64,000 nucleotides of DNA, from the NCBI GenBank assembly GCA_019637315.1, contig JAHBVU010000008.1, positions 1 through 64,000 of the forward strand, given 5' to 3'. Positions 1-64,000 of the stretch are shown here, piece after piece. Each line of letters opens with the position of its first letter. Within the stretch, counting starts at the first letter, position 1. This DNA is from Gemmatimonadales bacterium (GTDB lineage: Bacteria > Gemmatimonadota > Gemmatimonadetes > Gemmatimonadales > GWC2-71-9). Below the pieces are notes generated by a model. That model ran no database searches. It had not been told where the DNA came from and saw only the letters and a program-made list of their open reading frames with translations. The position numbers were made by a program, and so were the translations under genes.

Positions 1-599
1 CCAGCGGTGCCCACTCTTCCGGGCTCGGCAGGCCATCCGGCACACGCCATGGGATTCAACAGGCTCCGCACGACTCCCCGGCCCGCCGGTACGCCATTGG
101 GCGCCCGATGCCAAGCCGGACAGTAACGACGAGAACGGCGTCCTCGGATTCAGCCGATCCCAGGCCGCGCGGAGTTCCTTGACATCAATATCGTCATTCG
201 GAGGGTCTTTCGGGAGGGGCCCGGTGCCCGGAGCTGGCCGAGCCCCCGATTCGCGTAGGCCTGGCCGACCACCACCAGGCACATCACTCCATGATACTCG
301 TGTCGGGGGAGGCCGTCCCGGTGGTGGCAGCCCTGAGAATCGGAGAAGCAGCCAGCGCCTTGGGCCCAGATCCATAGCCATGAGAACGGTTTCCATTCTC
401 GTACTTACGTCTCTGCTGGTATGCCTTGCGAATGAAGCGGCGCTCCAGCGTCCCCGATGGCACCTTGCGTTGCCAGCGTCAGCCGGACCGAGCGCACGCT
501 GCGCTCCCGCGTCCCCGGGGGCACCCGTCACCTGACCCAGACCGCGGTGCCGCTTCTCGAATCGAAAACGACGTGGCCTGTGCGCGGCAATCCAAGCGG
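1..599. other. Left-edge region without a supported gene
   Basis: No convincing protein gene is visible. One plus frame is open from base 2 to 535, but its composition (Pro, Arg, Gly, Ser) is what antisense or non-coding high-GC DNA gives. Inside it an ATG at 380 begins a 51-residue peptide with a hydrophobic start (MRTVSILVLTSLLVCLA) resembling a signal peptide, but it has no Shine-Dalgarno. On the minus strand a GTG at 41-43 opens a frame that runs off the left edge, too short to judge. The region lies downstream of the ABC permease gene that ends at 600. Confidence 0.4.
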
Positions 600-1364
600 T
601 CAAAGCTCCTGGCGACGGAAGGCCCAGACGGCCGCAATCGCAAACGCCACGGTGGCGACGACGCCAGTGACAACCGGCCAGGTCGCGGCGTACGGCGCCG
701 AGCGCACCACCGCGCCGACACCCCCAGGCAACCCGATGAAGCTGTAACGGGCAGCCGCCGGCCAGATCGCCAGAATCAGGGTTCCAAAGAAGAAGGCCAG
801 CCCCGCACCAGCGGCCCCACCGCGCGACGGAAATACCACCGAGAAGAAGGTCATGGCGCTCACCAGGAGCGCCGCATGGACCAACCACAGGGCCACGGCC
901 CCGAACAATGGCATCGCGGGAATCGGCGGAAAGAGCGCCCGCGTCACCACCAGCGTGATGAGGGCAGCCACCGCGGTCGAGACCACCAGGAGCCCGAGGT
1001 GCGACGCCAGTTTGGCCAGCACGAACGCAGCCCGCGACACCGGCTTGGTGAGCACCAGAATGGCTGTTCCACTCGAGCGCTCGGCCGAGACGGTGCCTGC
1101 CCCCGCGATCACGACTGCCAGGATCACCAGCTGCGAGAGATTCTTGAGGAACTGCCCATAGGCGTCGAGCGCGGTGGGATCCGGAATCTGAATCACCATC
1201 CCGGGCTCGCTGCCGGCCAGCGAGCCCAGAAGCGCGGGCGTCACCAGCGCAATGATCGGGCTGGTCACCGCGAAAAACACCAGCATCCCGGGAATCACCC
1301 AGATCCGCCAGGTCCGCACAATCTCCAGCCGCTCTTTCGCGAGGAACGCTCCGAACCCGCTCAT
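600..1364 (-). CDS. ABC-2 type transporter permease
   Basis: Membrane subunit of an ABC-2 exporter, 254 residues. About six hydrophobic segments are visible (roughly residues 21-45, 75-92, 112-145, 152-180, 183-208, 230-250). The stretch around residues 95-112 (SAERSSGTAILVLTKPVSR) is typical of ABC-2 permeases of the NatB/YfiM kind, just before the third segment. The ATG overlaps the stop of the ATPase gene by four bases (ATGA), so the two are translationally coupled and should form one transporter. The substrate cannot be read from sequence; relatives export drugs, ions or lipids or support envelope assembly. It is the last gene of the operon. Confidence 0.85.
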   Translation of the reverse strand: MSGFGAFLAKERLEIVRTWRIWVIPGMLVFFAVTSPIIALVTPALLGSLAGSEPGMVIQIPDPTALDAYGQFLKNLSQLVILAVVIAGAGTVSAERSSGTAILVLTKPVSRAAFVLAKLASHLGLLVVSTAVAALITLVVTRALFPPIPAMPLFGAVALWLVHAALLVSAMTFFSVVFPSRGGAAGAGLAFFFGTLILAIWPAAARYSFIGLPGGVGAVVRSAPYAATWPVVTGVVATVAFAIAAVWAFRRQEL

Positions 1365-2293
1365 GGCGCCCCCCGCCCCACCAGACTGACGAACACCTCT
1401 TCCAGACTCACCTCCACCGCTTCGAGCCGGTGGAGCCCGAGGCCGAGCGACGCCACCACCCGGGGAATCTCGCGCGCCGCCATGTCCCGATCGCGAACGG
1501 TGAGCCGCACCGTGGCACCCGCAACATCGGCCTCCGCCAACCAGGGCGCACCCTCCAACTGCCGAGCTAGCGCATCCGCATCGCGGTCGACCGTGACCGC
1601 GACCCGATCGACCCCGGCCCGTTGTTTGAGCTCGGTCACCGACGCGCTGGCAACGACCCGCCCGCGATCGAGAATCGCAACCGTATCGCAGACCCGCTCG
1701 ACATCCGCGAGGATGTGCGTCGAGAAAAACACCGTGGTCCGGCCCCGGAGCGACGCGATCATCTCGAGCACCTCACGACGACCGATCGGGTCGAGGGCGC
1801 TGGTCGGCTCATCGAGAAAGAGCAGATCCGGCGCGTTGATGAGCGCCTGCGCCACGCCCAGCCGCTGCTTCATGCCTCGCGAGTAGCCACCGATCCTGGT
1901 GGTGACCGACGCCAGCCCCGCCATTTCCAGCAACGCCTCGACCCGCTCCGACAACTCCGCACCAGCGAGGCCGAACAACCGGCCGGCAAACCGCAGAAAC
2001 TCGCGGCCGGTCATCCACTCATAGAAGCCAGGCACATCGGGCAGAAACCCGATCCGGCTCCGCACCCCGTCATCAATGGACCCGACGTCCCGACCCAGGA
2101 CCCGCGCGCTGCCGTGGGTTGCCTGGGCCAACCCGGTCAGGATTCGAATGGTGGTGGTTTTGCCAGCCCCATTAGGGCCGAGAAAGCCGAAGACAGAGCC
2201 GGCCGGTACGTCGAGCGTGACGGCGTCGAGCGCCACCGTTTCGCGAAACCGCTTACCAAGGTCGCGGATCTCGACAGCCGCTGGGGTGGTCAC
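1361..2293 (-). CDS. ABC transporter ATP-binding protein
   Basis: Cytoplasmic ATPase that drives the ABC-2 permease encoded just downstream. The 310-residue protein has Walker A (GPNGAGKTT, residues 39-47), the signature YSRGMKQ (137-143), Walker B LLFLDEP (157-163) and a switch histidine in FFSTHIL. The extra C-terminal 80 or so residues, rich in Arg and Asp, match the regulatory tail common in this exporter ATPase group. The start is GTG at 2293, sharing GTGA with the stop of the upstream PLDc_N gene, so three genes form a coupled operon. Substrate unknown. Confidence 0.92.
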   Translation of the reverse strand: MTTPAAVEIRDLGKRFRETVALDAVTLDVPAGSVFGFLGPNGAGKTTTIRILTGLAQATHGSARVLGRDVGSIDDGVRSRIGFLPDVPGFYEWMTGREFLRFAGRLFGLAGAELSERVEALLEMAGLASVTTRIGGYSRGMKQRLGVAQALINAPDLLFLDEPTSALDPIGRREVLEMIASLRGRTTVFFSTHILADVERVCDTVAILDRGRVVASASVTELKQRAGVDRVAVTVDRDADALARQLEGAPWLAEADVAGATVRLTVRDRDMAAREIPRVVASLGLGLHRLEAVEVSLEEVFVSLVGRGAP

Positions 2294-2601
2294 CGGTCGG
2301 AGCCGCGACCATAGAGCCGTTCGAGCGCTCGAGCTCGAGCCGCGGCGCCGGCGTCGCCCGCGTCGTCCGGCATAGCCTCAACCCGCCGTCCCCGAACAAG
2401 GTAGGCGATCGCACCGATGAGACCGGCGAGCACGATGATCAGCGCCCAAAGCCACTTGCGACCGCCGAACCCCGCCGGGCGGCGCAACAGGTCCACCAGC
2501 GCAAAGATCTGGAGCGGGACCTGGACCAGCGCGAGCGCCAGCAGCGCCACGACGCCGGCAATCGGAATCCCACCCAACCGTTCAGCGATCGACTGAAGCA
2601 C
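2290..2601 (-). CDS. Small membrane protein, PLDc_N (phospholipase D N-terminal-like) domain
   Basis: A 103-residue protein with two membrane segments (about residues 14-37 and 48-68) and the pattern of the PLDc_N domain: an ALVDLLRRP turn, a KWLWALIIV second helix, then LIGAIAYLVRGRR. This domain is found at the N-terminus of cardiolipin synthases and as free small proteins, often beside ABC exporter genes, where it may help membrane insertion or signalling. The start is GTG at 2601 with GAGG six bases upstream. Its stop overlaps the ATPase start by four bases, so it is the first gene of the exporter operon. The precise role is unknown. Confidence 0.75.
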   Translation of the reverse strand: MLQSIAERLGGIPIAGVVALLALALVQVPLQIFALVDLLRRPAGFGGRKWLWALIIVLAGLIGAIAYLVRGRRVEAMPDDAGDAGAAARARALERLYGRGSDR

Positions 2602-2687
2602 TCACCACCTCGCGCACTCGAGTTCGCGCAAAGATAGGCTCAAATCCGCCAGCGAGCGAACCACCGCGACACCGACCCACCCGAGGG

Positions 2688-3377
2688 TCAGGCACGACCG
2701 TACACCGGAACGATCGCGCCTGAGGTGAGCGCGTTCTCGGTCGACGCGAGCCAGAGAATCGCCTGAGCAAGTTCGGCCGGCTTGGGCCAGCGGTCGTGGT
2801 TCGCGGCCGGCATCGCAGCGCGGTTGGCGGGGGTATCGATGATCGACGGGGCCACGGCATTCACGAGAATCCCCTCCTGTCGCACCTCTTCGGCCAGAGC
2901 CCGGGTCAGCGCGGCAACCGCCCCCTTGGCCGCCGTGTACGCAGCCGAGCCGGCCATCGGTACCTCGGACACCCGAGCCCCGACATTGACGATCCGGCCG
3001 CCCCCTGACCGCCGCAGCGCCTTGATCGCCTCGCGACACGACAGGAAGGTCGTCACCAGGTTGATGCTCAGCTGACGATCGAGCACTTCGCGGGTCGTTT
3101 CCGCTATTGGTTTGGCCTCGTAGCCGCCGACCAGGTGAATCGAGGCCACGAGCGGAGGCAGGTCCGCAAAGAGCCGCTCGACGCTCGCTTCATCCGCAAG
3201 ATCGACGGACCCGATCGGCACCACGCCGGCCCGACCCGCAAGGGTCGACGGCACCGCGCCGCGAACGGGTACATGGCAGGTCGCACCCGCGCTGACGAGC
3301 GCGTCGAGCACCGCCTCGCCCAGACCACCTGCGGCACCCGTGATGATCACATGCCCTTCGATCCGTGTCCCCATCAT
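2688..3377 (-). CDS. SDR-family NAD(P)-dependent oxidoreductase
   Basis: Short-chain dehydrogenase/reductase of 229 residues, the usual length for a classical SDR. Near the N-terminus is the nucleotide motif TGAAGGLGEAV; further on are the NAG-equivalent NVGARVSEVP region and the catalytic YTAAKGA (Tyr-x3-Lys), preceded by Ser. The C-terminal VNAVAPSIIDTPANR is also typical. Two ATGs stand in tandem at 3377 and 3374; AGGGGG lies two bases before the first and five before the second, so 3374 may be the real start. A longer open frame upstream to 3797 is antisense to the next gene and is not used. The substrate cannot be predicted. The gene is divergent from the NTF2-like gene and shares a 50-base promoter gap with it. 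Confidence 0.88.
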   Translation of the reverse strand: MMGTRIEGHVIITGAAGGLGEAVLDALVSAGATCHVPVRGAVPSTLAGRAGVVPIGSVDLADEASVERLFADLPPLVASIHLVGGYEAKPIAETTREVLDRQLSINLVTTFLSCREAIKALRRSGGGRIVNVGARVSEVPMAGSAAYTAAKGAVAALTRALAEEVRQEGILVNAVAPSIIDTPANRAAMPAANHDRWPKPAELAQAILWLASTENALTSGAIVPVYGRA

Positions 3378-3428
3378 CGCCCCCTGCGGTCGTATACCTT
3401 GCCTTGAACCCGTAGTACTTTGGTGATC

Positions 3429-4328
3429 ATGCGCACGCCAATCCTCTGCCTCACCCTGCTGGGCTGCCTCGCGCCCGCGCCAACCCGGGCTCAGCAAGCT
3501 CCCGATCGCGACGCCATCCTCGAGGCCGTTGACCGCTTCTTCAACGGCATGCGCGCCCGCGACAGCGCGATGATGGAGTCCGCCAACCACCCCGGCTCGA
3601 CCATGGTCGCCGTGCGCTACACTGGCGATGCGGCCGTCGTGTCCGGGGGGCTTACCTCGTCCACCATCCGCCGGATCGCCGAGGGCCCCCTGCCAGGCCC
3701 GCGCGAGTGGCTGCTCGCCGCGGAGGTCTGGCAGGACGGCGACATCGCCTCGATATGGGCACCCTACGAGTTCCACACCGGCGAGCGGCTGTCGCACTGT
3801 GGCTACGACGCCTTCAATCTCGTTCGCGACGGCGGCCGCTGGCAGATTGCCGGGGCAATCTATACCGTGCGCCCTGACGGCTGCCCGACCATCCGCGCGA
3901 CCGCGGCGAAACCGCTTCCGCTGCCCGAGCCCAGCCCGGATGAACGACGGGCGGTGATGGCCGTCGTCGATGGATTCACGGCTGCATTACGCACTCGCGA
4001 CACGGCGGGCCTGGTCAGGCTCTTCTCGCCCCGCGCCCAATGGGTCACCGCCGGCTACAGCGACCAAGATGTTGCGATCCGACGCCGCCCGGCAACCACG
4101 GATGTTCAGATTCTGAACCGTGCCACCGAGGTGCTCGACGAGCAACTCCACGATGTCGTGGTCCGCGTCGATGGCAATATCGCCCTGGTCTGGGCGCCGT
4201 ACCGGTTTCTGATCGGCGGACGACTGAGCCATTGCGGCTACGATGCCTTTCACCTGGTGCGCCATCAAGGCACTTGGTTCCTCGAAGGCGGGGTCTACAC
4301 GACGCGCCCCAACGGGTGCCCGCGGTAG
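3429..4328 (+). CDS. Secreted protein with two tandem NTF2-like (SnoaL/DUF4440-type) domains
   Basis: A 299-residue exported protein with an N-terminal signal peptide (MRTPILCLTLLGCLAPAPTRAQ). Two homologous halves follow, about residues 25-155 and 170-299. Each carries the block SHCGYDAF-LVR and ends YT-RP-GCP, so the gene contains an internal tandem duplication. The fold matches NTF2-like/SnoaL proteins, which bind small hydrophobic ligands or act as enzymes; no catalytic residues can be assigned. TTG (3420) and GTG (3423) are possible earlier starts, but the ATG at 3429 opens the signal peptide. A strong hairpin terminator follows at 4339-4376. Confidence 0.8.
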   Translation: MRTPILCLTLLGCLAPAPTRAQQAPDRDAILEAVDRFFNGMRARDSAMMESANHPGSTMVAVRYTGDAAVVSGGLTSSTIRRIAEGPLPGPREWLLAAEVWQDGDIASIWAPYEFHTGERLSHCGYDAFNLVRDGGRWQIAGAIYTVRPDGCPTIRATAAKPLPLPEPSPDERRAVMAVVDGFTAALRTRDTAGLVRLFSPRAQWVTAGYSDQDVAIRRRPATTDVQILNRATEVLDEQLHDVVVRVDGNIALVWAPYRFLIGGRLSHCGYDAFHLVRHQGTWFLEGGVYTTRPNGCPR

Positions 4329-4338
4329 CCGAAATGCG

Positions 4339-4376
4339 CTCGGCGGGACAGATCCGCTGCGATCTGCCCCGCCGAG
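4339..4376. terminator. Bidirectional hairpin terminator
   Basis: Inverted repeat with a 9 bp outer stem (CTCGGCGGG with CCCGCCGAG), one A/C mismatch, a 6 bp inner stem (CAGATC with GATCTG) and a six-base loop. It lies between two convergent genes ending at 4328 and 4400 and could serve both. No T-run follows, as is usual in such GC-rich DNA. Confidence 0.8.
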
Positions 4377-4399
4377 TTCACCTGCGGTCGCTGTCGACG

Positions 4400-5074
4400 C
4401 TAGAGCTTGGTTACCCGAAGCGCCGACACACTGAGTTCCAGGTTGTGGCTCACCCGGATGCCATATCCGCCGTCGAGTGACTTGAGCTTGTCGGCCGCGA
4501 TTACCTCGCTGCGGTCGAACGTCTTGACCTCGGTACCGTTGATGACACACGACGCCTTGCCGTCCTTGACCCGCCACCCGATCTCGTTGGTGGCCTCGCC
4601 GTTGGCATCGGCCTTCTGCAGTGCGTCCGACGCCGCCCGATCGACCAGCGTGATGACGTTGGCGCCGTGGAACGTCTTGATGGAGTAGGTGCCATTTCCG
4701 TAGGCAATGCAATACATCAGCGTTTCCGCGTCCGATTCGAGATCGGCACCGCCGATGAAGATGCCGTACGAGTGCGGATGCGCAGCAGCCATCTTATGCT
4801 CTTTGAAGGTTGCTTTGACCTCGTAGTTGCCCCGGGCCACATCCGCATCACGCCAGAAGTTCCCCGCCGGACCGACCGACAGCCGCACACCGGCACCTTC
4901 CGCAACCAGGCGGGAGTCGGCCAGCGTTCTGCCCTGTGAGGCCGGCCGCCGATCGACTCGGCCTTTCCAGCCGCTGACCTTGATCCCGCCGTCCTTGACG
5001 CTCCGGTCGGCATCCTGAGCCGCGACCGAGGTCGCGGCCAGGGCCAACGTCATCACTACCACGGTCCACCGCAT
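4400..5074 (-). CDS. Secreted jelly-roll (LamG/DUF1080-like) protein
   Basis: A 224-residue exported protein with signal peptide MRWTVVVMTLALAATSVAAQ. The remainder is a beta-rich sequence of the concanavalin-like fold (NFWRDADVARGNYEVKATF, SYGIFIGG, GYGIRVSHNLELSVSALRV) as in DUF1080/LamG sugar-binding or 3-keto-glycoside hydrolase relatives. No catalytic residues can be named. It has GGAG six bases before the ATG and lies 43 bases downstream of the SusD gene on the same strand, so it is probably the third gene of a SusC-SusD operon, perhaps binding or processing the imported ligand. Confidence 0.65.
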   Translation of the reverse strand: MRWTVVVMTLALAATSVAAQDADRSVKDGGIKVSGWKGRVDRRPASQGRTLADSRLVAEGAGVRLSVGPAGNFWRDADVARGNYEVKATFKEHKMAAAHPHSYGIFIGGADLESDAETLMYCIAYGNGTYSIKTFHGANVITLVDRAASDALQKADANGEATNEIGWRVKDGKASCVINGTEVKTFDRSEVIAADKLKSLDGGYGIRVSHNLELSVSALRVTKL

Positions 5075-5117
5075 GGCTCGCTCCGCCGAAGGGGTATCCG
5101 GGTAAGATACCGGCGGA

Positions 5118-6458
5118 CTACGCCTGCGTCACGAGACATGCCGCCGGATCGTAGTTCGGATTGTTTTGCTCCACTTGCGGCACCCGGAGCGTGGCCTGCG
5201 TGCCTCGGGTAAGTCCCTGCTTGTGGTACGCGCCAGTCGGATAGACGCTTTCGATAGCCCGCCCGTACTGCCGCACCAAGCGCCGCAAGTCGCCGAGGCG
5301 GTGGGCCGTCAGGTAGAACCAGAAAGCCCGCTCTCGAAAGTGGAGGTCGACTCGACCTGTCGCGGTGCCGGGGTCGGTCAACGGCGCGAGACCGGTGACC
5401 GTTGCCCGTACCAGATTGTGCTTGGCAAGCCAGGTCGTCGGGTCGCCTGCCTGCAGAGCGGCTTCCGCCTCGATCATCCGCGCCTCGATCCCGGTTACCA
5501 TCGGCACCGGCGAGTTGATCGCTGGGTACTTGAGCGCGACGTACATGGGCGTGATACCGTCGTTTCTCGATGGGCCGGTCGACCGCACCGGCACCCGAGG
5601 GTCGGCTGCCGTCGCAAAGTTGAGCCCGTTGACGCCTTCGCGGTCCGAGACCGAGTAAATATCCGTATCGGTCGTGAGATGAACCTGATTTCCCTGCCGC
5701 GATGGCGGGCTCCCGTGCAGGAAGTCATAGCTGAAGTCCGTCGCCACGGCCGCAACGGCGGTTGCGGCGGCTGCGTACTGGCCGAGATTGAGCAGGGCGC
5801 GGCCGCGCAGTACCGCAGTCAGCTGCTGGATCCGGCTGTCGCCGCCGCTGTTGGCTCCGGCACTGGTGAGGTGCGCCAGGCTGCGATCGAACAGTTCCGT
5901 CGTACTGAGCGGAGAGCCCAGAACGACGCTCGGTTCGCGCTCCGAGATGGGAGTCCCCGAGCACCAGAGCTCACCAAGCAGGATGTAGCTCAACCCCGCC
6001 AGGGCGTACAGCTCACCGGTTCGCGCGTCTCCAGGAGGCAGCTTGGACGCAGCGATTTCGAGCGCGGCACGAGCGCGCTGGATTCCGAGGAACGGGCCGC
6101 CCGCAGGGGTGGCAACGGTGTTCCCGGCCGCGAGCACGGCGTTGGTCGCCACCACATTGCGGAGGTCCCATTCGCGCACCGCCGGTGGAGTACTTGCGTG
6201 CATCAGCTCATCGGTAAACAAGCCGGCGTAGATGACCACCCCGTTGACGCCGGTCGATGCCGCGACGAGGTCGGAGATTGCACCGGCGTGAACGGCGGCA
6301 AGGCCCTCGGGGGTTGCCAGCTGTTCCGGTGTAATGACGTCCGGCGTGTCGGGCGTCAGGATGTCGCTCTTGGAGCAGCCTGCGAGGCCCGCAAGCAGCA
6401 GGACACCCATCGTGTGCCGCACACTGGGCAGATTCAGGTACAGGAAAGATCGTTGCAT
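5118..6458 (-). CDS. SusD/RagB-family outer-membrane lipoprotein
   Basis: Surface lipoprotein that captures a nutrient and hands it to the SusC channel encoded immediately upstream. About 446 residues with a lipoprotein signal ending LLLAGLAGC. The C-terminal block RERAFWFYLTAHRLGDLRRL is the characteristic SusD ending (Arg-Glu-Arg-x-Phe-x14-Asp-Leu-Arg-Arg). Two starts are possible: an ATG at 6473 overlapping the SusC stop by one base (TGATG), and the ATG at 6458, which has GAGG nine bases upstream and is chosen here. No glycosidase genes lie nearby, so the ligand may be peptide, polyphenol or other rather than a classical polysaccharide. Confidence 0.88.
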   Translation of the reverse strand: MQRSFLYLNLPSVRHTMGVLLLAGLAGCSKSDILTPDTPDVITPEQLATPEGLAAVHAGAISDLVAASTGVNGVVIYAGLFTDELMHASTPPAVREWDLRNVVATNAVLAAGNTVATPAGGPFLGIQRARAALEIAASKLPPGDARTGELYALAGLSYILLGELWCSGTPISEREPSVVLGSPLSTTELFDRSLAHLTSAGANSGGDSRIQQLTAVLRGRALLNLGQYAAAATAVAAVATDFSYDFLHGSPPSRQGNQVHLTTDTDIYSVSDREGVNGLNFATAADPRVPVRSTGPSRNDGITPMYVALKYPAINSPVPMVTGIEARMIEAEAALQAGDPTTWLAKHNLVRATVTGLAPLTDPGTATGRVDLHFRERAFWFYLTAHRLGDLRRLVRQYGRAIESVYPTGAYHKQGLTRGTQATLRVPQVEQNNPNYDPAACLVTQA

Positions 6459-6472
6459 GAGTACCGGCCTCA

Positions 6473-9400
6473 TCAGAAGGTCAGGTTGACGCGCAGCATG
6501 CCGACGACCGGCTGACGCTGGGCCGAGAAGTTGTAGTTCGCCGCATCGGCAGAGCCAGTCACGTTTTCGGGATCCCAGCTCGTGAACCCAAAGGTCTTGA
6601 GCCAGAGATTTCGACCGGTCAGCGTCAGATTCGCCGTCTTGGCGCCCAAGGAACGCGCCAGCGTGTTGGAGAGGGTGTAGGTGATCGACGCCTCCCGCAG
6701 CCGGACATGCTCTGCGTTCTGCGCGTACGCACCAAAGGCCATCGGACCGGCAATGGCAGCCGCCTGTTCTTCCAGCGACGCAGTCGGGTCGTGCAAGGCC
6801 CGGCAGTTGACCTGGAACGCGCACATGAACATGTCGTTGACGTTGTGGGTGACGTAGCCGCCCCGATAGTCGACCTGCGCACCGACCCTGACGCGGTTGT
6901 TGAAGAGCGCAAGGCTGGTGTTGGCCGCCAGGTTCCGGGTCGGCACCGTTGAGCCGTGGAAAACGGCCTCCGAGGTCACTTCGACTTCGTCAGGACTGAT
7001 GGCGCCGTCACCGTTGGCGTCCGCAAACCCGACCAGGCCGGGCCACCAGAGCCCGAACATCGGATAGTCGGGAATGTTCTGGAATCCGAAACCCGCGATT
7101 GGAGGCACGCCATCGGCCAGACGCACCAACCGGTTCCGGTTGCCTGCTGCTTCGAGCTGAAGGTCCCAGGCCAGGTCGCGCCCGTCGATCAGCCGGGTAT
7201 TGACCGAGATCTCGATGCCCCGATTGCTGACGACACCCACATTCTCGAGTCGGGTGGCCACACCGCCAAGGGAGTACGGCTGCTGGCGGAGGACGAGTGC
7301 ATCGGACGTTCGCTTGTCGTAGAACGTGACTTCGAGACCAAGGCGGCTGCCCAGCAGAGCGAGATCGAAACCGGCTTCGATTTCCCGCGACCGCTCCGGT
7401 TTTAGATTGGGATCGCCGAGACCGCCCAGGGTAACGGCCGGCACGGATGCCTGGCCAAAGATCGTCGCCGTTACCGGACTCTGATACGTCAGCGCATCGA
7501 GCGGCCGCGGCGACTGCCCGGTGGCGCCGAAGGCACCCCGGAAACGCAGGCTGTTGATCGGACCATCGGCCCCGTCGATCGCGACGATCGAGGCAGAGAC
7601 CTTGGGATAGTACGCAGAACGCGCGGCCGATCCGAAGGCGCTGTTGTCGTCGACCCGTAACGCACCGGTGAGATAGAGCCGATTGTCGAAACTCAGCTGC
7701 TGCTCGACGTAGGTCCCCAGCGTGATCACGTCCGTCGTAGCCTCGGTCAGGGTCTGCTGTGCGCCTGCCGAAAGCGAGATCACGCCGGGCGGCAGAATGT
7801 CGGCCTGCGCAAGAACCGCAAACAGCTTGTCCCGGTTGAACTGAGCACCGACGGCCGTCTTGGAGCCAATCCGCGACGTCAGTTGCGTCTGGGCCGTGGC
7901 ATTCAGATCGACGGTGTACTTGGTGTCGATGTAGCGGTTGAACATCCGCTTGCCCTGGTTCTCCGTGGTGCAGGTCAGGCACCCCTGTCCACGAAGGATG
8001 TTTTGCTCATCGACATAGTTCAGGTAGTCGATGCCGAACGTTCCGCGCGTCGAAAGCCACGAGAACGGCCGCCAGTTGACGGTTGCGGCGTTGATGAAAT
8101 GGTCGTTCTTGCGCCAGCTGACTTCTCCGATCGAGTGTGCCGGCCGGGAGAAGCCATAGCCCCCCGTGATCGCGACGATGTTTGGATTCGCAGACCCGAA
8201 GATCGGGGACGAAATCAGCGAAGAGAAGTTGTCGCCCGTCTGCGGCAAACGAATGTTGTTGATGACGTATCCCGTCGACAGCGAAACGTCCAGGTTGCTG
8301 CGCGGCGCGGCGTTCAGGTTGACGCGAAAGTTGTACTTATTGAAATGGTTCGGACGGACCTGTTCGCGCGGAAGCTCGGCGCGGCTGGCGAGACCGCGAA
8401 GGGTCGCGGCGTAGTCTCCTTCCGCATCGCCCAGCTTGAGCACGCCCGTCTCAGATTCCCCTTCAGCCGAGACGAAGTACCGGATCAGATCCGAGCCGCC
8501 CGAGAGACTTGCGCCGACCTGCTGCCGGAACCCGGTCGCAAACGGCGTCGTCCGTGGATCGTTGAGCAGGTCGAGTTCGTACCGGTTGGCAATGGTGCAA
8601 GTACCTGCCGCCGCCATATAGGTCAGGCAGTCGCTGTTTGGGTTCTCGGCTGACGCGTTGAAGTACACCTTGGGATAGGTGTAGCCATCCTTCAGCATCC
8701 CACCTTCCAGCCAGGCGTTCCACTGCGAGCCGCCGGCCCGTCCGCGTTTCGTGGTGACACGAATGACACCGTTCGCCGCCTGGGTACCGTACAGCGTCGC
8801 TGCTGACGGACCCTTGACGATTTCTATACTCTCGATCTCCTCGGGATTCAGATTGTTGAGTTTCGAAACGCTTGCGCCGCCGACGAAGGCGCCGGCAGGT
8901 GCGTCGGATGCTACCCGGACTCCGTCGATATAGAGCAAAGGGTCGTTGGAAAGCGACACCGAGCTCAAACCCCGCACGCGAATCCGTGCTCCGGTGCCGC
9001 TCGTCCCGGCGCTCTGAAGCACGCTGACTCCGGCCACGCGGCCGCTCAAGACCTGCGCCATGTTGGTGGTCGGGGCGGTCTCGACCAGCTGTCCGGCCTG
9101 AATTTTCGACACCGAGTTACCGAGCTCTCGCGATTGCTGATCACCCGTGGCCGTAGTCACGATCTCTTCAAGTTGAAAAGGCACCGATCGCAAGGCCCAG
9201 TCGATTGTTTCCGCGCCAGGCCCGGCCGTCACGCTCCGCGTCTCCGACGCGTAGCCCAGCATGAACGTCCGCAACGTGTGGGCTCCGGCGGTCAGACCTC
9301 GAAGCGTGTACTGGCCCTGCTGATTCGTGATCGCAAACACCTGCTGAGTAGTAGCCTGAATTCTGGCCCCGGGAATCGGCCGGCCGGTCGCTTGATCGGT

Positions 9401-9517
9401 GACCGTGCCGGATATCGTCCCGGCTTGAGCCAGCAATGGACCAGCCAGCGCGGCGCTCGCAGCCACTGCAAGCGTCCACGCAGAGAGGCGGGCCCGTGAA
9501 ATGACAGGAACACGCAT
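6473..9517 (-). CDS. SusC/RagA-family TonB-linked outer-membrane transporter
   Basis: TonB-dependent channel of 1014 residues, normal for the family. It has a signal peptide (to about residue 30, LAGPLLAQ), a carboxypeptidase-regulatory-like domain (about 33-115, SGTVTDQATGRPIPGA), a plug with RVRGLSS and LYIDGVRV followed by the SusC-type block GPSAATLYGTQAANGVI, then a long beta-barrel ending in an aromatic residue (RVNLTF). The ATG at 9517 has GAGG five bases upstream. It forms an operon with SusD and probably the jelly-roll protein. No FecR or anti-sigma gene adjoins, so regulation is not evident. Confidence 0.93.
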   Translation of the reverse strand: MRVPVISRARLSAWTLAVAASAALAGPLLAQAGTISGTVTDQATGRPIPGARIQATTQQVFAITNQQGQYTLRGLTAGAHTLRTFMLGYASETRSVTAGPGAETIDWALRSVPFQLEEIVTTATGDQQSRELGNSVSKIQAGQLVETAPTTNMAQVLSGRVAGVSVLQSAGTSGTGARIRVRGLSSVSLSNDPLLYIDGVRVASDAPAGAFVGGASVSKLNNLNPEEIESIEIVKGPSAATLYGTQAANGVIRVTTKRGRAGGSQWNAWLEGGMLKDGYTYPKVYFNASAENPNSDCLTYMAAAGTCTIANRYELDLLNDPRTTPFATGFRQQVGASLSGGSDLIRYFVSAEGESETGVLKLGDAEGDYAATLRGLASRAELPREQVRPNHFNKYNFRVNLNAAPRSNLDVSLSTGYVINNIRLPQTGDNFSSLISSPIFGSANPNIVAITGGYGFSRPAHSIGEVSWRKNDHFINAATVNWRPFSWLSTRGTFGIDYLNYVDEQNILRGQGCLTCTTENQGKRMFNRYIDTKYTVDLNATAQTQLTSRIGSKTAVGAQFNRDKLFAVLAQADILPPGVISLSAGAQQTLTEATTDVITLGTYVEQQLSFDNRLYLTGALRVDDNSAFGSAARSAYYPKVSASIVAIDGADGPINSLRFRGAFGATGQSPRPLDALTYQSPVTATIFGQASVPAVTLGGLGDPNLKPERSREIEAGFDLALLGSRLGLEVTFYDKRTSDALVLRQQPYSLGGVATRLENVGVVSNRGIEISVNTRLIDGRDLAWDLQLEAAGNRNRLVRLADGVPPIAGFGFQNIPDYPMFGLWWPGLVGFADANGDGAISPDEVEVTSEAVFHGSTVPTRNLAANTSLALFNNRVRVGAQVDYRGGYVTHNVNDMFMCAFQVNCRALHDPTASLEEQAAAIAGPMAFGAYAQNAEHVRLREASITYTLSNTLARSLGAKTANLTLTGRNLWLKTFGFTSWDPENVTGSADAANYNFSAQRQPVVGMLRVNLTF

Positions 9518-9745
9518 GTCGTCCTCGACAGTCGAAGGATACGGTGAAACTGAATACCGACGTTCGTTCGTATTGCTTCTTATCGGGACGTCGATTGAGT
9601 CGACAAGGTTTCATTGGGCTACCAACCAAGCGATTGGTAGCGCCTAACGCCCGAGCACTCGCTACGACTCGCCCTGACGCGCCGCGGAGGCTTGAGTCGA
9701 TCTGACGGGCGGCGCCACACCACGATCGTTCAGCGCAGGACGGCA

Positions 9746-10303
9746 ATGCAAACGAACCGGGTACGTGAAAAGGTGGACTTGCTCGCGTTGGCGGAAGCAG
9801 TCGGCAACGTCACGCTGGCATGTCGGATGGCGGGATTCAGTCGCGATTCGTTCTATCGATTCAAAGCACTCTACGCAGCAGGCGGAGAGTCAGCTCTACA
9901 GAATCAGAGTCGACGCAAGCCCCTGCTCAAGAACCGTGTGGCCCCGGAAATCGAGGCCGCCGTGGTCGAGCTGTCCCTCGCCTTTCCCGCTCATGGGCAG
10001 GCCAGAATTGCTTCGGTCCTGACCGCCCGCGGGATGCGCCTTTCACCTGCCGGGGTTCGCTGCGTCTGGCGCCGTCACGACCTGACGACCATGGCCTCAC
10101 GACTGGCCGCCGTCGAGGCGCGGCTTGCCCTGAACGGCGCCGGCTACACCGATGCGCAGCGTGCGGCATTCGCGAAACGGGAGCGCGCGCGCGTCGCGGC
10201 AGCGCGGCGCCAGGAAACGACGAGGGCGTCCGCCACGATCGTGACGGACGCCCTCGAGTACGCTGAATCGGTGGGCGCTACTGGCCCAGCAGTTCCCGCT
10301 TGA
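9746..10303 (+). pseudogene. Truncated IS481-like transposase (N-terminal part only)
   Basis: The ATG at 9746 has AGGA seven bases upstream. The first 110 residues match the N-terminal helix-turn-helix part of IS481-type transposases (LACRMAGFSRDSFYRFKALY; then ARIASVLTARGMRLSPAGVRCVWRRHDL), followed by the linker MASRLAAVEARLAL that normally precedes the DDE integrase core. That core is absent: the frame instead runs through a terminator hairpin and stops 26 bases inside the 3' end of atpH on the other strand. No terminal inverted repeats were found. It may be a dead remnant or a domesticated DNA-binding protein; the first is more likely. Confidence 0.7.
10221..10256. terminator. Hairpin terminator of the atp operon
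   Basis: A perfect 12 bp stem (CGAGGGCGTCCG with CGGACGCCCTCG) encloses a loop that is itself a palindrome (CACGATCGTG), so the whole element can fold as one long hairpin. It lies 22 bases beyond the atpH stop on the minus strand and inside the open frame of the transposase remnant. Confidence 0.85.
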
Positions 10304-10820
10304 GGCGGGTGAGCTTCCGACGCACCGAGCCGTCGTAGACCCGGTCACCGACCTTGACGACGGCTCCGCCCAGAACCTCGGGATCGAGGCCGACGCTGAC
10401 CACGACCGACTTGCCCAGCACTTTGCCGAGCGTCTCGGTAATGGACTGAACCAGCGCTGCATCCGGAGTCCGCGCCATCGTGACCGAGGCGCGCACCCGG
10501 TTGAACTGCTGATCCACCAGCTCGCCATACTGCCTGGCGATCCCAGCCAGCTCGGCCTGACGGCCGCGCGTCACGACGGCTTGGAGATATCGGACGAACT
10601 CCACCGGCGCCCCCGCGGCAGCAATCGCCCGGCCAACCAGGTCGCGCTTGAGCGACTTGGCCACCCGCGGGCTCACCAGCACCGTCTGCAACTCGGGCGC
10701 CGACGCAAACGCCCGTGCCACGGCGTCGATCAGCGCCCCATACCGTTCGAGCTGGCCGCTTCGGCTGGCCAGTTCGAACAACGCCTCGGCGTAGTTCTGG
10801 GCGACGATCGAGCCGGCCAT
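10278..10820 (-). CDS. atpH: ATP synthase F1 delta subunit
   Basis: Stalk subunit (OSCP type) linking the F1 head to the b-subunit stator, 180 residues, normal length. It has the N-terminal AQNYAEALFELA helix of the delta family and the C-terminal beta-rich part ending GGAVVKVGDRVYDGSVRRKLTRLKREL. The ATG overlaps the atpF stop by one base (TGATG). The operon ends here with a strong hairpin; atpA and atpG, which usually follow atpH, are absent from this place. Confidence 0.95.
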   Translation of the reverse strand: MAGSIVAQNYAEALFELASRSGQLERYGALIDAVARAFASAPELQTVLVSPRVAKSLKRDLVGRAIAAAGAPVEFVRYLQAVVTRGRQAELAGIARQYGELVDQQFNRVRASVTMARTPDAALVQSITETLGKVLGKSVVVSVGLDPEVLGGAVVKVGDRVYDGSVRRKLTRLKRELLGQ

Positions 10821-11368
10821 CAGTGCGCCTGCTCCACCTTCGCCAGATAGTCGAGCACAATCTTCCGATCGGACTCGGCGTCGAGACGCTGCCCGACGAC
10901 TTTGGCCGCGGCGCTGAGCGCCAGTTCGACGGCCTCACGGCGCAGATCCGCCAGGGCTCGATCACGCTCGACGGCAATTTCCCGTCGCGCCCGCTCGAGC
11001 ATCGCCTCCTGCTCCTCCTTGGCCTTCTCGAACCCCTGCGCCCGCTCCTTCTCGGCCGCCGAACGCGCTTCGGCAAGCAGGGTCTGGGCTGCGTTCCGAG
11101 CGTCCGCCGAGGCCTTCTGCTGCTCAGCAAGCAGCGCCTTGGCTTCCGCGTTGAGACGCTCGGCTTCGGACAGCTGCGCCGCAATCGTCTTTTCCCGCTC
11201 TTCGGCCCGGCTGACGATCGTCACCCAGAACGTCTTCCGGAAAAAGTAGAGGAAGATCAGAAAGATCACCCAGGTCCAAAGAATCAGACCGGGGTTGACC
11301 GCAAACGGTCCGCCGCTGCCGCCGTCGGCGGCCAGCATGGCGAGCATCCCGAGGGTCATTGCACTCAC
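10820..11368 (-). CDS. atpF: ATP synthase Fo b subunit
   Basis: Stator stalk subunit of 182 residues: one membrane helix near the N-terminus (NPGLILWTWVIFLIFLYFFRKTFW, about residues 24-47) followed by a long charged coiled coil rich in Ala, Glu, Lys and Arg. It connects subunit a in the membrane to delta and F1. The start used is GTG at 11368, three bases after the atpE stop; an ATG three codons later (11359) is equally possible. Fourth of five Fo/delta genes on the minus strand. Confidence 0.94.
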   Translation of the reverse strand: MSAMTLGMLAMLAADGGSGGPFAVNPGLILWTWVIFLIFLYFFRKTFWVTIVSRAEEREKTIAAQLSEAERLNAEAKALLAEQQKASADARNAAQTLLAEARSAAEKERAQGFEKAKEEQEAMLERARREIAVERDRALADLRREAVELALSAAAKVVGQRLDAESDRKIVLDYLAKVEQAH

Positions 11369-11371
11369 CGA

Positions 11372-11653
11372 CTAGAGCAGCTTGAACAGGAGGGCGAAGA
11401 CCAGCGCGATGATCGTGGCACCCTCCAGAAGGATCGCGATGATGAACGGACCGCTGGCGATCTCCTTGGCCGCTTCCGGCTGGCGGGCAATGCCGTCAGC
11501 AATGGCGCCACCGATCTTGCCCAGGCCGAGTCCGGCGCCCAGGATGGCGAGACCGATGCCGATACCGGCGCCGAGCAGGCCGAGGTTGTTCTTCGCGGCC
11601 TCGGGAGAGAGGGCGACATCCTGCAGCAGAGCGAGCATGTTCAACATGTTCAT
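11372..11653 (-). CDS. atpE: ATP synthase Fo c subunit
   Basis: Proteolipid that forms the rotor ring. 93 residues with two membrane helices: a glycine-rich first helix (GLLGAGIGIGLAILGAGLG), the conserved loop ARQPEA, and a second helix with the ion-binding glutamate in ILLEGATIIALV. The Gln in helix 1 and the ES-T pattern after the glutamate that mark sodium-type rings are not present (Leu and GAT instead), so proton coupling is the likelier reading. The N-terminus has three in-frame ATGs (11653, 11647, 11638); AGGA fits the second best. A 190-base gap with a hairpin separates it from atpB. Confidence 0.95.
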   Translation of the reverse strand: MNMLNMLALLQDVALSPEAAKNNLGLLGAGIGIGLAILGAGLGLGKIGGAIADGIARQPEAAKEIASGPFIIAILLEGATIIALVFALLFKLL

Positions 11654-11773
11654 TTTCCTGTTCGATTCGTGGGAGTCTCACATTGTTGTTCGCGCCTGCC
11701 AGCCGATGGATCCGCGCTCCCGTGCGTTCCATCCTCTGGCGCTCGCCGATGCCCCACCGGGGCAGCGAGCCTC

Positions 11774-11791
11774 GCCGGCCAGACGGCCGGC
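11774..11791. repeat. Hairpin in the atpB-atpE intergenic gap
   Basis: Seven-base-pair GC-only stem (GCCGGCC with GGCCGGC) with loop AGAC, about 120 bases upstream of atpE in a 190-base gap inside an otherwise tightly packed operon. It could be an RNA processing or stability element that lets atpE be expressed at a higher level than its neighbours, or simply an inverted repeat; the sequence cannot decide. Confidence 0.45.
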
Positions 11792-11843
11792 TACCACCGG
11801 GAACCGCATCAGCGCCGAGCGGCTCCCGGGTCCTGCACCATCG

Positions 11844-12698
11844 TCAGTGCGCGTGCTGCATCAAGCCAATGAAGGTCGACGCCAGCAGCGCAAACACATA
11901 GGCCTGCAGCATGGCCACCAGCAACTCCAGCAGATAGATCAGCGCCACGACAACCGCGGTGGGCAAACCGATCAGCCAACTGCCGAAGAACAGCACAATC
12001 CCGATCAGCGACAGCACCACAAAGTGTCCGGCGGTCATGTTGCCGAAGAGACGGACCGCCATCGCGAACGGCTTGACGAACTTGGAAAGAATCTCGATCG
12101 GCGCCATTGCGATCGTCAGAACCGCGCCGCCCACCCCACTGACTCCCTCGAAATGCGGGAAGATGGTGCCCAGGTACCCTTTCGGGCCAAGCTTGATGAA
12201 GCCGCCGACCTCGATCACGACGAAAACCATCAGCGCCAGCGCCGCCGTCACCGCCAGGTTGCCGGTCGCCGTGGCGCCCCACGGCACCAGGCCAAGCACG
12301 TTCATGAAGAGTACGAAGAAGAACAGGGCGACGATGAACGGAGCATACTTATAGCCCGACTCCTTGCCGATGGCGGCCACCGCAATGTCGTCGCGAACCC
12401 AGAGCACGATCTGCTCGACGAAGCCCGGGAAACCCGTCGGTGCCTTGCGATCGGCTCGCTGCGCGATCAGCCCGCGCTTGGTAACCCACATCACCAGCAG
12501 CACCAGCACGGCGGCCAGGATCATAAAGACCACGTGCTTGGTCGGGGTCAGGTTGATAGCGAAGCCGCCGAGATGCAGGTCCGGCCACTTCTCCCACGAA
12601 ATCGTGCCGAGCGGCTCGAAGTCGAGATAGTAGGAGTCGGACGTGTGGTGGAGCACGATCTCGCCGATATTGATCGGGCCGCCTTGCGTGTCACTCAT
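11844..12698 (-). CDS. atpB: ATP synthase Fo a subunit
   Basis: Membrane stator subunit that forms the proton half-channels against the c ring; 284 residues with about six membrane helices. The essential arginine is visible in MAVRLFGNMTAGH, followed by the conserved LLELLVAMLQAYVFALLAS helix. The N-terminal 80 residues are longer and more polar than in E. coli, as in many bacteria. The start ATG overlaps the stop of the upstream atpI-like gene by four bases (ATGA). Confidence 0.95.
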   Translation of the reverse strand: MSDTQGGPINIGEIVLHHTSDSYYLDFEPLGTISWEKWPDLHLGGFAINLTPTKHVVFMILAAVLVLLVMWVTKRGLIAQRADRKAPTGFPGFVEQIVLWVRDDIAVAAIGKESGYKYAPFIVALFFFVLFMNVLGLVPWGATATGNLAVTAALALMVFVVIEVGGFIKLGPKGYLGTIFPHFEGVSGVGGAVLTIAMAPIEILSKFVKPFAMAVRLFGNMTAGHFVVLSLIGIVLFFGSWLIGLPTAVVVALIYLLELLVAMLQAYVFALLASTFIGLMQHAH

Positions 12699-13045
12699 CG
12701 AAACCGCCGGATCTCCAGAAACAGAAGCGGTACCAAGACCGCGATGAATCCCAATGCCGCCGGTAACGGCGGAAACACTGCCCTGTCATACAACACCGCA
12801 ACCGGAATCGCGATCACGCCCAGCAACCGCACCCCGGCCCCAACCGCCCAGCGCATCAGCAAGCCATGGTAGTCACCGGTACCCAGCTTGGGTGCCGCAA
12901 TGGCCGTGGCCACCGTCTGAAGCACCGCCGCGATCCCGCCGAACACGCCACCGGCCACCATGCCCTGTGGCCCGAAGCCGTAGCGAAACCCCACGGCAAC
13001 CAGCAACGCCAACAGGATGCCTACGGCCGCTGTTTGTCGGACCAC
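12695..13045 (-). CDS. atpI: ATP synthase I-like membrane protein
   Basis: A 116-residue protein with four predicted membrane helices (about residues 5-24, 30-48, 63-85, 92-110) located directly before atpB, the classical place of AtpI/UncI. Family members assist assembly of the c ring or magnesium/ion supply and are not part of the finished enzyme. The start is GTG at 13045, overlapping the previous gene by 25 bases; the stop overlaps atpB by four. Sequence identity in this family is low, so the call rests on length, topology and position. Confidence 0.75.
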   Translation of the reverse strand: MVRQTAAVGILLALLVAVGFRYGFGPQGMVAGGVFGGIAAVLQTVATAIAAPKLGTGDYHGLLMRWAVGAGVRLLGVIAIPVAVLYDRAVFPPLPAALGFIAVLVPLLFLEIRRFR

Positions 13046-13281
13046 GACTTGAGCTTGGTCTGGTGATCGGGATCCCGCTTGAACTCCCGATACACACTCA
13101 GCATACCGAGCACCGCGCCGATCAAGGCACCCGCAATCGTGAAGAGCGGAGTCGTGCGCAGCCAGCGATCGAGCGCCAGACCACCGAACAGGAACATCAC
13201 CACCGCACCAGCAAACCGGAGAGCCGCCGCGAGGTATTGCGTCCCATCACCGAATGCTCGGGTGCGATTCGGGTCTGGCAT
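13021..13281 (-). CDS. AtpZ/AtpI-type small membrane protein (ATPase_gene1 family)
   Basis: An 86-residue protein with two membrane helices joined by a short loop (VVMFLFGGLALDRWLRTTP then FTIAGALIGAVLGMLSVYREF). The pattern G-x3-LDRWL-x-TTPLFT fits the ATPase_gene1/AtpZ family, found as the first gene of F-ATPase operons and thought to help ring assembly or cation transport with AtpI. The start ATG has GAGG five bases upstream. A TATCTT box lies nine bases before the ATG and a 22-base palindrome lies at 13300-13321, so the operon promoter is probably here. Confidence 0.8.
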   Translation of the reverse strand: MPDPNRTRAFGDGTQYLAAALRFAGAVVMFLFGGLALDRWLRTTPLFTIAGALIGAVLGMLSVYREFKRDPDHQTKLKSWSDKQRP

Positions 13282-13645
13282 AAGGCCTCAAAGATACCGG
13301 CTTGTGAAAAATTTCGCAAGCAAACCGACTCGCATGGTAAGCCATTCAAAATCAATGCCTTACGCATAGGATTGGCCCGACTATCATCGCCGAATCAGGC
13401 CCGTTTCGCGGCAACGACGGCGCTGAGACCGAAGGCGAGAAGCCGCCTCCGCCGGCCCAAAGCACGCCGGACGCCGAGAATGGACCTGCGTTGCGACAAT
13501 TCGGTACTATGGGAACGCCTCGGGTTGACTACTGTCAGCGCAAGGCCCTTTCGGCCCCGAACCCCTTGCCCGCCGCAGCGGCGCAACGTTTCCTTACCGG
13601 GACCCGTAGGATGAGGGATACATTCCCACTCTGATTGGCGCATTC
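13282..13645. other. Divergent promoter region between atp operon and moxR
   Basis: A 364-base gap between divergent operons. It is AT-richer near 13300-13390, holds the palindrome described separately and a possible -10 (TATCTT on the minus strand at 13296-13291), and toward moxR a TACATT box near 13619. An 82-residue minus-strand frame at 13395-13643 is Arg-rich and has no credible start signal, so it is not called. Confidence 0.5.
13300..13321. promoter_or_regulatory. Imperfect 22-base palindrome upstream of the atp operon
   Basis: GCTTGTGAAA, two central bases, TTTCGCAAGC: nine of ten arm positions pair. It lies 19 to 40 bases before the ATG of the first atp-operon gene, next to a minus-strand TATCTT box, where a dimeric regulator could block or assist RNA polymerase. 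Which protein binds, if any, is unknown. Confidence 0.4.
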
Positions 13646-14649
<1,004 letters not shown>

Positions 14650-14671
<22 letters not shown>

Positions 14672-16545
14672 CCTCCCTCGAGGACGCCCTCGGCCGACTC
14701 GGCCACACCTCTTTCCGTCCCGGGCAGCGCGAGGCGATCGAGCTCATACTCGATCGCCGTCGGCTGCTGCTGATCGCACCAACCGGTGGGGGCAAGAGTC
14801 TGACCTATCAGGTCCCGGCCCTGCTCCTCAACGGCACCACGCTGGTCGTCTCCCCGCTCGTGTCCCTGATGCAAGACCAGGTTGCCGGGCTCATGGAGCG
14901 CGGCGTGGCAGCCACCTTCCTCGCGGCGACACTGCCGGTCGACGAGATGCGCACCCGAATGCGCAGCATCGCGCGCGGCGAACAGACGGTTGTCTACCTG
15001 GCCCCCGAGCGGCTCGCCTTTCCAGGCTTCCGCAGTCTGCTCCGTGATCTCGACTGCCCGCTCATTGCGGTCGACGAAGCACACTGCATTTCTGAGTGGG
15101 GCCATGATTTCCGGCCAGACTACTTGCAGCTGGGCGACCTGGTCGCCGAGCGAGGCGATGCCAGAATCCTCGCCTGCACCGCCACGGCCACGCCGGTCGT
15201 CCGCGACGAGATTCTGGCCCGACTCGGGCTGGACGACGACACACCGCAGCTGATTCGCGGCTTTGCGCGGCCCAACCTGGCGCTCCGGGTGCTCGAGGTC
15301 CGCTCTGCCAACGACGCGCAACACGCCGTCGACGCCGTGTTGCAGGAATCGATCGGATCCCCCGGCGCCGGACGAGGCACCGCGATTGTCTATGCCCCGA
15401 CTCGCCGCAGAACGGAGGGGGAGCGGGACAGACTGCAGAGCAAGGGATGGTCGGTTGCTGCGTACCATGCGGGGCTCGACGGGCCATCACGTTCGGGCGC
15501 TCAAGCCGCGTTTCGGGATGGCGCCCTCGATGTCGTCGTCGCAACCAACGCCTTCGGAATGGGCATCGACCGCCACGACGTGCGCGCCGTGATCCACCTT
15601 GCCCCGCCCGGAAGCATCGAGGCCTACTACCAGGAAGTGGGACGGGCCGGTCGTGACGGTGCCGATGCCGTCGGCGCCCTCTGCATCAGCCCGGCCGACC
15701 TGCCGCTGCGCCGCCGGCTGCTCGAGATGCCCACCGACGGGGTCGCGCCCGATCCGGCACGAGTGCAACACCGCTGGTCGCTGTTCCTGGAGTTGATGCG
15801 CTGGGCCGATGGCGGGAGCTGTCGGCACGATGCCATCCTGCGCTACTTCGGCGACGAAGCCGAGACGCTCTCCGGCTGCGGCCGCTGCGATACGTGCGCG
15901 GCGCTCGATCAGCCCGCCGTGATCGATCCTGTCGAGACCGCGACCATCGTGCGCAAAGCCCTGTCGGCTGCCGCGCGATGCCACAACCGATTCGGGCTGC
16001 AAGCGGCGGTCAAGCTGCTGGGCGGGCAGAGCGATCCGCGGCTCCAACGCTCCGGCCTGGCCGAGACGAAGACGATGGGTGCGCTGGCCGGCCGAAGTGA
16101 GGCATGGATCCTCTCCCTGCTGCGCCGCTGCGCCTCGGCCGGCTGGATCGACTTCACGACCGGAGAGCGCCCCTTGATCCTGCTGACCCGGAGTGGCAAG
16201 ACGGTCCTGTTTGGGGAGGGCCCGGTCCGGCTGCTGCTGCCGTCCGAGGCACGACAACCGCGGGCACAGCGCACCGAGCGCGGGCGACGGAGTGTCCCGA
16301 CCGACCAGGAGCTCGACGGCAACGACGCCGAACTGTTCGAGGCATTGCGCGCCTGGCGCAGGGACGAGGCGCGCCAGGCCGCGGTCCCGCCCTATGTCGT
16401 CGCCAGCGACCGGACCCTGCGGGACATCGCGGTGGAACGCCCGGTATCGCGAGCGGCGCTGGAAGGGATCTATGGCATCGGGCCGTCCAAGGCGGCCAGG
16501 TTCGGTACCGCCATCGTCGAGATCGTTCGGCGATCGGCGACCTGA
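14650..16545 (+). CDS. recQ: ATP-dependent DNA helicase RecQ
   Basis: Superfamily 2 3'-5' helicase for recombination and fork repair, 631 residues. Motif I APTGGGKS (about 44-51), DEAH box VDEAHC (about 140), motif III ATATP, motif VI QEVGRAGRDG, then the RecQ C-terminal zinc site (CRHDAILRYF, then C-x2-C-x2-C in CGRCDTC). The end has an HRDC-like domain (LFEALRAWRRDEARQAAVPPYVVASDRTL to GIYGIGPSKAARFG). The GTG at 14650 is the only start that begins just before the conserved N-terminus (ALGRLGHTSFRPGQ); it overlaps moxR by 22 bases. Confidence 0.93.
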
Positions 16546-16613
16546 CCGCGCGGACACTCTTCTCGGGGGAGAACCCTTCCGCCCGCCCGCACCACCCGGT
16601 AAACTCAGCCCTG

Positions 16614-17335
16614 ATGGCCGGCCCTCCGCGGAACGCACCTGCGCGCTTTCCGATGACGCGACGCTCGATTCTCGTGCGACTCCGCGACGGGAACGACGCC
16701 GATCGTTCCGAAGCCTTCCGGGTGCTGACCGCCGGATACTGGCAGCCCATCTCCACCTACATTCGCCTCGCCCATCGACGGGATCCCGATGCCGCCGACG
16801 ACCTGACCCAGAGCTTTTTCGGGGCGGCCTGGATCAAGTCCTTCTTCTCGAGTTACGACCCCGAGCGAGCCCGGTTTCGCACCTTTCTCCGACTCTGTGT
16901 CGATCGCTTCGTGTTGCGCCAGGCCGCGGCCGAGCGCACTCTGAAACGGGGCGGCGAAACTATCCTCACCTCGCTCGAGGCGGGCAACGAGCATCCCGAT
17001 CCGGCCGACCCGATCGATCAGGACGTACGGTTTCACCAGGAGTTCGTGCGCAACCTGTTCACCCGGTCGGTCGACCGCTTGCAGCGGGAACTCGAGGGCC
17101 GCGGCAAGCACGTCACCTTCGCCCTCTTCGATCGCTACGATCTCGACTCGGCGGCCGATGCCAGCTACGCATCACTCGCGGCGGAGTTCGGGTTGTCGGA
17201 ATCGACGGTTACCAACCAGCTCCATGCCGCGCGACGCCGCTTTCGCGAGATCGTACTCGATGACCTGCGGGAACTGGCCGTCACCGAGGAGGAGTTCCGG
17301 GTCGACGCAGCGCAGATCCTCGGAATCGAGGCGCC

Positions 17336-17339
<4 letters not shown>
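16614..17339 (+). CDS. ECF-type RNA polymerase sigma factor
   Basis: A 241-residue sigma-70-family protein. Region 2 is visible as WQPISTYIRLAHRRDPDAADDLTQSFF followed by an aromatic block (WIKSFFSSYDPERARFRTFLRLCVDRF), and region 4 as SYASLAAEFGLSESTVTNQLHAARRRFREIV. The ATG at 16614 is used; 16653 is an alternative. Its stop shares ATGA with the following Ser/Thr kinase gene, so the two are coupled. No anti-sigma gene with a zinc motif is nearby, which suggests the kinase controls this factor, as in other sigma-kinase pairs. Target promoters are unknown. Confidence 0.85.
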
Positions 17340-18310
<971 letters not shown>

Positions 18311-18373
18311 AGGATTCACCGGGAAACCGTAATAGAACAGCAGAGGTCCCTACTCTTTCACGGAGCGGTCGCG

Positions 18374-18724
18374 ATGAAGAAGCCGGTGGTGGGCTTGCTG
18401 TTGGGCGGAATCCTGGGCGTGTTCGATGGGCTGTCTGCACTGGTCTCGGCACCCGAGACCGCACCCGACATCGTTGGGATCGTGATCGGGTCGACCTTCA
18501 AGGGCTTACTCGCCGGCGTCCTGATCGGCTGGTTTGCCAAGAAGGTCGATTCTCTACCGGCAGGGATCCTTTTCGGATTGACGATCGGGGCCGCGCTGGC
18601 CTGGCTGGTCGCCTACCTCGGCGGTGGTCTCTACTACCTCGAGATCATCCTGCCGGGCAGCATTCTTGGCATCATCGTCGGTTACGCGACCCAGAAGTAC
18701 GGACATCGGACCGAGGCGGCCTGA
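18374..18724 (+). CDS. Small integral membrane protein of unknown function
   Basis: Not recognised. 116 residues with four hydrophobic, glycine-rich stretches (about residues 5-28, 32-55, 60-82, 88-108), ending with a short charged tail. The ATG has GGAG nine bases upstream. It follows the kinase gene by 63 bases on the same strand and is followed two bases later by a secreted-protein gene, so it may belong to the sigma-kinase unit. Confidence 0.65.
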   Translation: MKKPVVGLLLGGILGVFDGLSALVSAPETAPDIVGIVIGSTFKGLLAGVLIGWFAKKVDSLPAGILFGLTIGAALAWLVAYLGGGLYYLEIILPGSILGIIVGYATQKYGHRTEAA

Positions 18725-18726
18725 CC

Positions 18727-19413
18727 ATGCGCCGAACCCGTTGTCGAGGTGCCCTGCTCACCTGGAGCTTCCTGCTCGGCGTCGCCGGCCCGGCAGCGAT
18801 CGATGCGCAGGAACCTTCACTGCCCCCTGGCTGGCGGGCGATAACCGACTCACCCGGCCGGTTCGTACCTCCGGGAGTCGAGCCGAACCTCGGGGAGGCC
18901 TGGAACTTCACGCGGATGCCGCCAGGCTGGCACATCACCAGCGGCCCCGGAATGATTCTGTTCGATCCGGCAATCGCGGCCACCGGTCGCTTTCAGATCG
19001 AAACGGACCTGTTCCTGTTTCCGGACCCCTCCGATCAGCCCGTCGGTCTCTTCATTGCCGGCAACGACCTCGATGATCCTGCTCGCGCGGCTTGGCTGGC
19101 CCTGGTCGTCAAACGAGATGGAACGGCTGGCGTGATCCAGCGGCTCGGTCCGAAGGAAGAGCTGCTGGTTCCCTATCGCCGGATCGACAGCCTGGCGCCT
19201 CACCCGGGCAAGGACTCACAGCGGATCCTGCTGACGGTCGACGCCGAGGGGGACAGTCTTCGATTTTCCGTCAACCGGGCACGGGTGGGCGCGGTGGGTC
19301 GATCGCAGCTTTCGCCCGAGGGACAATTCGGGTTCAGAATCGGTCGCGGCCTCAACCTGCATGTGATTCGCCTCGACCACACTCGCCGCATCGCGCCCGC
19401 CCGGGTTCGTTAG
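18727..19413 (+). CDS. Secreted protein with a LamG-like (concanavalin) fold
   Basis: A 228-residue exported protein; signal peptide to about residue 28 (LTWSFLLGVAGPAAIDAQ). The mature part is beta-rich with the pattern of laminin-G/DUF1080-like domains (AATGRFQIETDLFLFPD, VGLFIAGNDL, LRFSVNRARVG, GQFGFRIGRGLNLHVIRL). No active-site residues can be named. The ATG lies two bases after the stop of the membrane-protein gene. It resembles in type, not in close sequence, the protein at 4400-5074. Confidence 0.65.
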   Translation: MRRTRCRGALLTWSFLLGVAGPAAIDAQEPSLPPGWRAITDSPGRFVPPGVEPNLGEAWNFTRMPPGWHITSGPGMILFDPAIAATGRFQIETDLFLFPDPSDQPVGLFIAGNDLDDPARAAWLALVVKRDGTAGVIQRLGPKEELLVPYRRIDSLAPHPGKDSQRILLTVDAEGDSLRFSVNRARVGAVGRSQLSPEGQFGFRIGRGLNLHVIRLDHTRRIAPARVR

Positions 19414-19427
19414 GCGTTGAGTTCAAA

Positions 19428-19697
19428 TCACCCCTGACGGGCCCGATCTCGAATCTCGGCCACGGCAAGGCCAGCGAGCGTCGATATCAGGACTACGCCA
19501 GCCAGCTTGGCGCCGCGAGACCAGCGTGATCCGAGCGCGAGTCGTTGGACGTTGCGGTTCAGATCCACGACGATCGCGACACCGGCCGCCGCGAGGCCAG
19601 CCTTGGCGCCGGCAATCAGGGCAGAGGCGGCGAGACCACCAGCGTCGTCCCGGACACGCCGAGCGGTTTGCTTGATCGAACGAGAGAGTTTGGCCAT
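19428..19697 (-). CDS. Small hypothetical membrane-associated protein
   Basis: Not recognised. 89 residues: a basic N-terminal part (MAKLSRSIKQTARRVRDD), an Ala/Gly-rich stretch (residues 20-42, AASALIAGAKAGLAAAGVAIV) and a second hydrophobic segment near the end (AKLAGVVLISTLAGLAVAEI). The ATG at 19697 has GAGG five bases upstream; a longer frame up to 19907 is not supported. It stands alone between convergent and divergent neighbours. Confidence 0.55.
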   Translation of the reverse strand: MAKLSRSIKQTARRVRDDAGGLAASALIAGAKAGLAAAGVAIVVDLNRNVQRLALGSRWSRGAKLAGVVLISTLAGLAVAEIRDRARQG

Positions 19698-19905
19698 CGA
19701 GTCCTCGATCCGTTGCGTGCAGCTGCTACTCGAGAGACGCTCGCCAGGCCTGGCTGGTGCACCTGCCAGGTCAGCCCCTCTTCGAGGACGAGCGTCCGGT
19801 GCGCGCTCGACCTGGCACCGTGCGGCGCCGGCACCTGGCATCCCGGAGGCCGCTGCGGCACTTTCCAGCGTCAGCCCGACACCACCTCCCAACGGTCCGG
19901 TCCCC

Positions 19906-21169
19906 ATGAAGCGACGTCACTTCATTCGATCCGCTTCGGCACTGGCAGCCGCGCCCCTCCTCCGGTTCCGGCCCAGGCAGGAGCCACGGCACGTCAACGG
20001 CGCCCGGCTCAACGGCTGGCTCGAGCGATTCGACAGCGTCGGCCGGACTGCCGGCGGCATCAATCGCGTTGCCTACTCCGAAGCGGATCTCGCTGGCCGC
20101 CAGTTTGCCCTGAGTCTGCTTCGCGAGGCAGAGCTTGCGCCTCGCATCGACGCCGCCGGAAACATCCTGGCCCGGGTCCCTGGCGCCGATCCGTCGCTGC
20201 CCCCCATCGTGATCGGCTCGCACATCGATTCGGTCACCGACGGCGGCAACTTCGATGGTCCGGTCGGCTCGTTTGCCGGTATCGAGATCGCCCGCTCGCT
20301 GCGGGAACAGGCCATCCGGCTCCGGCACCCGCTCGAGGTCGCGATCTGGGCCAACGAGGAGGGCGGCGTGATCGGCAGTAAGCTGGCCATTGGCGATCGG
20401 GCGAATGTCGACCTCGACAGCGTGGCGCGCTCCGGCCGAAGCATTCGTGAGGGCATCGGTCTGATCGGCGGCAACCTGGCGCGGCTCGACGACGAGGTCC
20501 GCCCCAAAGGCAGCGCCCGCTGCTACCTGGAACTGCACATCGAACAGGGCGGTCTGCTCGAGCAGGCAGGGCTGTCGATCGGCGTCGTTCAGGGCATCGT
20601 CGGCTTGCGATGGTTCGAGGTGACGATCGAGGGATTTGCCAACCACGCGGGCACCACCCCGATGGATCGGCGCCAGGATGCCATGCTGGCCGCGGCTCAG
20701 TTCACGGTGGCGGTCAACCAGGCTGTGCGCAGCGAGCCAGGGCGTCAGGTCGCGACCGTCGGCCGCCTGGTGCCGAACCCGAACATGACGAACGTGGTTC
20801 CCGGCCGGGTCACCCTGACCGTCGATCTGCGCGATCTCGACCCCGACAAGCTGACTCGATTCACCCGGACCTTCGAACGCCTGGGCCGAGAGATCGGGCA
20901 GGCGACCGGGACCACGTTTTCGTTCCAGGAGACCGTCAACAGCAATCCCGCCCTCGCCGACCCTGATGTGATGAACACGATCGAGGCCAGCGCCGCGCGA
21001 CTGGGCCTGAGCCGTCAGCGGATGCCGAGCGGTGCCGGGCACGATGCGCAGGAACTGGCCCGCATCGCTCCGATGGGAATGATTTTCGTGCCGAGCGTGG
21101 GCGGGATCAGCCATTCGCCCCGGGAGTTCACCCGCGCGGAGGATGTGACGCGCGGGGCCAACGTCCTGT

Positions 21170-21198
<29 letters not shown>
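19906..21198 (+). CDS. Tat-exported M20-family amidohydrolase (hydantoinase/carbamoylase type)
   Basis: Dizinc hydrolase of the N-carbamoyl-L-amino-acid hydrolase/allantoate amidohydrolase group, 430 residues. Metal ligands are visible in GSHIDSVTDGGNFDG (His, Asp), NEEGG (Glu pair) and LHIEQG (His), with a further His in SGAGHDAQE. The dimerisation domain carries FANHAGTTPMDRRQDA. The start has a twin-arginine signal (RRHFIRSASALAAAPLL), so it is probably exported folded; most relatives are cytoplasmic. The substrate (carbamoyl amino acid, allantoate, ureidoglycine) cannot be fixed. The 3' end overlaps the convergent beta-lactamase-fold gene by 29 bases. Confidence 0.88.
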
Positions 21199-22687
<1,489 letters not shown>

Positions 22688-22912
22688 GCGCCATTCCTCA
22701 GTGTGACGTGACGGAGAGTGTGCCCGGAGAATATCCCAACGGACTCGACCGCGCCACATCACCGTGAATTCTCGTCACGACCCGGCGGATACCGTCCTGT
22801 GACCGTCCCGTCAATCGGCCGTCGCGCGTCAAGGCAAGCTTCCTCCCGCATCCGACCTGGGTCGTTGCCCGCGGCGGAAGCCCATCGAACTCTCACCAAC
22901 CGGAGCTTGCCT

Positions 22913-25006
22913 GTGAACGCTCACCACCGTGTTCGCTTCGCGCGTCACGCCGTCCTGGCCCTGGCGACCATCAGCGTCGCCGCCTGCCAGGACCTGATCC
23001 CAACCGATCCGCCACCGCCGCCCCCGTCCCTCGCGACCATCGGCGTCACGCTGCCCGTGTCCTCCCTCGCCCTCGGCGAGACGGCCAGCGCCAGCGCAAG
23101 CGGCGTCGACCAGAAAGGGAATCCCTATCCGCTCGACGGCGTGACCTGGTCCTCGTCGGCGCCCACAATCGCCAGCGTGAGTGCGACCGGCATGGTGACG
23201 GGTGTAGCGCCCGGTACGGCCAACATCGTGGCAAGCTCAGCCGGCAAATCGGGCCAGCGAACCGTTACGGTCTCGACACCCCCGGCCATCGTGATCAACG
23301 AAGTCGAATCGAACGGCGGCACTCCGGGCGACTGGATCGAACTCTTCAACCCGACCGGCGCCGCGATCGACCTCTCGGGCTGGATCGTTCGCGACAACGA
23401 CGATACCCGCCGAGCCGTGATTCCCGCCAACACGATCGTTGCAGCCGGCGGATACTACATCGTCGAAGAGGCACTGCTCGGCTTCGGTCTGGGGGCCTCC
23501 GATGCGGTCCGACTGTACAACCCATTCGAGGTACTGATCACGTCCTATGTGTGGACCGCACATGCGGCCACCACCTACGGCCGCTGCCCCAACGGCACCG
23601 GCGAGTTCACCACCACGACGAGTTCCACCAAGGGCGCAGCCAACGACTGCAGCATCGCCGTGCGTATCAACGAGATCGAATCCAGCGGCGGCACTCCGGG
23701 CGACTGGGTCGAGCTGATCAACGCAGGTCCAAGGGTTGCAGACCTGTCGGGCTACATCGTCCGCGACAACGACGACAGCCACACCTACACGATCCCGGCG
23801 GGAACCACCCTTGCGCCAGGCGCGTTTCTCATAATCGAGGAAGCCGCCCTCAACTACGGCCTGGGCGGTGCCGACGCGGTGCGCCTCTTCTCACCAAGCG
23901 GAGCACTGGTCGATTCGTACAGCTGGACCACCCACGCGCCGGTCACCTACGGTCGCTGCCCGGACGGCACCGGCGCATTCGCGGCAACCACCGCGTCGAC
24001 GAAAGGCTCAGCCAACGTCTGCGGCGCCAGCTCCGGCCCAACCGCCAATCCGTGGCCCGGATCAAACACCGTGACGGTCGCTGACAGCCCCAACACGTTC
24101 AACGGAAATCTGAGCGGGCTGGTCTACGAGTCGACCACCAGCGGTCCCGTTCTCTGGGCGGCACGCAATGGTCCGGGCGCCATCTTCCGGCTGGTCTGGA
24201 ACGGCACGATCTGGAGGCCCGACTCCACCAACGGCTGGGGTGCAGGCAAAGCAGTCCGCTACCCCGACGGCACCGGCGATCCCGACGCCGAGGGCATCAC
24301 CATCGGCGCAGCCGGCTCGGCAGACGGGCTCTACATTGCAACCGAGCGGAACAACCAGACCAGTTCGGTGAGCCGGAACACGATCCTCCGTTTCGATGCC
24401 CAACAGGCCGGCGCCACCCTGACAGCTACGCACGCCTGGGACCTGACTGCCGATCTGCCGGCTGTGGGACCCAATCTGGGGCTCGAAGCCATTACCTGGG
24501 TTCCGGACTCGTTCCTGGTCAACCGCGGTTTCTTCGACGAAGCCGCCGGCCGCACTTACAACCCGGCCGACTACCCCAATCACGGCACCGGACTCTTCTT
24601 TGTCGGGATCGAGGCCAACGGCGGGATCTACGCCTACGCGCTCGATCACGCCACCGGCGGGTTTACCCGCGTCGCGACCATCGTCAGCGGCTTCGTCGGG
24701 GTGATGGACCTGAGCTTCGACCGCGAACTGGGCTACCTCTGGGCCGTCTGCGACGACGGCTGCCAGGGTCGCACCGCGACACTCGAGATCGACGGCCAGG
24801 CGGGATCGGCCTCGCTCGGTCGCTTCGTGGTGACGCACCGCTTCGAGCGGCCGAGCACCATGCCGAACCTGAACAACGAAGGGTTCGGCATCGCGGCGCA
24901 GGCCGCCTGCGTGGCCGGGCAGAAGCCGGTCTTCTGGGCCGACGACTCGGAGACCGGCGGCCATGCGATTCGTGCGGCATCCCTGCCGTGCGCCCGCTTC
25001 CCCTGA
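22913..25006 (+). CDS. Lipoprotein with Ig-like, two lamin-tail (LTD) and esterase/phytase-like domains
   Basis: A 697-residue surface lipoprotein (signal ending ATISVAAC). Order: a Pro-rich linker, a bacterial Ig-like Big_2 domain (about 40-120, ending TANIVASSAGKSGQRTVTV), two lamin-tail domains (about 125-240 and 245-365), each opening INE(V/I)ES-GGTPGDW(I/V)EL and closing with TYGRCP-GTG, then a beta-propeller-like domain of the esterase-like/phytase-like type (about 385-697). The GTG at 22913 has GGAG eight bases upstream. LTDs are found in bacterial secreted nucleases and surface proteins. The enzymatic role is unproven. Confidence 0.8.
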   Translation: MNAHHRVRFARHAVLALATISVAACQDLIPTDPPPPPPSLATIGVTLPVSSLALGETASASASGVDQKGNPYPLDGVTWSSSAPTIASVSATGMVTGVAPGTANIVASSAGKSGQRTVTVSTPPAIVINEVESNGGTPGDWIELFNPTGAAIDLSGWIVRDNDDTRRAVIPANTIVAAGGYYIVEEALLGFGLGASDAVRLYNPFEVLITSYVWTAHAATTYGRCPNGTGEFTTTTSSTKGAANDCSIAVRINEIESSGGTPGDWVELINAGPRVADLSGYIVRDNDDSHTYTIPAGTTLAPGAFLIIEEAALNYGLGGADAVRLFSPSGALVDSYSWTTHAPVTYGRCPDGTGAFAATTASTKGSANVCGASSGPTANPWPGSNTVTVADSPNTFNGNLSGLVYESTTSGPVLWAARNGPGAIFRLVWNGTIWRPDSTNGWGAGKAVRYPDGTGDPDAEGITIGAAGSADGLYIATERNNQTSSVSRNTILRFDAQQAGATLTATHAWDLTADLPAVGPNLGLEAITWVPDSFLVNRGFFDEAAGRTYNPADYPNHGTGLFFVGIEANGGIYAYALDHATGGFTRVATIVSGFVGVMDLSFDRELGYLWAVCDDGCQGRTATLEIDGQAGSASLGRFVVTHRFERPSTMPNLNNEGFGIAAQAACVAGQKPVFWADDSETGGHAIRAASLPCARFP

Positions 25007-25026
25007 CCACTTGAGTCACCTGCCGG

Positions 25027-25048
25027 GCGACCGATGATCATCGGTCGC
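25027..25048. terminator. Hairpin terminator
   Basis: A perfect 22-base palindrome (stem GCGACCGAT with ATCGGTCGC, loop GATC) 20 bases after the stop of the LTD lipoprotein gene. Confidence 0.75.
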
Positions 25049-25144
25049 TCGGTAGCCGTTTCTGCCCGCACCGTGTCGCGACTGTCTGCTGGTCCTGGCG
25101 GTCGGTGACTCACCGGGCCCGGATCACGCCCCGGGCAACCCCGC

Positions 25145-25150
25145 TAGATT
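25145..25150 (+). promoter_or_regulatory. Possible -10 box of a leaderless transcript
   Basis: TAGATT lies seven bases before the ATG of the methyltransferase gene at 25158, and no Shine-Dalgarno is present. The spacing fits transcription starting at the start codon itself. No clear -35 box is seen. Confidence 0.35.
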
Positions 25151-25157
25151 TCGACCG

Positions 25158-26318
25158 ATGTCGAACGAAATTCGCGTCAGCCAGCGCGGCGCGCTTCGCT
25201 GGGCCCGCCAGCATCCCTGGATCTTTGCCAGCGATGTGATCCGGGAAGAAGGCCCTCCCGGCATCGTCGTCGTCTCCGATCAGCGCGGCAAGCGGCTCGG
25301 CATTGCGCTCTACTCTCCCCGATCGGAGATTCGCCTGCGCCTGCTCGACCGCCGCGCCGATGCGACGATCGACGCTGACTGGTGGACCGCCCGCATCCGC
25401 GATGCGCACCAGCGGCGAAGCGGTATCGATGCTACGGCTTACCGCGTCGTCCACGGCGAGGGTGACGGCCTCCCGTCCTTGATCATCGACCGCTACGACC
25501 GTTGGATCGCCGCCCAGCTGCTGAGCGCCGGCCTCGAAACCTGCCGCGCGGACATCCTGACCGCGATCGACCGAGTCCTCAACCCAGCTGGCATTCTGCT
25601 CCGTAACGACGCCCCCGTCCGGCGACACGAGGGACTGGCCGAAGAGATCGAGGTTGCCGCGGGCGAGGTGCCCGAAGAGGTTGAGGTCCGCGAAGGGCCG
25701 ATTGGTTACCTGGTCCCGCTTCGAACCGGTCAGAAAACCGGGGCATTCCTCGATCAGCGGAGCAATCGGATGCGGGCCGCGGCCGCGATGCCCGATGGCG
25801 GCACCGGCCTCGATTGCTTCAGCTATCACGGATCCTTCGCGCTGCACCTTGCCCGCCGAGCGAGCCGGGTGGTTGCCCTCGACGTGAGTGGCGAAGCGCT
25901 GGCGCGGGGGCGACGCAACGCTGAGTTGAACGGCTTTGGCAATCTCGAGTGGCGCGAAGCGGATGTCTTCGACGCGCTGCGTGAAATGGACCGAGCCCGA
26001 GAGCGCTTCGACGTTGTCGTGGTCGACCCCCCCGCCTTCGCCAAATCGAAGGCGTCGATTCCCAAGGCCCTGCGCGGCTACAAAGACATCAACCTGCATG
26101 CGATGCGGCTGGTCCGACCGGGGGGCACGCTGATATCCGCATCCTGCTCCTTTCATGTCCGCTGGCCGGACTTCCTGACCATGGTCGGTGACGCGGCGGC
26201 CGACAGCGGGCGCCGGGTTACCATGCTGGACCACCTGCCCCAGCCGGTCGATCACCCCGAGATCGTCACTGTTCCCGAGACGGGGTATCTCAAGGGCGTG
26301 GTGCTGCGGATCGACTGA
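25158..26318 (+). CDS. rlmI: RlmI-type SAM-dependent 23S rRNA cytosine methyltransferase
   Basis: A 386-residue protein of the RlmI/RlmO family, which makes m5C (C1962 in E. coli 23S rRNA). An N-terminal PUA-like domain (about 1-75, with HPWIFASDV) is followed by a middle domain (DGLPSLIIDRYDRW) and a Rossmann methyltransferase domain: SAM motif LDCFSYHGSFALHLA, acidic residue in VVALDVSGEAL, motif IV DPPAFAKSK and a catalytic Cys in ISASCS. The start appears leaderless (see -10 box). It stands alone as a transcription unit. The exact target base is inferred from the family. Confidence 0.85.
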   Translation: MSNEIRVSQRGALRWARQHPWIFASDVIREEGPPGIVVVSDQRGKRLGIALYSPRSEIRLRLLDRRADATIDADWWTARIRDAHQRRSGIDATAYRVVHGEGDGLPSLIIDRYDRWIAAQLLSAGLETCRADILTAIDRVLNPAGILLRNDAPVRRHEGLAEEIEVAAGEVPEEVEVREGPIGYLVPLRTGQKTGAFLDQRSNRMRAAAAMPDGGTGLDCFSYHGSFALHLARRASRVVALDVSGEALARGRRNAELNGFGNLEWREADVFDALREMDRARERFDVVVVDPPAFAKSKASIPKALRGYKDINLHAMRLVRPGGTLISASCSFHVRWPDFLTMVGDAAADSGRRVTMLDHLPQPVDHPEIVTVPETGYLKGVVLRID

Positions 26319-26450
26319 GCCCCCGCCGGCTTCGGACTCTGTTCGGGACCACCGAGACCCTCCGGCGAGGGAACAGCGCGCTACCCAAGCTCCCCTCTCG
26401 CATGCGTTGGCGCCGCGTTGCTATATTGCGAGGCCGGACTCCTCACTACC

Positions 26451-27332
26451 GTGCTGACTGCTACGCAACTTGAAGCCCAGACGCAGTCCCCTCCGAAGCG
26501 GATCCGTTCTCTGCCGTCTTTGGAGCAGCAGTATCGCGCCTATCTCATGCAACGGATCGAGGATTACAAGGACTCGCTGACCCGCGAGGACCTGTTGCGT
26601 CTGGGCGATGTGGCCGCGCGGGAACTCCAGGGTGGCGCCGACGACCAGTTCGTGCTGACCGAGATGCTGATGCAGGAAACGGTCGACCAGCAGATCATCA
26701 AGCGGCTCAACCTCCCGACCTTCCGGAAGTGGCGCTCCAAGATTCTGCCGCTCCGAGAAGCCCAGCGGAGCCCGACTCGCTGGGGCATCCGCACCACCGA
26801 TCCGGTCTCGCAGGTGCTGCCTCGCCTCGAACCGGGCGACCGGATCCTGGTTGTTGGCGGTGGCGCCGAGCACGCTGCCTACCTGCTGGCGGCTCACGAC
26901 ACCGAGATCAAGTGCCTCGTCGGCGACACCAGCGCCGCGGATCGCATCGAGGGGAAACTGGCCTCGGAATCCCTGAGCGGGCAGTGCTGCGTCTATGTCC
27001 TGAAGCTGGGCGGCGGCTGGCTCCCGGCCGATGTGACCGGCCCGTTCCACTTGGTCGTGATGGACGCGGCCGCCGTGGCGCCCTTGCCCCGAGAGCAGCA
27101 GCGCACGCTGATCCTGCAGGCGCAACAGCGGACGGCGCCCGATGGCCTGCACGCCCTGGTCAGTTCCGACGCCGACATCGCCCCGGAAGGGTATCTGAGC
27201 CACTACCCCGACTGGCAGCGCATCGTTCCCGCCGGCGATCCCGTGACCAAAACCTCCGGTCAGGGGCTCCGCGGCCTCCTGTTGAGCGGCCCCCCGGTAC
27301 CCCCGGCAACCAGCCTGACCTCGATCCGCTGA
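26451..27332 (+). CDS. Hypothetical protein with a degenerate methyltransferase-like Rossmann domain
   Basis: Not firmly recognised. 293 residues from a GTG at 26451; a TTG at 26418 would add 11. The N-terminal 110 residues are helical and charged (EQQYRAYLMQRIEDYKDSLTREDLL). The C-terminal part has a Rossmann-like order: DRILVVGGGAEHAAYLLAAHD, a following acidic position (KCLVGDTSAADR), and FHLVVMDAAAVAPLPREQQR as in methyltransferase motif IV. Key SAM residues are not clear, so catalytic activity is doubtful. A TATATT box at 26422-26427 may be its promoter. Confidence 0.55.
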   Translation: MLTATQLEAQTQSPPKRIRSLPSLEQQYRAYLMQRIEDYKDSLTREDLLRLGDVAARELQGGADDQFVLTEMLMQETVDQQIIKRLNLPTFRKWRSKILPLREAQRSPTRWGIRTTDPVSQVLPRLEPGDRILVVGGGAEHAAYLLAAHDTEIKCLVGDTSAADRIEGKLASESLSGQCCVYVLKLGGGWLPADVTGPFHLVVMDAAAVAPLPREQQRTLILQAQQRTAPDGLHALVSSDADIAPEGYLSHYPDWQRIVPAGDPVTKTSGQGLRGLLLSGPPVPPATSLTSIR

Positions 27333-27420
27333 CCCCTGTTGTCGACCCGGTGTGTCACACCAGCGGTCGAACACGTCTCCTTGGTTAGAACGGCTCCGCG
27401 AGCCCAGCCAGGAGGCAGCT

Positions 27421-27600
27421 ATGTTCACCTCGCAGTCCTACTCGATCCATCCGGTCGCCATCGCCTGGCATCCCTCGGCGTCGCGCACGGAAGGGCGGTT
27501 GGACGGTGCCTCCCGGGTCGACGTCATCATGCTTCGTCGTCGGGTCTACGATGAATCATGGCGATCGAGGCCAATCGGCCCCGACGGCGACGACGACTGA
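27421..27600 (+). CDS. Small protein of unknown function, 59 residues
   Basis: Not recognised. The ATG at 27421 has a perfect AGGAGG six bases upstream, one of the best ribosome sites in the window. The peptide (MFTSQSYSIHPVAIAWHPSA at its start) is polar with no membrane segment and ends in Gly-Asp-rich residues (GPDGDDD). A strong hairpin terminator follows 14 bases after the stop, so this looks like a real short transcription unit between the methyltransferase-like gene and tdh. Confidence 0.55.
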   Translation: MFTSQSYSIHPVAIAWHPSASRTEGRLDGASRVDVIMLRRRVYDESWRSRPIGPDGDDD

Positions 27601-27614
27601 AGCTGAAGCTCCCT

Positions 27615-27647
27615 GCGGGGCGGACCGGAAAACCGGCTCCGCCCCGC
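27615..27647. terminator. Strong hairpin terminator
   Basis: Ten-base stem GCGGGGCGGA with TCCGCCCCGC plus an inner CCGG/CCGG stem, an AAAA loop and one bulged C. It lies just after the small ORF ending at 27600 and before tdh. Confidence 0.85.
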
Positions 27648-27710
27648 GGCGCGTCTTACCCCGGTCTCGCATCGCGACTATCTTGACCGCGGTTTTCTCC
27701 TACGAGCTCC

Positions 27711-28754
27711 ATGCGCGCCATCGTCAAAACAACTCGAGGGGTCGGTATGACCCTCGAAGACGTACCGATTCCCTCCTACGGCCCTTCCGACGTTCTCATC
27801 AAAGTCCACGCCGCCGGTGTCTGCGGCACCGACCTCCATATCTGGGAATGGGATCGCTGGGCCAGTAGCCGGATGCACCCGCCCGTCACCATCGGCCACG
27901 AGTTCGCGGGCGAGATTGCCGCTATCGGCGACGAGGCCGCCAAAGCCGGGATCTTCTCGGTAGGACAGCTCGTGACCGCCGAGGGTCATATCGTCTGCGG
28001 CGTTTGCCTCCAGTGCCGCACCGGTGCAGGCCATCTCTGCAAGGCAACCAAGATCATCGGGGTCGATCGGGATGGCGCCTTTGCAGACTACATCAGCATG
28101 CCGGCGAGCAACATCGTCCCCCTCGATGGCATCCCGGTCGAGACCGGCGCCAGCATGGATGCGGTCGGCAACGGCGTCCACACCGTCTTCGAGGGAGTCG
28201 AGGTGCCCGGAGCAACCGTGCTGGTCATTGGATGCGGACCAATCGGATGCTTTGCCGCGGGAGTGGCCCGCGCCGCCGGCGCGTCGCTCGTGATCGCGAG
28301 CGACTTCAATGACGTCCGGCTCGACCTGGCCAAGCGAATGGGCGCCCACCTGACGCTCAATCCCGGCCGCGACGATGTCGATGCCAGAATCCTCGAAGCA
28401 ACCGGCGGCATCGGCGTCGATCTCGTCTGCGAGATGAGCGGCCACCCGGCCGGTCATGCCCAAGCCTTCCGCTCGGCCCGCCTCGGCGGCCGGGTCAACA
28501 TCCTTGGCACGCCAAGCAAGAGCACCGAAGTCGACTTTGCGCACGAGATCATCTTCCGGGGGCTGACGGTCTACGGTGTGACGGGTCGCAAGATGTACGG
28601 TACCTGGAATACCATGGCGCGCCTGATCCGCAGCGGCCAGTTCGACCCGCGACCCGTGATTACCCATCGCTTCCCGCTCGAACAGATTGCCGACGCCATT
28701 GCCGTCATCAAAGAGGGTCAGGCCGGCAAAGTGATCTTGGAGATTGCCTCATGA
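27711..28754 (+). CDS. tdh: L-threonine 3-dehydrogenase
   Basis: Zinc alcohol dehydrogenase-type enzyme that oxidises L-threonine with NAD+ to 2-amino-3-ketobutyrate. 347 residues. The catalytic zinc ligand region is AAGVCGTDLHIWEWD, followed by GHEFAG; the structural zinc cysteines are in CGVCLQCRTGAGHLC; the NAD site is VLVIGCGPIGCFAAG, followed by SDFNDVRLDLAKRMGA. It overlaps kbl by four bases (ATGA), the standard two-gene threonine degradation operon. A TATCTT box about 25 bases upstream may be the promoter. Confidence 0.95.
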   Translation: MRAIVKTTRGVGMTLEDVPIPSYGPSDVLIKVHAAGVCGTDLHIWEWDRWASSRMHPPVTIGHEFAGEIAAIGDEAAKAGIFSVGQLVTAEGHIVCGVCLQCRTGAGHLCKATKIIGVDRDGAFADYISMPASNIVPLDGIPVETGASMDAVGNGVHTVFEGVEVPGATVLVIGCGPIGCFAAGVARAAGASLVIASDFNDVRLDLAKRMGAHLTLNPGRDDVDARILEATGGIGVDLVCEMSGHPAGHAQAFRSARLGGRVNILGTPSKSTEVDFAHEIIFRGLTVYGVTGRKMYGTWNTMARLIRSGQFDPRPVITHRFPLEQIADAIAVIKEGQAGKVILEIAS

Positions 28755-29950
28755 CCAACCTGCTGGATCAACGACTCGGTGCCCAGCTCGAGCAGTTCCG
28801 CCGAGACGGCATCTACAAGCGGCTCAACTACCTGGACAGCCCTCAGGCCGCCCGGGTCGTCATGGAAGGCCGAGGCGAGGTCATCATTCTCTCGTCGAAC
28901 AACTATCTCGGACTCTGCAACGAGCCCGCAGTGGTTGAAGCAGGCAAGGCCGCGTTCGACAAGTTCGGCGCCGGCTCCGCCTCGGTCCGTTTCATTTGCG
29001 GCACGCTGACCATCCACCGCGAGCTCGAGACTGCGCTCGCTCGCCTGGTAGGCACGCCGTCGTCGCTCTCGTTCATGAGCTGCTGGAACGCGAACGAGGC
29101 CTTTCCCGGCACCTTGCTGACCGAAGACGACCTGGTCCTGAGCGACCAGCTCAACCATGCGTCGATCATCGACGGGCTCCGGCTCGCCAAAGCGATCACC
29201 AAGTGCCAGACCGGGGTGTACAATCACAACGACATGGCCGACCTCGATGCCAAGCTATCGGCAGCCAAGGATCGCAAGGTCAAGATGGTGGTGACCGACG
29301 GTGTCTTCTCGATGGAAGGCAGCATCGTCAACCTCCCGGACCTGCTCACCGTCTGCCGCAAGCACGGCGCGATCGTAGTGATGGACGACAGTCACTCGAC
29401 CGGCGTTCTGGGCAAAACCGGTCGCGGTACCGCCGAGCATTTCGGCCTGGTCGGTGAGGTCGACATCATCACTACCACGCTGGGCAAGGCGCTCTCGGGC
29501 GGTGCGGGCGGATTCGTGGCCGGGTCTCATGAGGTGACCGACTACCTGATCCAGCGGGCCCGACCGCAGCTCTTCACCAACGCGTTGCCGGCCCCGGTTG
29601 CGGCGGCCGGCCTCGCTGCGATCGAGCACCTCGAGGCCCACCCAGAGCTGGCCACCCGCCTGCAGGACAACTCCCGCTACTTCCGGAGCGCGCTCCAGGA
29701 CCTTGGCTTCGAGCCGCTCGACGGCGAGACCCCGATCATCCCCGTCATCATCGGAGAGACAGCGGCCGCGATCCGGATGAGCGAGTTGCTCCTCGATGAG
29801 GGCGTCTTCGTAACCGGGTTCGGCTACCCGGTGGTCCCCCAGGGAACGGCCCGGGTCCGCTGCCAGATTTCGGCCGCCCATACCCAGGAGGACCTGGACG
29901 AGGCTCTCAGGGCCTTTTCCAAGGTCGGCAAGCGGCTCAACCTGATCTGA
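28751..29950 (+). CDS. kbl: Glycine C-acetyltransferase (2-amino-3-ketobutyrate CoA ligase)
   Basis: PLP enzyme of the alpha-oxoamine synthase family, 399 residues, that splits the product of Tdh with CoA into glycine and acetyl-CoA. Visible signatures: LSSNNYLGLC, GSASVRFICGT, VVMDDSHSTGVLGKTGRG, and the PLP lysine in TTTLGKALSGGAGGF. It is coupled to tdh by ATGA and has no Shine-Dalgarno of its own. A hairpin terminator follows at 29963. Together with gcvT elsewhere in the window it feeds threonine carbon into the glycine and one-carbon pools. Confidence 0.95.
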   Translation: MTNLLDQRLGAQLEQFRRDGIYKRLNYLDSPQAARVVMEGRGEVIILSSNNYLGLCNEPAVVEAGKAAFDKFGAGSASVRFICGTLTIHRELETALARLVGTPSSLSFMSCWNANEAFPGTLLTEDDLVLSDQLNHASIIDGLRLAKAITKCQTGVYNHNDMADLDAKLSAAKDRKVKMVVTDGVFSMEGSIVNLPDLLTVCRKHGAIVVMDDSHSTGVLGKTGRGTAEHFGLVGEVDIITTTLGKALSGGAGGFVAGSHEVTDYLIQRARPQLFTNALPAPVAAAGLAAIEHLEAHPELATRLQDNSRYFRSALQDLGFEPLDGETPIIPVIIGETAAAIRMSELLLDEGVFVTGFGYPVVPQGTARVRCQISAAHTQEDLDEALRAFSKVGKRLNLI

Positions 29951-30256
29951 GCCACCCATGGCGGAACGCGAGAGGCCCTCTCGCGTTCCCCACGAACCCT
30001 CGAAAAAGCCGGTCCGTCCGCAGAATCCCGGTGCAGCCTCCCGGAAGCCCACCAAAAGCACTACACTCCTGCACAACCAGAAACAAACGCTGTATCTCCT
30101 TTAAAAACAATATCATACGACACAGAAACCTCCAGCGTCAACTGTTCAAGAATTGACACCTCGCCGCTAAGGAGTGCAGTGAATGGCCTGAGCACGGCCT
30201 TTGCCACAGACTCCCGATGTCTCATACCCTATCGCAAAGAGGCAGGGAGGCCGTTG
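29951..30256. other. Intergenic region with terminator and AT-rich promoter segment
   Basis: After the kbl terminator the DNA becomes AT-rich (about 30060-30160), with a TTGACA at 30153-30158 but no good -10 at the right distance. An AAGGAG followed four bases later by GTG (30179) would start the next gene 26 codons earlier than the ATG chosen here; that extension would place the signal peptide internally, so it is not preferred. Confidence 0.5.
29963..29989. terminator. Hairpin terminator after kbl
   Basis: Perfect 12 bp stem GGAACGCGAGAG with CTCTCGCGTTCC and a GCC loop, 13 bases beyond the kbl stop. No T-run follows. Confidence 0.85.
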
Positions 30257-30916
30257 ATGCGTCCTGTTCAAGTCCTTGGTGCGGCCTTCGCGGGCCTGCT
30301 CGTCCTGTCGGCGCCGGCTTCGGCACAGCGCGACGACTCATTCAGGTGGTATATCGGTGGCCAGGGCGGGGTGCTCGGCTTCGAAACCCCGATCCAGACC
30401 CGCTCGTGGTCGCCCTCCGTGGGCGGGCACCTGCTGATCGTGGCCAAGCGGTCCGGGCTGATCCTTTCAGTCGACGAAGCGCTCGGCGAGTCGGAGACAT
30501 CCGGCTTTGGCCAGGCGGTGGCCAACAACGGGGTCCGCGAGGTGTCCTTTGACCGGATCCGGAAATACTCGGCGGTCCTGACGGCCTTCCCGGTGCAGGG
30601 CAACACCCAGCCGTATGTCGGTCTCGGCTTTGGCCTGGTTCAGGTCGTCGACCCGCAGCCACTGGGCTTCTTCACGTCGCCGCAGCATGCCGCCGTAACC
30701 AAGGCCGACGCGGACGAACGATCGACCAGCGGCTTCCTCGCCGCGGTGCTCGGCGTCCAGACCCAGTTGGATCGGCTGGTCATCTTCGGCCAGTATCAGC
30801 TCCACAGCGCGCCGGCCGCGGGCAAGTTGCTCCGCGGCTCTGGCCACTCGGTCACCGGTGGGATCCGGATTTCGCTTGGTAATGCGAAAGAGGGCATCAA
30901 GGGCGGCGGTTACTGA
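30257..30916 (+). CDS. Outer-membrane beta-barrel-like secreted protein
   Basis: A 219-residue protein with a signal peptide (VLGAAFAGLLVLSAPASAQ) and a mature part made of alternating polar/hydrophobic strands (FRWYIGGQGGVLGF, SPSVGGHLLIVAKR, TQPYVGLGFGLVQV, HSVTGGIRISLG), typical of small outer-membrane barrels. Function unknown. The ATG has GGGAGG six bases upstream. It faces the convergent glycosylase gene across a strong terminator. Confidence 0.65.
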   Translation: MRPVQVLGAAFAGLLVLSAPASAQRDDSFRWYIGGQGGVLGFETPIQTRSWSPSVGGHLLIVAKRSGLILSVDEALGESETSGFGQAVANNGVREVSFDRIRKYSAVLTAFPVQGNTQPYVGLGFGLVQVVDPQPLGFFTSPQHAAVTKADADERSTSGFLAAVLGVQTQLDRLVIFGQYQLHSAPAAGKLLRGSGHSVTGGIRISLGNAKEGIKGGGY

Positions 30917-30937
30917 GCCTGCGACTGAAGGGTATCG

Positions 30938-30966
30938 AACGGGGCGGCCTCCATGGCCGCCCCGTT
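30938..30966. terminator. Bidirectional hairpin terminator
   Basis: Perfect 12 bp stem AACGGGGCGGCC with GGCCGCCCCGTT, five-base loop, lying between two convergent genes; the plus-strand side continues TTTGCGTT. Confidence 0.88.
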
Positions 30967-30970
30967 TGCG

Positions 30971-31537
30971 TTAGGCACCCCGCCCCGCCACGAACCGAAG
31001 GGGCCAGTCCGCGGCGCGGGTAATCCCGATTCGGGGCGTCACCTGCACCTCCGTCACCAGCGTGCGGGCCGGGTAGATCCGGGCACCAGACGTACGCATC
31101 AACTGGCCATCGAGCGTGCGATCGATGCCGAGCGCCTGACAGAGCTTGCCGGGGCCGTTGCTCAGCTGCCTTGCAGCAACCGCGCCCCGGCGTCGTGAGG
31201 CGCCCTCGAGCCCCTCGACGATTCGCACCGAGCGCAGCAGCACCGCCGCTCCGCTCGCCGGCGCTCCCGTCACCAGGTTGGCGCACCAATGAATTCCGTA
31301 GCTCCGATAGACGTACCAATGGCCGGGAGGTGAGTAGATCCCTTCGTTCCCGGCGTGGCGGCGTCCGCGGTATGCGTGTGAGGCGGGATCGTCCAGGCCG
31401 AGGTAGGCCTCGGTCTCGGTAATGACGGCGCGAACGACGTGGCGGTCAACTTCCGTCACGAGTTCGGCGCCCAGGAGCTCGCGAGCCACCAGGGCGGCAT
31501 CTCGAATGAAGAAGCTGTCGGGGAGCGGGATGCTCAA
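30971..31537 (-). CDS. DNA-3-methyladenine glycosylase (AAG/MPG family)
   Basis: Base-excision repair enzyme removing alkylated purines, 188 residues, the normal bacterial length. Family signatures: FIRDAALVARELLGAELV at the start, the catalytic glutamate in ETEAYLGLDDPASHAYRGR, YVYRSYGIHWCANLV, and NGPGKLCQALGI. The ATG has AGG seven bases upstream. Monocistronic, ending at a shared terminator. The call is secure at family level. Confidence 0.92.
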   Translation of the reverse strand: MSIPLPDSFFIRDAALVARELLGAELVTEVDRHVVRAVITETEAYLGLDDPASHAYRGRRHAGNEGIYSPPGHWYVYRSYGIHWCANLVTGAPASGAAVLLRSVRIVEGLEGASRRRGAVAARQLSNGPGKLCQALGIDRTLDGQLMRTSGARIYPARTLVTEVQVTPRIGITRAADWPLRFVAGRGA

Positions 31538-31615
31538 CCTTGGCGCGACCTGACGGCGGTGGGCGAACGCGTCGAGACCGGGAAGCCCCCGGCCTCGACG
31601 ATAAAACGATGGCTG

Positions 31616-33532
31616 TCAGCCGGGCTTCTTGGCCGTTCGTCCGCGGCTGCGACGAGGCCGAGACTTCGCTGCCGGCTTGGCATCAGGAGCTGCCTGGTCC
31701 GCAGGTGTTGGCGCCGGGCTGGCCGCCTTCGCCGCGACGTCCGCCTTGGCCGTACCTGCCGACTTCGATGGATTGGCTGATTTGGCAGACTTGGCTGCTT
31801 TGGCCGTGCGACCGCGGCCACCACGCTTGGCAGGCGCCTTCTTTGTTCCCGCCGCTACTGCCGGCTCCGCAGCTGGCTCAGCGGGCGTGTCAACCAGGGG
31901 GGCGGCAGCCGGGGTCGCCGATGCCGCGTCGGCTTCGCTCTCCACCGCACCGATCAGCGAAATCGCAGGCGGACGGACCGGCATGCGTGAGCCGCGGCGG
32001 AACCGAACCATCGATGTTCGCACGCCGGCCCCGTCCTCGCTCGCGGACGGATCGGCGGCCGGCCGCTCCCCGGTCGGCTTCTGTCCGGCCGACTCGGCTG
32101 CAGGCGGTGCTGCAGGAACAGTGGCAGATGCCGGAGACGTGGCCGAGCCAAGCCGGGCACGACCTGAGCGCGTCAGGGAAACCTCGAAGGCGTCGTCGCC
32201 CGAGCGCTTCACCTCAGCGAACTCCGCGTCATTGGCCTGGCGCAGGAAGCGGATGAATCGCTCCTGCTCCAACAGCGGGTCCTCGCGCCCGTGGAGCGCT
32301 GCCATCCGGGCGCGCACCAGGTCGTGCTGGGCCGGCGTCGGCAACTCACCGAGCGCCTTGGTGAGCAGGTGGAACGCTGCACCGAGGGACAACTGGCCGT
32401 CGGGCGGGCCAACCGGTGCATCGGGAGCCGCCGAAGGCTTCCGCCCGTTAGCCTGCTGGGCCGTCGGCTGCGGCTCGCTTCGTCTACCTCGCTCCTTATC
32501 CTTCTCCTTGTCCTTGTCCTGGCCTTGGTCGCGTCGATCGCGGTCCCGACCGCGTCCCCGGCCGCGGCCGCGGCGCTCACCTTCTCGCTCGGCCGCTGGC
32601 TCCGCAACCGGAGCGGCGGCGCGCCCCTCGCCCAGACCGACCTCATACTGGCCGTTCTCCAGCTTGTTCACCGTAATCAGGCCACGCGTGGCCGCTTCGG
32701 TGACGAACTTGCTGAACCGGCTGAAGCCGGCGTTCCGCTCGTCGAAGTTGGGATCGAGCTGCTGCATCACCTGCTTGAGCCGATCGGAGCGGAGCACGTC
32801 GTCCTGGCGGACCATCTGCGCCACCGCTTCGCGCACCAGTTCCCACGGGTCGCGCTGCACGTTTGGCGCGTCGACCTCTCGATGCAGACCGGCGAGCTCG
32901 CTGTACGAGTAGTACTCGTCGCAGTTCTGGATCAGCAGGTCGCTGGCCGACTCGCGGATGCCGATCCCGATCACATACTTGCCGTACTCCTTGAGCTTGA
33001 GCACCAGCGACGAGAAATCGCTGTCGCCCGAGAGTACGATGAAGGTGCCGATCTCGGGGCGTGTGAACACGAGCTCGATCGCGTCGATCGCCAACCGGAT
33101 ATCGGTGGCGTTCTTTTTCGTCGCGCCGACGGCGGTGGCCCAGATCATGTCGATCGACCGCTCCGTGAGCGGCATGACGTACTGGGAGTAGCGGCGCCAA
33201 TCGGCGTAGGCGCGCTGGACGGTAACCTTGCCTCGGATGATCTCGCTGTTGAGGAGGGTCTTCAGCTCCTTGGTCAGGTCGGAGCGGATCCCCATGGTCA
33301 CGTTGTCGAAGTCGATCAGGAGGGCGGCGTGGGGTGCCGTGTACGGCGTACCCTGCGGGGTCGGCGGCGCCAGGCGGCGCGACCGGTTGTGTGGGACTGT
33401 CACTCTTTTTTGAGCTCCGAGCCCTTCCCCTCGTAGGATCCCGCCGCTCCCCGCACCAGTCTTGGTGGTCGCGGGGACTCGGCCAGGAGCCTCGTCAGGC
33501 AGGGCTTCTGGCTTGGGTTCTCGCAGCGCCAT
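31616..33532 (-). CDS. NYN-domain (PIN-like) putative RNase with LOTUS/OST-HTH domain and basic low-complexity tail
   Basis: A 638-residue protein. Order: flexible N-terminus; NYN/DUF88 PIN-like domain (about 66-210) with the conserved acidic residues in ALLIDFDNV, TDIRLAIDA and LSGDSDFSSLV; an OST-HTH/LOTUS RNA-binding domain (about 215-295, DPWELVREAVAQMVRQDD to GQYEVGLG); an RGRGRGRDRD and Lys/Glu-rich linker; a possible second LOTUS-like segment (about 375-450); and a long Ala/Pro/Lys/Arg tail ending RPRRSRGRTAKKPG, histone H1-like. NYN proteins are metal-dependent RNases, so RNA binding and cleavage is the likely role. The ATG at 33532 has no Shine-Dalgarno; a GTG at 33403 would drop the flexible part. 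Confidence 0.8.
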   Translation of the reverse strand: MALREPKPEALPDEAPGRVPATTKTGAGSGGILRGEGLGAQKRVTVPHNRSRRLAPPTPQGTPYTAPHAALLIDFDNVTMGIRSDLTKELKTLLNSEIIRGKVTVQRAYADWRRYSQYVMPLTERSIDMIWATAVGATKKNATDIRLAIDAIELVFTRPEIGTFIVLSGDSDFSSLVLKLKEYGKYVIGIGIRESASDLLIQNCDEYYSYSELAGLHREVDAPNVQRDPWELVREAVAQMVRQDDVLRSDRLKQVMQQLDPNFDERNAGFSRFSKFVTEAATRGLITVNKLENGQYEVGLGEGRAAAPVAEPAAEREGERRGRGRGRGRDRDRRDQGQDKDKEKDKERGRRSEPQPTAQQANGRKPSAAPDAPVGPPDGQLSLGAAFHLLTKALGELPTPAQHDLVRARMAALHGREDPLLEQERFIRFLRQANDAEFAEVKRSGDDAFEVSLTRSGRARLGSATSPASATVPAAPPAAESAGQKPTGERPAADPSASEDGAGVRTSMVRFRRGSRMPVRPPAISLIGAVESEADAASATPAAAPLVDTPAEPAAEPAVAAGTKKAPAKRGGRGRTAKAAKSAKSANPSKSAGTAKADVAAKAASPAPTPADQAAPDAKPAAKSRPRRSRGRTAKKPG

Positions 33533-33857
33533 TTGCGCTGCATGTTGTGAATTTTAGATGAGTTAGGCCACGGGCGGTAGGCCATTGCGGCGGCGGGCCT
33601 CGACCCGAAGGATTTGCAGAGGCTGAAGACAAGACCAGGCAATTGCCTCAACGGAGGCCAAACCCCAGCGCCAACTCCCCCACACCCTGACCCCTCGCCA
33701 CCAAGGTAAGACGAATCCCCACAACAGCTTAGCCATTCAGTCCGACCAGATCACAGGATTACAAACGCTCAACTCTCAACCATCTGCGATTGATTCTGCT
33801 ATTGAACTCCACTTGATCGGGCGATAGCATCATCGGCAACCCTTCAAGCCAGGGCAG
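33533..33857. other. Divergent promoter region
   Basis: A 325-base gap between the NYN gene (minus) and the BTAD regulator (plus). It is AT-richer than its surroundings. A TAAAAT on the minus strand (33552-33557) may be a -10 for the NYN gene. No hairpin or ORF of note was seen. Confidence 0.45.
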
Positions 33858-36800
33858 ATGCGCCCAACCTCGTATTACCTCAAATGCCTTGGCATTCCGG
33901 AGCTGAGGGCGCCGGACGGCAAGGCCGTGCGCATCCGGGTCAAGAAGCACCTGGCCCTCCTCGTCTATCTTGCCGTCGAGCGCAACCGGCCTCACTCGCG
34001 CGATCGTCTCGTCGATGTCTTCTGGCCGCATGCGCCGCGGGACCGCGGCCGGCATTCCTGCGCAACCGCCGTTTCCTTGCTGCGCAGCATTCTCGGCAAG
34101 GATTCGCTGATCCATACCCGTGCCGGGCTCAGGTTCGTGCCGACGGGCCTCACGTTCGACCTCGACTACCTGGAGTCAGGCCAAATCATCGGTGCCGACG
34201 GTGAGCCGTTGCTCGATGTCGACGGCTTTCTCCGCGGCTTCGACATCGACGATGCGCCGGAGTTCATGTTCTGGAAAGAACGAGAGCATGTCCGAAGAAT
34301 GCCGGCTGTGCACGCCGGGCTGCTCGCCCTGATCGATCACGGCCGCAGGCGGAGTTCGCACGACGAGATCATGATGTGGGCCGAGCGGATCCTGTCGCTC
34401 GACCATCTGGCGGAAGAAGGGATCCGGGCTCAGATGGAGGCGTTTGCGCTGGTGGGCGACCGCGTCTCGGCGCTGCGGATCTTCGACGAGTGGAAGGACC
34501 GGCTGCTCGACGAGCTTGGTGCGCAACCGTCCCGGATGGTCGACGGCATGGCAGCTCAGCTTCGCAAGCGGGGCTGGCAGCCGAGCCGAGCAAAGCCTAC
34601 GCCCGCCGTCCCGGCCGAACAGTGGCGCCGCACCTCGTTCGTAGGGCGTCGCCATGAGTACCAGCACCTCTATGAGGTCTGGGAGGGGGTCCATCACTAT
34701 CAGGCCAAGCACTTGCTGATCACCGGCGACAGCGGCGTGGGTAAGACGACCCTGGCTCAACGCCTCGTGACGGCCGCTGGGCTCGAGGGGGCGTCTGTAT
34801 CCCGGGTGCAGTGCTACCACGTCGAGCAGCGAATCCCGTATGCTGCGGTGAGCAGCATCGTTCTGGGGCTCCTCGATCGACCGGGTGTGTCGTCAGCTGC
34901 GCCATCCGCTCTGGCCGAACTGGCCCGGATCATTCCGCAGGTGCGGGAGCTCTTTGCGCGGCTGCCGGAGCCGCAGAGCGTCGAAGGCGAGTCGGTTCGG
35001 CTGCTCTTTGCCGAGGCCGTCGTCGACCTCCTTCGAGCCTTGCTGTCCGAACGACCGGTCCTGCTCGTCGTCGACGACTGGATTTATGCGGACGAGGTCA
35101 GCCGCGCCGTGTTGCACCTGATCACGCGGCGGATCGACGACCGACGCTTCATGCTCGTGGCCACATTGCGAGCCGATGTCGGGACCGAGTATCAGGCCGC
35201 CGAGGCCGACCTGTCGAGCCTGGTCGGAGCGCGGATTGCACTGGACCCGATGCCACGCGAGGATTGCCTCGACCTCCTGGACGCAATCCTTCCGCCCGAT
35301 CACCCGGCGCCCAGTTCGACCGAGAAGCGGGCGCTGGTTGCGGCATCACGCGGCTATCCGATGGCGCTCGAGCTGTTCGCGCATGACTGGGTCATCAGCG
35401 GCCCCGGATGCATGGGCCTGGCGCTCCGGGCTTTCACGACGGCCTATCAGTCCTCCAAGTCCGGCGGGGCCGATCCGTTCCGCGAACTGGTGGCCCGCCT
35501 GATGAACGACCTGACGCCAAGCATGCGCCAGTGCCTCTTCCTGGCTGCTGTGCTTGGCCCGAACCTGGGCGATCTGGCGGTCTATTCGAGTCTTGACCTG
35601 ACCTTGAGTCAGACGATGGAAAGCCTCGCCGCGTTGACGGATCGACGGATCCTACGTGATGTCGGCAGCGGCACGGAGTTCATGAACGAACTGGTGCGGG
35701 CCCACGTGTACGGAGCCATCCCTGCCCCGCTACGAGTCCAGCTTCACAGCCTGATCGCCGACCACCTGATTGCCAGCACGGGCAACGGACGCCGAGACCA
35801 GCATCTCGAGATTGCGTGGCATCTGATCCGATCGCGTCGCGGGCAGGAGGCCGTAGAGTACTTGATTGGTGGCGCTGAGGACGCACTGCTCCGAGGTGCT
35901 CCGGACGATGTCATCCTTGCACTCGAGAGTTTCCCGCGAGACGTGCTGAGCAATAGCGACGGCTCTCGTGACCGCATCCCCGAGCTTCTCGTTGAAGCTC
36001 TCTACGAAACCTCCCGCTGGGAGGATGGTCTTCGCATCGCTGTCGACCACAGCCAAACACCCGCCGCATCGGTATTCCGTGTGTTCGCAATCGAGGCGAA
36101 CTGGCACTTAGGTCGGCTCTCCGAGGCCGAACAACGCCAGCACATCGACGAGTTGCTACAGATCGGATGCACTGAACCAGCCAGCGCGGGACGCGCAATA
36201 GCGCTGGGCGCGTTTATGGCTGGCGGCCTTCGAGATGAGACCCTTGTACAGTACGTCGAGTCGCGTCTGAGGAACATCCCTGACCCGCCGTCTCCAAGCG
36301 ACTGTGCCCGAGTCCTGATGGCGAGAGCCAACCTTGCTTTCTACCGACGAAAGCTTGATGAGGGCGAGCATGCAGCCACTCAAGCGCGTCAGATTCTTGA
36401 CGAGATTGGAGCGGTAAATACCGTTGCGGTACGCCTCGAGATAGGCCTGAGCGTCTTCCGGATCGCTAGGGGTGACTACCACACTGCGTACGATCACCTG
36501 GTCGAGGCGATTCGCCTTGGACGACGAATCGACAACCATAACCTAACCTCTCTCGCATCCGGAAACGCGGCACTGGCATGCCTACGACTGGGCCGCTTCG
36601 ATGAGGCCATCCGCCATGCGGGAGACGCAGGCAGCCGCGCAGATGCGCCGACCCAAGAGATGTCCGCCTACAGCGCTTCTTTCTCGCTCGCAACTCTGGG
36701 ACGGCACGAAGAGGCACTAAAGCACCTGAGCATCTCAAGCGAACGGATCTGCAAATTCGACCAAGGCTGGATCCACCAGATATGGATGCTTCATCAAGCA

Positions 36801-37181
36801 GACGTACTGTGGCTTTGCGGGCACAAACGAAAAGCATCGGCGTTGGCGCGCAAGGCCACCATCGAACAGCATGGCATCCCGTTGACCCGAGGCCTGACTG
36901 GAATCTTCTTACGATGGGCAACGATTGTTGCGTCCTCAGACGAGGAACGTTTGGAACTCACTCGGATCGCAACCTCTGCCTGGCACCAGCGAGAGCAGTT
37001 GGACGCACTCGATCGCTACGAGCTAACACAGGCCCTGCGACGAACACCCGAAACGTTTCGACCGGTCCCAATCGATGTTCTGGATCGAGAAGCGCGTGCC
37101 CTCGAACGTCAGATTCCCTCGCCAACTCAAGAAGCAGTTCGCCAGATTGGACTAGAAGTAGCGCGTTTGCGTACGCACTGA
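33858..37181 (+). CDS. Large BTAD-type transcriptional regulator with AAA/STAND ATPase and TPR domains
   Basis: An 1107-residue regulator. An OmpR-like winged-helix (about 5-95, VKKHLALLVYLAVERNRPHSRDRLVDVFWP) is followed by the bacterial transcriptional activation domain (about 100-240), a STAND/AAA ATPase (Walker A GDSGVGKTT near residue 290; Walker B LLVVDDW near 403) and a long helical C-terminus resembling TPR repeats (GLSVFRIARGDYHTAYDHLVEAIRLGRR). The architecture is that of SARP/AfsR-like activators, which switch on ATP binding when a signal meets the TPRs. The target is unknown. The 3' third is visibly less GC-rich than the 5' part, like the HD-GYP gene beyond it. Confidence 0.85.
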   Translation: MRPTSYYLKCLGIPELRAPDGKAVRIRVKKHLALLVYLAVERNRPHSRDRLVDVFWPHAPRDRGRHSCATAVSLLRSILGKDSLIHTRAGLRFVPTGLTFDLDYLESGQIIGADGEPLLDVDGFLRGFDIDDAPEFMFWKEREHVRRMPAVHAGLLALIDHGRRRSSHDEIMMWAERILSLDHLAEEGIRAQMEAFALVGDRVSALRIFDEWKDRLLDELGAQPSRMVDGMAAQLRKRGWQPSRAKPTPAVPAEQWRRTSFVGRRHEYQHLYEVWEGVHHYQAKHLLITGDSGVGKTTLAQRLVTAAGLEGASVSRVQCYHVEQRIPYAAVSSIVLGLLDRPGVSSAAPSALAELARIIPQVRELFARLPEPQSVEGESVRLLFAEAVVDLLRALLSERPVLLVVDDWIYADEVSRAVLHLITRRIDDRRFMLVATLRADVGTEYQAAEADLSSLVGARIALDPMPREDCLDLLDAILPPDHPAPSSTEKRALVAASRGYPMALELFAHDWVISGPGCMGLALRAFTTAYQSSKSGGADPFRELVARLMNDLTPSMRQCLFLAAVLGPNLGDLAVYSSLDLTLSQTMESLAALTDRRILRDVGSGTEFMNELVRAHVYGAIPAPLRVQLHSLIADHLIASTGNGRRDQHLEIAWHLIRSRRGQEAVEYLIGGAEDALLRGAPDDVILALESFPRDVLSNSDGSRDRIPELLVEALYETSRWEDGLRIAVDHSQTPAASVFRVFAIEANWHLGRLSEAEQRQHIDELLQIGCTEPASAGRAIALGAFMAGGLRDETLVQYVESRLRNIPDPPSPSDCARVLMARANLAFYRRKLDEGEHAATQARQILDEIGAVNTVAVRLEIGLSVFRIARGDYHTAYDHLVEAIRLGRRIDNHNLTSLASGNAALACLRLGRFDEAIRHAGDAGSRADAPTQEMSAYSASFSLATLGRHEEALKHLSISSERICKFDQGWIHQIWMLHQADVLWLCGHKRKASALARKATIEQHGIPLTRGLTGIFLRWATIVASSDEERLELTRIATSAWHQREQLDALDRYELTQALRRTPETFRPVPIDVLDREARALERQIPSPTQEAVRQIGLEVARLRTH

Positions 37182-37191
37182 CCTGCAGGTA

Positions 37192-38682
37192 TCAGTTTGG
37201 GGTCGCGCTAGCTCGGAGAGCCTCAAGAAAGCTAGACTGCGATCGCAGCGCCGGGCGTGGTGATTTCGCAGGGACATGCCTTGGGACTGTGTGTTCGGCA
37301 AGGAACTCCTTGTCCGAGACCAGCCGCCGAACTGTGACAGAATTGATAGCGCCATCCACAACCATCGGGTCGAACTGACTTCCGCGATATTTCTGAAGTT
37401 CCGCAATGACCTTTTCGAACGAAAGTGCATTTCGGTAGGGGCGGTCCGTCGTCATAGCATCGATCGTATCCGAGATCATGATAACGCGTGCACCAAGCGG
37501 AATTTCCTCCCCCGACTTGCCATCCGGATATCCCTTGCCGTCCCATCGTTCATGGTGCGACCGAACGCAGTTCTGGACGTTCCCCTGAAATCGCGAGAAC
37601 AAACCGACCAACTCTGCACTCTTTGCCGCATGCGTCTTCATTATTTCCCACTCCTCCTGGGTCAACCGACCTTCCTTTTGGATGAGCGGGGCAAACTCCT
37701 CGTGAATCTTCCCTACGTCATGGAGAAGCGCTGCGGTCTCAACCTCAACAAGATCATCCCCCGTAATGCCGAGGTCCTGGGCTATCGCCTTCGACAAGGC
37801 CGCAACCCGACGCGAATGACCTGACGTGTATGGATCCCTAGCTTCGATCGACTTAACCATCATTTCAAGCTGCTCACGCAACGCCAATTCGAGCCGTTCG
37901 TGAGCCTGCTCCAGCTCGTCGTAGAGACCTTTTACCGCATTGAGCTTGGCATAGACGTGCTTCGCAACGATCAGCGGAATAATGAATAGCAGGAATCCGA
38001 CACGAGACAGAACGGATGGGCCGTCAAACTTCAGATACAACCAGGCGACAAACAGTGCAATTGCGCTGGCGCCAACGTCATAACCGAACACCCACAAATG
38101 ACTAGTTGCCCATACCTCACCGAAGGATTTCCCGCTCGACAGCGCAACCGCAGCTGCAACCAGGACAGAATTGGCGATGAAGTAGACCGTCGCGGCGGCC
38201 AGGAATGCAAGGACTGTTAACACCACCTCACCTGTCTCGACCCCTACCCCAGGCAGCAGCATGGGAGGAGGGACGACCCCCCCTAAGGCATCAAAGACTG
38301 ACATCGCTGCTAGTACCGCAATCGAACGCTGCGCAATGTTGAAGCTTGCCTTGATCGGTTCACGTTTGAGCAGGACCTGACTCAATAACGTCGAAGCGCC
38401 AGCGGTCAAAGCACCCCAAAACGGGCCAAAGAGCAGACCTGCAGCAAGGTGGACAACGAAGGAGAGGGATCCGTCGGCCCCGCCACCCCGACTGATTGTA
38501 GCACTGACTTGAAGGAGAAACGCGACCAGCAATAACACGCTTATGCCCCACACGCCCGGGAACGCCCCGGCTGTGGGCCATGCGAGACCGAGTCCGATCA
38601 TCGCTACTGCGACGGTCGCCGCGACGAAAACGTGCACCTTGGTCAAACGCATCATGATTACGGGTAGAGGGGCCGCGATCAA
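37192..38682 (-). CDS. Membrane-bound HD-GYP domain protein (probable c-di-GMP phosphodiesterase)
   Basis: A 496-residue protein: an N-terminal membrane domain of about seven or eight helices (residues 15-250), a short coiled coil (YDELEQAHERLELALREQLE), then an HD-GYP domain with HSRRVA, LLHDVGK (HD near residue 321) and HHERWDGKGYPDG (GYP). HD-GYP enzymes hydrolyse c-di-GMP. The TTG start at 38682 directly follows the TAG of a 28-residue ORF, with GGAGG three bases before it; ATGs at 38655 and 38652 are alternatives without ribosome site. The gene is less GC-rich than its surroundings (one 60-base line counts 47 percent). Confidence 0.88.
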   Translation of the reverse strand: MIAAPLPVIMMRLTKVHVFVAATVAVAMIGLGLAWPTAGAFPGVWGISVLLLVAFLLQVSATISRGGGADGSLSFVVHLAAGLLFGPFWGALTAGASTLLSQVLLKREPIKASFNIAQRSIAVLAAMSVFDALGGVVPPPMLLPGVGVETGEVVLTVLAFLAAATVYFIANSVLVAAAVALSSGKSFGEVWATSHLWVFGYDVGASAIALFVAWLYLKFDGPSVLSRVGFLLFIIPLIVAKHVYAKLNAVKGLYDELEQAHERLELALREQLEMMVKSIEARDPYTSGHSRRVAALSKAIAQDLGITGDDLVEVETAALLHDVGKIHEEFAPLIQKEGRLTQEEWEIMKTHAAKSAELVGLFSRFQGNVQNCVRSHHERWDGKGYPDGKSGEEIPLGARVIMISDTIDAMTTDRPYRNALSFEKVIAELQKYRGSQFDPMVVDGAINSVTVRRLVSDKEFLAEHTVPRHVPAKSPRPALRSQSSFLEALRASATPN

Positions 38683-38769
38683 CTACCTCCAGTCGACGCC
38701 TTCAGCGAAGAGCAGCGAGACTAAGAAGTCCACTGCACCGCCAGCTACGGCCGCGAGCCAGCTGATCAT
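38683..38769 (-). CDS. Tiny hydrophobic ORF (28 residues) upstream of the HD-GYP gene
   Basis: ATG at 38769 preceded by a GGGAGGTGAT ribosome site, 11 bases away from GGAGG. The 28-residue peptide is mostly one membrane-like segment (WLAAVAGGAVDFLVSLLF) and ends at TAG, immediately followed by the TTG start of the HD-GYP protein; the ribosome site of that gene (GGAGG) lies inside the last codons of this ORF. It may be a coupling leader or a small membrane partner of the phosphodiesterase. Not recognised; too short to test by composition. Confidence 0.45.
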   Translation of the reverse strand: MISWLAAVAGGAVDFLVSLLFAEGVDWR

Positions 38770-38973
38770 GAGCGTTATCACCTCCCCTCCGGGTCAATCA
38801 CAGTCCCTCGGGACGGCAGGCCTCGCTATAGCCCACCTAACGCTCCGCTCAGTTGTCCGCTCGGCTCCGCTCACACTTCCTCGAAGACCGGGCCCCCCTC
38901 CCTACATTCCTTTCACTCGCATGGAGTCAACCACCCACTCACCTGCATCTGCAGGTCGAGTCCTACACCTCGA

Positions 38974-39705
38974 TCAGGCCGGACGCCGCGCGTCCACCCA
39001 ACGATTGGTCGCGTCCAGAACCGCAAACACGGCGGCCCGCTCCGGGCTCTGCCGGATCTCGGCGGTGCCAGTGAGCAGCACGCCATCCCGGCCTCCCATG
39101 CCCTGCAACGCCACGAACACCACACTCCGATCGGCCGCCTCGACGACCTGAACATTCTCGACCATCAGGCTGTGCTTTTCGAGCAACCGCTGCAGCACCG
39201 ACACGGTCGCCCGCGCCGCGCCTTCGACCCGGCCGCGAGGCGTGTCCGTCGTCTCTTCGTCAGCGGCCTCCTGCCGACCGGCAATCGACAGCGACACCTG
39301 CACCACGACCCGCAGCGGACGGTCGCTGCCACGCACGACGAGGTCCTCGAAGAGCACCCCGCGCTGCATCGCACGCTCCCGCACCGAGGCCCGCTCGATG
39401 GTTTCCATCGGACGCACTTCGGCGGTCTGCGCAATGCTGATCTTGCGATGATCGACCTTGAGACCGAGCTGCGCCAGCAGGGCCGACTCGATGTTGCGTA
39501 CCAACTGTTTCGGCTGCAACCCGGACTGCGCCAGCACGTGGATCTCGCTGACCTCGCCCAACGGGGTGGTCACCACCCGCGCCGAGAGGACACCCTCGAG
39601 GGTGGTGAGCAGGTTCTCCGCCCGCCGCACGCCCCACGGGTCCGGCATGCTCTCGACCGGCTTGGCCGAGCCGATGTCCTGGCGCAGTGGATTGGGTCCC
39701 GTCAC
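38974..39705 (-). CDS. Conserved hypothetical protein in the ferredoxin-GGDEF operon
   Basis: No named domain recognised. 243 residues in two alpha/beta halves. The first (about 25-95) has LEGVLSARVV, EVSEIHVLAQSGLQPKQLVRN and GLKVDHRKISIAQT; the second (about 115-240) has a strand-rich part, AARATVSVLQRLLEKHSLMVENVQVV, and a strongly conserved-looking end EIRQSPERAAVFAVLDATNRWV. No membrane segment or signal. The GTG start has AAGGA nine bases upstream and lies 25 bases after the GGDEF fusion gene, so the two are cotranscribed and may interact. Confidence 0.7.
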   Translation of the reverse strand: MTGPNPLRQDIGSAKPVESMPDPWGVRRAENLLTTLEGVLSARVVTTPLGEVSEIHVLAQSGLQPKQLVRNIESALLAQLGLKVDHRKISIAQTAEVRPMETIERASVRERAMQRGVLFEDLVVRGSDRPLRVVVQVSLSIAGRQEAADEETTDTPRGRVEGAARATVSVLQRLLEKHSLMVENVQVVEAADRSVVFVALQGMGGRDGVLLTGTAEIRQSPERAAVFAVLDATNRWVDARRPA

Positions 39706-39730
39706 TCTGTCCGTCCTTCGGTTGTCACCG

Positions 39731-41410
39731 TTAAACCACCGTGTTGCGTCCCGCCGCCTTGGCGCGGTACAGCGCCCGATCTGCGTTGACCAGCAGATCG
39801 CCGCCGCTGGGCCGATCCGGATCGTACTCCGCGATGCCGATGCTCACGGTCACCGGGAACCCCATCCGCTGCCCCACCGTTTCCACGCCGCGCCGAAGCG
39901 CTTCCGCCACCCGCTCCGCACCGACCAGGTCGGTCCGAGTCAGAATGACGACGAACTCGTCGCCCCCGTACCGCGCTGCCAGGTCCGAGGCGCGGACCGC
40001 GGCCCGAATCTCGAGCGCCACTTCCTTCAAGACCTCGTTGCCCGCTTCATGCCCAAACTGGTCGTTGACCTGCTTGAGCCGGTCAAGGTCAAGAAACAGC
40101 ACCGTAAAGCGATCGCCGCTGCGCTTGCTGCGCTCGACTTCGTGCGTCAGCCGATCCCGGAGAACCCGGAACGTCGCCAACCCGGTCAGCAGATCCGTCG
40201 CCGCCGCCCGATGCGCCTCTTCGGCCTGTCGCTCCTGGTACGGCCCGCACTGCTTGAGTGAGGCCCGCCCCAGCGCCGCAGCCTCCGCAAACGCGCGGCA
40301 GGTGTCGTAGCCGCAGGCCCGACAGTCCCAGGGCCGCCCGTTCGGTCCGAGCCCGATGGCCTCCAGGACCTGCTCGACCTGCTCAGGCTCGGCACCCGCG
40401 TTGGTCCGCGGACGGATGTCGAAGACCGCCCCGACACTGGCCACGACCCCCGCCTCGACCACCGGCACCCGACTCCGCGGCGGCTCGGTGTTCTGGACCA
40501 CGGCCCGCCGCCAGTACAACTGGTCGCGCGGTCCCGACAGCGGGTGGTCGAGCGCTCCCTCATACGAGAGCACATCGACAAAACCAAGATCGATCCGATC
40601 GACCGTGACGGCCCGCGAGATGGCCTTGAGCGCCGACAACCCGCGCACCTTCTGAAACCGCCGGCTCGAGTGCTTGGCATCCTCGAGCATAGTAACCGGC
40701 AACCCGCCCGCGACGCTCAGATAACGACGCCGTTCCTGCGGCACTCGGGTAAAGACCGTCGGCTGAGCCTGCACATGGACCCCGCGGGCCCGGAAGAGCT
40801 CGTCCAACTCCGCGAAGGTGATCGCCGCATCGACATCCGAGACCCCCGCCATCGGCGTCAGACCGGCATAGACGATCTTGATCTCCTCCGGCTGCATCGA
40901 ACGCAGGTAGCGAGCCTCGGCGACGACCGGCGACACCACCGGCGCGAGGTACGGCACCAGCTCGGGGAACTCCGACCGCACCGTGGCCACGACCACCGGG
41001 TCGGTCGACCGGATCAGTGTACCCCAGGTCTCACTCTGCCAGAGCCGGAGATACTCCATCGCCACCAGCTCGTCACCGATCACGCCGCGCGACACGAGCC
41101 GGAACCCCGCCGCATAGCAGGCGTTGACGACCTGCTCCGGCACCGCCGGGTAAAAGTGCGCGGCGCACTCGGTGTCGAGGATCAGCGCGCCCGTTCCCTC
41201 CGCAGCTATCGCGACGGCGTGCCCCAGCTCACCGGTGACATCGACCGCGCCATGAGGACACTCCGGGACACACAGCCCGCAGTGCACGCAGGCCTCGTCA
41301 ATGACGCGTACCCACGAGCCGTCCGGTGCGACCGCAATCGCGTTGCTCGGACACACCCGGACGCACGCCAGACAGCCGACGCAGGCCTCGTCATCGATGA
41401 CGAAATGCAC
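39731..41410 (-). CDS. Ferredoxin / degenerate [FeFe]-hydrogenase-like / Fe-S / GGDEF fusion (diguanylate cyclase)
   Basis: A 559-residue cytoplasmic sensor. Two 4Fe-4S sites (Cys 10,13,16,20 and 41,44,47,51) lead into a region like the large-subunit domain of sensory [FeFe]-hydrogenases (about 65-330; PYLAPVVSPVVAEARYLR, VDAAITFAELDELF). The usual H-cluster cysteines are replaced: TDPVVV for a CP motif, GLTPMAG for PC-x-AKK, SYEGALDHP for C-x-GGC. Next comes a third Fe-S motif (CRACGYDTCRAF, last Cys in SLKQC, about 362-388) and a GGDEF domain with intact GGDEF (about 481) and an inhibitory RASD I-site. Most likely a redox-controlled c-di-GMP synthase. The GTG at 41410 has AGGG six bases upstream; a TTG at 41443 is possible. 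Confidence 0.88.
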   Translation of the reverse strand: MHFVIDDEACVGCLACVRVCPSNAIAVAPDGSWVRVIDEACVHCGLCVPECPHGAVDVTGELGHAVAIAAEGTGALILDTECAAHFYPAVPEQVVNACYAAGFRLVSRGVIGDELVAMEYLRLWQSETWGTLIRSTDPVVVATVRSEFPELVPYLAPVVSPVVAEARYLRSMQPEEIKIVYAGLTPMAGVSDVDAAITFAELDELFRARGVHVQAQPTVFTRVPQERRRYLSVAGGLPVTMLEDAKHSSRRFQKVRGLSALKAISRAVTVDRIDLGFVDVLSYEGALDHPLSGPRDQLYWRRAVVQNTEPPRSRVPVVEAGVVASVGAVFDIRPRTNAGAEPEQVEQVLEAIGLGPNGRPWDCRACGYDTCRAFAEAAALGRASLKQCGPYQERQAEEAHRAAATDLLTGLATFRVLRDRLTHEVERSKRSGDRFTVLFLDLDRLKQVNDQFGHEAGNEVLKEVALEIRAAVRASDLAARYGGDEFVVILTRTDLVGAERVAEALRRGVETVGQRMGFPVTVSIGIAEYDPDRPSGGDLLVNADRALYRAKAAGRNTVV

Positions 41411-41446
41411 GCTACGCCCTGAATAGCTCTGGGGGTGACGCAAGAA

Positions 41447-41468
41447 CGATCAACATTGATCGGATCAA
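41447..41468. promoter_or_regulatory. Overlapping inverted repeats, operator candidate
   Basis: CGATCAA-CA-TTGATCG (41447-41462) overlaps TTGATC-G-GATCAA (41456-41468), giving three alternating GATCAA half-sites in the 97-base gap before the Fe-S/GGDEF gene. The half-site resembles the CRP/FNR type, but the FNR spacing of four bases is not met. A dedicated regulator is unknown. Confidence 0.45.
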
Positions 41469-41507
41469 AGTCAAGTTCCAGTGCCTTATTTTTTTACACC
41501 TGGCCCG

Positions 41508-43007
41508 TCAGTCGAGTCCGTACTCCTTGATCTTACGGTAGAGCGTTCGCTCACCAATGCCAAGCTTTGCAGCCGCCTGGCGACGGTTTCCGTGAGACTC
41601 TCGGAGTGCGGCGCCTATTGTCGCCTTTTCAACTTCAGCCATAGTCATGCCAGAGCGATAGAGCACATCGGGGGGTGCAACGTCTGGCACGATCTCGTGC
41701 AAAGGCGAGAGGGACGACTCTGGAATTTCGATCACTTGGACCTTCGCAGGACGGTCATCGAGGCGGCGACGGAGCTCTTCGACCTGTAAACGAAGGTCCA
41801 TCAGCCCGCGCAAGATGAACTCGAGCTCCTGGCTCGACGGCTGCCGGCCGCCCGAATTGACGACCATGGGCAGCAAGGTGTGGGTTCCCTCCAACACTTC
41901 CGGAGGGATGTCCGACGCCCGGATCTCGGTTCCGGGCGCCAAAACGACCATCGATTCGACCAGATTCCGGAGTTGTCGGACGTTCCCGGGCCACGGCGCC
42001 CGGATCAGCAGGGCCATGGCCTCCGCGGTAATACCCCGGAAGGGCCGGTCGTGCTGCTTGGAGAACTCCCGAATGAAGCGGCGCACCAGGATCGAGATGT
42101 CTTCCCGCCGATCCCGCAGCGGCGCCAGGTCGATGTTGAGGACGCTGAGCCGGTAGTACAGGTCTTCCCGGAACTCGCCCCTGGCCACCGATTCCCGAAG
42201 TGCCCGGTTGGTTGCCGCCACCACCCGCACATCCACTTTGATCGGCTGAGTGCCGCCGACTCGAAAGAAGGATCGGGTCTCGAGCACCCGGAGCAGCTTA
42301 ACCTGCACGGCTTGCGGCACTTCGCCAATCTCGTCCAGAAAGATGGTGCCGCCGTCAGCCAGCTCGAATCGGCCCAGCCGACGCTCCGCCGCCCCGGTAA
42401 ATGCACCCTTCTCGTGACCAAACAGTTCCGACTCGAGCAACGTTTCCGGGAGCGCCGCGCAGTTGACCGGGATGAACGGCTTGCCGCGCCGAGGCGAGAG
42501 GTCGTGCAGACCCTTGGCAACGAGCTCCTTGCCGGTGCCCGATTCGCCCTGGATCAGCACCGTCGTCGAGACGGGCGCCATCTGCTCGATCTTGACCAGG
42601 ACCTCATGGATGGCACTGCTCTGCCCGATAATGCCGATGCGCTGCTGCAGTTTTCGGCGATCGACTAGCCGCCGCGCCATGGCAACCGCTTCGACGATCG
42701 GCACCGGCTTGGGAGCGACCTGCGTCGCGCCGAGGCGCTCGATGCGCTCGCCCCGCTCCGAATCGGTCGGCTCGAGCAGCGCGAGGGTGTAGATCTCGAG
42801 GTCGCGAGCGTAGGTGATCAGCTCGAGCGCGGGCCCCTCATGAACCGCCCCCGTGAGGATAACCAGCTCGGGCTGCTCACGCCGGACTGCCGCCCGACCG
42901 TCGTCGACCGCCGAGACGAGCGAGGTGGTGAACCCCGCCTGCTCCAACGCAGCGTTCAACGGAACGGCGGTTTCGAGGTCCGCCAGCGTGAGAACGATGT
43001 CAGCCAT
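41508..43007 (-). CDS. Sigma-54-dependent transcriptional activator with atypical receiver
   Basis: A 499-residue NtrC-like protein. The N-terminal 120 residues fold like a receiver, but the phospho-acceptor position reads [11 protein letters not shown], with Thr where Asp is expected; the Lys of the KP pair is kept (VAPKPV). The AAA+ domain is complete: Walker A GESGTGKE, sigma-54 contact loop GAFTGA, Walker [13 protein letters not shown], and the R-finger region [10 protein letters not shown] Fis-type helix-turn-helix ends the protein ([20 protein letters not shown]). It should drive a sigma-54 promoter without normal phosphorylation. It overlaps moaB by eight bases. Confidence 0.92.
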
Positions 43008-43500
43008 GCCCGGTCCGCACTCCCTGCAGCAAGTCCACGACGTGTTCGACCAGCGGCGCCAGCACCGCGAGACCATCCCGAACCCCGCCGGTACTACCCG
43101 GCAGGTTGACGATCAGGCTCCGCGCCCGGCTGCCGGACAGGCCTCGAGAGAGCACCGCCCGCGGGGTCTTCGGATATGCCGTCATCCGAATCGCCTCGGC
43201 AATCCCGGGCGCGTCCTTCTCGAGCACGGCGCGCGTGGCCTCGGGCGTGACGTCACGCGCCGTCAAGCCGGTACCGCCTGTGGTGAGGATGAGGTCGGCC
43301 ATGGCCTGATCGGCCCATTGCACCAGCACGGGAACGATCTCGGCAACCTCGTCCGCAACCAGCGCCCGGGCCTCGACGGGGTAGCCGCGCTCGGCCGCCC
43401 ACGCGGCAATCGCATCGCCCGAGGTATCGGCGCGCTCGCCGCGCACACCGGCATCGGAAACGGTGAGAATGGCCACCCGGACCGCGCGCACGCCGCTCAT
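43000..43500 (-). CDS. moaB: MoaB/Mog-family molybdenum cofactor biosynthesis protein
   Basis: A 166-residue protein that in the family adenylylates molybdopterin before molybdenum insertion. The signature [23 protein letters not shown] is cited by its core [14 protein letters not shown]; the end has the [12 protein letters not shown] loop. The ATG lies one base after the gcvT stop, so it is cotranscribed, and its end overlaps the sigma-54 activator. No other moa or mob gene is in the window, and Mog cannot be told from MoaB by eye. Confidence 0.88.
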
Positions 43501-43501
43501 C

Positions 43502-44611
43502 TCACGCCTTGCGCACCGATCCCTTGTCCCAGAAGGGGCGCTTGACCACCTCGGCCGGGATCCGTTCACCCCGGCACTCGACCTCGAACTGCGTCCCAAC
43601 CTTACTCTGCGCCGCCGGAAGGAAGGTGGTTCCGATCGGCACACCGAGTGACGGGCTCTGAGTGCCGCTGCGCACCTGGTCGACCTGGCGGCCATCGATC
43701 CAGACCGGATAGCCCGGGCGAGGCACGCCGCGACCCAGCAGTTTGAAGCCCACCATCCGGCGGGTCACGCCACGCTCCTTCTGCGACCGGAGCGCCTCGG
43801 CGCCGACGAACGGCGCGCCCTTGTCGAGCTTGACGATCCAGCCCAAGCCGGCCTCGAGTGGCGTGATGGTATCGTCGATTTCCTGCCCATAGAGCGCGTA
43901 CCCCATCTCGAGCCGCAGCGAGTCGCGCGCACCAAGGCCAATCGGCTTGGCGCCGACCTTGACCACCGCCTCCCAGAGCGCCACGGTGTCGCGCCAGCGG
44001 CAGTAGATCTCGAAGCCGTCCTCACCCGTATAGCCGGTCCGGGAAATGAAGCAGTCGACCCCGCCGATCCGCCCGGTCGTGTGGTGATAGTAGCCAATGG
44101 CATCGAGCGCCACGCTCGCAATCGGCTGGAGCAGTTCGTGGGCCTGCGGGCCCTGCACAGCAAGCAGGCCGATGTCGTCAGAGATATCGCGGAGCCGGAT
44201 GTTGGCGCCGCCCTTGAGGTCGACGATGTGCTCCCAGGCTTTGGCACGGTTGGCCGCGTTGACGACCAGCATCAGCTTGTCATCGAAACGGTACACGGTG
44301 CAGTCGTCGACAAAGGTGCCTTCTTTGGTGAGCAGCGCCGAGTACTGGACCTGGCCGGTAGCCAGCGCCGAAACGTCGTTGCAGGTGACCCGGTTGACGA
44401 ACGCATTGCGATCGGGCCCGGTGACCTCGAACTCACCCATATGAGATACGTCGAAGACACCACAGGCCGTCCGCACCGCCTGGTGCTCGGCCATGATGCC
44501 CGAGGTGTACTGAACCGGCATCTCCCACCCAGCGAACGGAACCATCTTGCCGCCGGAAGTGCGGTGGATCTCGGCCAACGGGGTCTGGAGAAGGGACGTC
44601 GAATCGCTCAT
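43502..44611 (-). CDS. gcvT: Glycine cleavage system T protein (aminomethyltransferase)
   Basis: A 369-residue tetrahydrofolate-dependent aminomethyltransferase that releases ammonia and forms methylene-THF from the H-protein-bound aminomethyl group. Family signatures: [60 protein letters not shown] and GVPRPGYPV. The ATG at 44611 begins the conserved N-terminus; a longer frame upstream is not supported. gcvH and gcvP are not nearby. No glycine riboswitch was found in the 209-base upstream gap. It is the first gene of a minus-strand run toward the signalling genes. Confidence 0.95.
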
Positions 44612-44820
44612 GGTGCTGAACCTGACCGAAGATGAAGGGCAAGTAACGCCAAAATGGCAGCTTGGAAAGCTAGTCGGGTGGTCGGATCGGATGTAGTGGA
44701 TGGGATCGGCTAGGTGCAGGGTCCATTGACCCAGCATCGGTCGGCAGGACGGCGGGCATAGAACCAGGCACAACAGGCTCGGTCTGCCACGGGCCCACCG
44801 TCCGGATGCCGCCGAGCCGG

Positions 44821-46017
44821 CTAGGCCCGGTTGAGCTGGAACAGCCGAACCCGCTCAACCCCCATCGAATCAGTCTGAACGCCCAGGAGGTAATCCCGAC
44901 CGATGTCGAAGGCACGGAACCGGGGCGGCATCTGGAACGGGCCAAGCCATTCGCCGGTTGGCGCAAACACCTGCCAAGGACGGGGCCCCTCGGGATCCGA
45001 GAAGGGTCGGTGAGGCTCCGCCCACACCGCACCGGTCGGATCGCCGATGAGCGACCGATACGCCGGCCGCATCGTGAGCGCAGGCATGGCATCGACGCGC
45101 GCCACTACCTGGGGCGTTGGGTTGGCGCCAAGGAGAAACTGCCGCTCGGCAGCTCGCTCCGCAGGTGGAATCGAGAGGTTGAAACCGGGAACCCTTGAAA
45201 GCTGCGCAATGCGACCCGCCCCGTCAAACCACATGATCTCGAGCCGCTCGGCCGTCCCAACGACAATCGCACTCCCTGCGACCGCAAGAGCGGCGTCCTT
45301 GCCGTACAGGATTCCACCGCTGCCTCCACCGCCGAGAAGCATCGTCTCCTCGCCTGGCACGATCGCGATGGTATCAGGGTCCAAGCGCGCCAGCGGCGTC
45401 GTCACAATTGCTGCGGGAATCCGGGTGTGTCCTGACCCGGAGAGCGCAGTCATCATTATTGCCTTGGCAACCAGAATGGAATCATCAACGATCTGGAGGC
45501 CATGAACGCCCGGACCGCCGGCGAGCACGGTCGTGATGCGTCCGAGCTTGCCATCGGGTGAGACCACGGTGATCCGTCCGACCATGAAATCGAAGACCGC
45601 CAGGGAGTCGCCGGGCCACCTGAGCAAGGTGAGAACCTGCCGAAACTCACCGGGGCCGCCCCCCCGTCGCCCGAAGGTCCAACGATGCCGCCCGGCACTA
45701 TCGAAGAGGCGCAATTCCTGAGTAGCCCCATCCATTACGGCAACATCGCCATTCGGCTGGCGAACCGTCGCGACAAGCCGGTGGAACAGTTCGGCAGGCT
45801 CCCCGTCGTCTCGGCCCAGCGACAGACGAGGAGACGTGTCGAGCTGCCAGGACGGGCCGACGCCCCATGCCGGAGCATGCGATTCGACGATCGCGACCCC
45901 CAAACTGTCCCGGCGTTCTACCGTCTCCACTGCCGGACCGCAAGCCGCGACAACGTGGAATGCCATCACAGCCGTACTCACACGCCAGACGCGACCCCGG
46001 CCGACTGCTTTCCTCAT
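44821..46017 (-). CDS. Secreted six-bladed beta-propeller protein
   Basis: A 398-residue exported protein; the N-terminus has a signal ending near HVVAACG, possibly a lipoprotein site. The mature part has repeated propeller strands (GDVAVMDGATQELRLFDSAGRHRWTFGRRGGGPGEF, cited by its core FDSAGRHRWTFGRRG; later LEIMWFDGAGRI, WQVFAPTGEWLGPF). GGPGEF at the blade end is common in 6-bladed NHL-like proteins. Function unknown. The ATG has GGAG six bases upstream. It resembles the gene at 47007 in type. Confidence 0.75.
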   Translation of the reverse strand: MRKAVGRGRVWRVSTAVMAFHVVAACGPAVETVERRDSLGVAIVESHAPAWGVGPSWQLDTSPRLSLGRDDGEPAELFHRLVATVRQPNGDVAVMDGATQELRLFDSAGRHRWTFGRRGGGPGEFRQVLTLLRWPGDSLAVFDFMVGRITVVSPDGKLGRITTVLAGGPGVHGLQIVDDSILVAKAIMMTALSGSGHTRIPAAIVTTPLARLDPDTIAIVPGEETMLLGGGGSGGILYGKDAALAVAGSAIVVGTAERLEIMWFDGAGRIAQLSRVPGFNLSIPPAERAAERQFLLGANPTPQVVARVDAMPALTMRPAYRSLIGDPTGAVWAEPHRPFSDPEGPRPWQVFAPTGEWLGPFQMPPRFRAFDIGRDYLLGVQTDSMGVERVRLFQLNRA

Positions 46018-46167
46018 TCAGGCTCCGACTCTGGACAACGGGGGAGGGTCCGCAGTGACTGCCTGGCGAATCCTCGAAAGGGCTGCTTTGGTTCAAGCTG
46101 GCTGCGGTGGCTCCGGCGAAGTATGCTTCCCGAGGCCCACCCCTACAACCCTGACAGAGGTTTTTCC

Positions 46168-46659
46168 ATGAGACGCCTGGTACCGGTCGCGTTCCTGTTG
46201 GCTGCCTGCTCGCCCTCACCGCCGGCCGAATCTCCCGAGCAGAAGGTACAGCGCGAAGCGGCCGAAACCGCCGAGGTGAAGCGAGTCATCGACTCGCTCA
46301 ACCTCGAGTTCAACGGGGCCTTCAGTTCCGGGATGGGCGACGTGGTTGCTGCGCAGTACGCGCCCGATGGCGAGCTGATCATCAGCGGCCAGCCGCCCTT
46401 CAAGGGGCGTGAAGCGATTGCCGGCGTGGTCGGCGAGATGGCCAAGGTCAACGCCGCGATCACGACGCGAGCCCGTTCCGTCACCCGACACGGCCCGCTT
46501 GCCGTCGAGCTCGGCGACTACTCACTGTCGATTACCCCACCGGGCGCGCGCTCGTCTGTCACGGAGTCCGGCAGCTACATGATCCATTGGCATCTGGTCG
46601 ACGGACAGTGGCTCCGGATTGCCGATGTGGCGGCCACGACGCCGGCCCCACCCCAGTAA
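46168..46659 (+). CDS. NTF2-like (SnoaL/DUF4440) lipoprotein
   Basis: A 163-residue lipoprotein (signal ending VAFLLAAC). The mature domain follows the NTF2-like order: a helical start (VKRVIDSLNLEFNGAFSSGM), AQYAPDGELIISG, PPFKGREAIAGVVGEM and a closing HWHLVDGQWLRIADVA. This fold is used both for ligand binding and for isomerase-like enzymes; no catalytic residues are evident. The ATG has AGAGG eight bases upstream. A terminator follows at 46673. Confidence 0.8.
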   Translation: MRRLVPVAFLLAACSPSPPAESPEQKVQREAAETAEVKRVIDSLNLEFNGAFSSGMGDVVAAQYAPDGELIISGQPPFKGREAIAGVVGEMAKVNAAITTRARSVTRHGPLAVELGDYSLSITPPGARSSVTESGSYMIHWHLVDGQWLRIADVAATTPAPPQ

Positions 46660-47006
46660 AGCACGCCGCGGCCCCCGATGATCGTTCGGGCGACCGGACC
46701 GATCATCGGGGCTTCCGCTCCGCTCCACTCTGTGCGCCGCATCCTCACCAGCTGACACACTCCCGACGCTACCAGACGGCGATCAACCGATCCTCAACTC
46801 GCGATTTCCCCCAAAGCAACTCCATCGGATGCAGCTCCCGACCAGGGCCAGGCACGGTCCGGTTGATGGTCGGTTGATGTGGCGCCGCGAGGTTCTCGGA
46901 GTCGGCCTCCGCTCAAGGGATGCCCAGCTGGCCCCGATAACCAAAGGAGGGACCGGCCGGGCGCGGCGGGCCTGGACACAATACTCCCGCCCACGGAGAG
47001 GCCGAG
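46660..47006. other. Intergenic region with terminator
   Basis: A 347-base gap between two same-strand genes. It begins with a strong hairpin terminator (46673-46711). The rest holds no ORF of note and no further clear repeat; the promoter of the propeller gene at 47007 must be here but no consensus box stands out. Confidence 0.5.
46673..46711 (+). terminator. Hairpin terminator
   Basis: Perfect 12 bp stem CCCCGATGATCG with CGATCATCGGGG and a 15-base loop, 14 bases after the NTF2-like lipoprotein stop. Confidence 0.82.
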
Positions 47007-48194
47007 ATGCTGCCTATCGTAGTCATCGCCAGCTGGTTCCTGAGCAATGCCAACCCCACAGCGTTGCCCCCAACCCCGTCGTCAATCGACACCGTGCGCA
47101 TCGACCGTTCGACCCTGGCCCGAGCCCTTACCAACCCGACCGCCTGCCGGGCGCCGGCCGGACCCTCGGCCTGGCCCGAGGGTATCGTGGCTGAAGAGAC
47201 GGCGGTAGCCGGGCAGTACCTCCTGATGCAAGACGGTCGTTTCGCCTTCCTCGACCGCACCGCCAAGACGATCCGGGTCATTGCGCCCACCGGGCAGGAG
47301 GTGGCCCGCCTCGGTCAGTTGGGCGAGGGGCCGGGAGAATACGGCCTCGCGGCGTATCTGTTCCGCTGGGCTGGCGATACCATTGCCGTACGCGACGTCA
47401 ATGCGGCGCGCATCTCGCTGTTCACCAACAACGGGTTCGTTCGGGCCATCGGCCACGGCGCGGTACCCTCGCTCGGCGTGGCCGGCCTGATGGGACGCCT
47501 CGGCGACGGCACGCTCGTCTTCGGCGCCAACCATCACCTGACTGAGGGAATCCCCGACAAGGGGCATCATCGGCCCAGCATCGATCTGGTGGCCTGGCGC
47601 CCCGGCGCAGGGAGCACCGAAGGCATTCGGGCCAAGTTCCCGGGTCCAGAGATCAGGATCATCACCCGCAACAAGGAACGCGGAGCGCTCCGGGTGAACT
47701 TTCCCAGGCGAACACTGTTCGGGACAACCGAGCAGCATATCCTGGTTCATGATGATGCCAAGCCCGAGGTCCAGATGCTGTCGGCCGCCGGTCGCACCGT
47801 CCGTGTCTTCGTCTTCGACATCAAAGACCCGCCTGTCAGCCAGGAAGACCGTGACTCGGTTGACGCACGACATCGGTTCCTCCAGCAGCGCGGATGGAGC
47901 TCACCGGAAGCAATGGAGATGTTGAAACACTATCCGGCCACTCGTCCCGGCATCGCCTGGCACGGGCCGGATGCGGGCAACGGATTCTGGCTCGGCTTTC
48001 ACCCCCCCGTTGCCTCAGGCAGCAAGGTCTATATCCGACTCAACGAAGCTGGCGTGCCAACCGGCTGCTTCCGCCCCGCGAGTCGGGAGGAGTACGGGGT
48101 GGCATTTGCCGCGGATCGGATCGTGACCAGGCGCCAGGAGCCTGAAGGTGACATTCTGACGGTCGGACGAGTGGCCAGCTACCCGACACGGTAG
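47007..48194 (+). CDS. Secreted six-bladed beta-propeller protein
   Basis: A 395-residue protein with a short hydrophobic N-terminus (MLPIVVIASWFLSNANPTA) that may act as a signal peptide. Propeller-like repeats follow (YLLMQDGRFAFLDRTAKTIRV, GQLGEGPGEYGLAAYLFRW, TIAVRDVNAARISLFTNNGF). GEGPGEY is the typical blade-end motif. The ATG has GGAGAGG nearby. Function unknown; probably periplasmic. Confidence 0.7.
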   Translation: MLPIVVIASWFLSNANPTALPPTPSSIDTVRIDRSTLARALTNPTACRAPAGPSAWPEGIVAEETAVAGQYLLMQDGRFAFLDRTAKTIRVIAPTGQEVARLGQLGEGPGEYGLAAYLFRWAGDTIAVRDVNAARISLFTNNGFVRAIGHGAVPSLGVAGLMGRLGDGTLVFGANHHLTEGIPDKGHHRPSIDLVAWRPGAGSTEGIRAKFPGPEIRIITRNKERGALRVNFPRRTLFGTTEQHILVHDDAKPEVQMLSAAGRTVRVFVFDIKDPPVSQEDRDSVDARHRFLQQRGWSSPEAMEMLKHYPATRPGIAWHGPDAGNGFWLGFHPPVASGSKVYIRLNEAGVPTGCFRPASREEYGVAFAADRIVTRRQEPEGDILTVGRVASYPTR

Positions 48195-48205
48195 CCCCAG
48201 CGCAG

Positions 48206-48937
48206 CTAGCGAAAGATTGCGAGCAGCAGATCGTAGAGCGCGTGGGTCCAGGCCGCGATCCCAAAGCCTCGAGTCAGGTACAGGCCGCTGAAGATGCCGC
48301 CGGCCACGGCCCGAAACGTGAACGAGTCGAGCTGGAACGGGTCGCCGTACGGGCCGACGTAGTGGAAGGCGGAGAAGATGAGCGCGCCGAGCACGATGGC
48401 CGTCACGGCGCCAGCTCGGGGCGACCAGCCAAGGCCACGCGTGGCCAGCCAGGCCAGTCCGGATACGAGCAGCACCCGAAACACCAGTTCCTCATACAGC
48501 CCGGCGCCAAGCGAGATCATGACCTGGGTCGGAAAGTTGAACTGGTCGAACGCCCCAGCCGCGAGCACGATGCTGAGCCGGCCCATCAGGAGCGAAGTGA
48601 GGGTGCCGGCTACGACGCCCAGCAATGCCGCGTAGACGAGCGACTCTCCCAGCATCCCCGCGAACAGCCGCGGCTCGATCGGCCCGCGCCGCCGATCGCG
48701 AACCACCAGGACCGCCCCAACGCTGAGCAGGAGGACCGCGAAGACCGTCAGGCCGTGTCGCCCGCCCAACGCCAGGAACGCGCTCTTGAGCAGCACGTCG
48801 GCGCCGTTACGCACCCCGGCAATGGCATCCCCACTCAGCAGGTAGGCCAGTGCCTCATACAGGAGCAGCAACGGCAAGGCAAAGAGCAAGCTGTGCCGAG
48901 GGGCCCGTGTCTTCGACCAGTAAGAGGCTGCCGGCAT
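48206..48937 (-). CDS. CPBP-family intramembrane metalloprotease-like protein
   Basis: A 243-residue integral membrane protein of the CAAX protease/bacteriocin-processing (CPBP) family. The three motifs are visible: LYEELVFR (Glu pair and Arg), SAFHYVG (Phe-x2-His type) and a final His in AAWTHALYD. About seven membrane helices. Members cleave peptides in the membrane or protect against bacteriocins; the substrate here is unknown. The ATG at 48937 is used; a TTG two codons earlier is possible. It is 35 bases after mrpG on the same strand, so it may be read from the mrp operon. Confidence 0.85.
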   Translation of the reverse strand: MPAASYWSKTRAPRHSLLFALPLLLLYEALAYLLSGDAIAGVRNGADVLLKSAFLALGGRHGLTVFAVLLLSVGAVLVVRDRRRGPIEPRLFAGMLGESLVYAALLGVVAGTLTSLLMGRLSIVLAAGAFDQFNFPTQVMISLGAGLYEELVFRVLLVSGLAWLATRGLGWSPRAGAVTAIVLGALIFSAFHYVGPYGDPFQLDSFTFRAVAGGIFSGLYLTRGFGIAAWTHALYDLLLAIFR

Positions 48938-48972
48938 AGTCAAGGCTCTACGCTTCCTGCTCGCGTCAGGAT

Positions 48973-49359
48973 TCAGACCGGCCCGGAGCGGGACTCCGGG
49001 CGCGGCGGCGGCAGCACCTCATTGAAAGTACCCCGGCGAAGCGCCTCCTCGAGGCGATCTTCGATGGTGCCATCCCACAGCAACACACCCCCGACGTAGG
49101 CCGCGCGCCCCAGCAAGTGTGCAGCGATTGGCGTGGTCATGAGCAGAAACACGATGGCGACCACCGCCTTACCCCACGTAGCTAGCTCCGGATGCAGCGT
49201 AGCCACCCCCAGCAGAATAAAGCCAGACCCCGCGGCGCCCGCCTTGGTCGCGGCATGCATGCGGGTAAAGAAGTCGGGCAGCCGGAGCACTCCGATTCCG
49301 GCAATCAGCACGATGGCGCCGCCAATCAGCAGCAGGCCGCCGGCAATCCACTCCCTCAT
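48973..49359 (-). CDS. mrpG: Mrp antiporter subunit G
   Basis: A 128-residue subunit of the multisubunit monovalent cation/proton antiporter. Three membrane helices and the family motif VLRLPDFFTRMHAATKAGAAGSGFILLG, cited here by its core PDFFTRMHAATKAG. The C-terminus is extended and polar. The start overlaps the mrpF stop by four bases. Last of seven mrp genes. Confidence 0.92.
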   Translation of the reverse strand: MREWIAGGLLLIGGAIVLIAGIGVLRLPDFFTRMHAATKAGAAGSGFILLGVATLHPELATWGKAVVAIVFLLMTTPIAAHLLGRAAYVGGVLLWDGTIEDRLEEALRRGTFNEVLPPPRPESRSGPV

Positions 49360-49655
49360 ACGTCCTCCTCCTCATCCTGCAGCGTCCCACGCTCCATGAA
49401 GGCGCCGAACGCGACCGTGCCCAGGAACCCGACCAGCGCGATACCGAGTGCAATATCGATGAAGGCAACCGAGCCCGACGCGATGACCGCAACCGCAGCC
49501 GCGCTGACACCGAGCGAACCCAGCATGTCGAGGCCTACGATACGATCAGCCGCGCTCGGTCCACGCACGACTCTGATCACCACGAGCACGCAGGCGGTCA
49601 CCAGCATGGTGGCCGACGCCACGATGGCGAACTGAAGAAATCCAGCTCCCGTCAT
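49356..49655 (-). CDS. mrpF: Mrp antiporter subunit F
   Basis: A 99-residue, three-helix subunit with the family stretch VRGPSAADRIVGLDMLG after the first helix and a conserved acidic residue in AFIDIALGIALVGFLG. The ATG at 49655 overlaps the mrpE stop by four bases. It ends with an unusually acidic tail (QDEEEDV). Confidence 0.92.
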   Translation of the reverse strand: MTGAGFLQFAIVASATMLVTACVLVVIRVVRGPSAADRIVGLDMLGSLGVSAAAVAVIASGSVAFIDIALGIALVGFLGTVAFGAFMERGTLQDEEEDV

Positions 49656-49975
49656 CCCAGAACCTCCAGGACTCGACGTTCGAAGCCCTGCTTGATCCCC
49701 GCGACCGTATTCGGTGTCACGTTGAGGACGTGCGCATAGAGCACGCTCCGGTCGTCGGAGACGTGCAACGTAGTCGTCCCCGGTGTCAGCGTGATCATGT
49801 TGGCAAGCAGCGTAATGCCGCCGTCGGTTTTGACATCGAGCGGAATCGCGACGATCGCTGACTGCGTCACGCGCTGCGGGAAAAGCACCGTTATCGCCAC
49901 GTCCCAAACCGACCGGACCCACTCACGCCCGAACAGCAGCAGGAGCCACACCCAGCCGATCGCTCGACGTATCAT
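49652..49975 (-). CDS. mrpE: Mrp antiporter subunit E
   Basis: A 107-residue subunit, shorter than the usual 150 or so because it lacks part of the N-terminal membrane region. One clear membrane helix (GWVWLLLLFGREWV) is followed by the typical MrpE domain (AIPLDVKTDGGITLLANMITLTPGTTTL, cited by LLANMITLTPGTTTL, then VLYAHVLNV). It lies three bases after mrpD and overlaps mrpF by four. Confidence 0.9.
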   Translation of the reverse strand: MIRRAIGWVWLLLLFGREWVRSVWDVAITVLFPQRVTQSAIVAIPLDVKTDGGITLLANMITLTPGTTTLHVSDDRSVLYAHVLNVTPNTVAGIKQGFERRVLEVLG

Positions 49976-49978
49976 GGT

Positions 49979-51523
49979 CTACCGTCCGATCTCGCTGGCG
50001 CTCTCGACCGCAACGGCGGTTTCCGGGAGCACAGCACTGATGTAGGCTTCGGGCGCGAGCAACTGCGCCGCGGCCCGAGTCGAGAACTCAACGAAAGGTT
50101 CGGCGGCAAAGCCAATCGTCAGCGTGATAGCCGCCAGCGCGGCAATCGGCATCAGCATGGTCCGCCGCACCACCGGATACCGGCGCCAGCGATCCGCCGC
50201 GATCCGCGACAGTTCGGATTGCGGCTTCCAGAACGCTTCGTTCCAGATCTTGAGCATCGAATAGAGCGTCAGCACGCCGACGGCCAGGCCGGTCACCGCG
50301 AGCACGAGGTGCCCCGCCTCGAAGCCCGCCTTGATGACGACCAGCTTGCTCCAGAACCCCGACAGCGGCGGGAGCCCGGCCAGCGAGAAGGCCGGGACGA
50401 CGAAGAGCGCGGCAACCAGCGGCGCGCTCCGCACCAACCCACCGATCTGCTTCAGATCGAACGAGCCAGCCGCCCGATTGATGACCCCGGCCAACAGGAA
50501 CAGATTGGCCTTGACGACGATGTGATGGATCACATACAAAATCGAACCGGCCACAGCCAGCGGTGTGGCTATGGCGAGGCCGAACAGCATGTAGCCGATC
50601 TGGCTGATGATATGGAACGACAGAATCCGACGGACATCGTAGTGCGCGGCTGCGCCGAGCACACCGGTCACCATGGTGAAGATGGCAATGGCGCCGATGA
50701 TCGAACTGATCAGCGCCGTTCCTGGAAAGACCAGGGTCACGACGCGAATCATCGCATAGACCCCGACCTTGGTGAGCATCGCAGCAAAGATGGCGACCAC
50801 CGGCGCAGCTGCCGTATGGTACGCGGCCGGCAGCCAGAAGAAGAGCGGAAAGACCGCAGCCTTGGCGCCGAACGCGAGGACCAGCAGCACGGCGATGGCC
50901 GTGACCAGGCCCCGATTCTCCAGCGTGGGAACGATCCCGGCGAGTTGTGCCAGATTGAGCGTACCCGTGGCTCCGTAGAGAAATGCAACGCCCAGCAGGA
51001 AGAGCGTGGTTGCGACCAGATTGAGCGCCACGTACTTGACGGCGCCATCCAGCTGTTCCCGCGACCCGCCGATGACGAGCAGGCCGAACGACGAGATCAG
51101 CATGATCTCGAACCAGACATACATGTTGAAGATGTCACCGGTGAGAAACGCGCCGACCACGCCGAGCAGCAAGCCCTGGTAGAGTGGGTGGTATAGCGCG
51201 CGCTCTCGGCGCCGAGCGCGGTCCACCAGGCCATAAACCCCAACGGCCACCGCCATGATACCCGTAATGACCACCATGGCCGCGGAGAACAGGTCGGCAA
51301 CGAACGTGATACCGAACGGCGCTCGCCATCCGCCGAACTGAGTGGCCAGGACGGTACCATCGAAGACGGCAGCCAGGAGAGCCAGTGAGGCAACCAAGAG
51401 CCCGACGCTGGAGGTCAGGCTGACGATCCGCTGCGCCCGCCGATGACGCGCCAGCACGGTGCAGAGTGCAAGGCTGACCATCGGGATGGCAGCCGGCAGG
51501 GTCAGCAACCAATGATCCGTCAT
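49979..51523 (-). CDS. mrpD: Mrp antiporter subunit D
   Basis: A 514-residue NuoN/NuoL-like proton-pumping subunit with about 14 membrane helices. The key lysine and glutamate helices are present: WFEIMLISSFGLLVIGG (Glu), FGAKAAVFPLFFWLPAAYHTA (Lys; core KAAVFPLFFWLP) and MLTKVGVYAMIR. The start overlaps the mrpC stop by four bases. Length and motifs are normal for the family. Confidence 0.94.
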   Translation of the reverse strand: MTDHWLLTLPAAIPMVSLALCTVLARHRRAQRIVSLTSSVGLLVASLALLAAVFDGTVLATQFGGWRAPFGITFVADLFSAAMVVITGIMAVAVGVYGLVDRARRRERALYHPLYQGLLLGVVGAFLTGDIFNMYVWFEIMLISSFGLLVIGGSREQLDGAVKYVALNLVATTLFLLGVAFLYGATGTLNLAQLAGIVPTLENRGLVTAIAVLLVLAFGAKAAVFPLFFWLPAAYHTAAAPVVAIFAAMLTKVGVYAMIRVVTLVFPGTALISSIIGAIAIFTMVTGVLGAAAHYDVRRILSFHIISQIGYMLFGLAIATPLAVAGSILYVIHHIVVKANLFLLAGVINRAAGSFDLKQIGGLVRSAPLVAALFVVPAFSLAGLPPLSGFWSKLVVIKAGFEAGHLVLAVTGLAVGVLTLYSMLKIWNEAFWKPQSELSRIAADRWRRYPVVRRTMLMPIAALAAITLTIGFAAEPFVEFSTRAAAQLLAPEAYISAVLPETAVAVESASEIGR

Positions 51524-51906
51524 GTAACCTCCGGATCGGCCGCGGGCACCGAGGCCGACGAACGACCCTCGGCCTCTCGCATGGCATCGCTGTCAACGGT
51601 GCCAAGCTTACGGTAGGCCCCGTGGAGCAGCACCGCGGTAAAAGCAGCGAGTGCAAAGGAAATTACGATGGCGGTCAGAATCAGCGCCTGCGGCAGCGGG
51701 TTCGCGCTCACGGCAATCGTCGTTTCGCCCTCGGGCACCAACGGCGGGACCCGCGACCCGAAGCGGCCTGCAATGAACAGCGAGAGATTGACGCCGTTCG
51801 TCAGCACCAGAAACCCGAGCAGCATCCGAAGAACGTTCCGCGAGAGCAGCATGTACACGGCTACCGCGACCAGCACACCAACCGCGAGAACGAAGGGCAG
51901 CTCCAC
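51520..51906 (-). CDS. mrpC: Mrp antiporter subunit C
   Basis: A 128-residue NuoK-like subunit with three membrane helices and the motif LLGFLVLTNGVNLSLF, a long polar loop, then ALILTAIVISFALAAFTAVLL. Start GTG at 51906, three bases after the mrpB stop. The C-terminal tail is acidic and extended. Confidence 0.93.
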   Translation of the reverse strand: MELPFVLAVGVLVAVAVYMLLSRNVLRMLLGFLVLTNGVNLSLFIAGRFGSRVPPLVPEGETTIAVSANPLPQALILTAIVISFALAAFTAVLLHGAYRKLGTVDSDAMREAEGRSSASVPAADPEVT

Positions 51907-51909
51907 CGC

Positions 51910-52311
51910 TCAGTCCTCCAAGTACAGTGAGAGGAAGAGCAGCACTGACCCGACCACGACGAGATAGACGCCCGCATCAAATATCAGTGTCGTTCCGATC
52001 GCGAACCCTCCGGGGGCGGCCCACTGATGCGCCAGGAATTGCTCGCCGACCAGCAAGCCAGGCAGACCGCCACTGACAGCAAGGAGGAGCCCCAGAGCCG
52101 CCAGCGTTGCCGGCCGCATCAGAAGGACCCGGTAGAGTGCTTCACGACCGCGCGGCAAGGCGTAGATCGCGAGCCCGGCAGCGGCGATCAACCCGCCGAT
52201 GAATCCGCCGCCGGGCTCATTGTGCCCACGCAGCAGGATGTAGAGCGAGAACAGGCCCGAGACCGGCAGCAGCAGCCGCCCCCCGGTGCGCAGAATGACC
52301 GAACTCTTCAT
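51910..52311 (-). CDS. mrpB: Mrp antiporter subunit B
   Basis: A 133-residue four-helix subunit. Family stretch [20 protein letters not shown] (core [13 protein letters not shown]) and a last helix ending LFLSLYLED. The ATG at 52311 overlaps the mrpA stop by four bases. Confidence 0.94.
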
Positions 52312-54608
52312 CGTTCCCCCTGACCGGGCCGGCGGACGCTCTTGACGACCGCGGCGGCGGCGATGGCCGCGAGGCTCAACACCATGATTTCACCCAGGGT
52401 GTCGATCCCGCGAAAGTCGACGATGATCACGTTGACCAGATTGCGCCCGTGTGCTTCAGGCTGGCTGGCCTGACGAAAGAAGTCCGAGACCTGAGGATCA
52501 AAGGCACCTGAGACGACAGCCAGCAGAACGACCGTCACAACGGCCCCAAACCCCGCAGCGAGCGCTGCATCGTTGCGCCGCTCTGCCGGGGTTCGGAACT
52601 CAGGTTCACGGAAGGGAAGGAATCGGACGATGGCCAGCAGAATCACCACCGCGAGAGCCTCGACCAGAAACTGGGTGAAGGCAAGGTCGGGGGCCCCCTG
52701 AAACAGGTAGATCACCGCGACGACAAAGCCCACGACACCAGCGGCGACCAATCCGGCTACGAAGTTCGGCGCCATTCCCACCGCAAGGGCGGTAATGACG
52801 AGTAGAATCGGAAGCACGACCACCGGCCCCAGCCCCTCCGGCGGACCGCCCGGCCAGGCGACGCCTCCGCCCAGGAGCAGGGCTCCGCCGACCCCCACGG
52901 TAAAGACGGCGAGAGTTGCCCACAGGTAGCCGCGCAGACTACCGTGCTGCAGCCGGCTGGTCTGCCAGGCCGCGACGCGCTGCAAACCATGCAACGCACG
53001 ATCGTAGCCCCCATCGAGACCGTGCCGGTCGATCCAATCCGCCGCAGCCAGCGCCCGCTGAATCCGCGGCCAGCCCCGATAGAGCCCGACACCGAGCGCC
53101 AGGGTCACGGCGCTGAGCAGCAGCATGACCGACAGCCCGTGCCAGAGCGCCAGCGAGTACGGCACCGGAGCGCCTGCCGCCGCCTCTGCCGCAGCCGCCA
53201 CGACCGTATTCCCGGCCAGCTCGGGCAGGATGCCGAAGAGAACGCCAAGCAGCGCGAGCAACGCCGGTCCGCCCCACATCATGACAGACGGGTCGCGCGG
53301 CTCGCGTGGCGTCGGCCGAAGCGGGCCGAAGAAGCAGCGCAGGGCCACCGCCCCGGCCACCACCACCATCACCGCGTTCGTGAGGACGCCGATTCCAGCC
53401 AACACCCAGCCGAAGCGACCAAGCAAGGTTGCCTCATAGAGCACTTCCTTGGCCAGGAACCCGACAAAGGGCGGCAGCCCCGCCATCGACAACGCTCCCA
53501 GAACGGCAACCGCCGCCGTGATCGGCATCCGATGGCGGAGTCCGCCGAGTGCCGCGCTGTCCCGCGATCCGGCCCGATAGTCGATGATCCCGGTTACCAG
53601 GAAGAGGCAGGCCTTATAGAGCGCATGACCCACCAGAAAGAGGGCAAGCGCCACGGACGCCATCGGAGCCGGGTTGCCGATCAACACCACCAGCGTACCT
53701 AGCGACACCACGGTCGAATACGCCAGCAACCGCTTGAGATCCGTGTTGCGCAACGCATGCATCGACCCGACGAGCATGGTCAGGGTCCCGACGGTCACGA
53801 GCAGTCCGATCCAGAGAGTCGACTGCCCGAAGACCGGGTCGAATCGGGCCAGCAGGTAGACACCTAGCTTGACCATCGTGGCCGAATGGAGGTACGCAGA
53901 CACCGGGGTCGGTGCCACCATGGCATTCGGCAGCCAGAAGTGAAAGGGGAACTGCGCCGACTTGGTAAACGCCCCGAGGGCCACGAGCCCGATCACGACG
54001 GGCGCCAGCGCATGCTCCGCGAGCACCGCGCGATTGGCAATCAGCTCCGAGATGCTGAATGTCCCGCCGATAGTGCCCAGGATCAGGCCGCCGGCCAGCA
54101 GCGCGAGGCCGCCGGCAACCGTAACGAGGAGCCCCTGCTGCGCCGATCGACGGGCATCGGCCGATTCGGGGTAGAAACCGATCAGAAAGAACGAGGTCAG
54201 GCTGGTCAGTTCCCAGAACACGATCAGCAGGATCAGATCGTCCGCCAGAACCGCACCAAGCATGGCGCCGGCAAACACGGTCAGCGTGATGAAGAACCGG
54301 ACCGCTTTGTCGTTCTGCCGGAAATAGCGGGCAGCATACAGGAAGACGACGGCACCGATGCCCGTGATCAGCAGCGCAAAGAGCAGTGACAGGCCGTCAA
54401 GGCGGAACCGGGCCGCAATGCCAAGCGTCGGAATCCACGAGCGGACTTCGGTGAGTCCACCAGCAGCCACGATCGGGAGCTGCGCAAGGAACGCGGCAAA
54501 CAGACCCGCCGGCAACAGTGCGACGGCGGCGGCCGCACGCGAGCGAGCAACCCAGCCGACCAGCGGGGCGAGCGCGAACGTTCCCAGTACGAGAGCAAGC
54601 AGCAGCAC
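52308..54608 (-). CDS. mrpA: Mrp antiporter subunit A
   Basis: A 766-residue NuoL-like subunit with a C-terminal extension carrying MrpB/MbhE-like domains ([20 protein letters not shown] region to the end). Proton-path residues are visible: [14 protein letters not shown] (Glu), [22 protein letters not shown] (Lys; core [13 protein letters not shown]) and [16 protein letters not shown] (Lys). The start is GTG at 54608, with GGAGG 11 bases upstream. The operon mrpABCDEFG is complete and in the standard order, so this cell should export Na+ (or K+) in exchange for protons. Confidence 0.94.
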
Positions 54609-54717
54609 GAGCGGGAGAACCTCCGGCCTACAGTACGGTCGCGGATCCAGTCAGGCGGATCAGCAGAAGGTCGGGCCGCCGGCAACTCGGCCCTGGAAAC
54701 GGAACCTCACCAACGCA

Positions 54718-54751
54718 ATCGCGCCGCCCGCCACAAGGCGAGCGGCGCGAT
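54718..54751. repeat. Hairpin between the leader ORF and mrpA
   Basis: Stem ATCGCGCCGC with GCGGCGCGAT, inner stem CGCC/GGCG and an ACAA loop. It stands 110 bases before the mrpA start on the minus strand. It could be a terminator or attenuator; no T-run follows on either strand. Confidence 0.55.
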
Positions 54752-54760
54752 GTAAAGTCC

Positions 54761-54867
54761 TTCGAGCTCGAGACGACCACCGGGAACCGATTCAGGCTCC
54801 GAGGTCCTGCTCATGCTCTCGGAGCTACGCGATCTCCTGGCGACCGCTTGCCCAGCTCGAGCTCGAA
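54761..54867. ncRNA. Candidate structured RNA (nested inverted repeats)
   Basis: A perfect 12 bp outer repeat (TTCGAGCTCGAG 54761-54772 with CTCGAGCTCGAA 54856-54867) encloses a 6 bp pairing (54780-54785 with 54835-54840, including one G-U if read on the plus strand) and an 8 bp hairpin (GCTCCGAG 54796-54803 with CTCGGAGC 54818-54825). On the plus strand five Ts follow at 54873-54877. The long bulged rod could be a small RNA on the plus strand or a leader structure of mrpA on the minus strand. No known RNA family was recognised. Confidence 0.35.
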
Positions 54868-54887
54868 CGACGTTTTTCGCTAGACAA
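54825..54887 (-). CDS. Possible 20-codon leader peptide upstream of mrpA
   Basis: On the minus strand AGGAGGTGATCC, complementary over 12 bases to the usual 16S rRNA 3' end, lies seven bases (counted from AGGAGG) before a TTG at 54887. The ORF encodes 20 residues, rich in Ser and Arg (SSEKRRSSSSWASGR), and stops at TAG (54825-54827). Its Ser codons lie in one arm of the 12 bp inverted repeat, so ribosome position could change the RNA fold ahead of mrpA, 220 bases downstream. Speculative but the ribosome site is striking. Confidence 0.35.
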   Translation of the reverse strand: MSSEKRRSSSSWASGRQEIA

Positions 54888-55004
54888 TGGATCACCTCCT
54901 CAGTTTGCGGTGGAACAGAACAGCCACAGGGGCACTCCAAAAGTGGAAAGATCCGGGCGGAATGACAAGGGCCACCAAGGGACCGATCCCCGCCCGGAAT
55001 CGGT

Positions 55005-55010
55005 TATGAT
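55005..55010 (+). promoter_or_regulatory. Possible -10 box before waaA
   Basis: TATGAT lies six bases before the GTG start of waaA, which has no Shine-Dalgarno. This fits a leaderless transcript, as at 25145-25150. No -35 consensus is seen. Confidence 0.35.
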
Positions 55011-55016
55011 TGACCG

Positions 55017-56330
55017 GTGCCCGCCACCAGCCTCGCCTACCGTGCGGCGGCCCGCGCCGCCGTAGCTCTCCTGCCCCTGATCCGCGGCGCAGCGCCCAAA
55101 TTGCGGATTGGCGATCTGGCTCGGCGTGGCGCGGTGGCGCGGTGGGAGGCCTGGAGCCAGGCCGCGCGCGATCGGCGGCGTCCGCTGCTCTGGATCCACG
55201 CGCCCTCGGTAGGCGAGGGTTTACAGGCCGAGGCCGTACTCGCCCTGCTCCGCGAAGCACACCCCGACTGGCAGATCGTCTACTCGTTCTTCAGTCCCTC
55301 GGCGGAGGCCCTGGCCCGCCGCCAGCCGGTCGACTGTGCCGATTACCTGCCCTACGATACGCGAACCCAGGTTGACGCCATGCTGAGCGCGCTCGAGCCA
55401 ACAGCACTGGTGTTCACCAAGCTCGACCTCTGGCCCGAACTGGCCACGCGAGCTCGTCGGCGCGGCACTCGGGTAGGCCTGGTTGCCGGCACCGTCAGTC
55501 CGGTCAGCGGCCGACGGCGTCCGGTTGCGCGGGCGCTGACTCGACCAGGGTACGCAGCCATCGATCGCGCCGGCGCCATTGCCCCCGATGATGCCCGCCG
55601 GCTCGTCGAGCTCGGCACGGATCCCACTCGCATTACCGTACTTGGCGACCCGCGAGTGGACAGTGCCTTCGCCAAAGTTGCCGCATTGCCCGACAGCTGG
55701 CCCCTGGCACATCTGACCGAGGGCGCCGCGACGCTGGTTGCCGGCTCGACCTGGGAGGGGGATGAACAGGTCGTGGTCGACGCCTGGCGCACCGTGCAGA
55801 GCAAGCATAGCAACGCCCGGCTGATTCTGGTGCCGCACGAGCCCGTTGCCACCCATCTCCGTGCCCTGACTGCGCGACTGGCTGCGTCGGGCCTGCGCGG
55901 CACCCGCCTGTCCGAGCTGCCGGACCGGGGCGTTGTTCCCCGATTGGTAATCGTCGACCGTGTCGGGATCCTGGCCGGACTCTACCGGGGCGCCGCGATG
56001 GCTTATGTGGGGGGAGGCTTCGGGCGGGCCGGGCTGCATTCGGTGCTTGAACCCGCTGTTTGCGCCATTCCGATCGTCGTCGGCCCCCGCTGGCAGACGA
56101 GTCGAGAGGCCGGGCTCCTGATTGACGCCCGGGCCGCCGTGGCGTTGGTGGCTGATCCGACGGAGGCAGCCAGTCAACTGGCGGCATGCTGGAGTGGTTG
56201 GCTCGCGGACCCCGTTGCGCGAGTGGCCGCCGGCAACGCGGCGCTCAGGGTCGCCGAGGGCGAACGAGGGGCCGCCCGCCGCAATGCGGACCTGGTTGCC
56301 ACGCTAATGGCGGGGTCACCGCCTCGTTAG
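55017..56330 (+). CDS. waaA: 3-deoxy-D-manno-octulosonic acid (Kdo) transferase
   Basis: Inner-membrane-associated glycosyltransferase that adds Kdo to lipid A precursors, 437 residues. Family landmarks: WIHAPSVGEG near residue 60, YLPYDTRTQVDAML, LVFTKLDLWPELA, GLVAGTVSPVSGRR, TWEGDEQVVVDAW (usually STH/W-GEE) and GGGFGRAGLHSVLEPAV (usual GGS-GG-NP-E motif). An N-terminal hydrophobic part (AARAAVALLPLIRG) is the membrane anchor. The GTG start appears leaderless. It indicates a lipopolysaccharide-bearing outer membrane. Confidence 0.9.
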   Translation: MPATSLAYRAAARAAVALLPLIRGAAPKLRIGDLARRGAVARWEAWSQAARDRRRPLLWIHAPSVGEGLQAEAVLALLREAHPDWQIVYSFFSPSAEALARRQPVDCADYLPYDTRTQVDAMLSALEPTALVFTKLDLWPELATRARRRGTRVGLVAGTVSPVSGRRRPVARALTRPGYAAIDRAGAIAPDDARRLVELGTDPTRITVLGDPRVDSAFAKVAALPDSWPLAHLTEGAATLVAGSTWEGDEQVVVDAWRTVQSKHSNARLILVPHEPVATHLRALTARLAASGLRGTRLSELPDRGVVPRLVIVDRVGILAGLYRGAAMAYVGGGFGRAGLHSVLEPAVCAIPIVVGPRWQTSREAGLLIDARAAVALVADPTEAASQLAACWSGWLADPVARVAAGNAALRVAEGERGAARRNADLVATLMAGSPPR

Positions 56331-56830
56331 GCAATGTCCCGCAAGACGGCGGCTAGGTGGCGCTCCTCGTCGGAGGAAGCAGCCGGTTCAGGTTCGACCG
56401 GGGCAACCGGACCCTCGCGCCGACGACGACGAAGAATCAGCAGGGCGAGTGCCGCACCACCTGCCGCCACAGATACCCACGGCAACACCCACAGCACCAG
56501 ATTGAACCCCGTTGCAGGCGGGGCGCCGAGAATCGTCTGGCCATAGGCATCGACCAGGGCGGCCTTGACCTCACTGATCGACGCGCCACCCTCCAGGTGC
56601 CCTCGGATGCTGCGCCGCAATGAATCGGCCGCTGGCGAGGGGCAGTTCTTGAGGGTCAGCCCGGGACAGAAGGGACTCAGCAGCTCGTCAAACAGTTTGT
56701 CGGCAACCGTGATGTCCTGTCCGAGAGCCACTTCGTACCTTGCGAGAGGAGCCGGAGGACCAGCGTCCTGTTGCGGTGGACTTCCCACCAGGCCTTGAGC
56801 AACGATCACGAGCAGCAGCGTACCTGACAT
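56327..56830 (-). CDS. ccmH: Cytochrome c-type biogenesis protein, CcmH/NrfF-like
   Basis: A 167-residue periplasm-facing thiol protein for heme attachment. A signal/anchor at the N-terminus is followed by the CcmH domain and a membrane helix (about 110-135, LVLWVLPWVSVAAGGAALALLIL), then a polar tail ending HLAAVLRDIA. The usual redox motif LRC-x-VCQN is replaced by SPFCPGLTLKNCPSP, i.e. C-x7-C, a variant. The rest (SIRGHLEGGASISEVKAALVDAYG) matches the family. It overlaps the waaA end by four bases and lies one base after the SCO gene. Confidence 0.8.
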   Translation of the reverse strand: MSGTLLLVIVAQGLVGSPPQQDAGPPAPLARYEVALGQDITVADKLFDELLSPFCPGLTLKNCPSPAADSLRRSIRGHLEGGASISEVKAALVDAYGQTILGAPPATGFNLVLWVLPWVSVAAGGAALALLILRRRRREGPVAPVEPEPAASSDEERHLAAVLRDIA

Positions 56831-56831
56831 G

Positions 56832-57449
56832 CTAACGTCCTCCTGTCGACGCGGCCCGACGCCGCGGTCGGATCCGAACCAGTCGTTTCAGTTCCCGAGC
56901 CCACGGCTCGACGCCGATCCCAGCCGGAATCAGAACCCTGACCGAGTCATCGGCTGAGATGCCCAGCACCCGTTCATAGTGGACCACGACGATGCGTCCG
57001 GCGGAATCCTGATAGCGCATCGGCGCGGCGACCAGCATCGCACGAGCAGCCTCCGCTAAGGCGTCCGCATCGCCCGACAAACCGACGAACGCGGAATCGA
57101 ATCCGCGAAGCCAGCGCGCCAGGCGGTCAGGTGTATCGCGTTCGGGATCGGCCGTGATGAAGACGACACGAAGGCGCTGGCGATCAGCTTCCGGGAGCTG
57201 CCGCGCGGCCCCGGCAATCGACGCCAGGTGCGCTGGGCAGACATCGGGGCATGATGCAAACCCGAAGAGCACCAGCGTAGGTTGTCCTCTGGTAAACTCG
57301 TGAAATTCAACGGGCGTCCCATCCGTGCCGGTCAGTGTAAAGGCGGGCCTGGGCCAGGGCGATGGGAAGTCAACCCCAGCCCGGGGTCCGTCGCGGCAAC
57401 CAACCGTCAGCAGCTGCGCTGCGACGAGACCCAGCAAGCACTTCTTCAC
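56832..57449 (-). CDS. SCO1/SenC-family copper chaperone
   Basis: A 205-residue thioredoxin-fold protein that delivers copper to cytochrome c oxidase (CuA site). The copper motif CPDVCP lies in FGFASCPDVCPAHLASI, and the distal His in VVVHYERVLG. A lipoprotein-like signal (LLTVGC) begins the protein. The GTG at 57449 shares GTGA with the stop of the preceding hydroxylase gene, so they are coupled. Partner genes for copper and heme follow in the same direction. Confidence 0.9.
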   Translation of the reverse strand: MKKCLLGLVAAQLLTVGCRDGPRAGVDFPSPWPRPAFTLTGTDGTPVEFHEFTRGQPTLVLFGFASCPDVCPAHLASIAGAARQLPEADRQRLRVVFITADPERDTPDRLARWLRGFDSAFVGLSGDADALAEAARAMLVAAPMRYQDSAGRIVVVHYERVLGISADDSVRVLIPAGIGVEPWARELKRLVRIRPRRRAASTGGR

Positions 57450-58195
57450 TGCGGGGACGCCGGCTCGGTTCGATCGAACTCCCGCTCCCAGGCACGATAG
57501 TTGTCTGCGGCGTTCTGCACGAACGGCGACCACCCGATCACCTTGAGGATCCCGGCATTCAACAGGTTGACCGGGAAGCGGAGTGGTCGAACGATATCGA
57601 GGAACAAGACAACCCGCACTCCGTCTGTGTCATTCCAGACTTCGTGCTGATAGGTGTCGTCAAACACCATGACGCGCCCCTGCTCCCACGCTCGAATCTC
57701 CTGATCGACCCGGATACGGCACTGCTCCCGCGGCTCCGGCACCTGCAATCCAAGGTGCGCTCGAATCACGCCCTTGAAGGGCCCCCGATGCGGGGGAATA
57801 TGTTTGCCCGGGGCAAGTATCGAGAAGAATGCCGTCTTCATGCCGGGAATTTGCGCCAGCACCCGAGCCGTCTCCGGGCACCGCTCACAGTTCTCGGCAG
57901 CGCGAAAGCCGTACGCGTAGAAGAAGAACGTCTTCCAGCCATCGTCCGACGTCAGGTGACGCTGATCCTTTGAAATATCCTGGAAGTTCGGGAGATCCTG
58001 GTGACGCACCATCACCCGCGACAGCTCCGCACGAATCGTCTCGGCGTGGTCCTCCAAGAGCTTGACCCAGGGGAACTGGGCGCCATCGAGAAAGGGCTCG
58101 TCCGGAATCAACGAGGCCCGCCCAATGACCCGCTCGAGGCTGCGAACCAGCACCGCACCATTCGTCACCACCCACCGATGCAGCCGTTCCTTCAC
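57446..58195 (-). CDS. Aspartyl/asparaginyl beta-hydroxylase-family protein, LpxO-like
   Basis: A 249-residue Fe(II)/2-oxoglutarate dioxygenase. The iron-binding part is seen in PGKHIPPHRGPFKGVIRAHLGL (core HIPPHRGPFKGV) and the distal His and Asn in DDTYQHEVWNDT. Within the family, LpxO hydroxylates the secondary acyl chain of lipid A; the N-terminal LPNFQDISKDQ and length fit that branch, and waaA lies 2 kb away, but peptide hydroxylases cannot be ruled out. The GTG at 58195 has GGAGG six bases upstream. Coupled to the SCO gene by GTGA. Confidence 0.75.
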   Translation of the reverse strand: MKERLHRWVVTNGAVLVRSLERVIGRASLIPDEPFLDGAQFPWVKLLEDHAETIRAELSRVMVRHQDLPNFQDISKDQRHLTSDDGWKTFFFYAYGFRAAENCERCPETARVLAQIPGMKTAFFSILAPGKHIPPHRGPFKGVIRAHLGLQVPEPREQCRIRVDQEIRAWEQGRVMVFDDTYQHEVWNDTDGVRVVLFLDIVRPLRFPVNLLNAGILKVIGWSPFVQNAADNYRAWEREFDRTEPASPQ

Positions 58196-58213
58196 ACAGC
58201 ACCTCCATTCAAG

Positions 58214-58690
58214 TCAATCGACAACCCCATCGCGATCGCCGAATCCCTCCACCGGCAACACGACCTCGAGCAACCGTTCGCCGGTCAGAACGAGCCTCAC
58301 CCGAAGCGAGTCTCCAGGAAGCATCTCGCGTCCGAGGCCCTCGAGCATCAGGTGGAGCTCGCCAGAACGCATCGTCACGGTGCTGCCTGGCGGCAGCACG
58401 AGCTCGCTCTGGTGCATCATCCGGATCATGCCGCCGGTTGCCTCGTTGCGGTGCAGCATGATCTGCGCGGCATCCGGGGTTTCGAACCCGACGATCGTGG
58501 CTGTGTCGCGCCCCTGATTCCGGACCGAGACGAACGCGGCCAGGCTGCCTTCGATCGATGGAAAGGCATGACCGTCCACAACCGCGATGTTCCCGGCTCT
58601 GGCAAGAGGCGCGGGGCCGCAGCCCGCGCCGATTGCCAGGAGGCCGAGCAACCACGTCGCGCTAGCGCAGGGTGGCACGATGGAGCTCAT
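58214..58690 (-). CDS. Periplasmic copper chaperone PCu(A)C family
   Basis: A 158-residue lipoprotein (signal ending AIGAGC). The PCuAC copper site is visible as IMLHRNEATGGMIRMM and ELHLMLEGL, giving the His/Met ligands of the H-(M)-x10-M-x21-H-x-M pattern. It passes Cu(I) to cytochrome oxidase together with SCO. The ATG at 58690 lies inside the end of the cytochrome c gene (29-base overlap), so they are cotranscribed. Confidence 0.9.
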   Translation of the reverse strand: MSSIVPPCASATWLLGLLAIGAGCGPAPLARAGNIAVVDGHAFPSIEGSLAAFVSVRNQGRDTATIVGFETPDAAQIMLHRNEATGGMIRMMHQSELVLPPGSTVTMRSGELHLMLEGLGREMLPGDSLRVRLVLTGERLLEVVLPVEGFGDRDGVVD

Positions 58691-59195
58691 CAATGGTCCA
58701 CAGGTCCGTCCGCGACGCTGTCGCTTGGCGGACGGCCGCGACATCCTGCGGCGTGATTGAACTGGCGCTATTCCCGAATGACGCGCGAACGTAGCTCACG
58801 ACCGCGGCGATCTGGTCATCGCCTAACGAGCCCCAGGGCGCCATGATATTGTTGTAGACCTGGCCTTTGACCGTCACCGGTCCCTGCAAGCCGTGCAGCA
58901 CGATGGCGATCATGGGGTCAGGGGGGCCATTGACGATCTCAGACCCGGCCAGCGGAGGATAGGTGCCTGCCACACCCTCGCCGTTCTCCATGTGGCAGGT
59001 CTGGCAGATGAAGTATTCGTCGCGACCCGCAGCAATCAGCGCCGGATTCTGCCCCGATGGCGCACCGGCATCGGCTGCCGCCGTGGTCGGCGCAGCAGGC
59101 GGCGGAACCGCCGGTTTATCCCCCGAGCCGCCACAACCGATGAGACTGAACAGCCCAGCGATGAGTACCAAGTCCCGCCTGATAGTTTTCGACAT
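58662..59195 (-). CDS. Lipoprotein c-type cytochrome, single heme
   Basis: A 177-residue lipoprotein (signal ending LFSLIGC) with a Pro/Ala linker and one cytochrome c domain. Heme site CQTCH (about residue 81-85), with the distal Met in NNIMAPWG. C-terminal helix DDQIAAVVSYVRASFG is typical. Probably an electron carrier or an oxidase-associated cytochrome. The ATG at 59195 is used; an AGGG lies 12 bases upstream. Confidence 0.9.
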   Translation of the reverse strand: MSKTIRRDLVLIAGLFSLIGCGGSGDKPAVPPPAAPTTAAADAGAPSGQNPALIAAGRDEYFICQTCHMENGEGVAGTYPPLAGSEIVNGPPDPMIAIVLHGLQGPVTVKGQVYNNIMAPWGSLGDDQIAAVVSYVRASFGNSASSITPQDVAAVRQATASRTDLWTIDELHRATLR

Positions 59196-59459
59196 ACCGT
59201 TTACGAGCCCTCCCCTTTCGTGATGGTCCTGACGACGAAGGTCCGCCATGGCACGCAGCGACGTGCCGTTGGCGCATCGAGTATCACCGCAAACGAGCGG
59301 GTCGACCCCTGGTTGTCGTCACCGCGGAATCCGGTCGGCGGACGCCACGGCAGGAGACCGGTGCCGGGGGAACTCCCACGCGTCGCGAAGGCATCGTCGC
59401 AACCCCGCCGAGTCCGGCGGTGGCACGAGATCACCCGCGTTGAAGATGATACAGAACGC

Positions 59460-59873
59460 CTAAACCGTCAGTGGTGGTGCGAGTGCGGGGGGGAGAAGAA
59501 AGGGGACGGTTGCAGTCGAAAATCCCGGACGGTCCGTCGGCAGCACGATGACCGCATCAGCCGGAGGTGCAATCGCAACGGCGAGGTACGCAGGGCGGAG
59601 GCCTGGCGGGACGGACAGGTGACAGCCGTCAGCGCAGACACATACGCCTGCATGGTGACCGGGATGACTGGACGCGGGATCGATCGGTCCCGACGGACCG
59701 GCGGCGTCGGCGTGCTCGTGCGATGGGTGGTGGTCTGCTGCGGTCGGCGCGACTGCGACGGCACCGGCCTCGTATCTGGCAACCTCACATCGCGCCGCCC
59801 CCGCAACCACGCCCTGCAGCGTGACCGCGAGAACCGCGAGGAGGAGCCAGACCTGCCGCCAGGACCCGAGCAT
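59460..59873 (-). CDS. Small secreted His/Cys-rich protein, possible metal binder
   Basis: Not recognised. 137 residues with a signal peptide (VWLLLAVLAVTLQGVVAGAA). The mature part has clustered His (ADHHPSHEHADAAG, SSHPGHHAGVCVCADGCH) and Cys in C-x-C-x3-C, followed by a Pro/Ala-rich hydrophobic tail. Its place beside copper-chaperone and cytochrome genes suggests copper or zinc binding. The composition is high in His for this genome, supporting a real gene, but it is not a known family to me. Confidence 0.55.
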   Translation of the reverse strand: MLGSWRQVWLLLAVLAVTLQGVVAGAARCEVARYEAGAVAVAPTAADHHPSHEHADAAGPSGPIDPASSHPGHHAGVCVCADGCHLSVPPGLRPAYLAVAIAPPADAVIVLPTDRPGFSTATVPFLLPPALAPPLTV

Positions 59874-59913
59874 CCTGGCAAAATGTCAGAGGGGGGAACG
59901 ACCGTCAAGTTTT

Positions 59914-59943
59914 GCGGATGACGCCCAGCGTGGCGTCATCCGC
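59914..59943. terminator. Hairpin terminator
   Basis: Perfect 12 bp stem GCGGATGACGCC with GGCGTCATCCGC, loop CAGCGT, 14 bases after the stop of the Bor-like gene on the minus strand. Confidence 0.85.
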
Positions 59944-59956
59944 GGGGGCAGGTCGC

Positions 59957-60331
59957 CTAACGTCCGACCACTACCCCCTCGTAGATCACCGTCTTCGGAG
60001 CGACGATGCCGAGCGTCAACCCCGTGATCAGCAGGTCGGTCCAGCGGCTCTTGGTCCGGATCTTGAGTTGCGCGATCTCATTGCCGCCCACCAGCTGCGA
60101 AGCAAGGGCGCGGTCGAGGCGCGCCTCCTTGAGCTGCACCACGCCCCAGAAGGCATGCACCGTGTGAGTCCGGATCTGAAAGGGCTGACCCGCAGCCGGA
60201 TCACCGGCGGCGGCCGCCATCGTGGCCGGCACTCCCAACGAGGTCGCATCGAACGACTGGGCGCACCCGCTCAGCAACCCCACCAGCGCACCTGCCGCCA
60301 CCAACCGCCACATTGTACTTGCCAACGTCAT
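59957..60331 (-). CDS. Bor-like outer-membrane lipoprotein
   Basis: A 124-residue lipoprotein (signal ending VGLLSGC). The region HAFWGVVQLKEARLD, then WTDLLITGLTLGIVAPKTV resembles the Bor/YlaC-type lipoprotein pattern (GL-G-ITLGIY-P). Bor proteins are phage-derived or genomic surface lipoproteins; some help serum resistance, others are of unknown role. The ATG at 60331 is used. The stop is followed by a strong terminator. Confidence 0.65.
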   Translation of the reverse strand: MTLASTMWRLVAAGALVGLLSGCAQSFDATSLGVPATMAAAAGDPAAGQPFQIRTHTVHAFWGVVQLKEARLDRALASQLVGGNEIAQLKIRTKSRWTDLLITGLTLGIVAPKTVIYEGVVVGR

Positions 60332-60333
60332 CC

Positions 60334-60990
60334 TCACCGAAAGTGGTAACCCACCCCGACACTGAAGCCGGAGGCGGACCGATCCTCGCCGGCCCAACCC
60401 AGACGGCTGTCATACGCCAAACGAAACCCGAGCCCCGAGAGCAGGCCGAAGTCGACCCCGCCGCTCACGGCCCCTTTGATCTGGGTACCGTCGACCCGAA
60501 TCAGATCGACCCGAGGAGCAACCCAGGGTCGGATCGAGACAGCCACCGCCGGTATTGCCAGCGCGGCACCCACACCCAGGTGGCCACGCCAGGGCTTGGA
60601 AGCCCCCTCTGGCGCGTCAAACGGCTGAATCAGACCAGCCTGCCAGGTGACCTTGAGTGGCACCAGCGGACCGCCGAAGACTGCGAACTGAGCGGCCGCA
60701 GCGAGCGAGGTCTGGCTCACGTTCGGCCCCATGGCCGGATCGATCGTGGTCCGAATCACCCCCGCAGACAACCCCAACGGCCCAAAACCAAGCGCCCCGG
60801 TTACCCCAAGGGCGCGAGACTTGTCGTTGTCACCAGGACTTTTGACACTGCCGAGCCCGAAGTCGGCCGCAAGCCCGAATCCGCCGGTCACACCGGCATT
60901 CCGAATCGGAATGCCCGAGATCTGGGCAGCCGCGTCGGAAACTAGAGCGATGCCGGCCAGGAACAAGGCCGCAAATGTGGTCGGTCGAAT
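60334..60990 (-). CDS. Outer-membrane beta-barrel protein
   Basis: A secreted barrel-like protein of about 218 residues, ending SVGVGYHFR. Strands alternate hydrophobic and polar (FGPLGLSAGVIRT, RPWVAPRVDLIRVDG, GGVDFGLLSGLGFRLAYDS). The start is uncertain: a TTG at 60966 would cut the signal peptide, while AGGAGG at 60997-61002 is six bases before an ATT at 60990, which would give the full signal IRPTTFAALFLAGIALV. One of three similar neighbouring genes. Confidence 0.65.
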   Translation of the reverse strand: MRPTTFAALFLAGIALVSDAAAQISGIPIRNAGVTGGFGLAADFGLGSVKSPGDNDKSRALGVTGALGFGPLGLSAGVIRTTIDPAMGPNVSQTSLAAAAQFAVFGGPLVPLKVTWQAGLIQPFDAPEGASKPWRGHLGVGAALAIPAVAVSIRPWVAPRVDLIRVDGTQIKGAVSGGVDFGLLSGLGFRLAYDSRLGWAGEDRSASGFSVGVGYHFR

Positions 60991-61007
60991 GAGGCACCTC
61001 CTCTTCC

Positions 61008-61685
61008 CTACTTCAGGTTGAGGCTGACTCCGACACCAACCGTGGTCGGTTTAGAGGTCAGCCGGTCGTCGAAGACTCGGTCGACTGCCAGATCGATTCC
61101 GACCCCATTGAGCAAGCCGAACGCGACGCCACCACTGAGACCGAATGCGACGTCCGTAGTGGTGACGCTCTCCGCCCGGGCCGCGAGCACGGTTCCCGGG
61201 AGACTCTGCCGACTGTACTGTATCCGCGGCGCAATCCAAGGCCGGATGGCGACTGCCGGCTGCGGAATGGTCCACGCGATCCCGACCCCGACTGGCACCT
61301 GCCACACGGACACTCGTTCACCACCGAGACCAATGGGGGTCGAGTAGCGCCCGGCCCCGGCCTGCAGGTTGATGGCGACCGGCACGAGCGGTCCGCCCGC
61401 CAGTCGATAGGAGCCGACCACGCCAGGTGCGGTGATCGGATCGTCGCTCCAGCTGGACCCGGCCATGCGGGCCAGGTACCCGCCGATCGCGGCCCGCCGC
61501 GACCCGACGCTGCCACTCACCGCCACCGTGGTCCCGCTCCCCGCGCCGTCGTTGCCGCGCCCGACCATGGTGCCAAACTTGACGCCGCTTGCCACGCCGG
61601 CGTTGACGACCGGCAGACCCGGCGCCTGCGCAGCGAGCGGCAGCGCCAGCATGGTCACCAGCAACCCCGTCATTATCCGCTTCAT
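61008..61685 (-). CDS. Outer-membrane beta-barrel protein
   Basis: A 225-residue protein with a signal peptide (MTGLLVTMLALPLAAQ) and a barrel-like mature part (VASGVKFGTMVG, GSYRLAGGPLVPVAINL, VAIRPWIAPRIQY, GGVAFGLLNGVGIDLAVD, TTVGVGVSLNLK). It shares with the gene at 60334 the blocks PL-PV-N/TWQAG and RPW-APR, so the two are paralogues. The ATG has AGGAG nine to ten bases upstream. Confidence 0.7.
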   Translation of the reverse strand: MKRIMTGLLVTMLALPLAAQAPGLPVVNAGVASGVKFGTMVGRGNDGAGSGTTVAVSGSVGSRRAAIGGYLARMAGSSWSDDPITAPGVVGSYRLAGGPLVPVAINLQAGAGRYSTPIGLGGERVSVWQVPVGVGIAWTIPQPAVAIRPWIAPRIQYSRQSLPGTVLAARAESVTTTDVAFGLSGGVAFGLLNGVGIDLAVDRVFDDRLTSKPTTVGVGVSLNLK

Positions 61686-61751
61686 GTTCTGCGCTCTCCT
61701 CGTGAACTGCCCGGTGGGCCCCAGACACCGGTCGGGCACCAAACAATGCGA

Positions 61752-61779
61752 AGTCCCGAGGCCATGGGCACCCGGGACT
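61752..61779. terminator. Hairpin terminator candidate
   Basis: Seven base pairs AGTCCCG with CGGGACT and a 14-base loop, between the OMP genes ending at 61836 and beginning at 61685 on the minus strand. Confidence 0.55.
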
Positions 61780-61835
61780 CCGAATGCGACACGGGCTGAC
61801 CGGCGGGCCCCTGACCTGCCCCGCGGATCAATCCG

Positions 61836-62444
61836 TTACCGGGTAAACGCGAAACTGACCGCCACGCCGTCGTAATCGCCGATGCCGGCGCTGACCCGAA
61901 GCTCGAAGCGCCGGTTGAAGGCGATATCGACGCCGAGCCCCAATCCGAACAGCAGATCGCTGTTGCCACCACCAAACGCCGGTGCCAGCACCGGATGAAT
62001 GAACGGGACAAACTCGATGTCCGAGTCCTCGAGCTGCACCCGGCGGCCCAGCGAAATCCCTACCGGCACATACATGACCGACCGACCGTCGCCGAAGCTG
62101 CCGCCAACCCCGACGGTAAAGGCGCCATCGAAGGGAAAGTCGGCCGAATGGTCGAGCACACGGGTGCGGAAGTCGGCGCCCAGGAGGAGTCGGGTGTCCG
62201 AGCCGCGCCGGTCGTGGAAGCCGCCGCGCAGGCCGATGTCCCAGCGACGCTGCCCAAACCGGTAGAACCCTTCCGCAGCGAGTCCTGCGCCGGGATCCGA
62301 AATGGTGCCGCCAAACTCGATCCGCTGAAACGCCCGATACGGGGCATGAAAGACGGGGGTGCCGGTGGACTGGGCCACCAGATCGACCGCGCCGCCACCA
62401 ATGGCAAGCGCGAGCCCGCCGATTACGAGAGCTTTACGATACAT
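61836..62444 (-). CDS. Outer-membrane beta-barrel protein
   Basis: A 202-residue protein with a signal peptide (ALVIGGLALAIGGGAVDLVAQ) and barrel-like strands (RIEFGGTISDPGAGLAAEGFYRFG, core GAGLAAEGFYRFG; VMYVPVGISLGRRVQL; LLFGLGLGVDIAFNRRFELRV; GVAVSFAFTR). The third barrel gene of the group, less like the other two. The ATG has GGGAG eight bases upstream and lies 30 bases after the atpC stop, beyond a hairpin. Confidence 0.68.
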   Translation of the reverse strand: MYRKALVIGGLALAIGGGAVDLVAQSTGTPVFHAPYRAFQRIEFGGTISDPGAGLAAEGFYRFGQRRWDIGLRGGFHDRRGSDTRLLLGADFRTRVLDHSADFPFDGAFTVGVGGSFGDGRSVMYVPVGISLGRRVQLEDSDIEFVPFIHPVLAPAFGGGNSDLLFGLGLGVDIAFNRRFELRVSAGIGDYDGVAVSFAFTR

Positions 62445-62473
62445 CGGTTGTCTCCCTCGAGTGGGGCGCCGGC

Positions 62474-64000
<1,527 letters not shown>

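Follow-up and report, generated by a model that had tools for sequence, protein, structure and literature searches.

The diguanylate cyclase described here raises the question of what a hydrogenase-like domain can contribute to a signaling protein once it has lost the cysteines that hold the hydrogenase cofactor. Its gene lies at 39731..41410 on the reverse strand of the 64,000-nucleotide stretch of Gemmatimonadales DNA that was analyzed (hereafter, the window; all cyclase features below are on this strand), and encodes 559 amino acids between a GTG start at 41410 and a stop codon ending at 39731. This start is supported by four close relatives (L003, L005, L012 and L016), since their frames are closed 1-3 codons upstream of the same place. 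The encoded protein contains an N-terminal ferredoxin domain with two CxxCxxCxxxCP motifs (41231..41410; C10, C13, C16 and C20; C41, C44, C47 and C51; PF00037/PF13237), an [FeFe]-hydrogenase H-domain-like module (residues 61-340; 40391..41230), an Fe-S motif of the form Cx2Cx4Cx16C (40247..40324; C363, C366, C371 and C388) and a GGDEF diguanylate cyclase domain (39734..40201).

A first-pass annotation had proposed this arrangement of two ferredoxin clusters, a domain of the sensory [FeFe]-hydrogenase type, a further Fe-S motif and an intact GGDEF domain with an I-site, and curated domain models bear it out. By Pfam, the protein has two Fer4 matches, a PF02906 (Fe_hyd_lg_C) match of 52.1 bits against a cut-off of 22.1 (residues 99-292, as numbered on the 570-residue frame given to the scan) and a PF04060 match of 38.7 bits against a cut-off of 23, so both domains for which an HMM search had been suggested score above threshold. 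The cyclase domain scores 144.5 bits with PF00990 and also matches TIGR00254; its RASD(x5)GGDEF motif (39953..39994) holds both the RxxD I-site (R473, D476) and the GGDEF active site (residues 482-486), which are intact in all complete sequences except one or two. The two N-terminal [4Fe-4S] motifs and the C-terminal Cx2Cx4Cx16C motif give the protein the architecture of the group C and D putative sensory [FeFe]-hydrogenases, in which the latter motif marks a C-terminal [4Fe-4S] site (PMC8163306). Pfam found no match in the window protein to the downstream PAS domain that characterizes group C, and the GGDEF domain stands in its place. The best NCBIfam hydrogenase match is to the group B1 model TIGR04105 (90.6 bits, E 8.8e-26), yet it falls far below the cut-off of 450; HydS proteins of the same phylum also score best against this model (182-189 bits). 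An origin of the module from a group A hydrogenase was rejected, as TIGR02512 is absent among the matches listed.

Structure prediction also relates the module to [FeFe]-hydrogenases. AlphaFold modeling on 32 window and locus sequences gave a mean pLDDT of 84; the full-length model matches GGDEF structures, and its N-terminal part matches [FeFe]-hydrogenases (DdHydAB, E 5.9e-13; CpI, E 1.2e-12). When residues 61-340 were modeled alone (pLDDT 91.3, pTM 0.89), every one of the best 50 Foldseek matches in the PDB was an [FeFe]-hydrogenase (lowest E 3.5e-10, TM 0.57-0.66, ~15% identity); a predicted structure without such likeness, the outcome set beforehand as telling against the assignment, did not occur. 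Because the rmsd to [FeFe]-hydrogenase structures is ~5 Å and loops are missing, the module is predicted to be a trimmed and diverged H-domain.

The residues that would hold an H-cluster are gone from this module. Compared with three HydS-type Gemmatimonadota proteins in which every ligand is present (L038, L040 and L051), the former L1 motif (TSCCP-type; 40988..41011) now reads RSTDPVVV, with the ligand Cys replaced by Asp137; the former L2 motif (PCxxKKxE; 40844..40870) reads YAGLTPMAG, with Thr185 in place of Cys and the KKxE stretch deleted; and the former L3 motif (40544..40576), which held two H-cluster Cys, reads DVLSYEGALDH, with Tyr283 and Ala286 at their positions. The window protein thus has none of the four [4Fe-4S]H cysteines of an [FeFe]-hydrogenase enzyme, and the TDP, GLTPMAG and SYEGAL segments that had been reported at these positions read exactly so. 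In L038 and L040, the counterparts of the window's STDP, GLTPMAG and LSYEGA are TSCP or TTCP, GPCIAKKGE and LCCNGC, and L051 is similar; identity of the window protein is 24-26% to L038 and L040 and 21% to L051. Conserved cysteines that might rebuild the site from elsewhere in the module were sought in 81 cyclase sequences, but the sole other conserved one is C98, a helix residue shared by nearly all forms, so a rebuilt site was ruled out. Since all H-site ligands are lost and no other cysteine replaces them, the window protein, judged from its sequence, cannot bind an H-cluster, as the first-pass annotation had concluded, or react with H2. The three reference proteins are true HydS-type hydrogenases from a distant family of the phylum, where they occur beside catalytic [FeFe]-hydrogenases; L038 and L040 each carry a fused histidine kinase.

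The same fusion is found as a single-copy gene in 33 of the 35 genomes of the window's family, plus three genomes of another family, and the 144 relatives among named contigs are essentially all from Gemmatimonadota. One cyclase fragment (L120) comes from a metagenome-assembled genome labeled Betaproteobacteria, has Gemmatimonadota gene order and is probably mis-binned. A chance or composition artefact was ruled out by the curated domain scores, the fold search and the orthologs; likewise, chimeric assembly, gene decay or a pseudogene was ruled out by the presence of the fusion, with open frames, in dozens of independent assemblies.

Comparison of 81 Gemmatimonadota cyclase sequences revealed three forms without intermediates: C (n=32), D (n=34, including the window protein) and S (n=15). 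Form C has all four H-site cysteines in 32/32 sequences; form D has none in 22 and one in 12, with Asp at the L1 position in 34/34; and form S has none in 15/15, with Ser at L1. The earlier description of the protein as fully degenerate therefore stands for the window, which has zero H-site Cys, and is refined in that the degeneration is common to the clade and stepwise. All 12 accessory cluster cysteines (the eight of the ferredoxin domain plus C363, C366, C371 and C388) are kept in 34/34 form D sequences, and in 17/32 of form C. Form C examples such as L015, L017, L021, L027, L029, L031, L032 and others often lack one accessory ligand; C44 is replaced by Ala, Val or Ser in 13/32 and C363 by Ser in 6/32, losses that are never seen in form D. 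In form C, too, the KKxE stretch is missing from L2, where ~8 residues are deleted, and L3 has CxxC instead of CxxxC; because of these changes, judged from known H-cluster contacts, we infer that it could hold at best a cubane without the [2Fe] subcluster.

Loss of the ligands was not followed by decay of the module: its mean pairwise identity within form D (64%) equals that of the ferredoxin domain (64%), and conservation within this form reaches 95% or more at 87 positions, a pattern of purifying conservation. The L2 and L3 ligand positions themselves vary freely in form D. Over all 81 cyclases, ~61 module positions are at least 95% conserved, and many of these differ from HydS (E81, E92, Q93, N96, D113, E114, R134, R229, S232, R256, H289 and P290).

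A tree built without the motif columns places form D in one clade (SH-aLRT 99) that adjoins form C, with form S outside, and the branch to HydS carries 3.44 changes per column. A set of Fer4-less proteins with a related H-domain, from another family of the same order (L036, L037, L039 and L041-L050), has the ligand pattern C at L1, C at L2 and GCxC at L3. On the ground that HydS, form C and these same-order paralogs all carry the Cys, and not on branch support alone, the four Cys are likely to be ancestral, with separate losses in forms D and S; this order is put no higher than likely, given the great length of the HydS branch and a long-branch flag on the point where the Fer4-less proteins join. 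Loss of H2 chemistry is also likely to have preceded loss of the last cubane, since there is a four-Cys form without the [2Fe]-holding residues and these lineages have no HydF or HydG. Descent from a sensory-type hydrogenase, which the first-pass annotation had suggested, is supported by the domain order, the Cx2Cx4Cx16C spacing, the fold matches and the identity to the HydS-kinases given above. In the Fer4-less proteins the H-domain is followed by a proline-rich tail, which in some of them terminates in a hydrophobic segment; their genes have other genomic locations, and some genomes carry two.

The gene content of these genomes bears on which signal the protein could sense. Neither HydG (TIGR03955) nor HydF (TIGR03918) was found above cut-off in the 37 genomes of families f1, f2 and f7, the window's genome included; matches above or near cut-off occur only in two f9 genomes, G001 with HydG plus HydF and G009 with HydF above cut-off plus a split HydG, both of which encode HydS-type proteins and full-scoring PF02906 hydrogenases. 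Matches of the HydF model in f1 genomes (weak GTPase matches far below cut-off) and of the HydG model (generic radical-SAM-level scores) were not counted as presence. Each f1 genome has a single PF02906 gene, which is the window-type cyclase (one copy is split). No [NiFe]-hydrogenase was found in the window's genome, and heme-copper oxidases are encoded there and in all f1 genomes tested. Given the lack of HydF and HydG, the lack of a [NiFe]-hydrogenase and the presence of these oxidases, H2 sensing by the window protein is very unlikely, and the signal is more plausibly aerobic redox or O2.

The cyclase gene also has a conserved setting. Nearly all f1-type loci whose flanks are long enough share the order moaB, a σ54 activator gene (41508..43007, reverse strand in the window) directly upstream of the cyclase, the cyclase, a gene for a 243-residue protein (38974..39705, reverse strand, 25 bp downstream of the cyclase), a gap, a gene for an HD-GYP (MASE9-HD_5) c-di-GMP phosphodiesterase (37192..38682, reverse strand) and, on the other strand, a SARP-type regulator gene. 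The HD-GYP signature HHExxDGxGYP is intact in 22/23 orthologs among those listed. Form S loci mostly have the cyclase plus the 243-residue protein gene, and often the HD-GYP gene too. Genomes without the cyclase (for example, L144, L147, L150 and L153) keep the same block minus this gene; because block order is constant with or without it, the cyclase occupies a fixed slot near a c-di-GMP-degrading enzyme.

We propose, with a probability of about 0.6, that the window protein is a redox- or oxygen-responsive iron-sulfur diguanylate cyclase built on a dead group C/D-type hydrogenase scaffold. Its input would comprise the pair of [4Fe-4S] clusters in the N-terminal ferredoxin domain, the scaffold of the H-domain and the C-terminal Cx2Cx4Cx16C cluster, which would lie beside the helix that enters the GGDEF domain. 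If the three retained [4Fe-4S] sites are occupied, their redox state, presence or damage by oxygen may change how the scaffold and the linker helix (~residues 389-402) pack, and this change could alter the dimer arrangement and thus the level of c-di-GMP synthesis, which the HD-GYP phosphodiesterase of the same block would oppose.

Several other functions were weighed against this proposal. The emptied H-cluster cavity may have been reused for another ligand (a metabolite, a nucleotide, a quinone or other small molecule) that controls the cyclase, in which case the Fe-S clusters could be purely structural, a point against redox sensing, as is the toleration of the loss of one accessory ligand by a few four-Cys relatives; the ~61 positions conserved in the 81 cyclases, many unlike HydS, and the invariance of Asp137 in form D are consistent with such a pocket, but the retention of all 12 accessory ligands in form D is explained no less well by a cluster function, and we consider a new ligand site unlikely. 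It is quite improbable that the module is instead a protein-docking platform that senses the redox state or the phosphorylation of a partner, be it a ferredoxin, the 243-residue neighbor or the σ54 regulator. Where the flank suffices, the cyclase is almost always followed immediately by the 243-residue protein gene, and most f1-type loci have the σ54 gene upstream, yet these two genes and the HD-GYP gene stand in unchanged order in genomes that have no cyclase and so do not depend on it.

If the H-domain were a mere spacer, an evolutionary relic in a constitutive cyclase, this would accommodate the free variation of the L2 and L3 ligand positions in form D, but not a module conserved as strongly as the ferredoxin domain (0.64 vs 0.64) or the 87 positions that are at least 95% conserved, and such a relic is very improbable. 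That the protein still senses H2, through a non-canonical site, is suggested by its sharing the architecture of the putative H2-sensing group C and D enzymes (PMC8163306), but it is barely credible for a protein without H-cluster ligands or the KKxE stretch, in genomes without HydF and HydG and, for the window, without a [NiFe]-hydrogenase.

The redox- or oxygen-responsive cyclase proposed here has known relatives. Like the group C (M2f) TmHydS of Thermotoga maritima, the window protein has two N-terminal [4Fe-4S] motifs, an H-domain, a C-terminal Cx2Cx4Cx16C motif and then a signaling output (PMC8163306); unlike TmHydS, it lacks H-cluster ligands and maturases, and its output is GGDEF where TmHydS has PAS. 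The group D (M2e) TamHydS has the same three accessory clusters and the same Cx2Cx4Cx16C spacing (PMC8163306), but binds an H-cluster, is catalytically active and has no output domain. Nar1/NARFL, eukaryotic CIA proteins, also have an H-domain fold without [2Fe]H in organisms without maturases, but they keep the [4Fe-4S]H ligands, of which the window protein has 0/4, and act in Fe-S trafficking rather than as cyclases (PMC12621388); only form C resembles them. Redox or O2 input to GGDEF, the role proposed here, is provided in VcBhr-DGC (hemerythrin), AxDGC2 (FAD) and the globin-coupled diguanylate cyclases by other cofactors and other folds.

The first-pass annotation had called a degenerate hydrogenase on a cyclase little described, and no description that joins a hydrogenase H-cluster and GGDEF was found in the open-access literature; the terms ‘Fe-S’, ‘iron-sulfur’ and ‘hydrogenase’ are absent from a 2022 census of c-di-GMP sensors and inputs (PMC8846402). 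As far as the open-access literature shows, what is new is the combination of a dead active site and a new output on the sensory-hydrogenase architecture, with HydS and Nar1 as known relatives. A broader and more tentative proposal, which we hold at somewhat short of even odds, is that these proteins are c-di-GMP sensors of a new class. On this view, a hydrogenase scaffold in an aerobic phylum lost its catalytic cofactor stepwise ([2Fe], then the cubane, with L1 Cys changing to Asp in one lineage and to Ser in another) and came to act directly on GGDEF, either as an Fe-S input for redox or O2 or as a newly formed ligand pocket. If so, iron-sulfur clusters would join the direct inputs to c-di-GMP synthesis, and the phylum would offer a natural experiment in the conversion of a metalloenzyme into a sensor, with true HydS, a four-Cys form without the [2Fe] site and two forms without H-site ligands available for comparison. 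It would also separate the role of the accessory clusters from that of the H-cluster in sensory hydrogenases, a question left open for TamHydS (PMC13104023).

Other members of the block have features of their own. The 243-residue protein (which contains RNIESALLAQLGLKVDHRKISIAQ) has no Pfam, NCBIfam or PDB match, is encoded in 97/150 Gemmatimonadota genomes, and its gene stays between the σ54 and HD-GYP genes even without the cyclase. The σ54 activator has a receiver-like N-terminal part that has no Pfam receiver match and places Thr or Ser (PELVILTG) at the expected phospho-acceptor Asp, a substitution conserved across the orthologs checked, making this region a pseudo-receiver. The last gene of the block (33858-37181) runs on the opposite strand and encodes the large SARP-like transcriptional activator, which contains ATPase and repeat-like regions.
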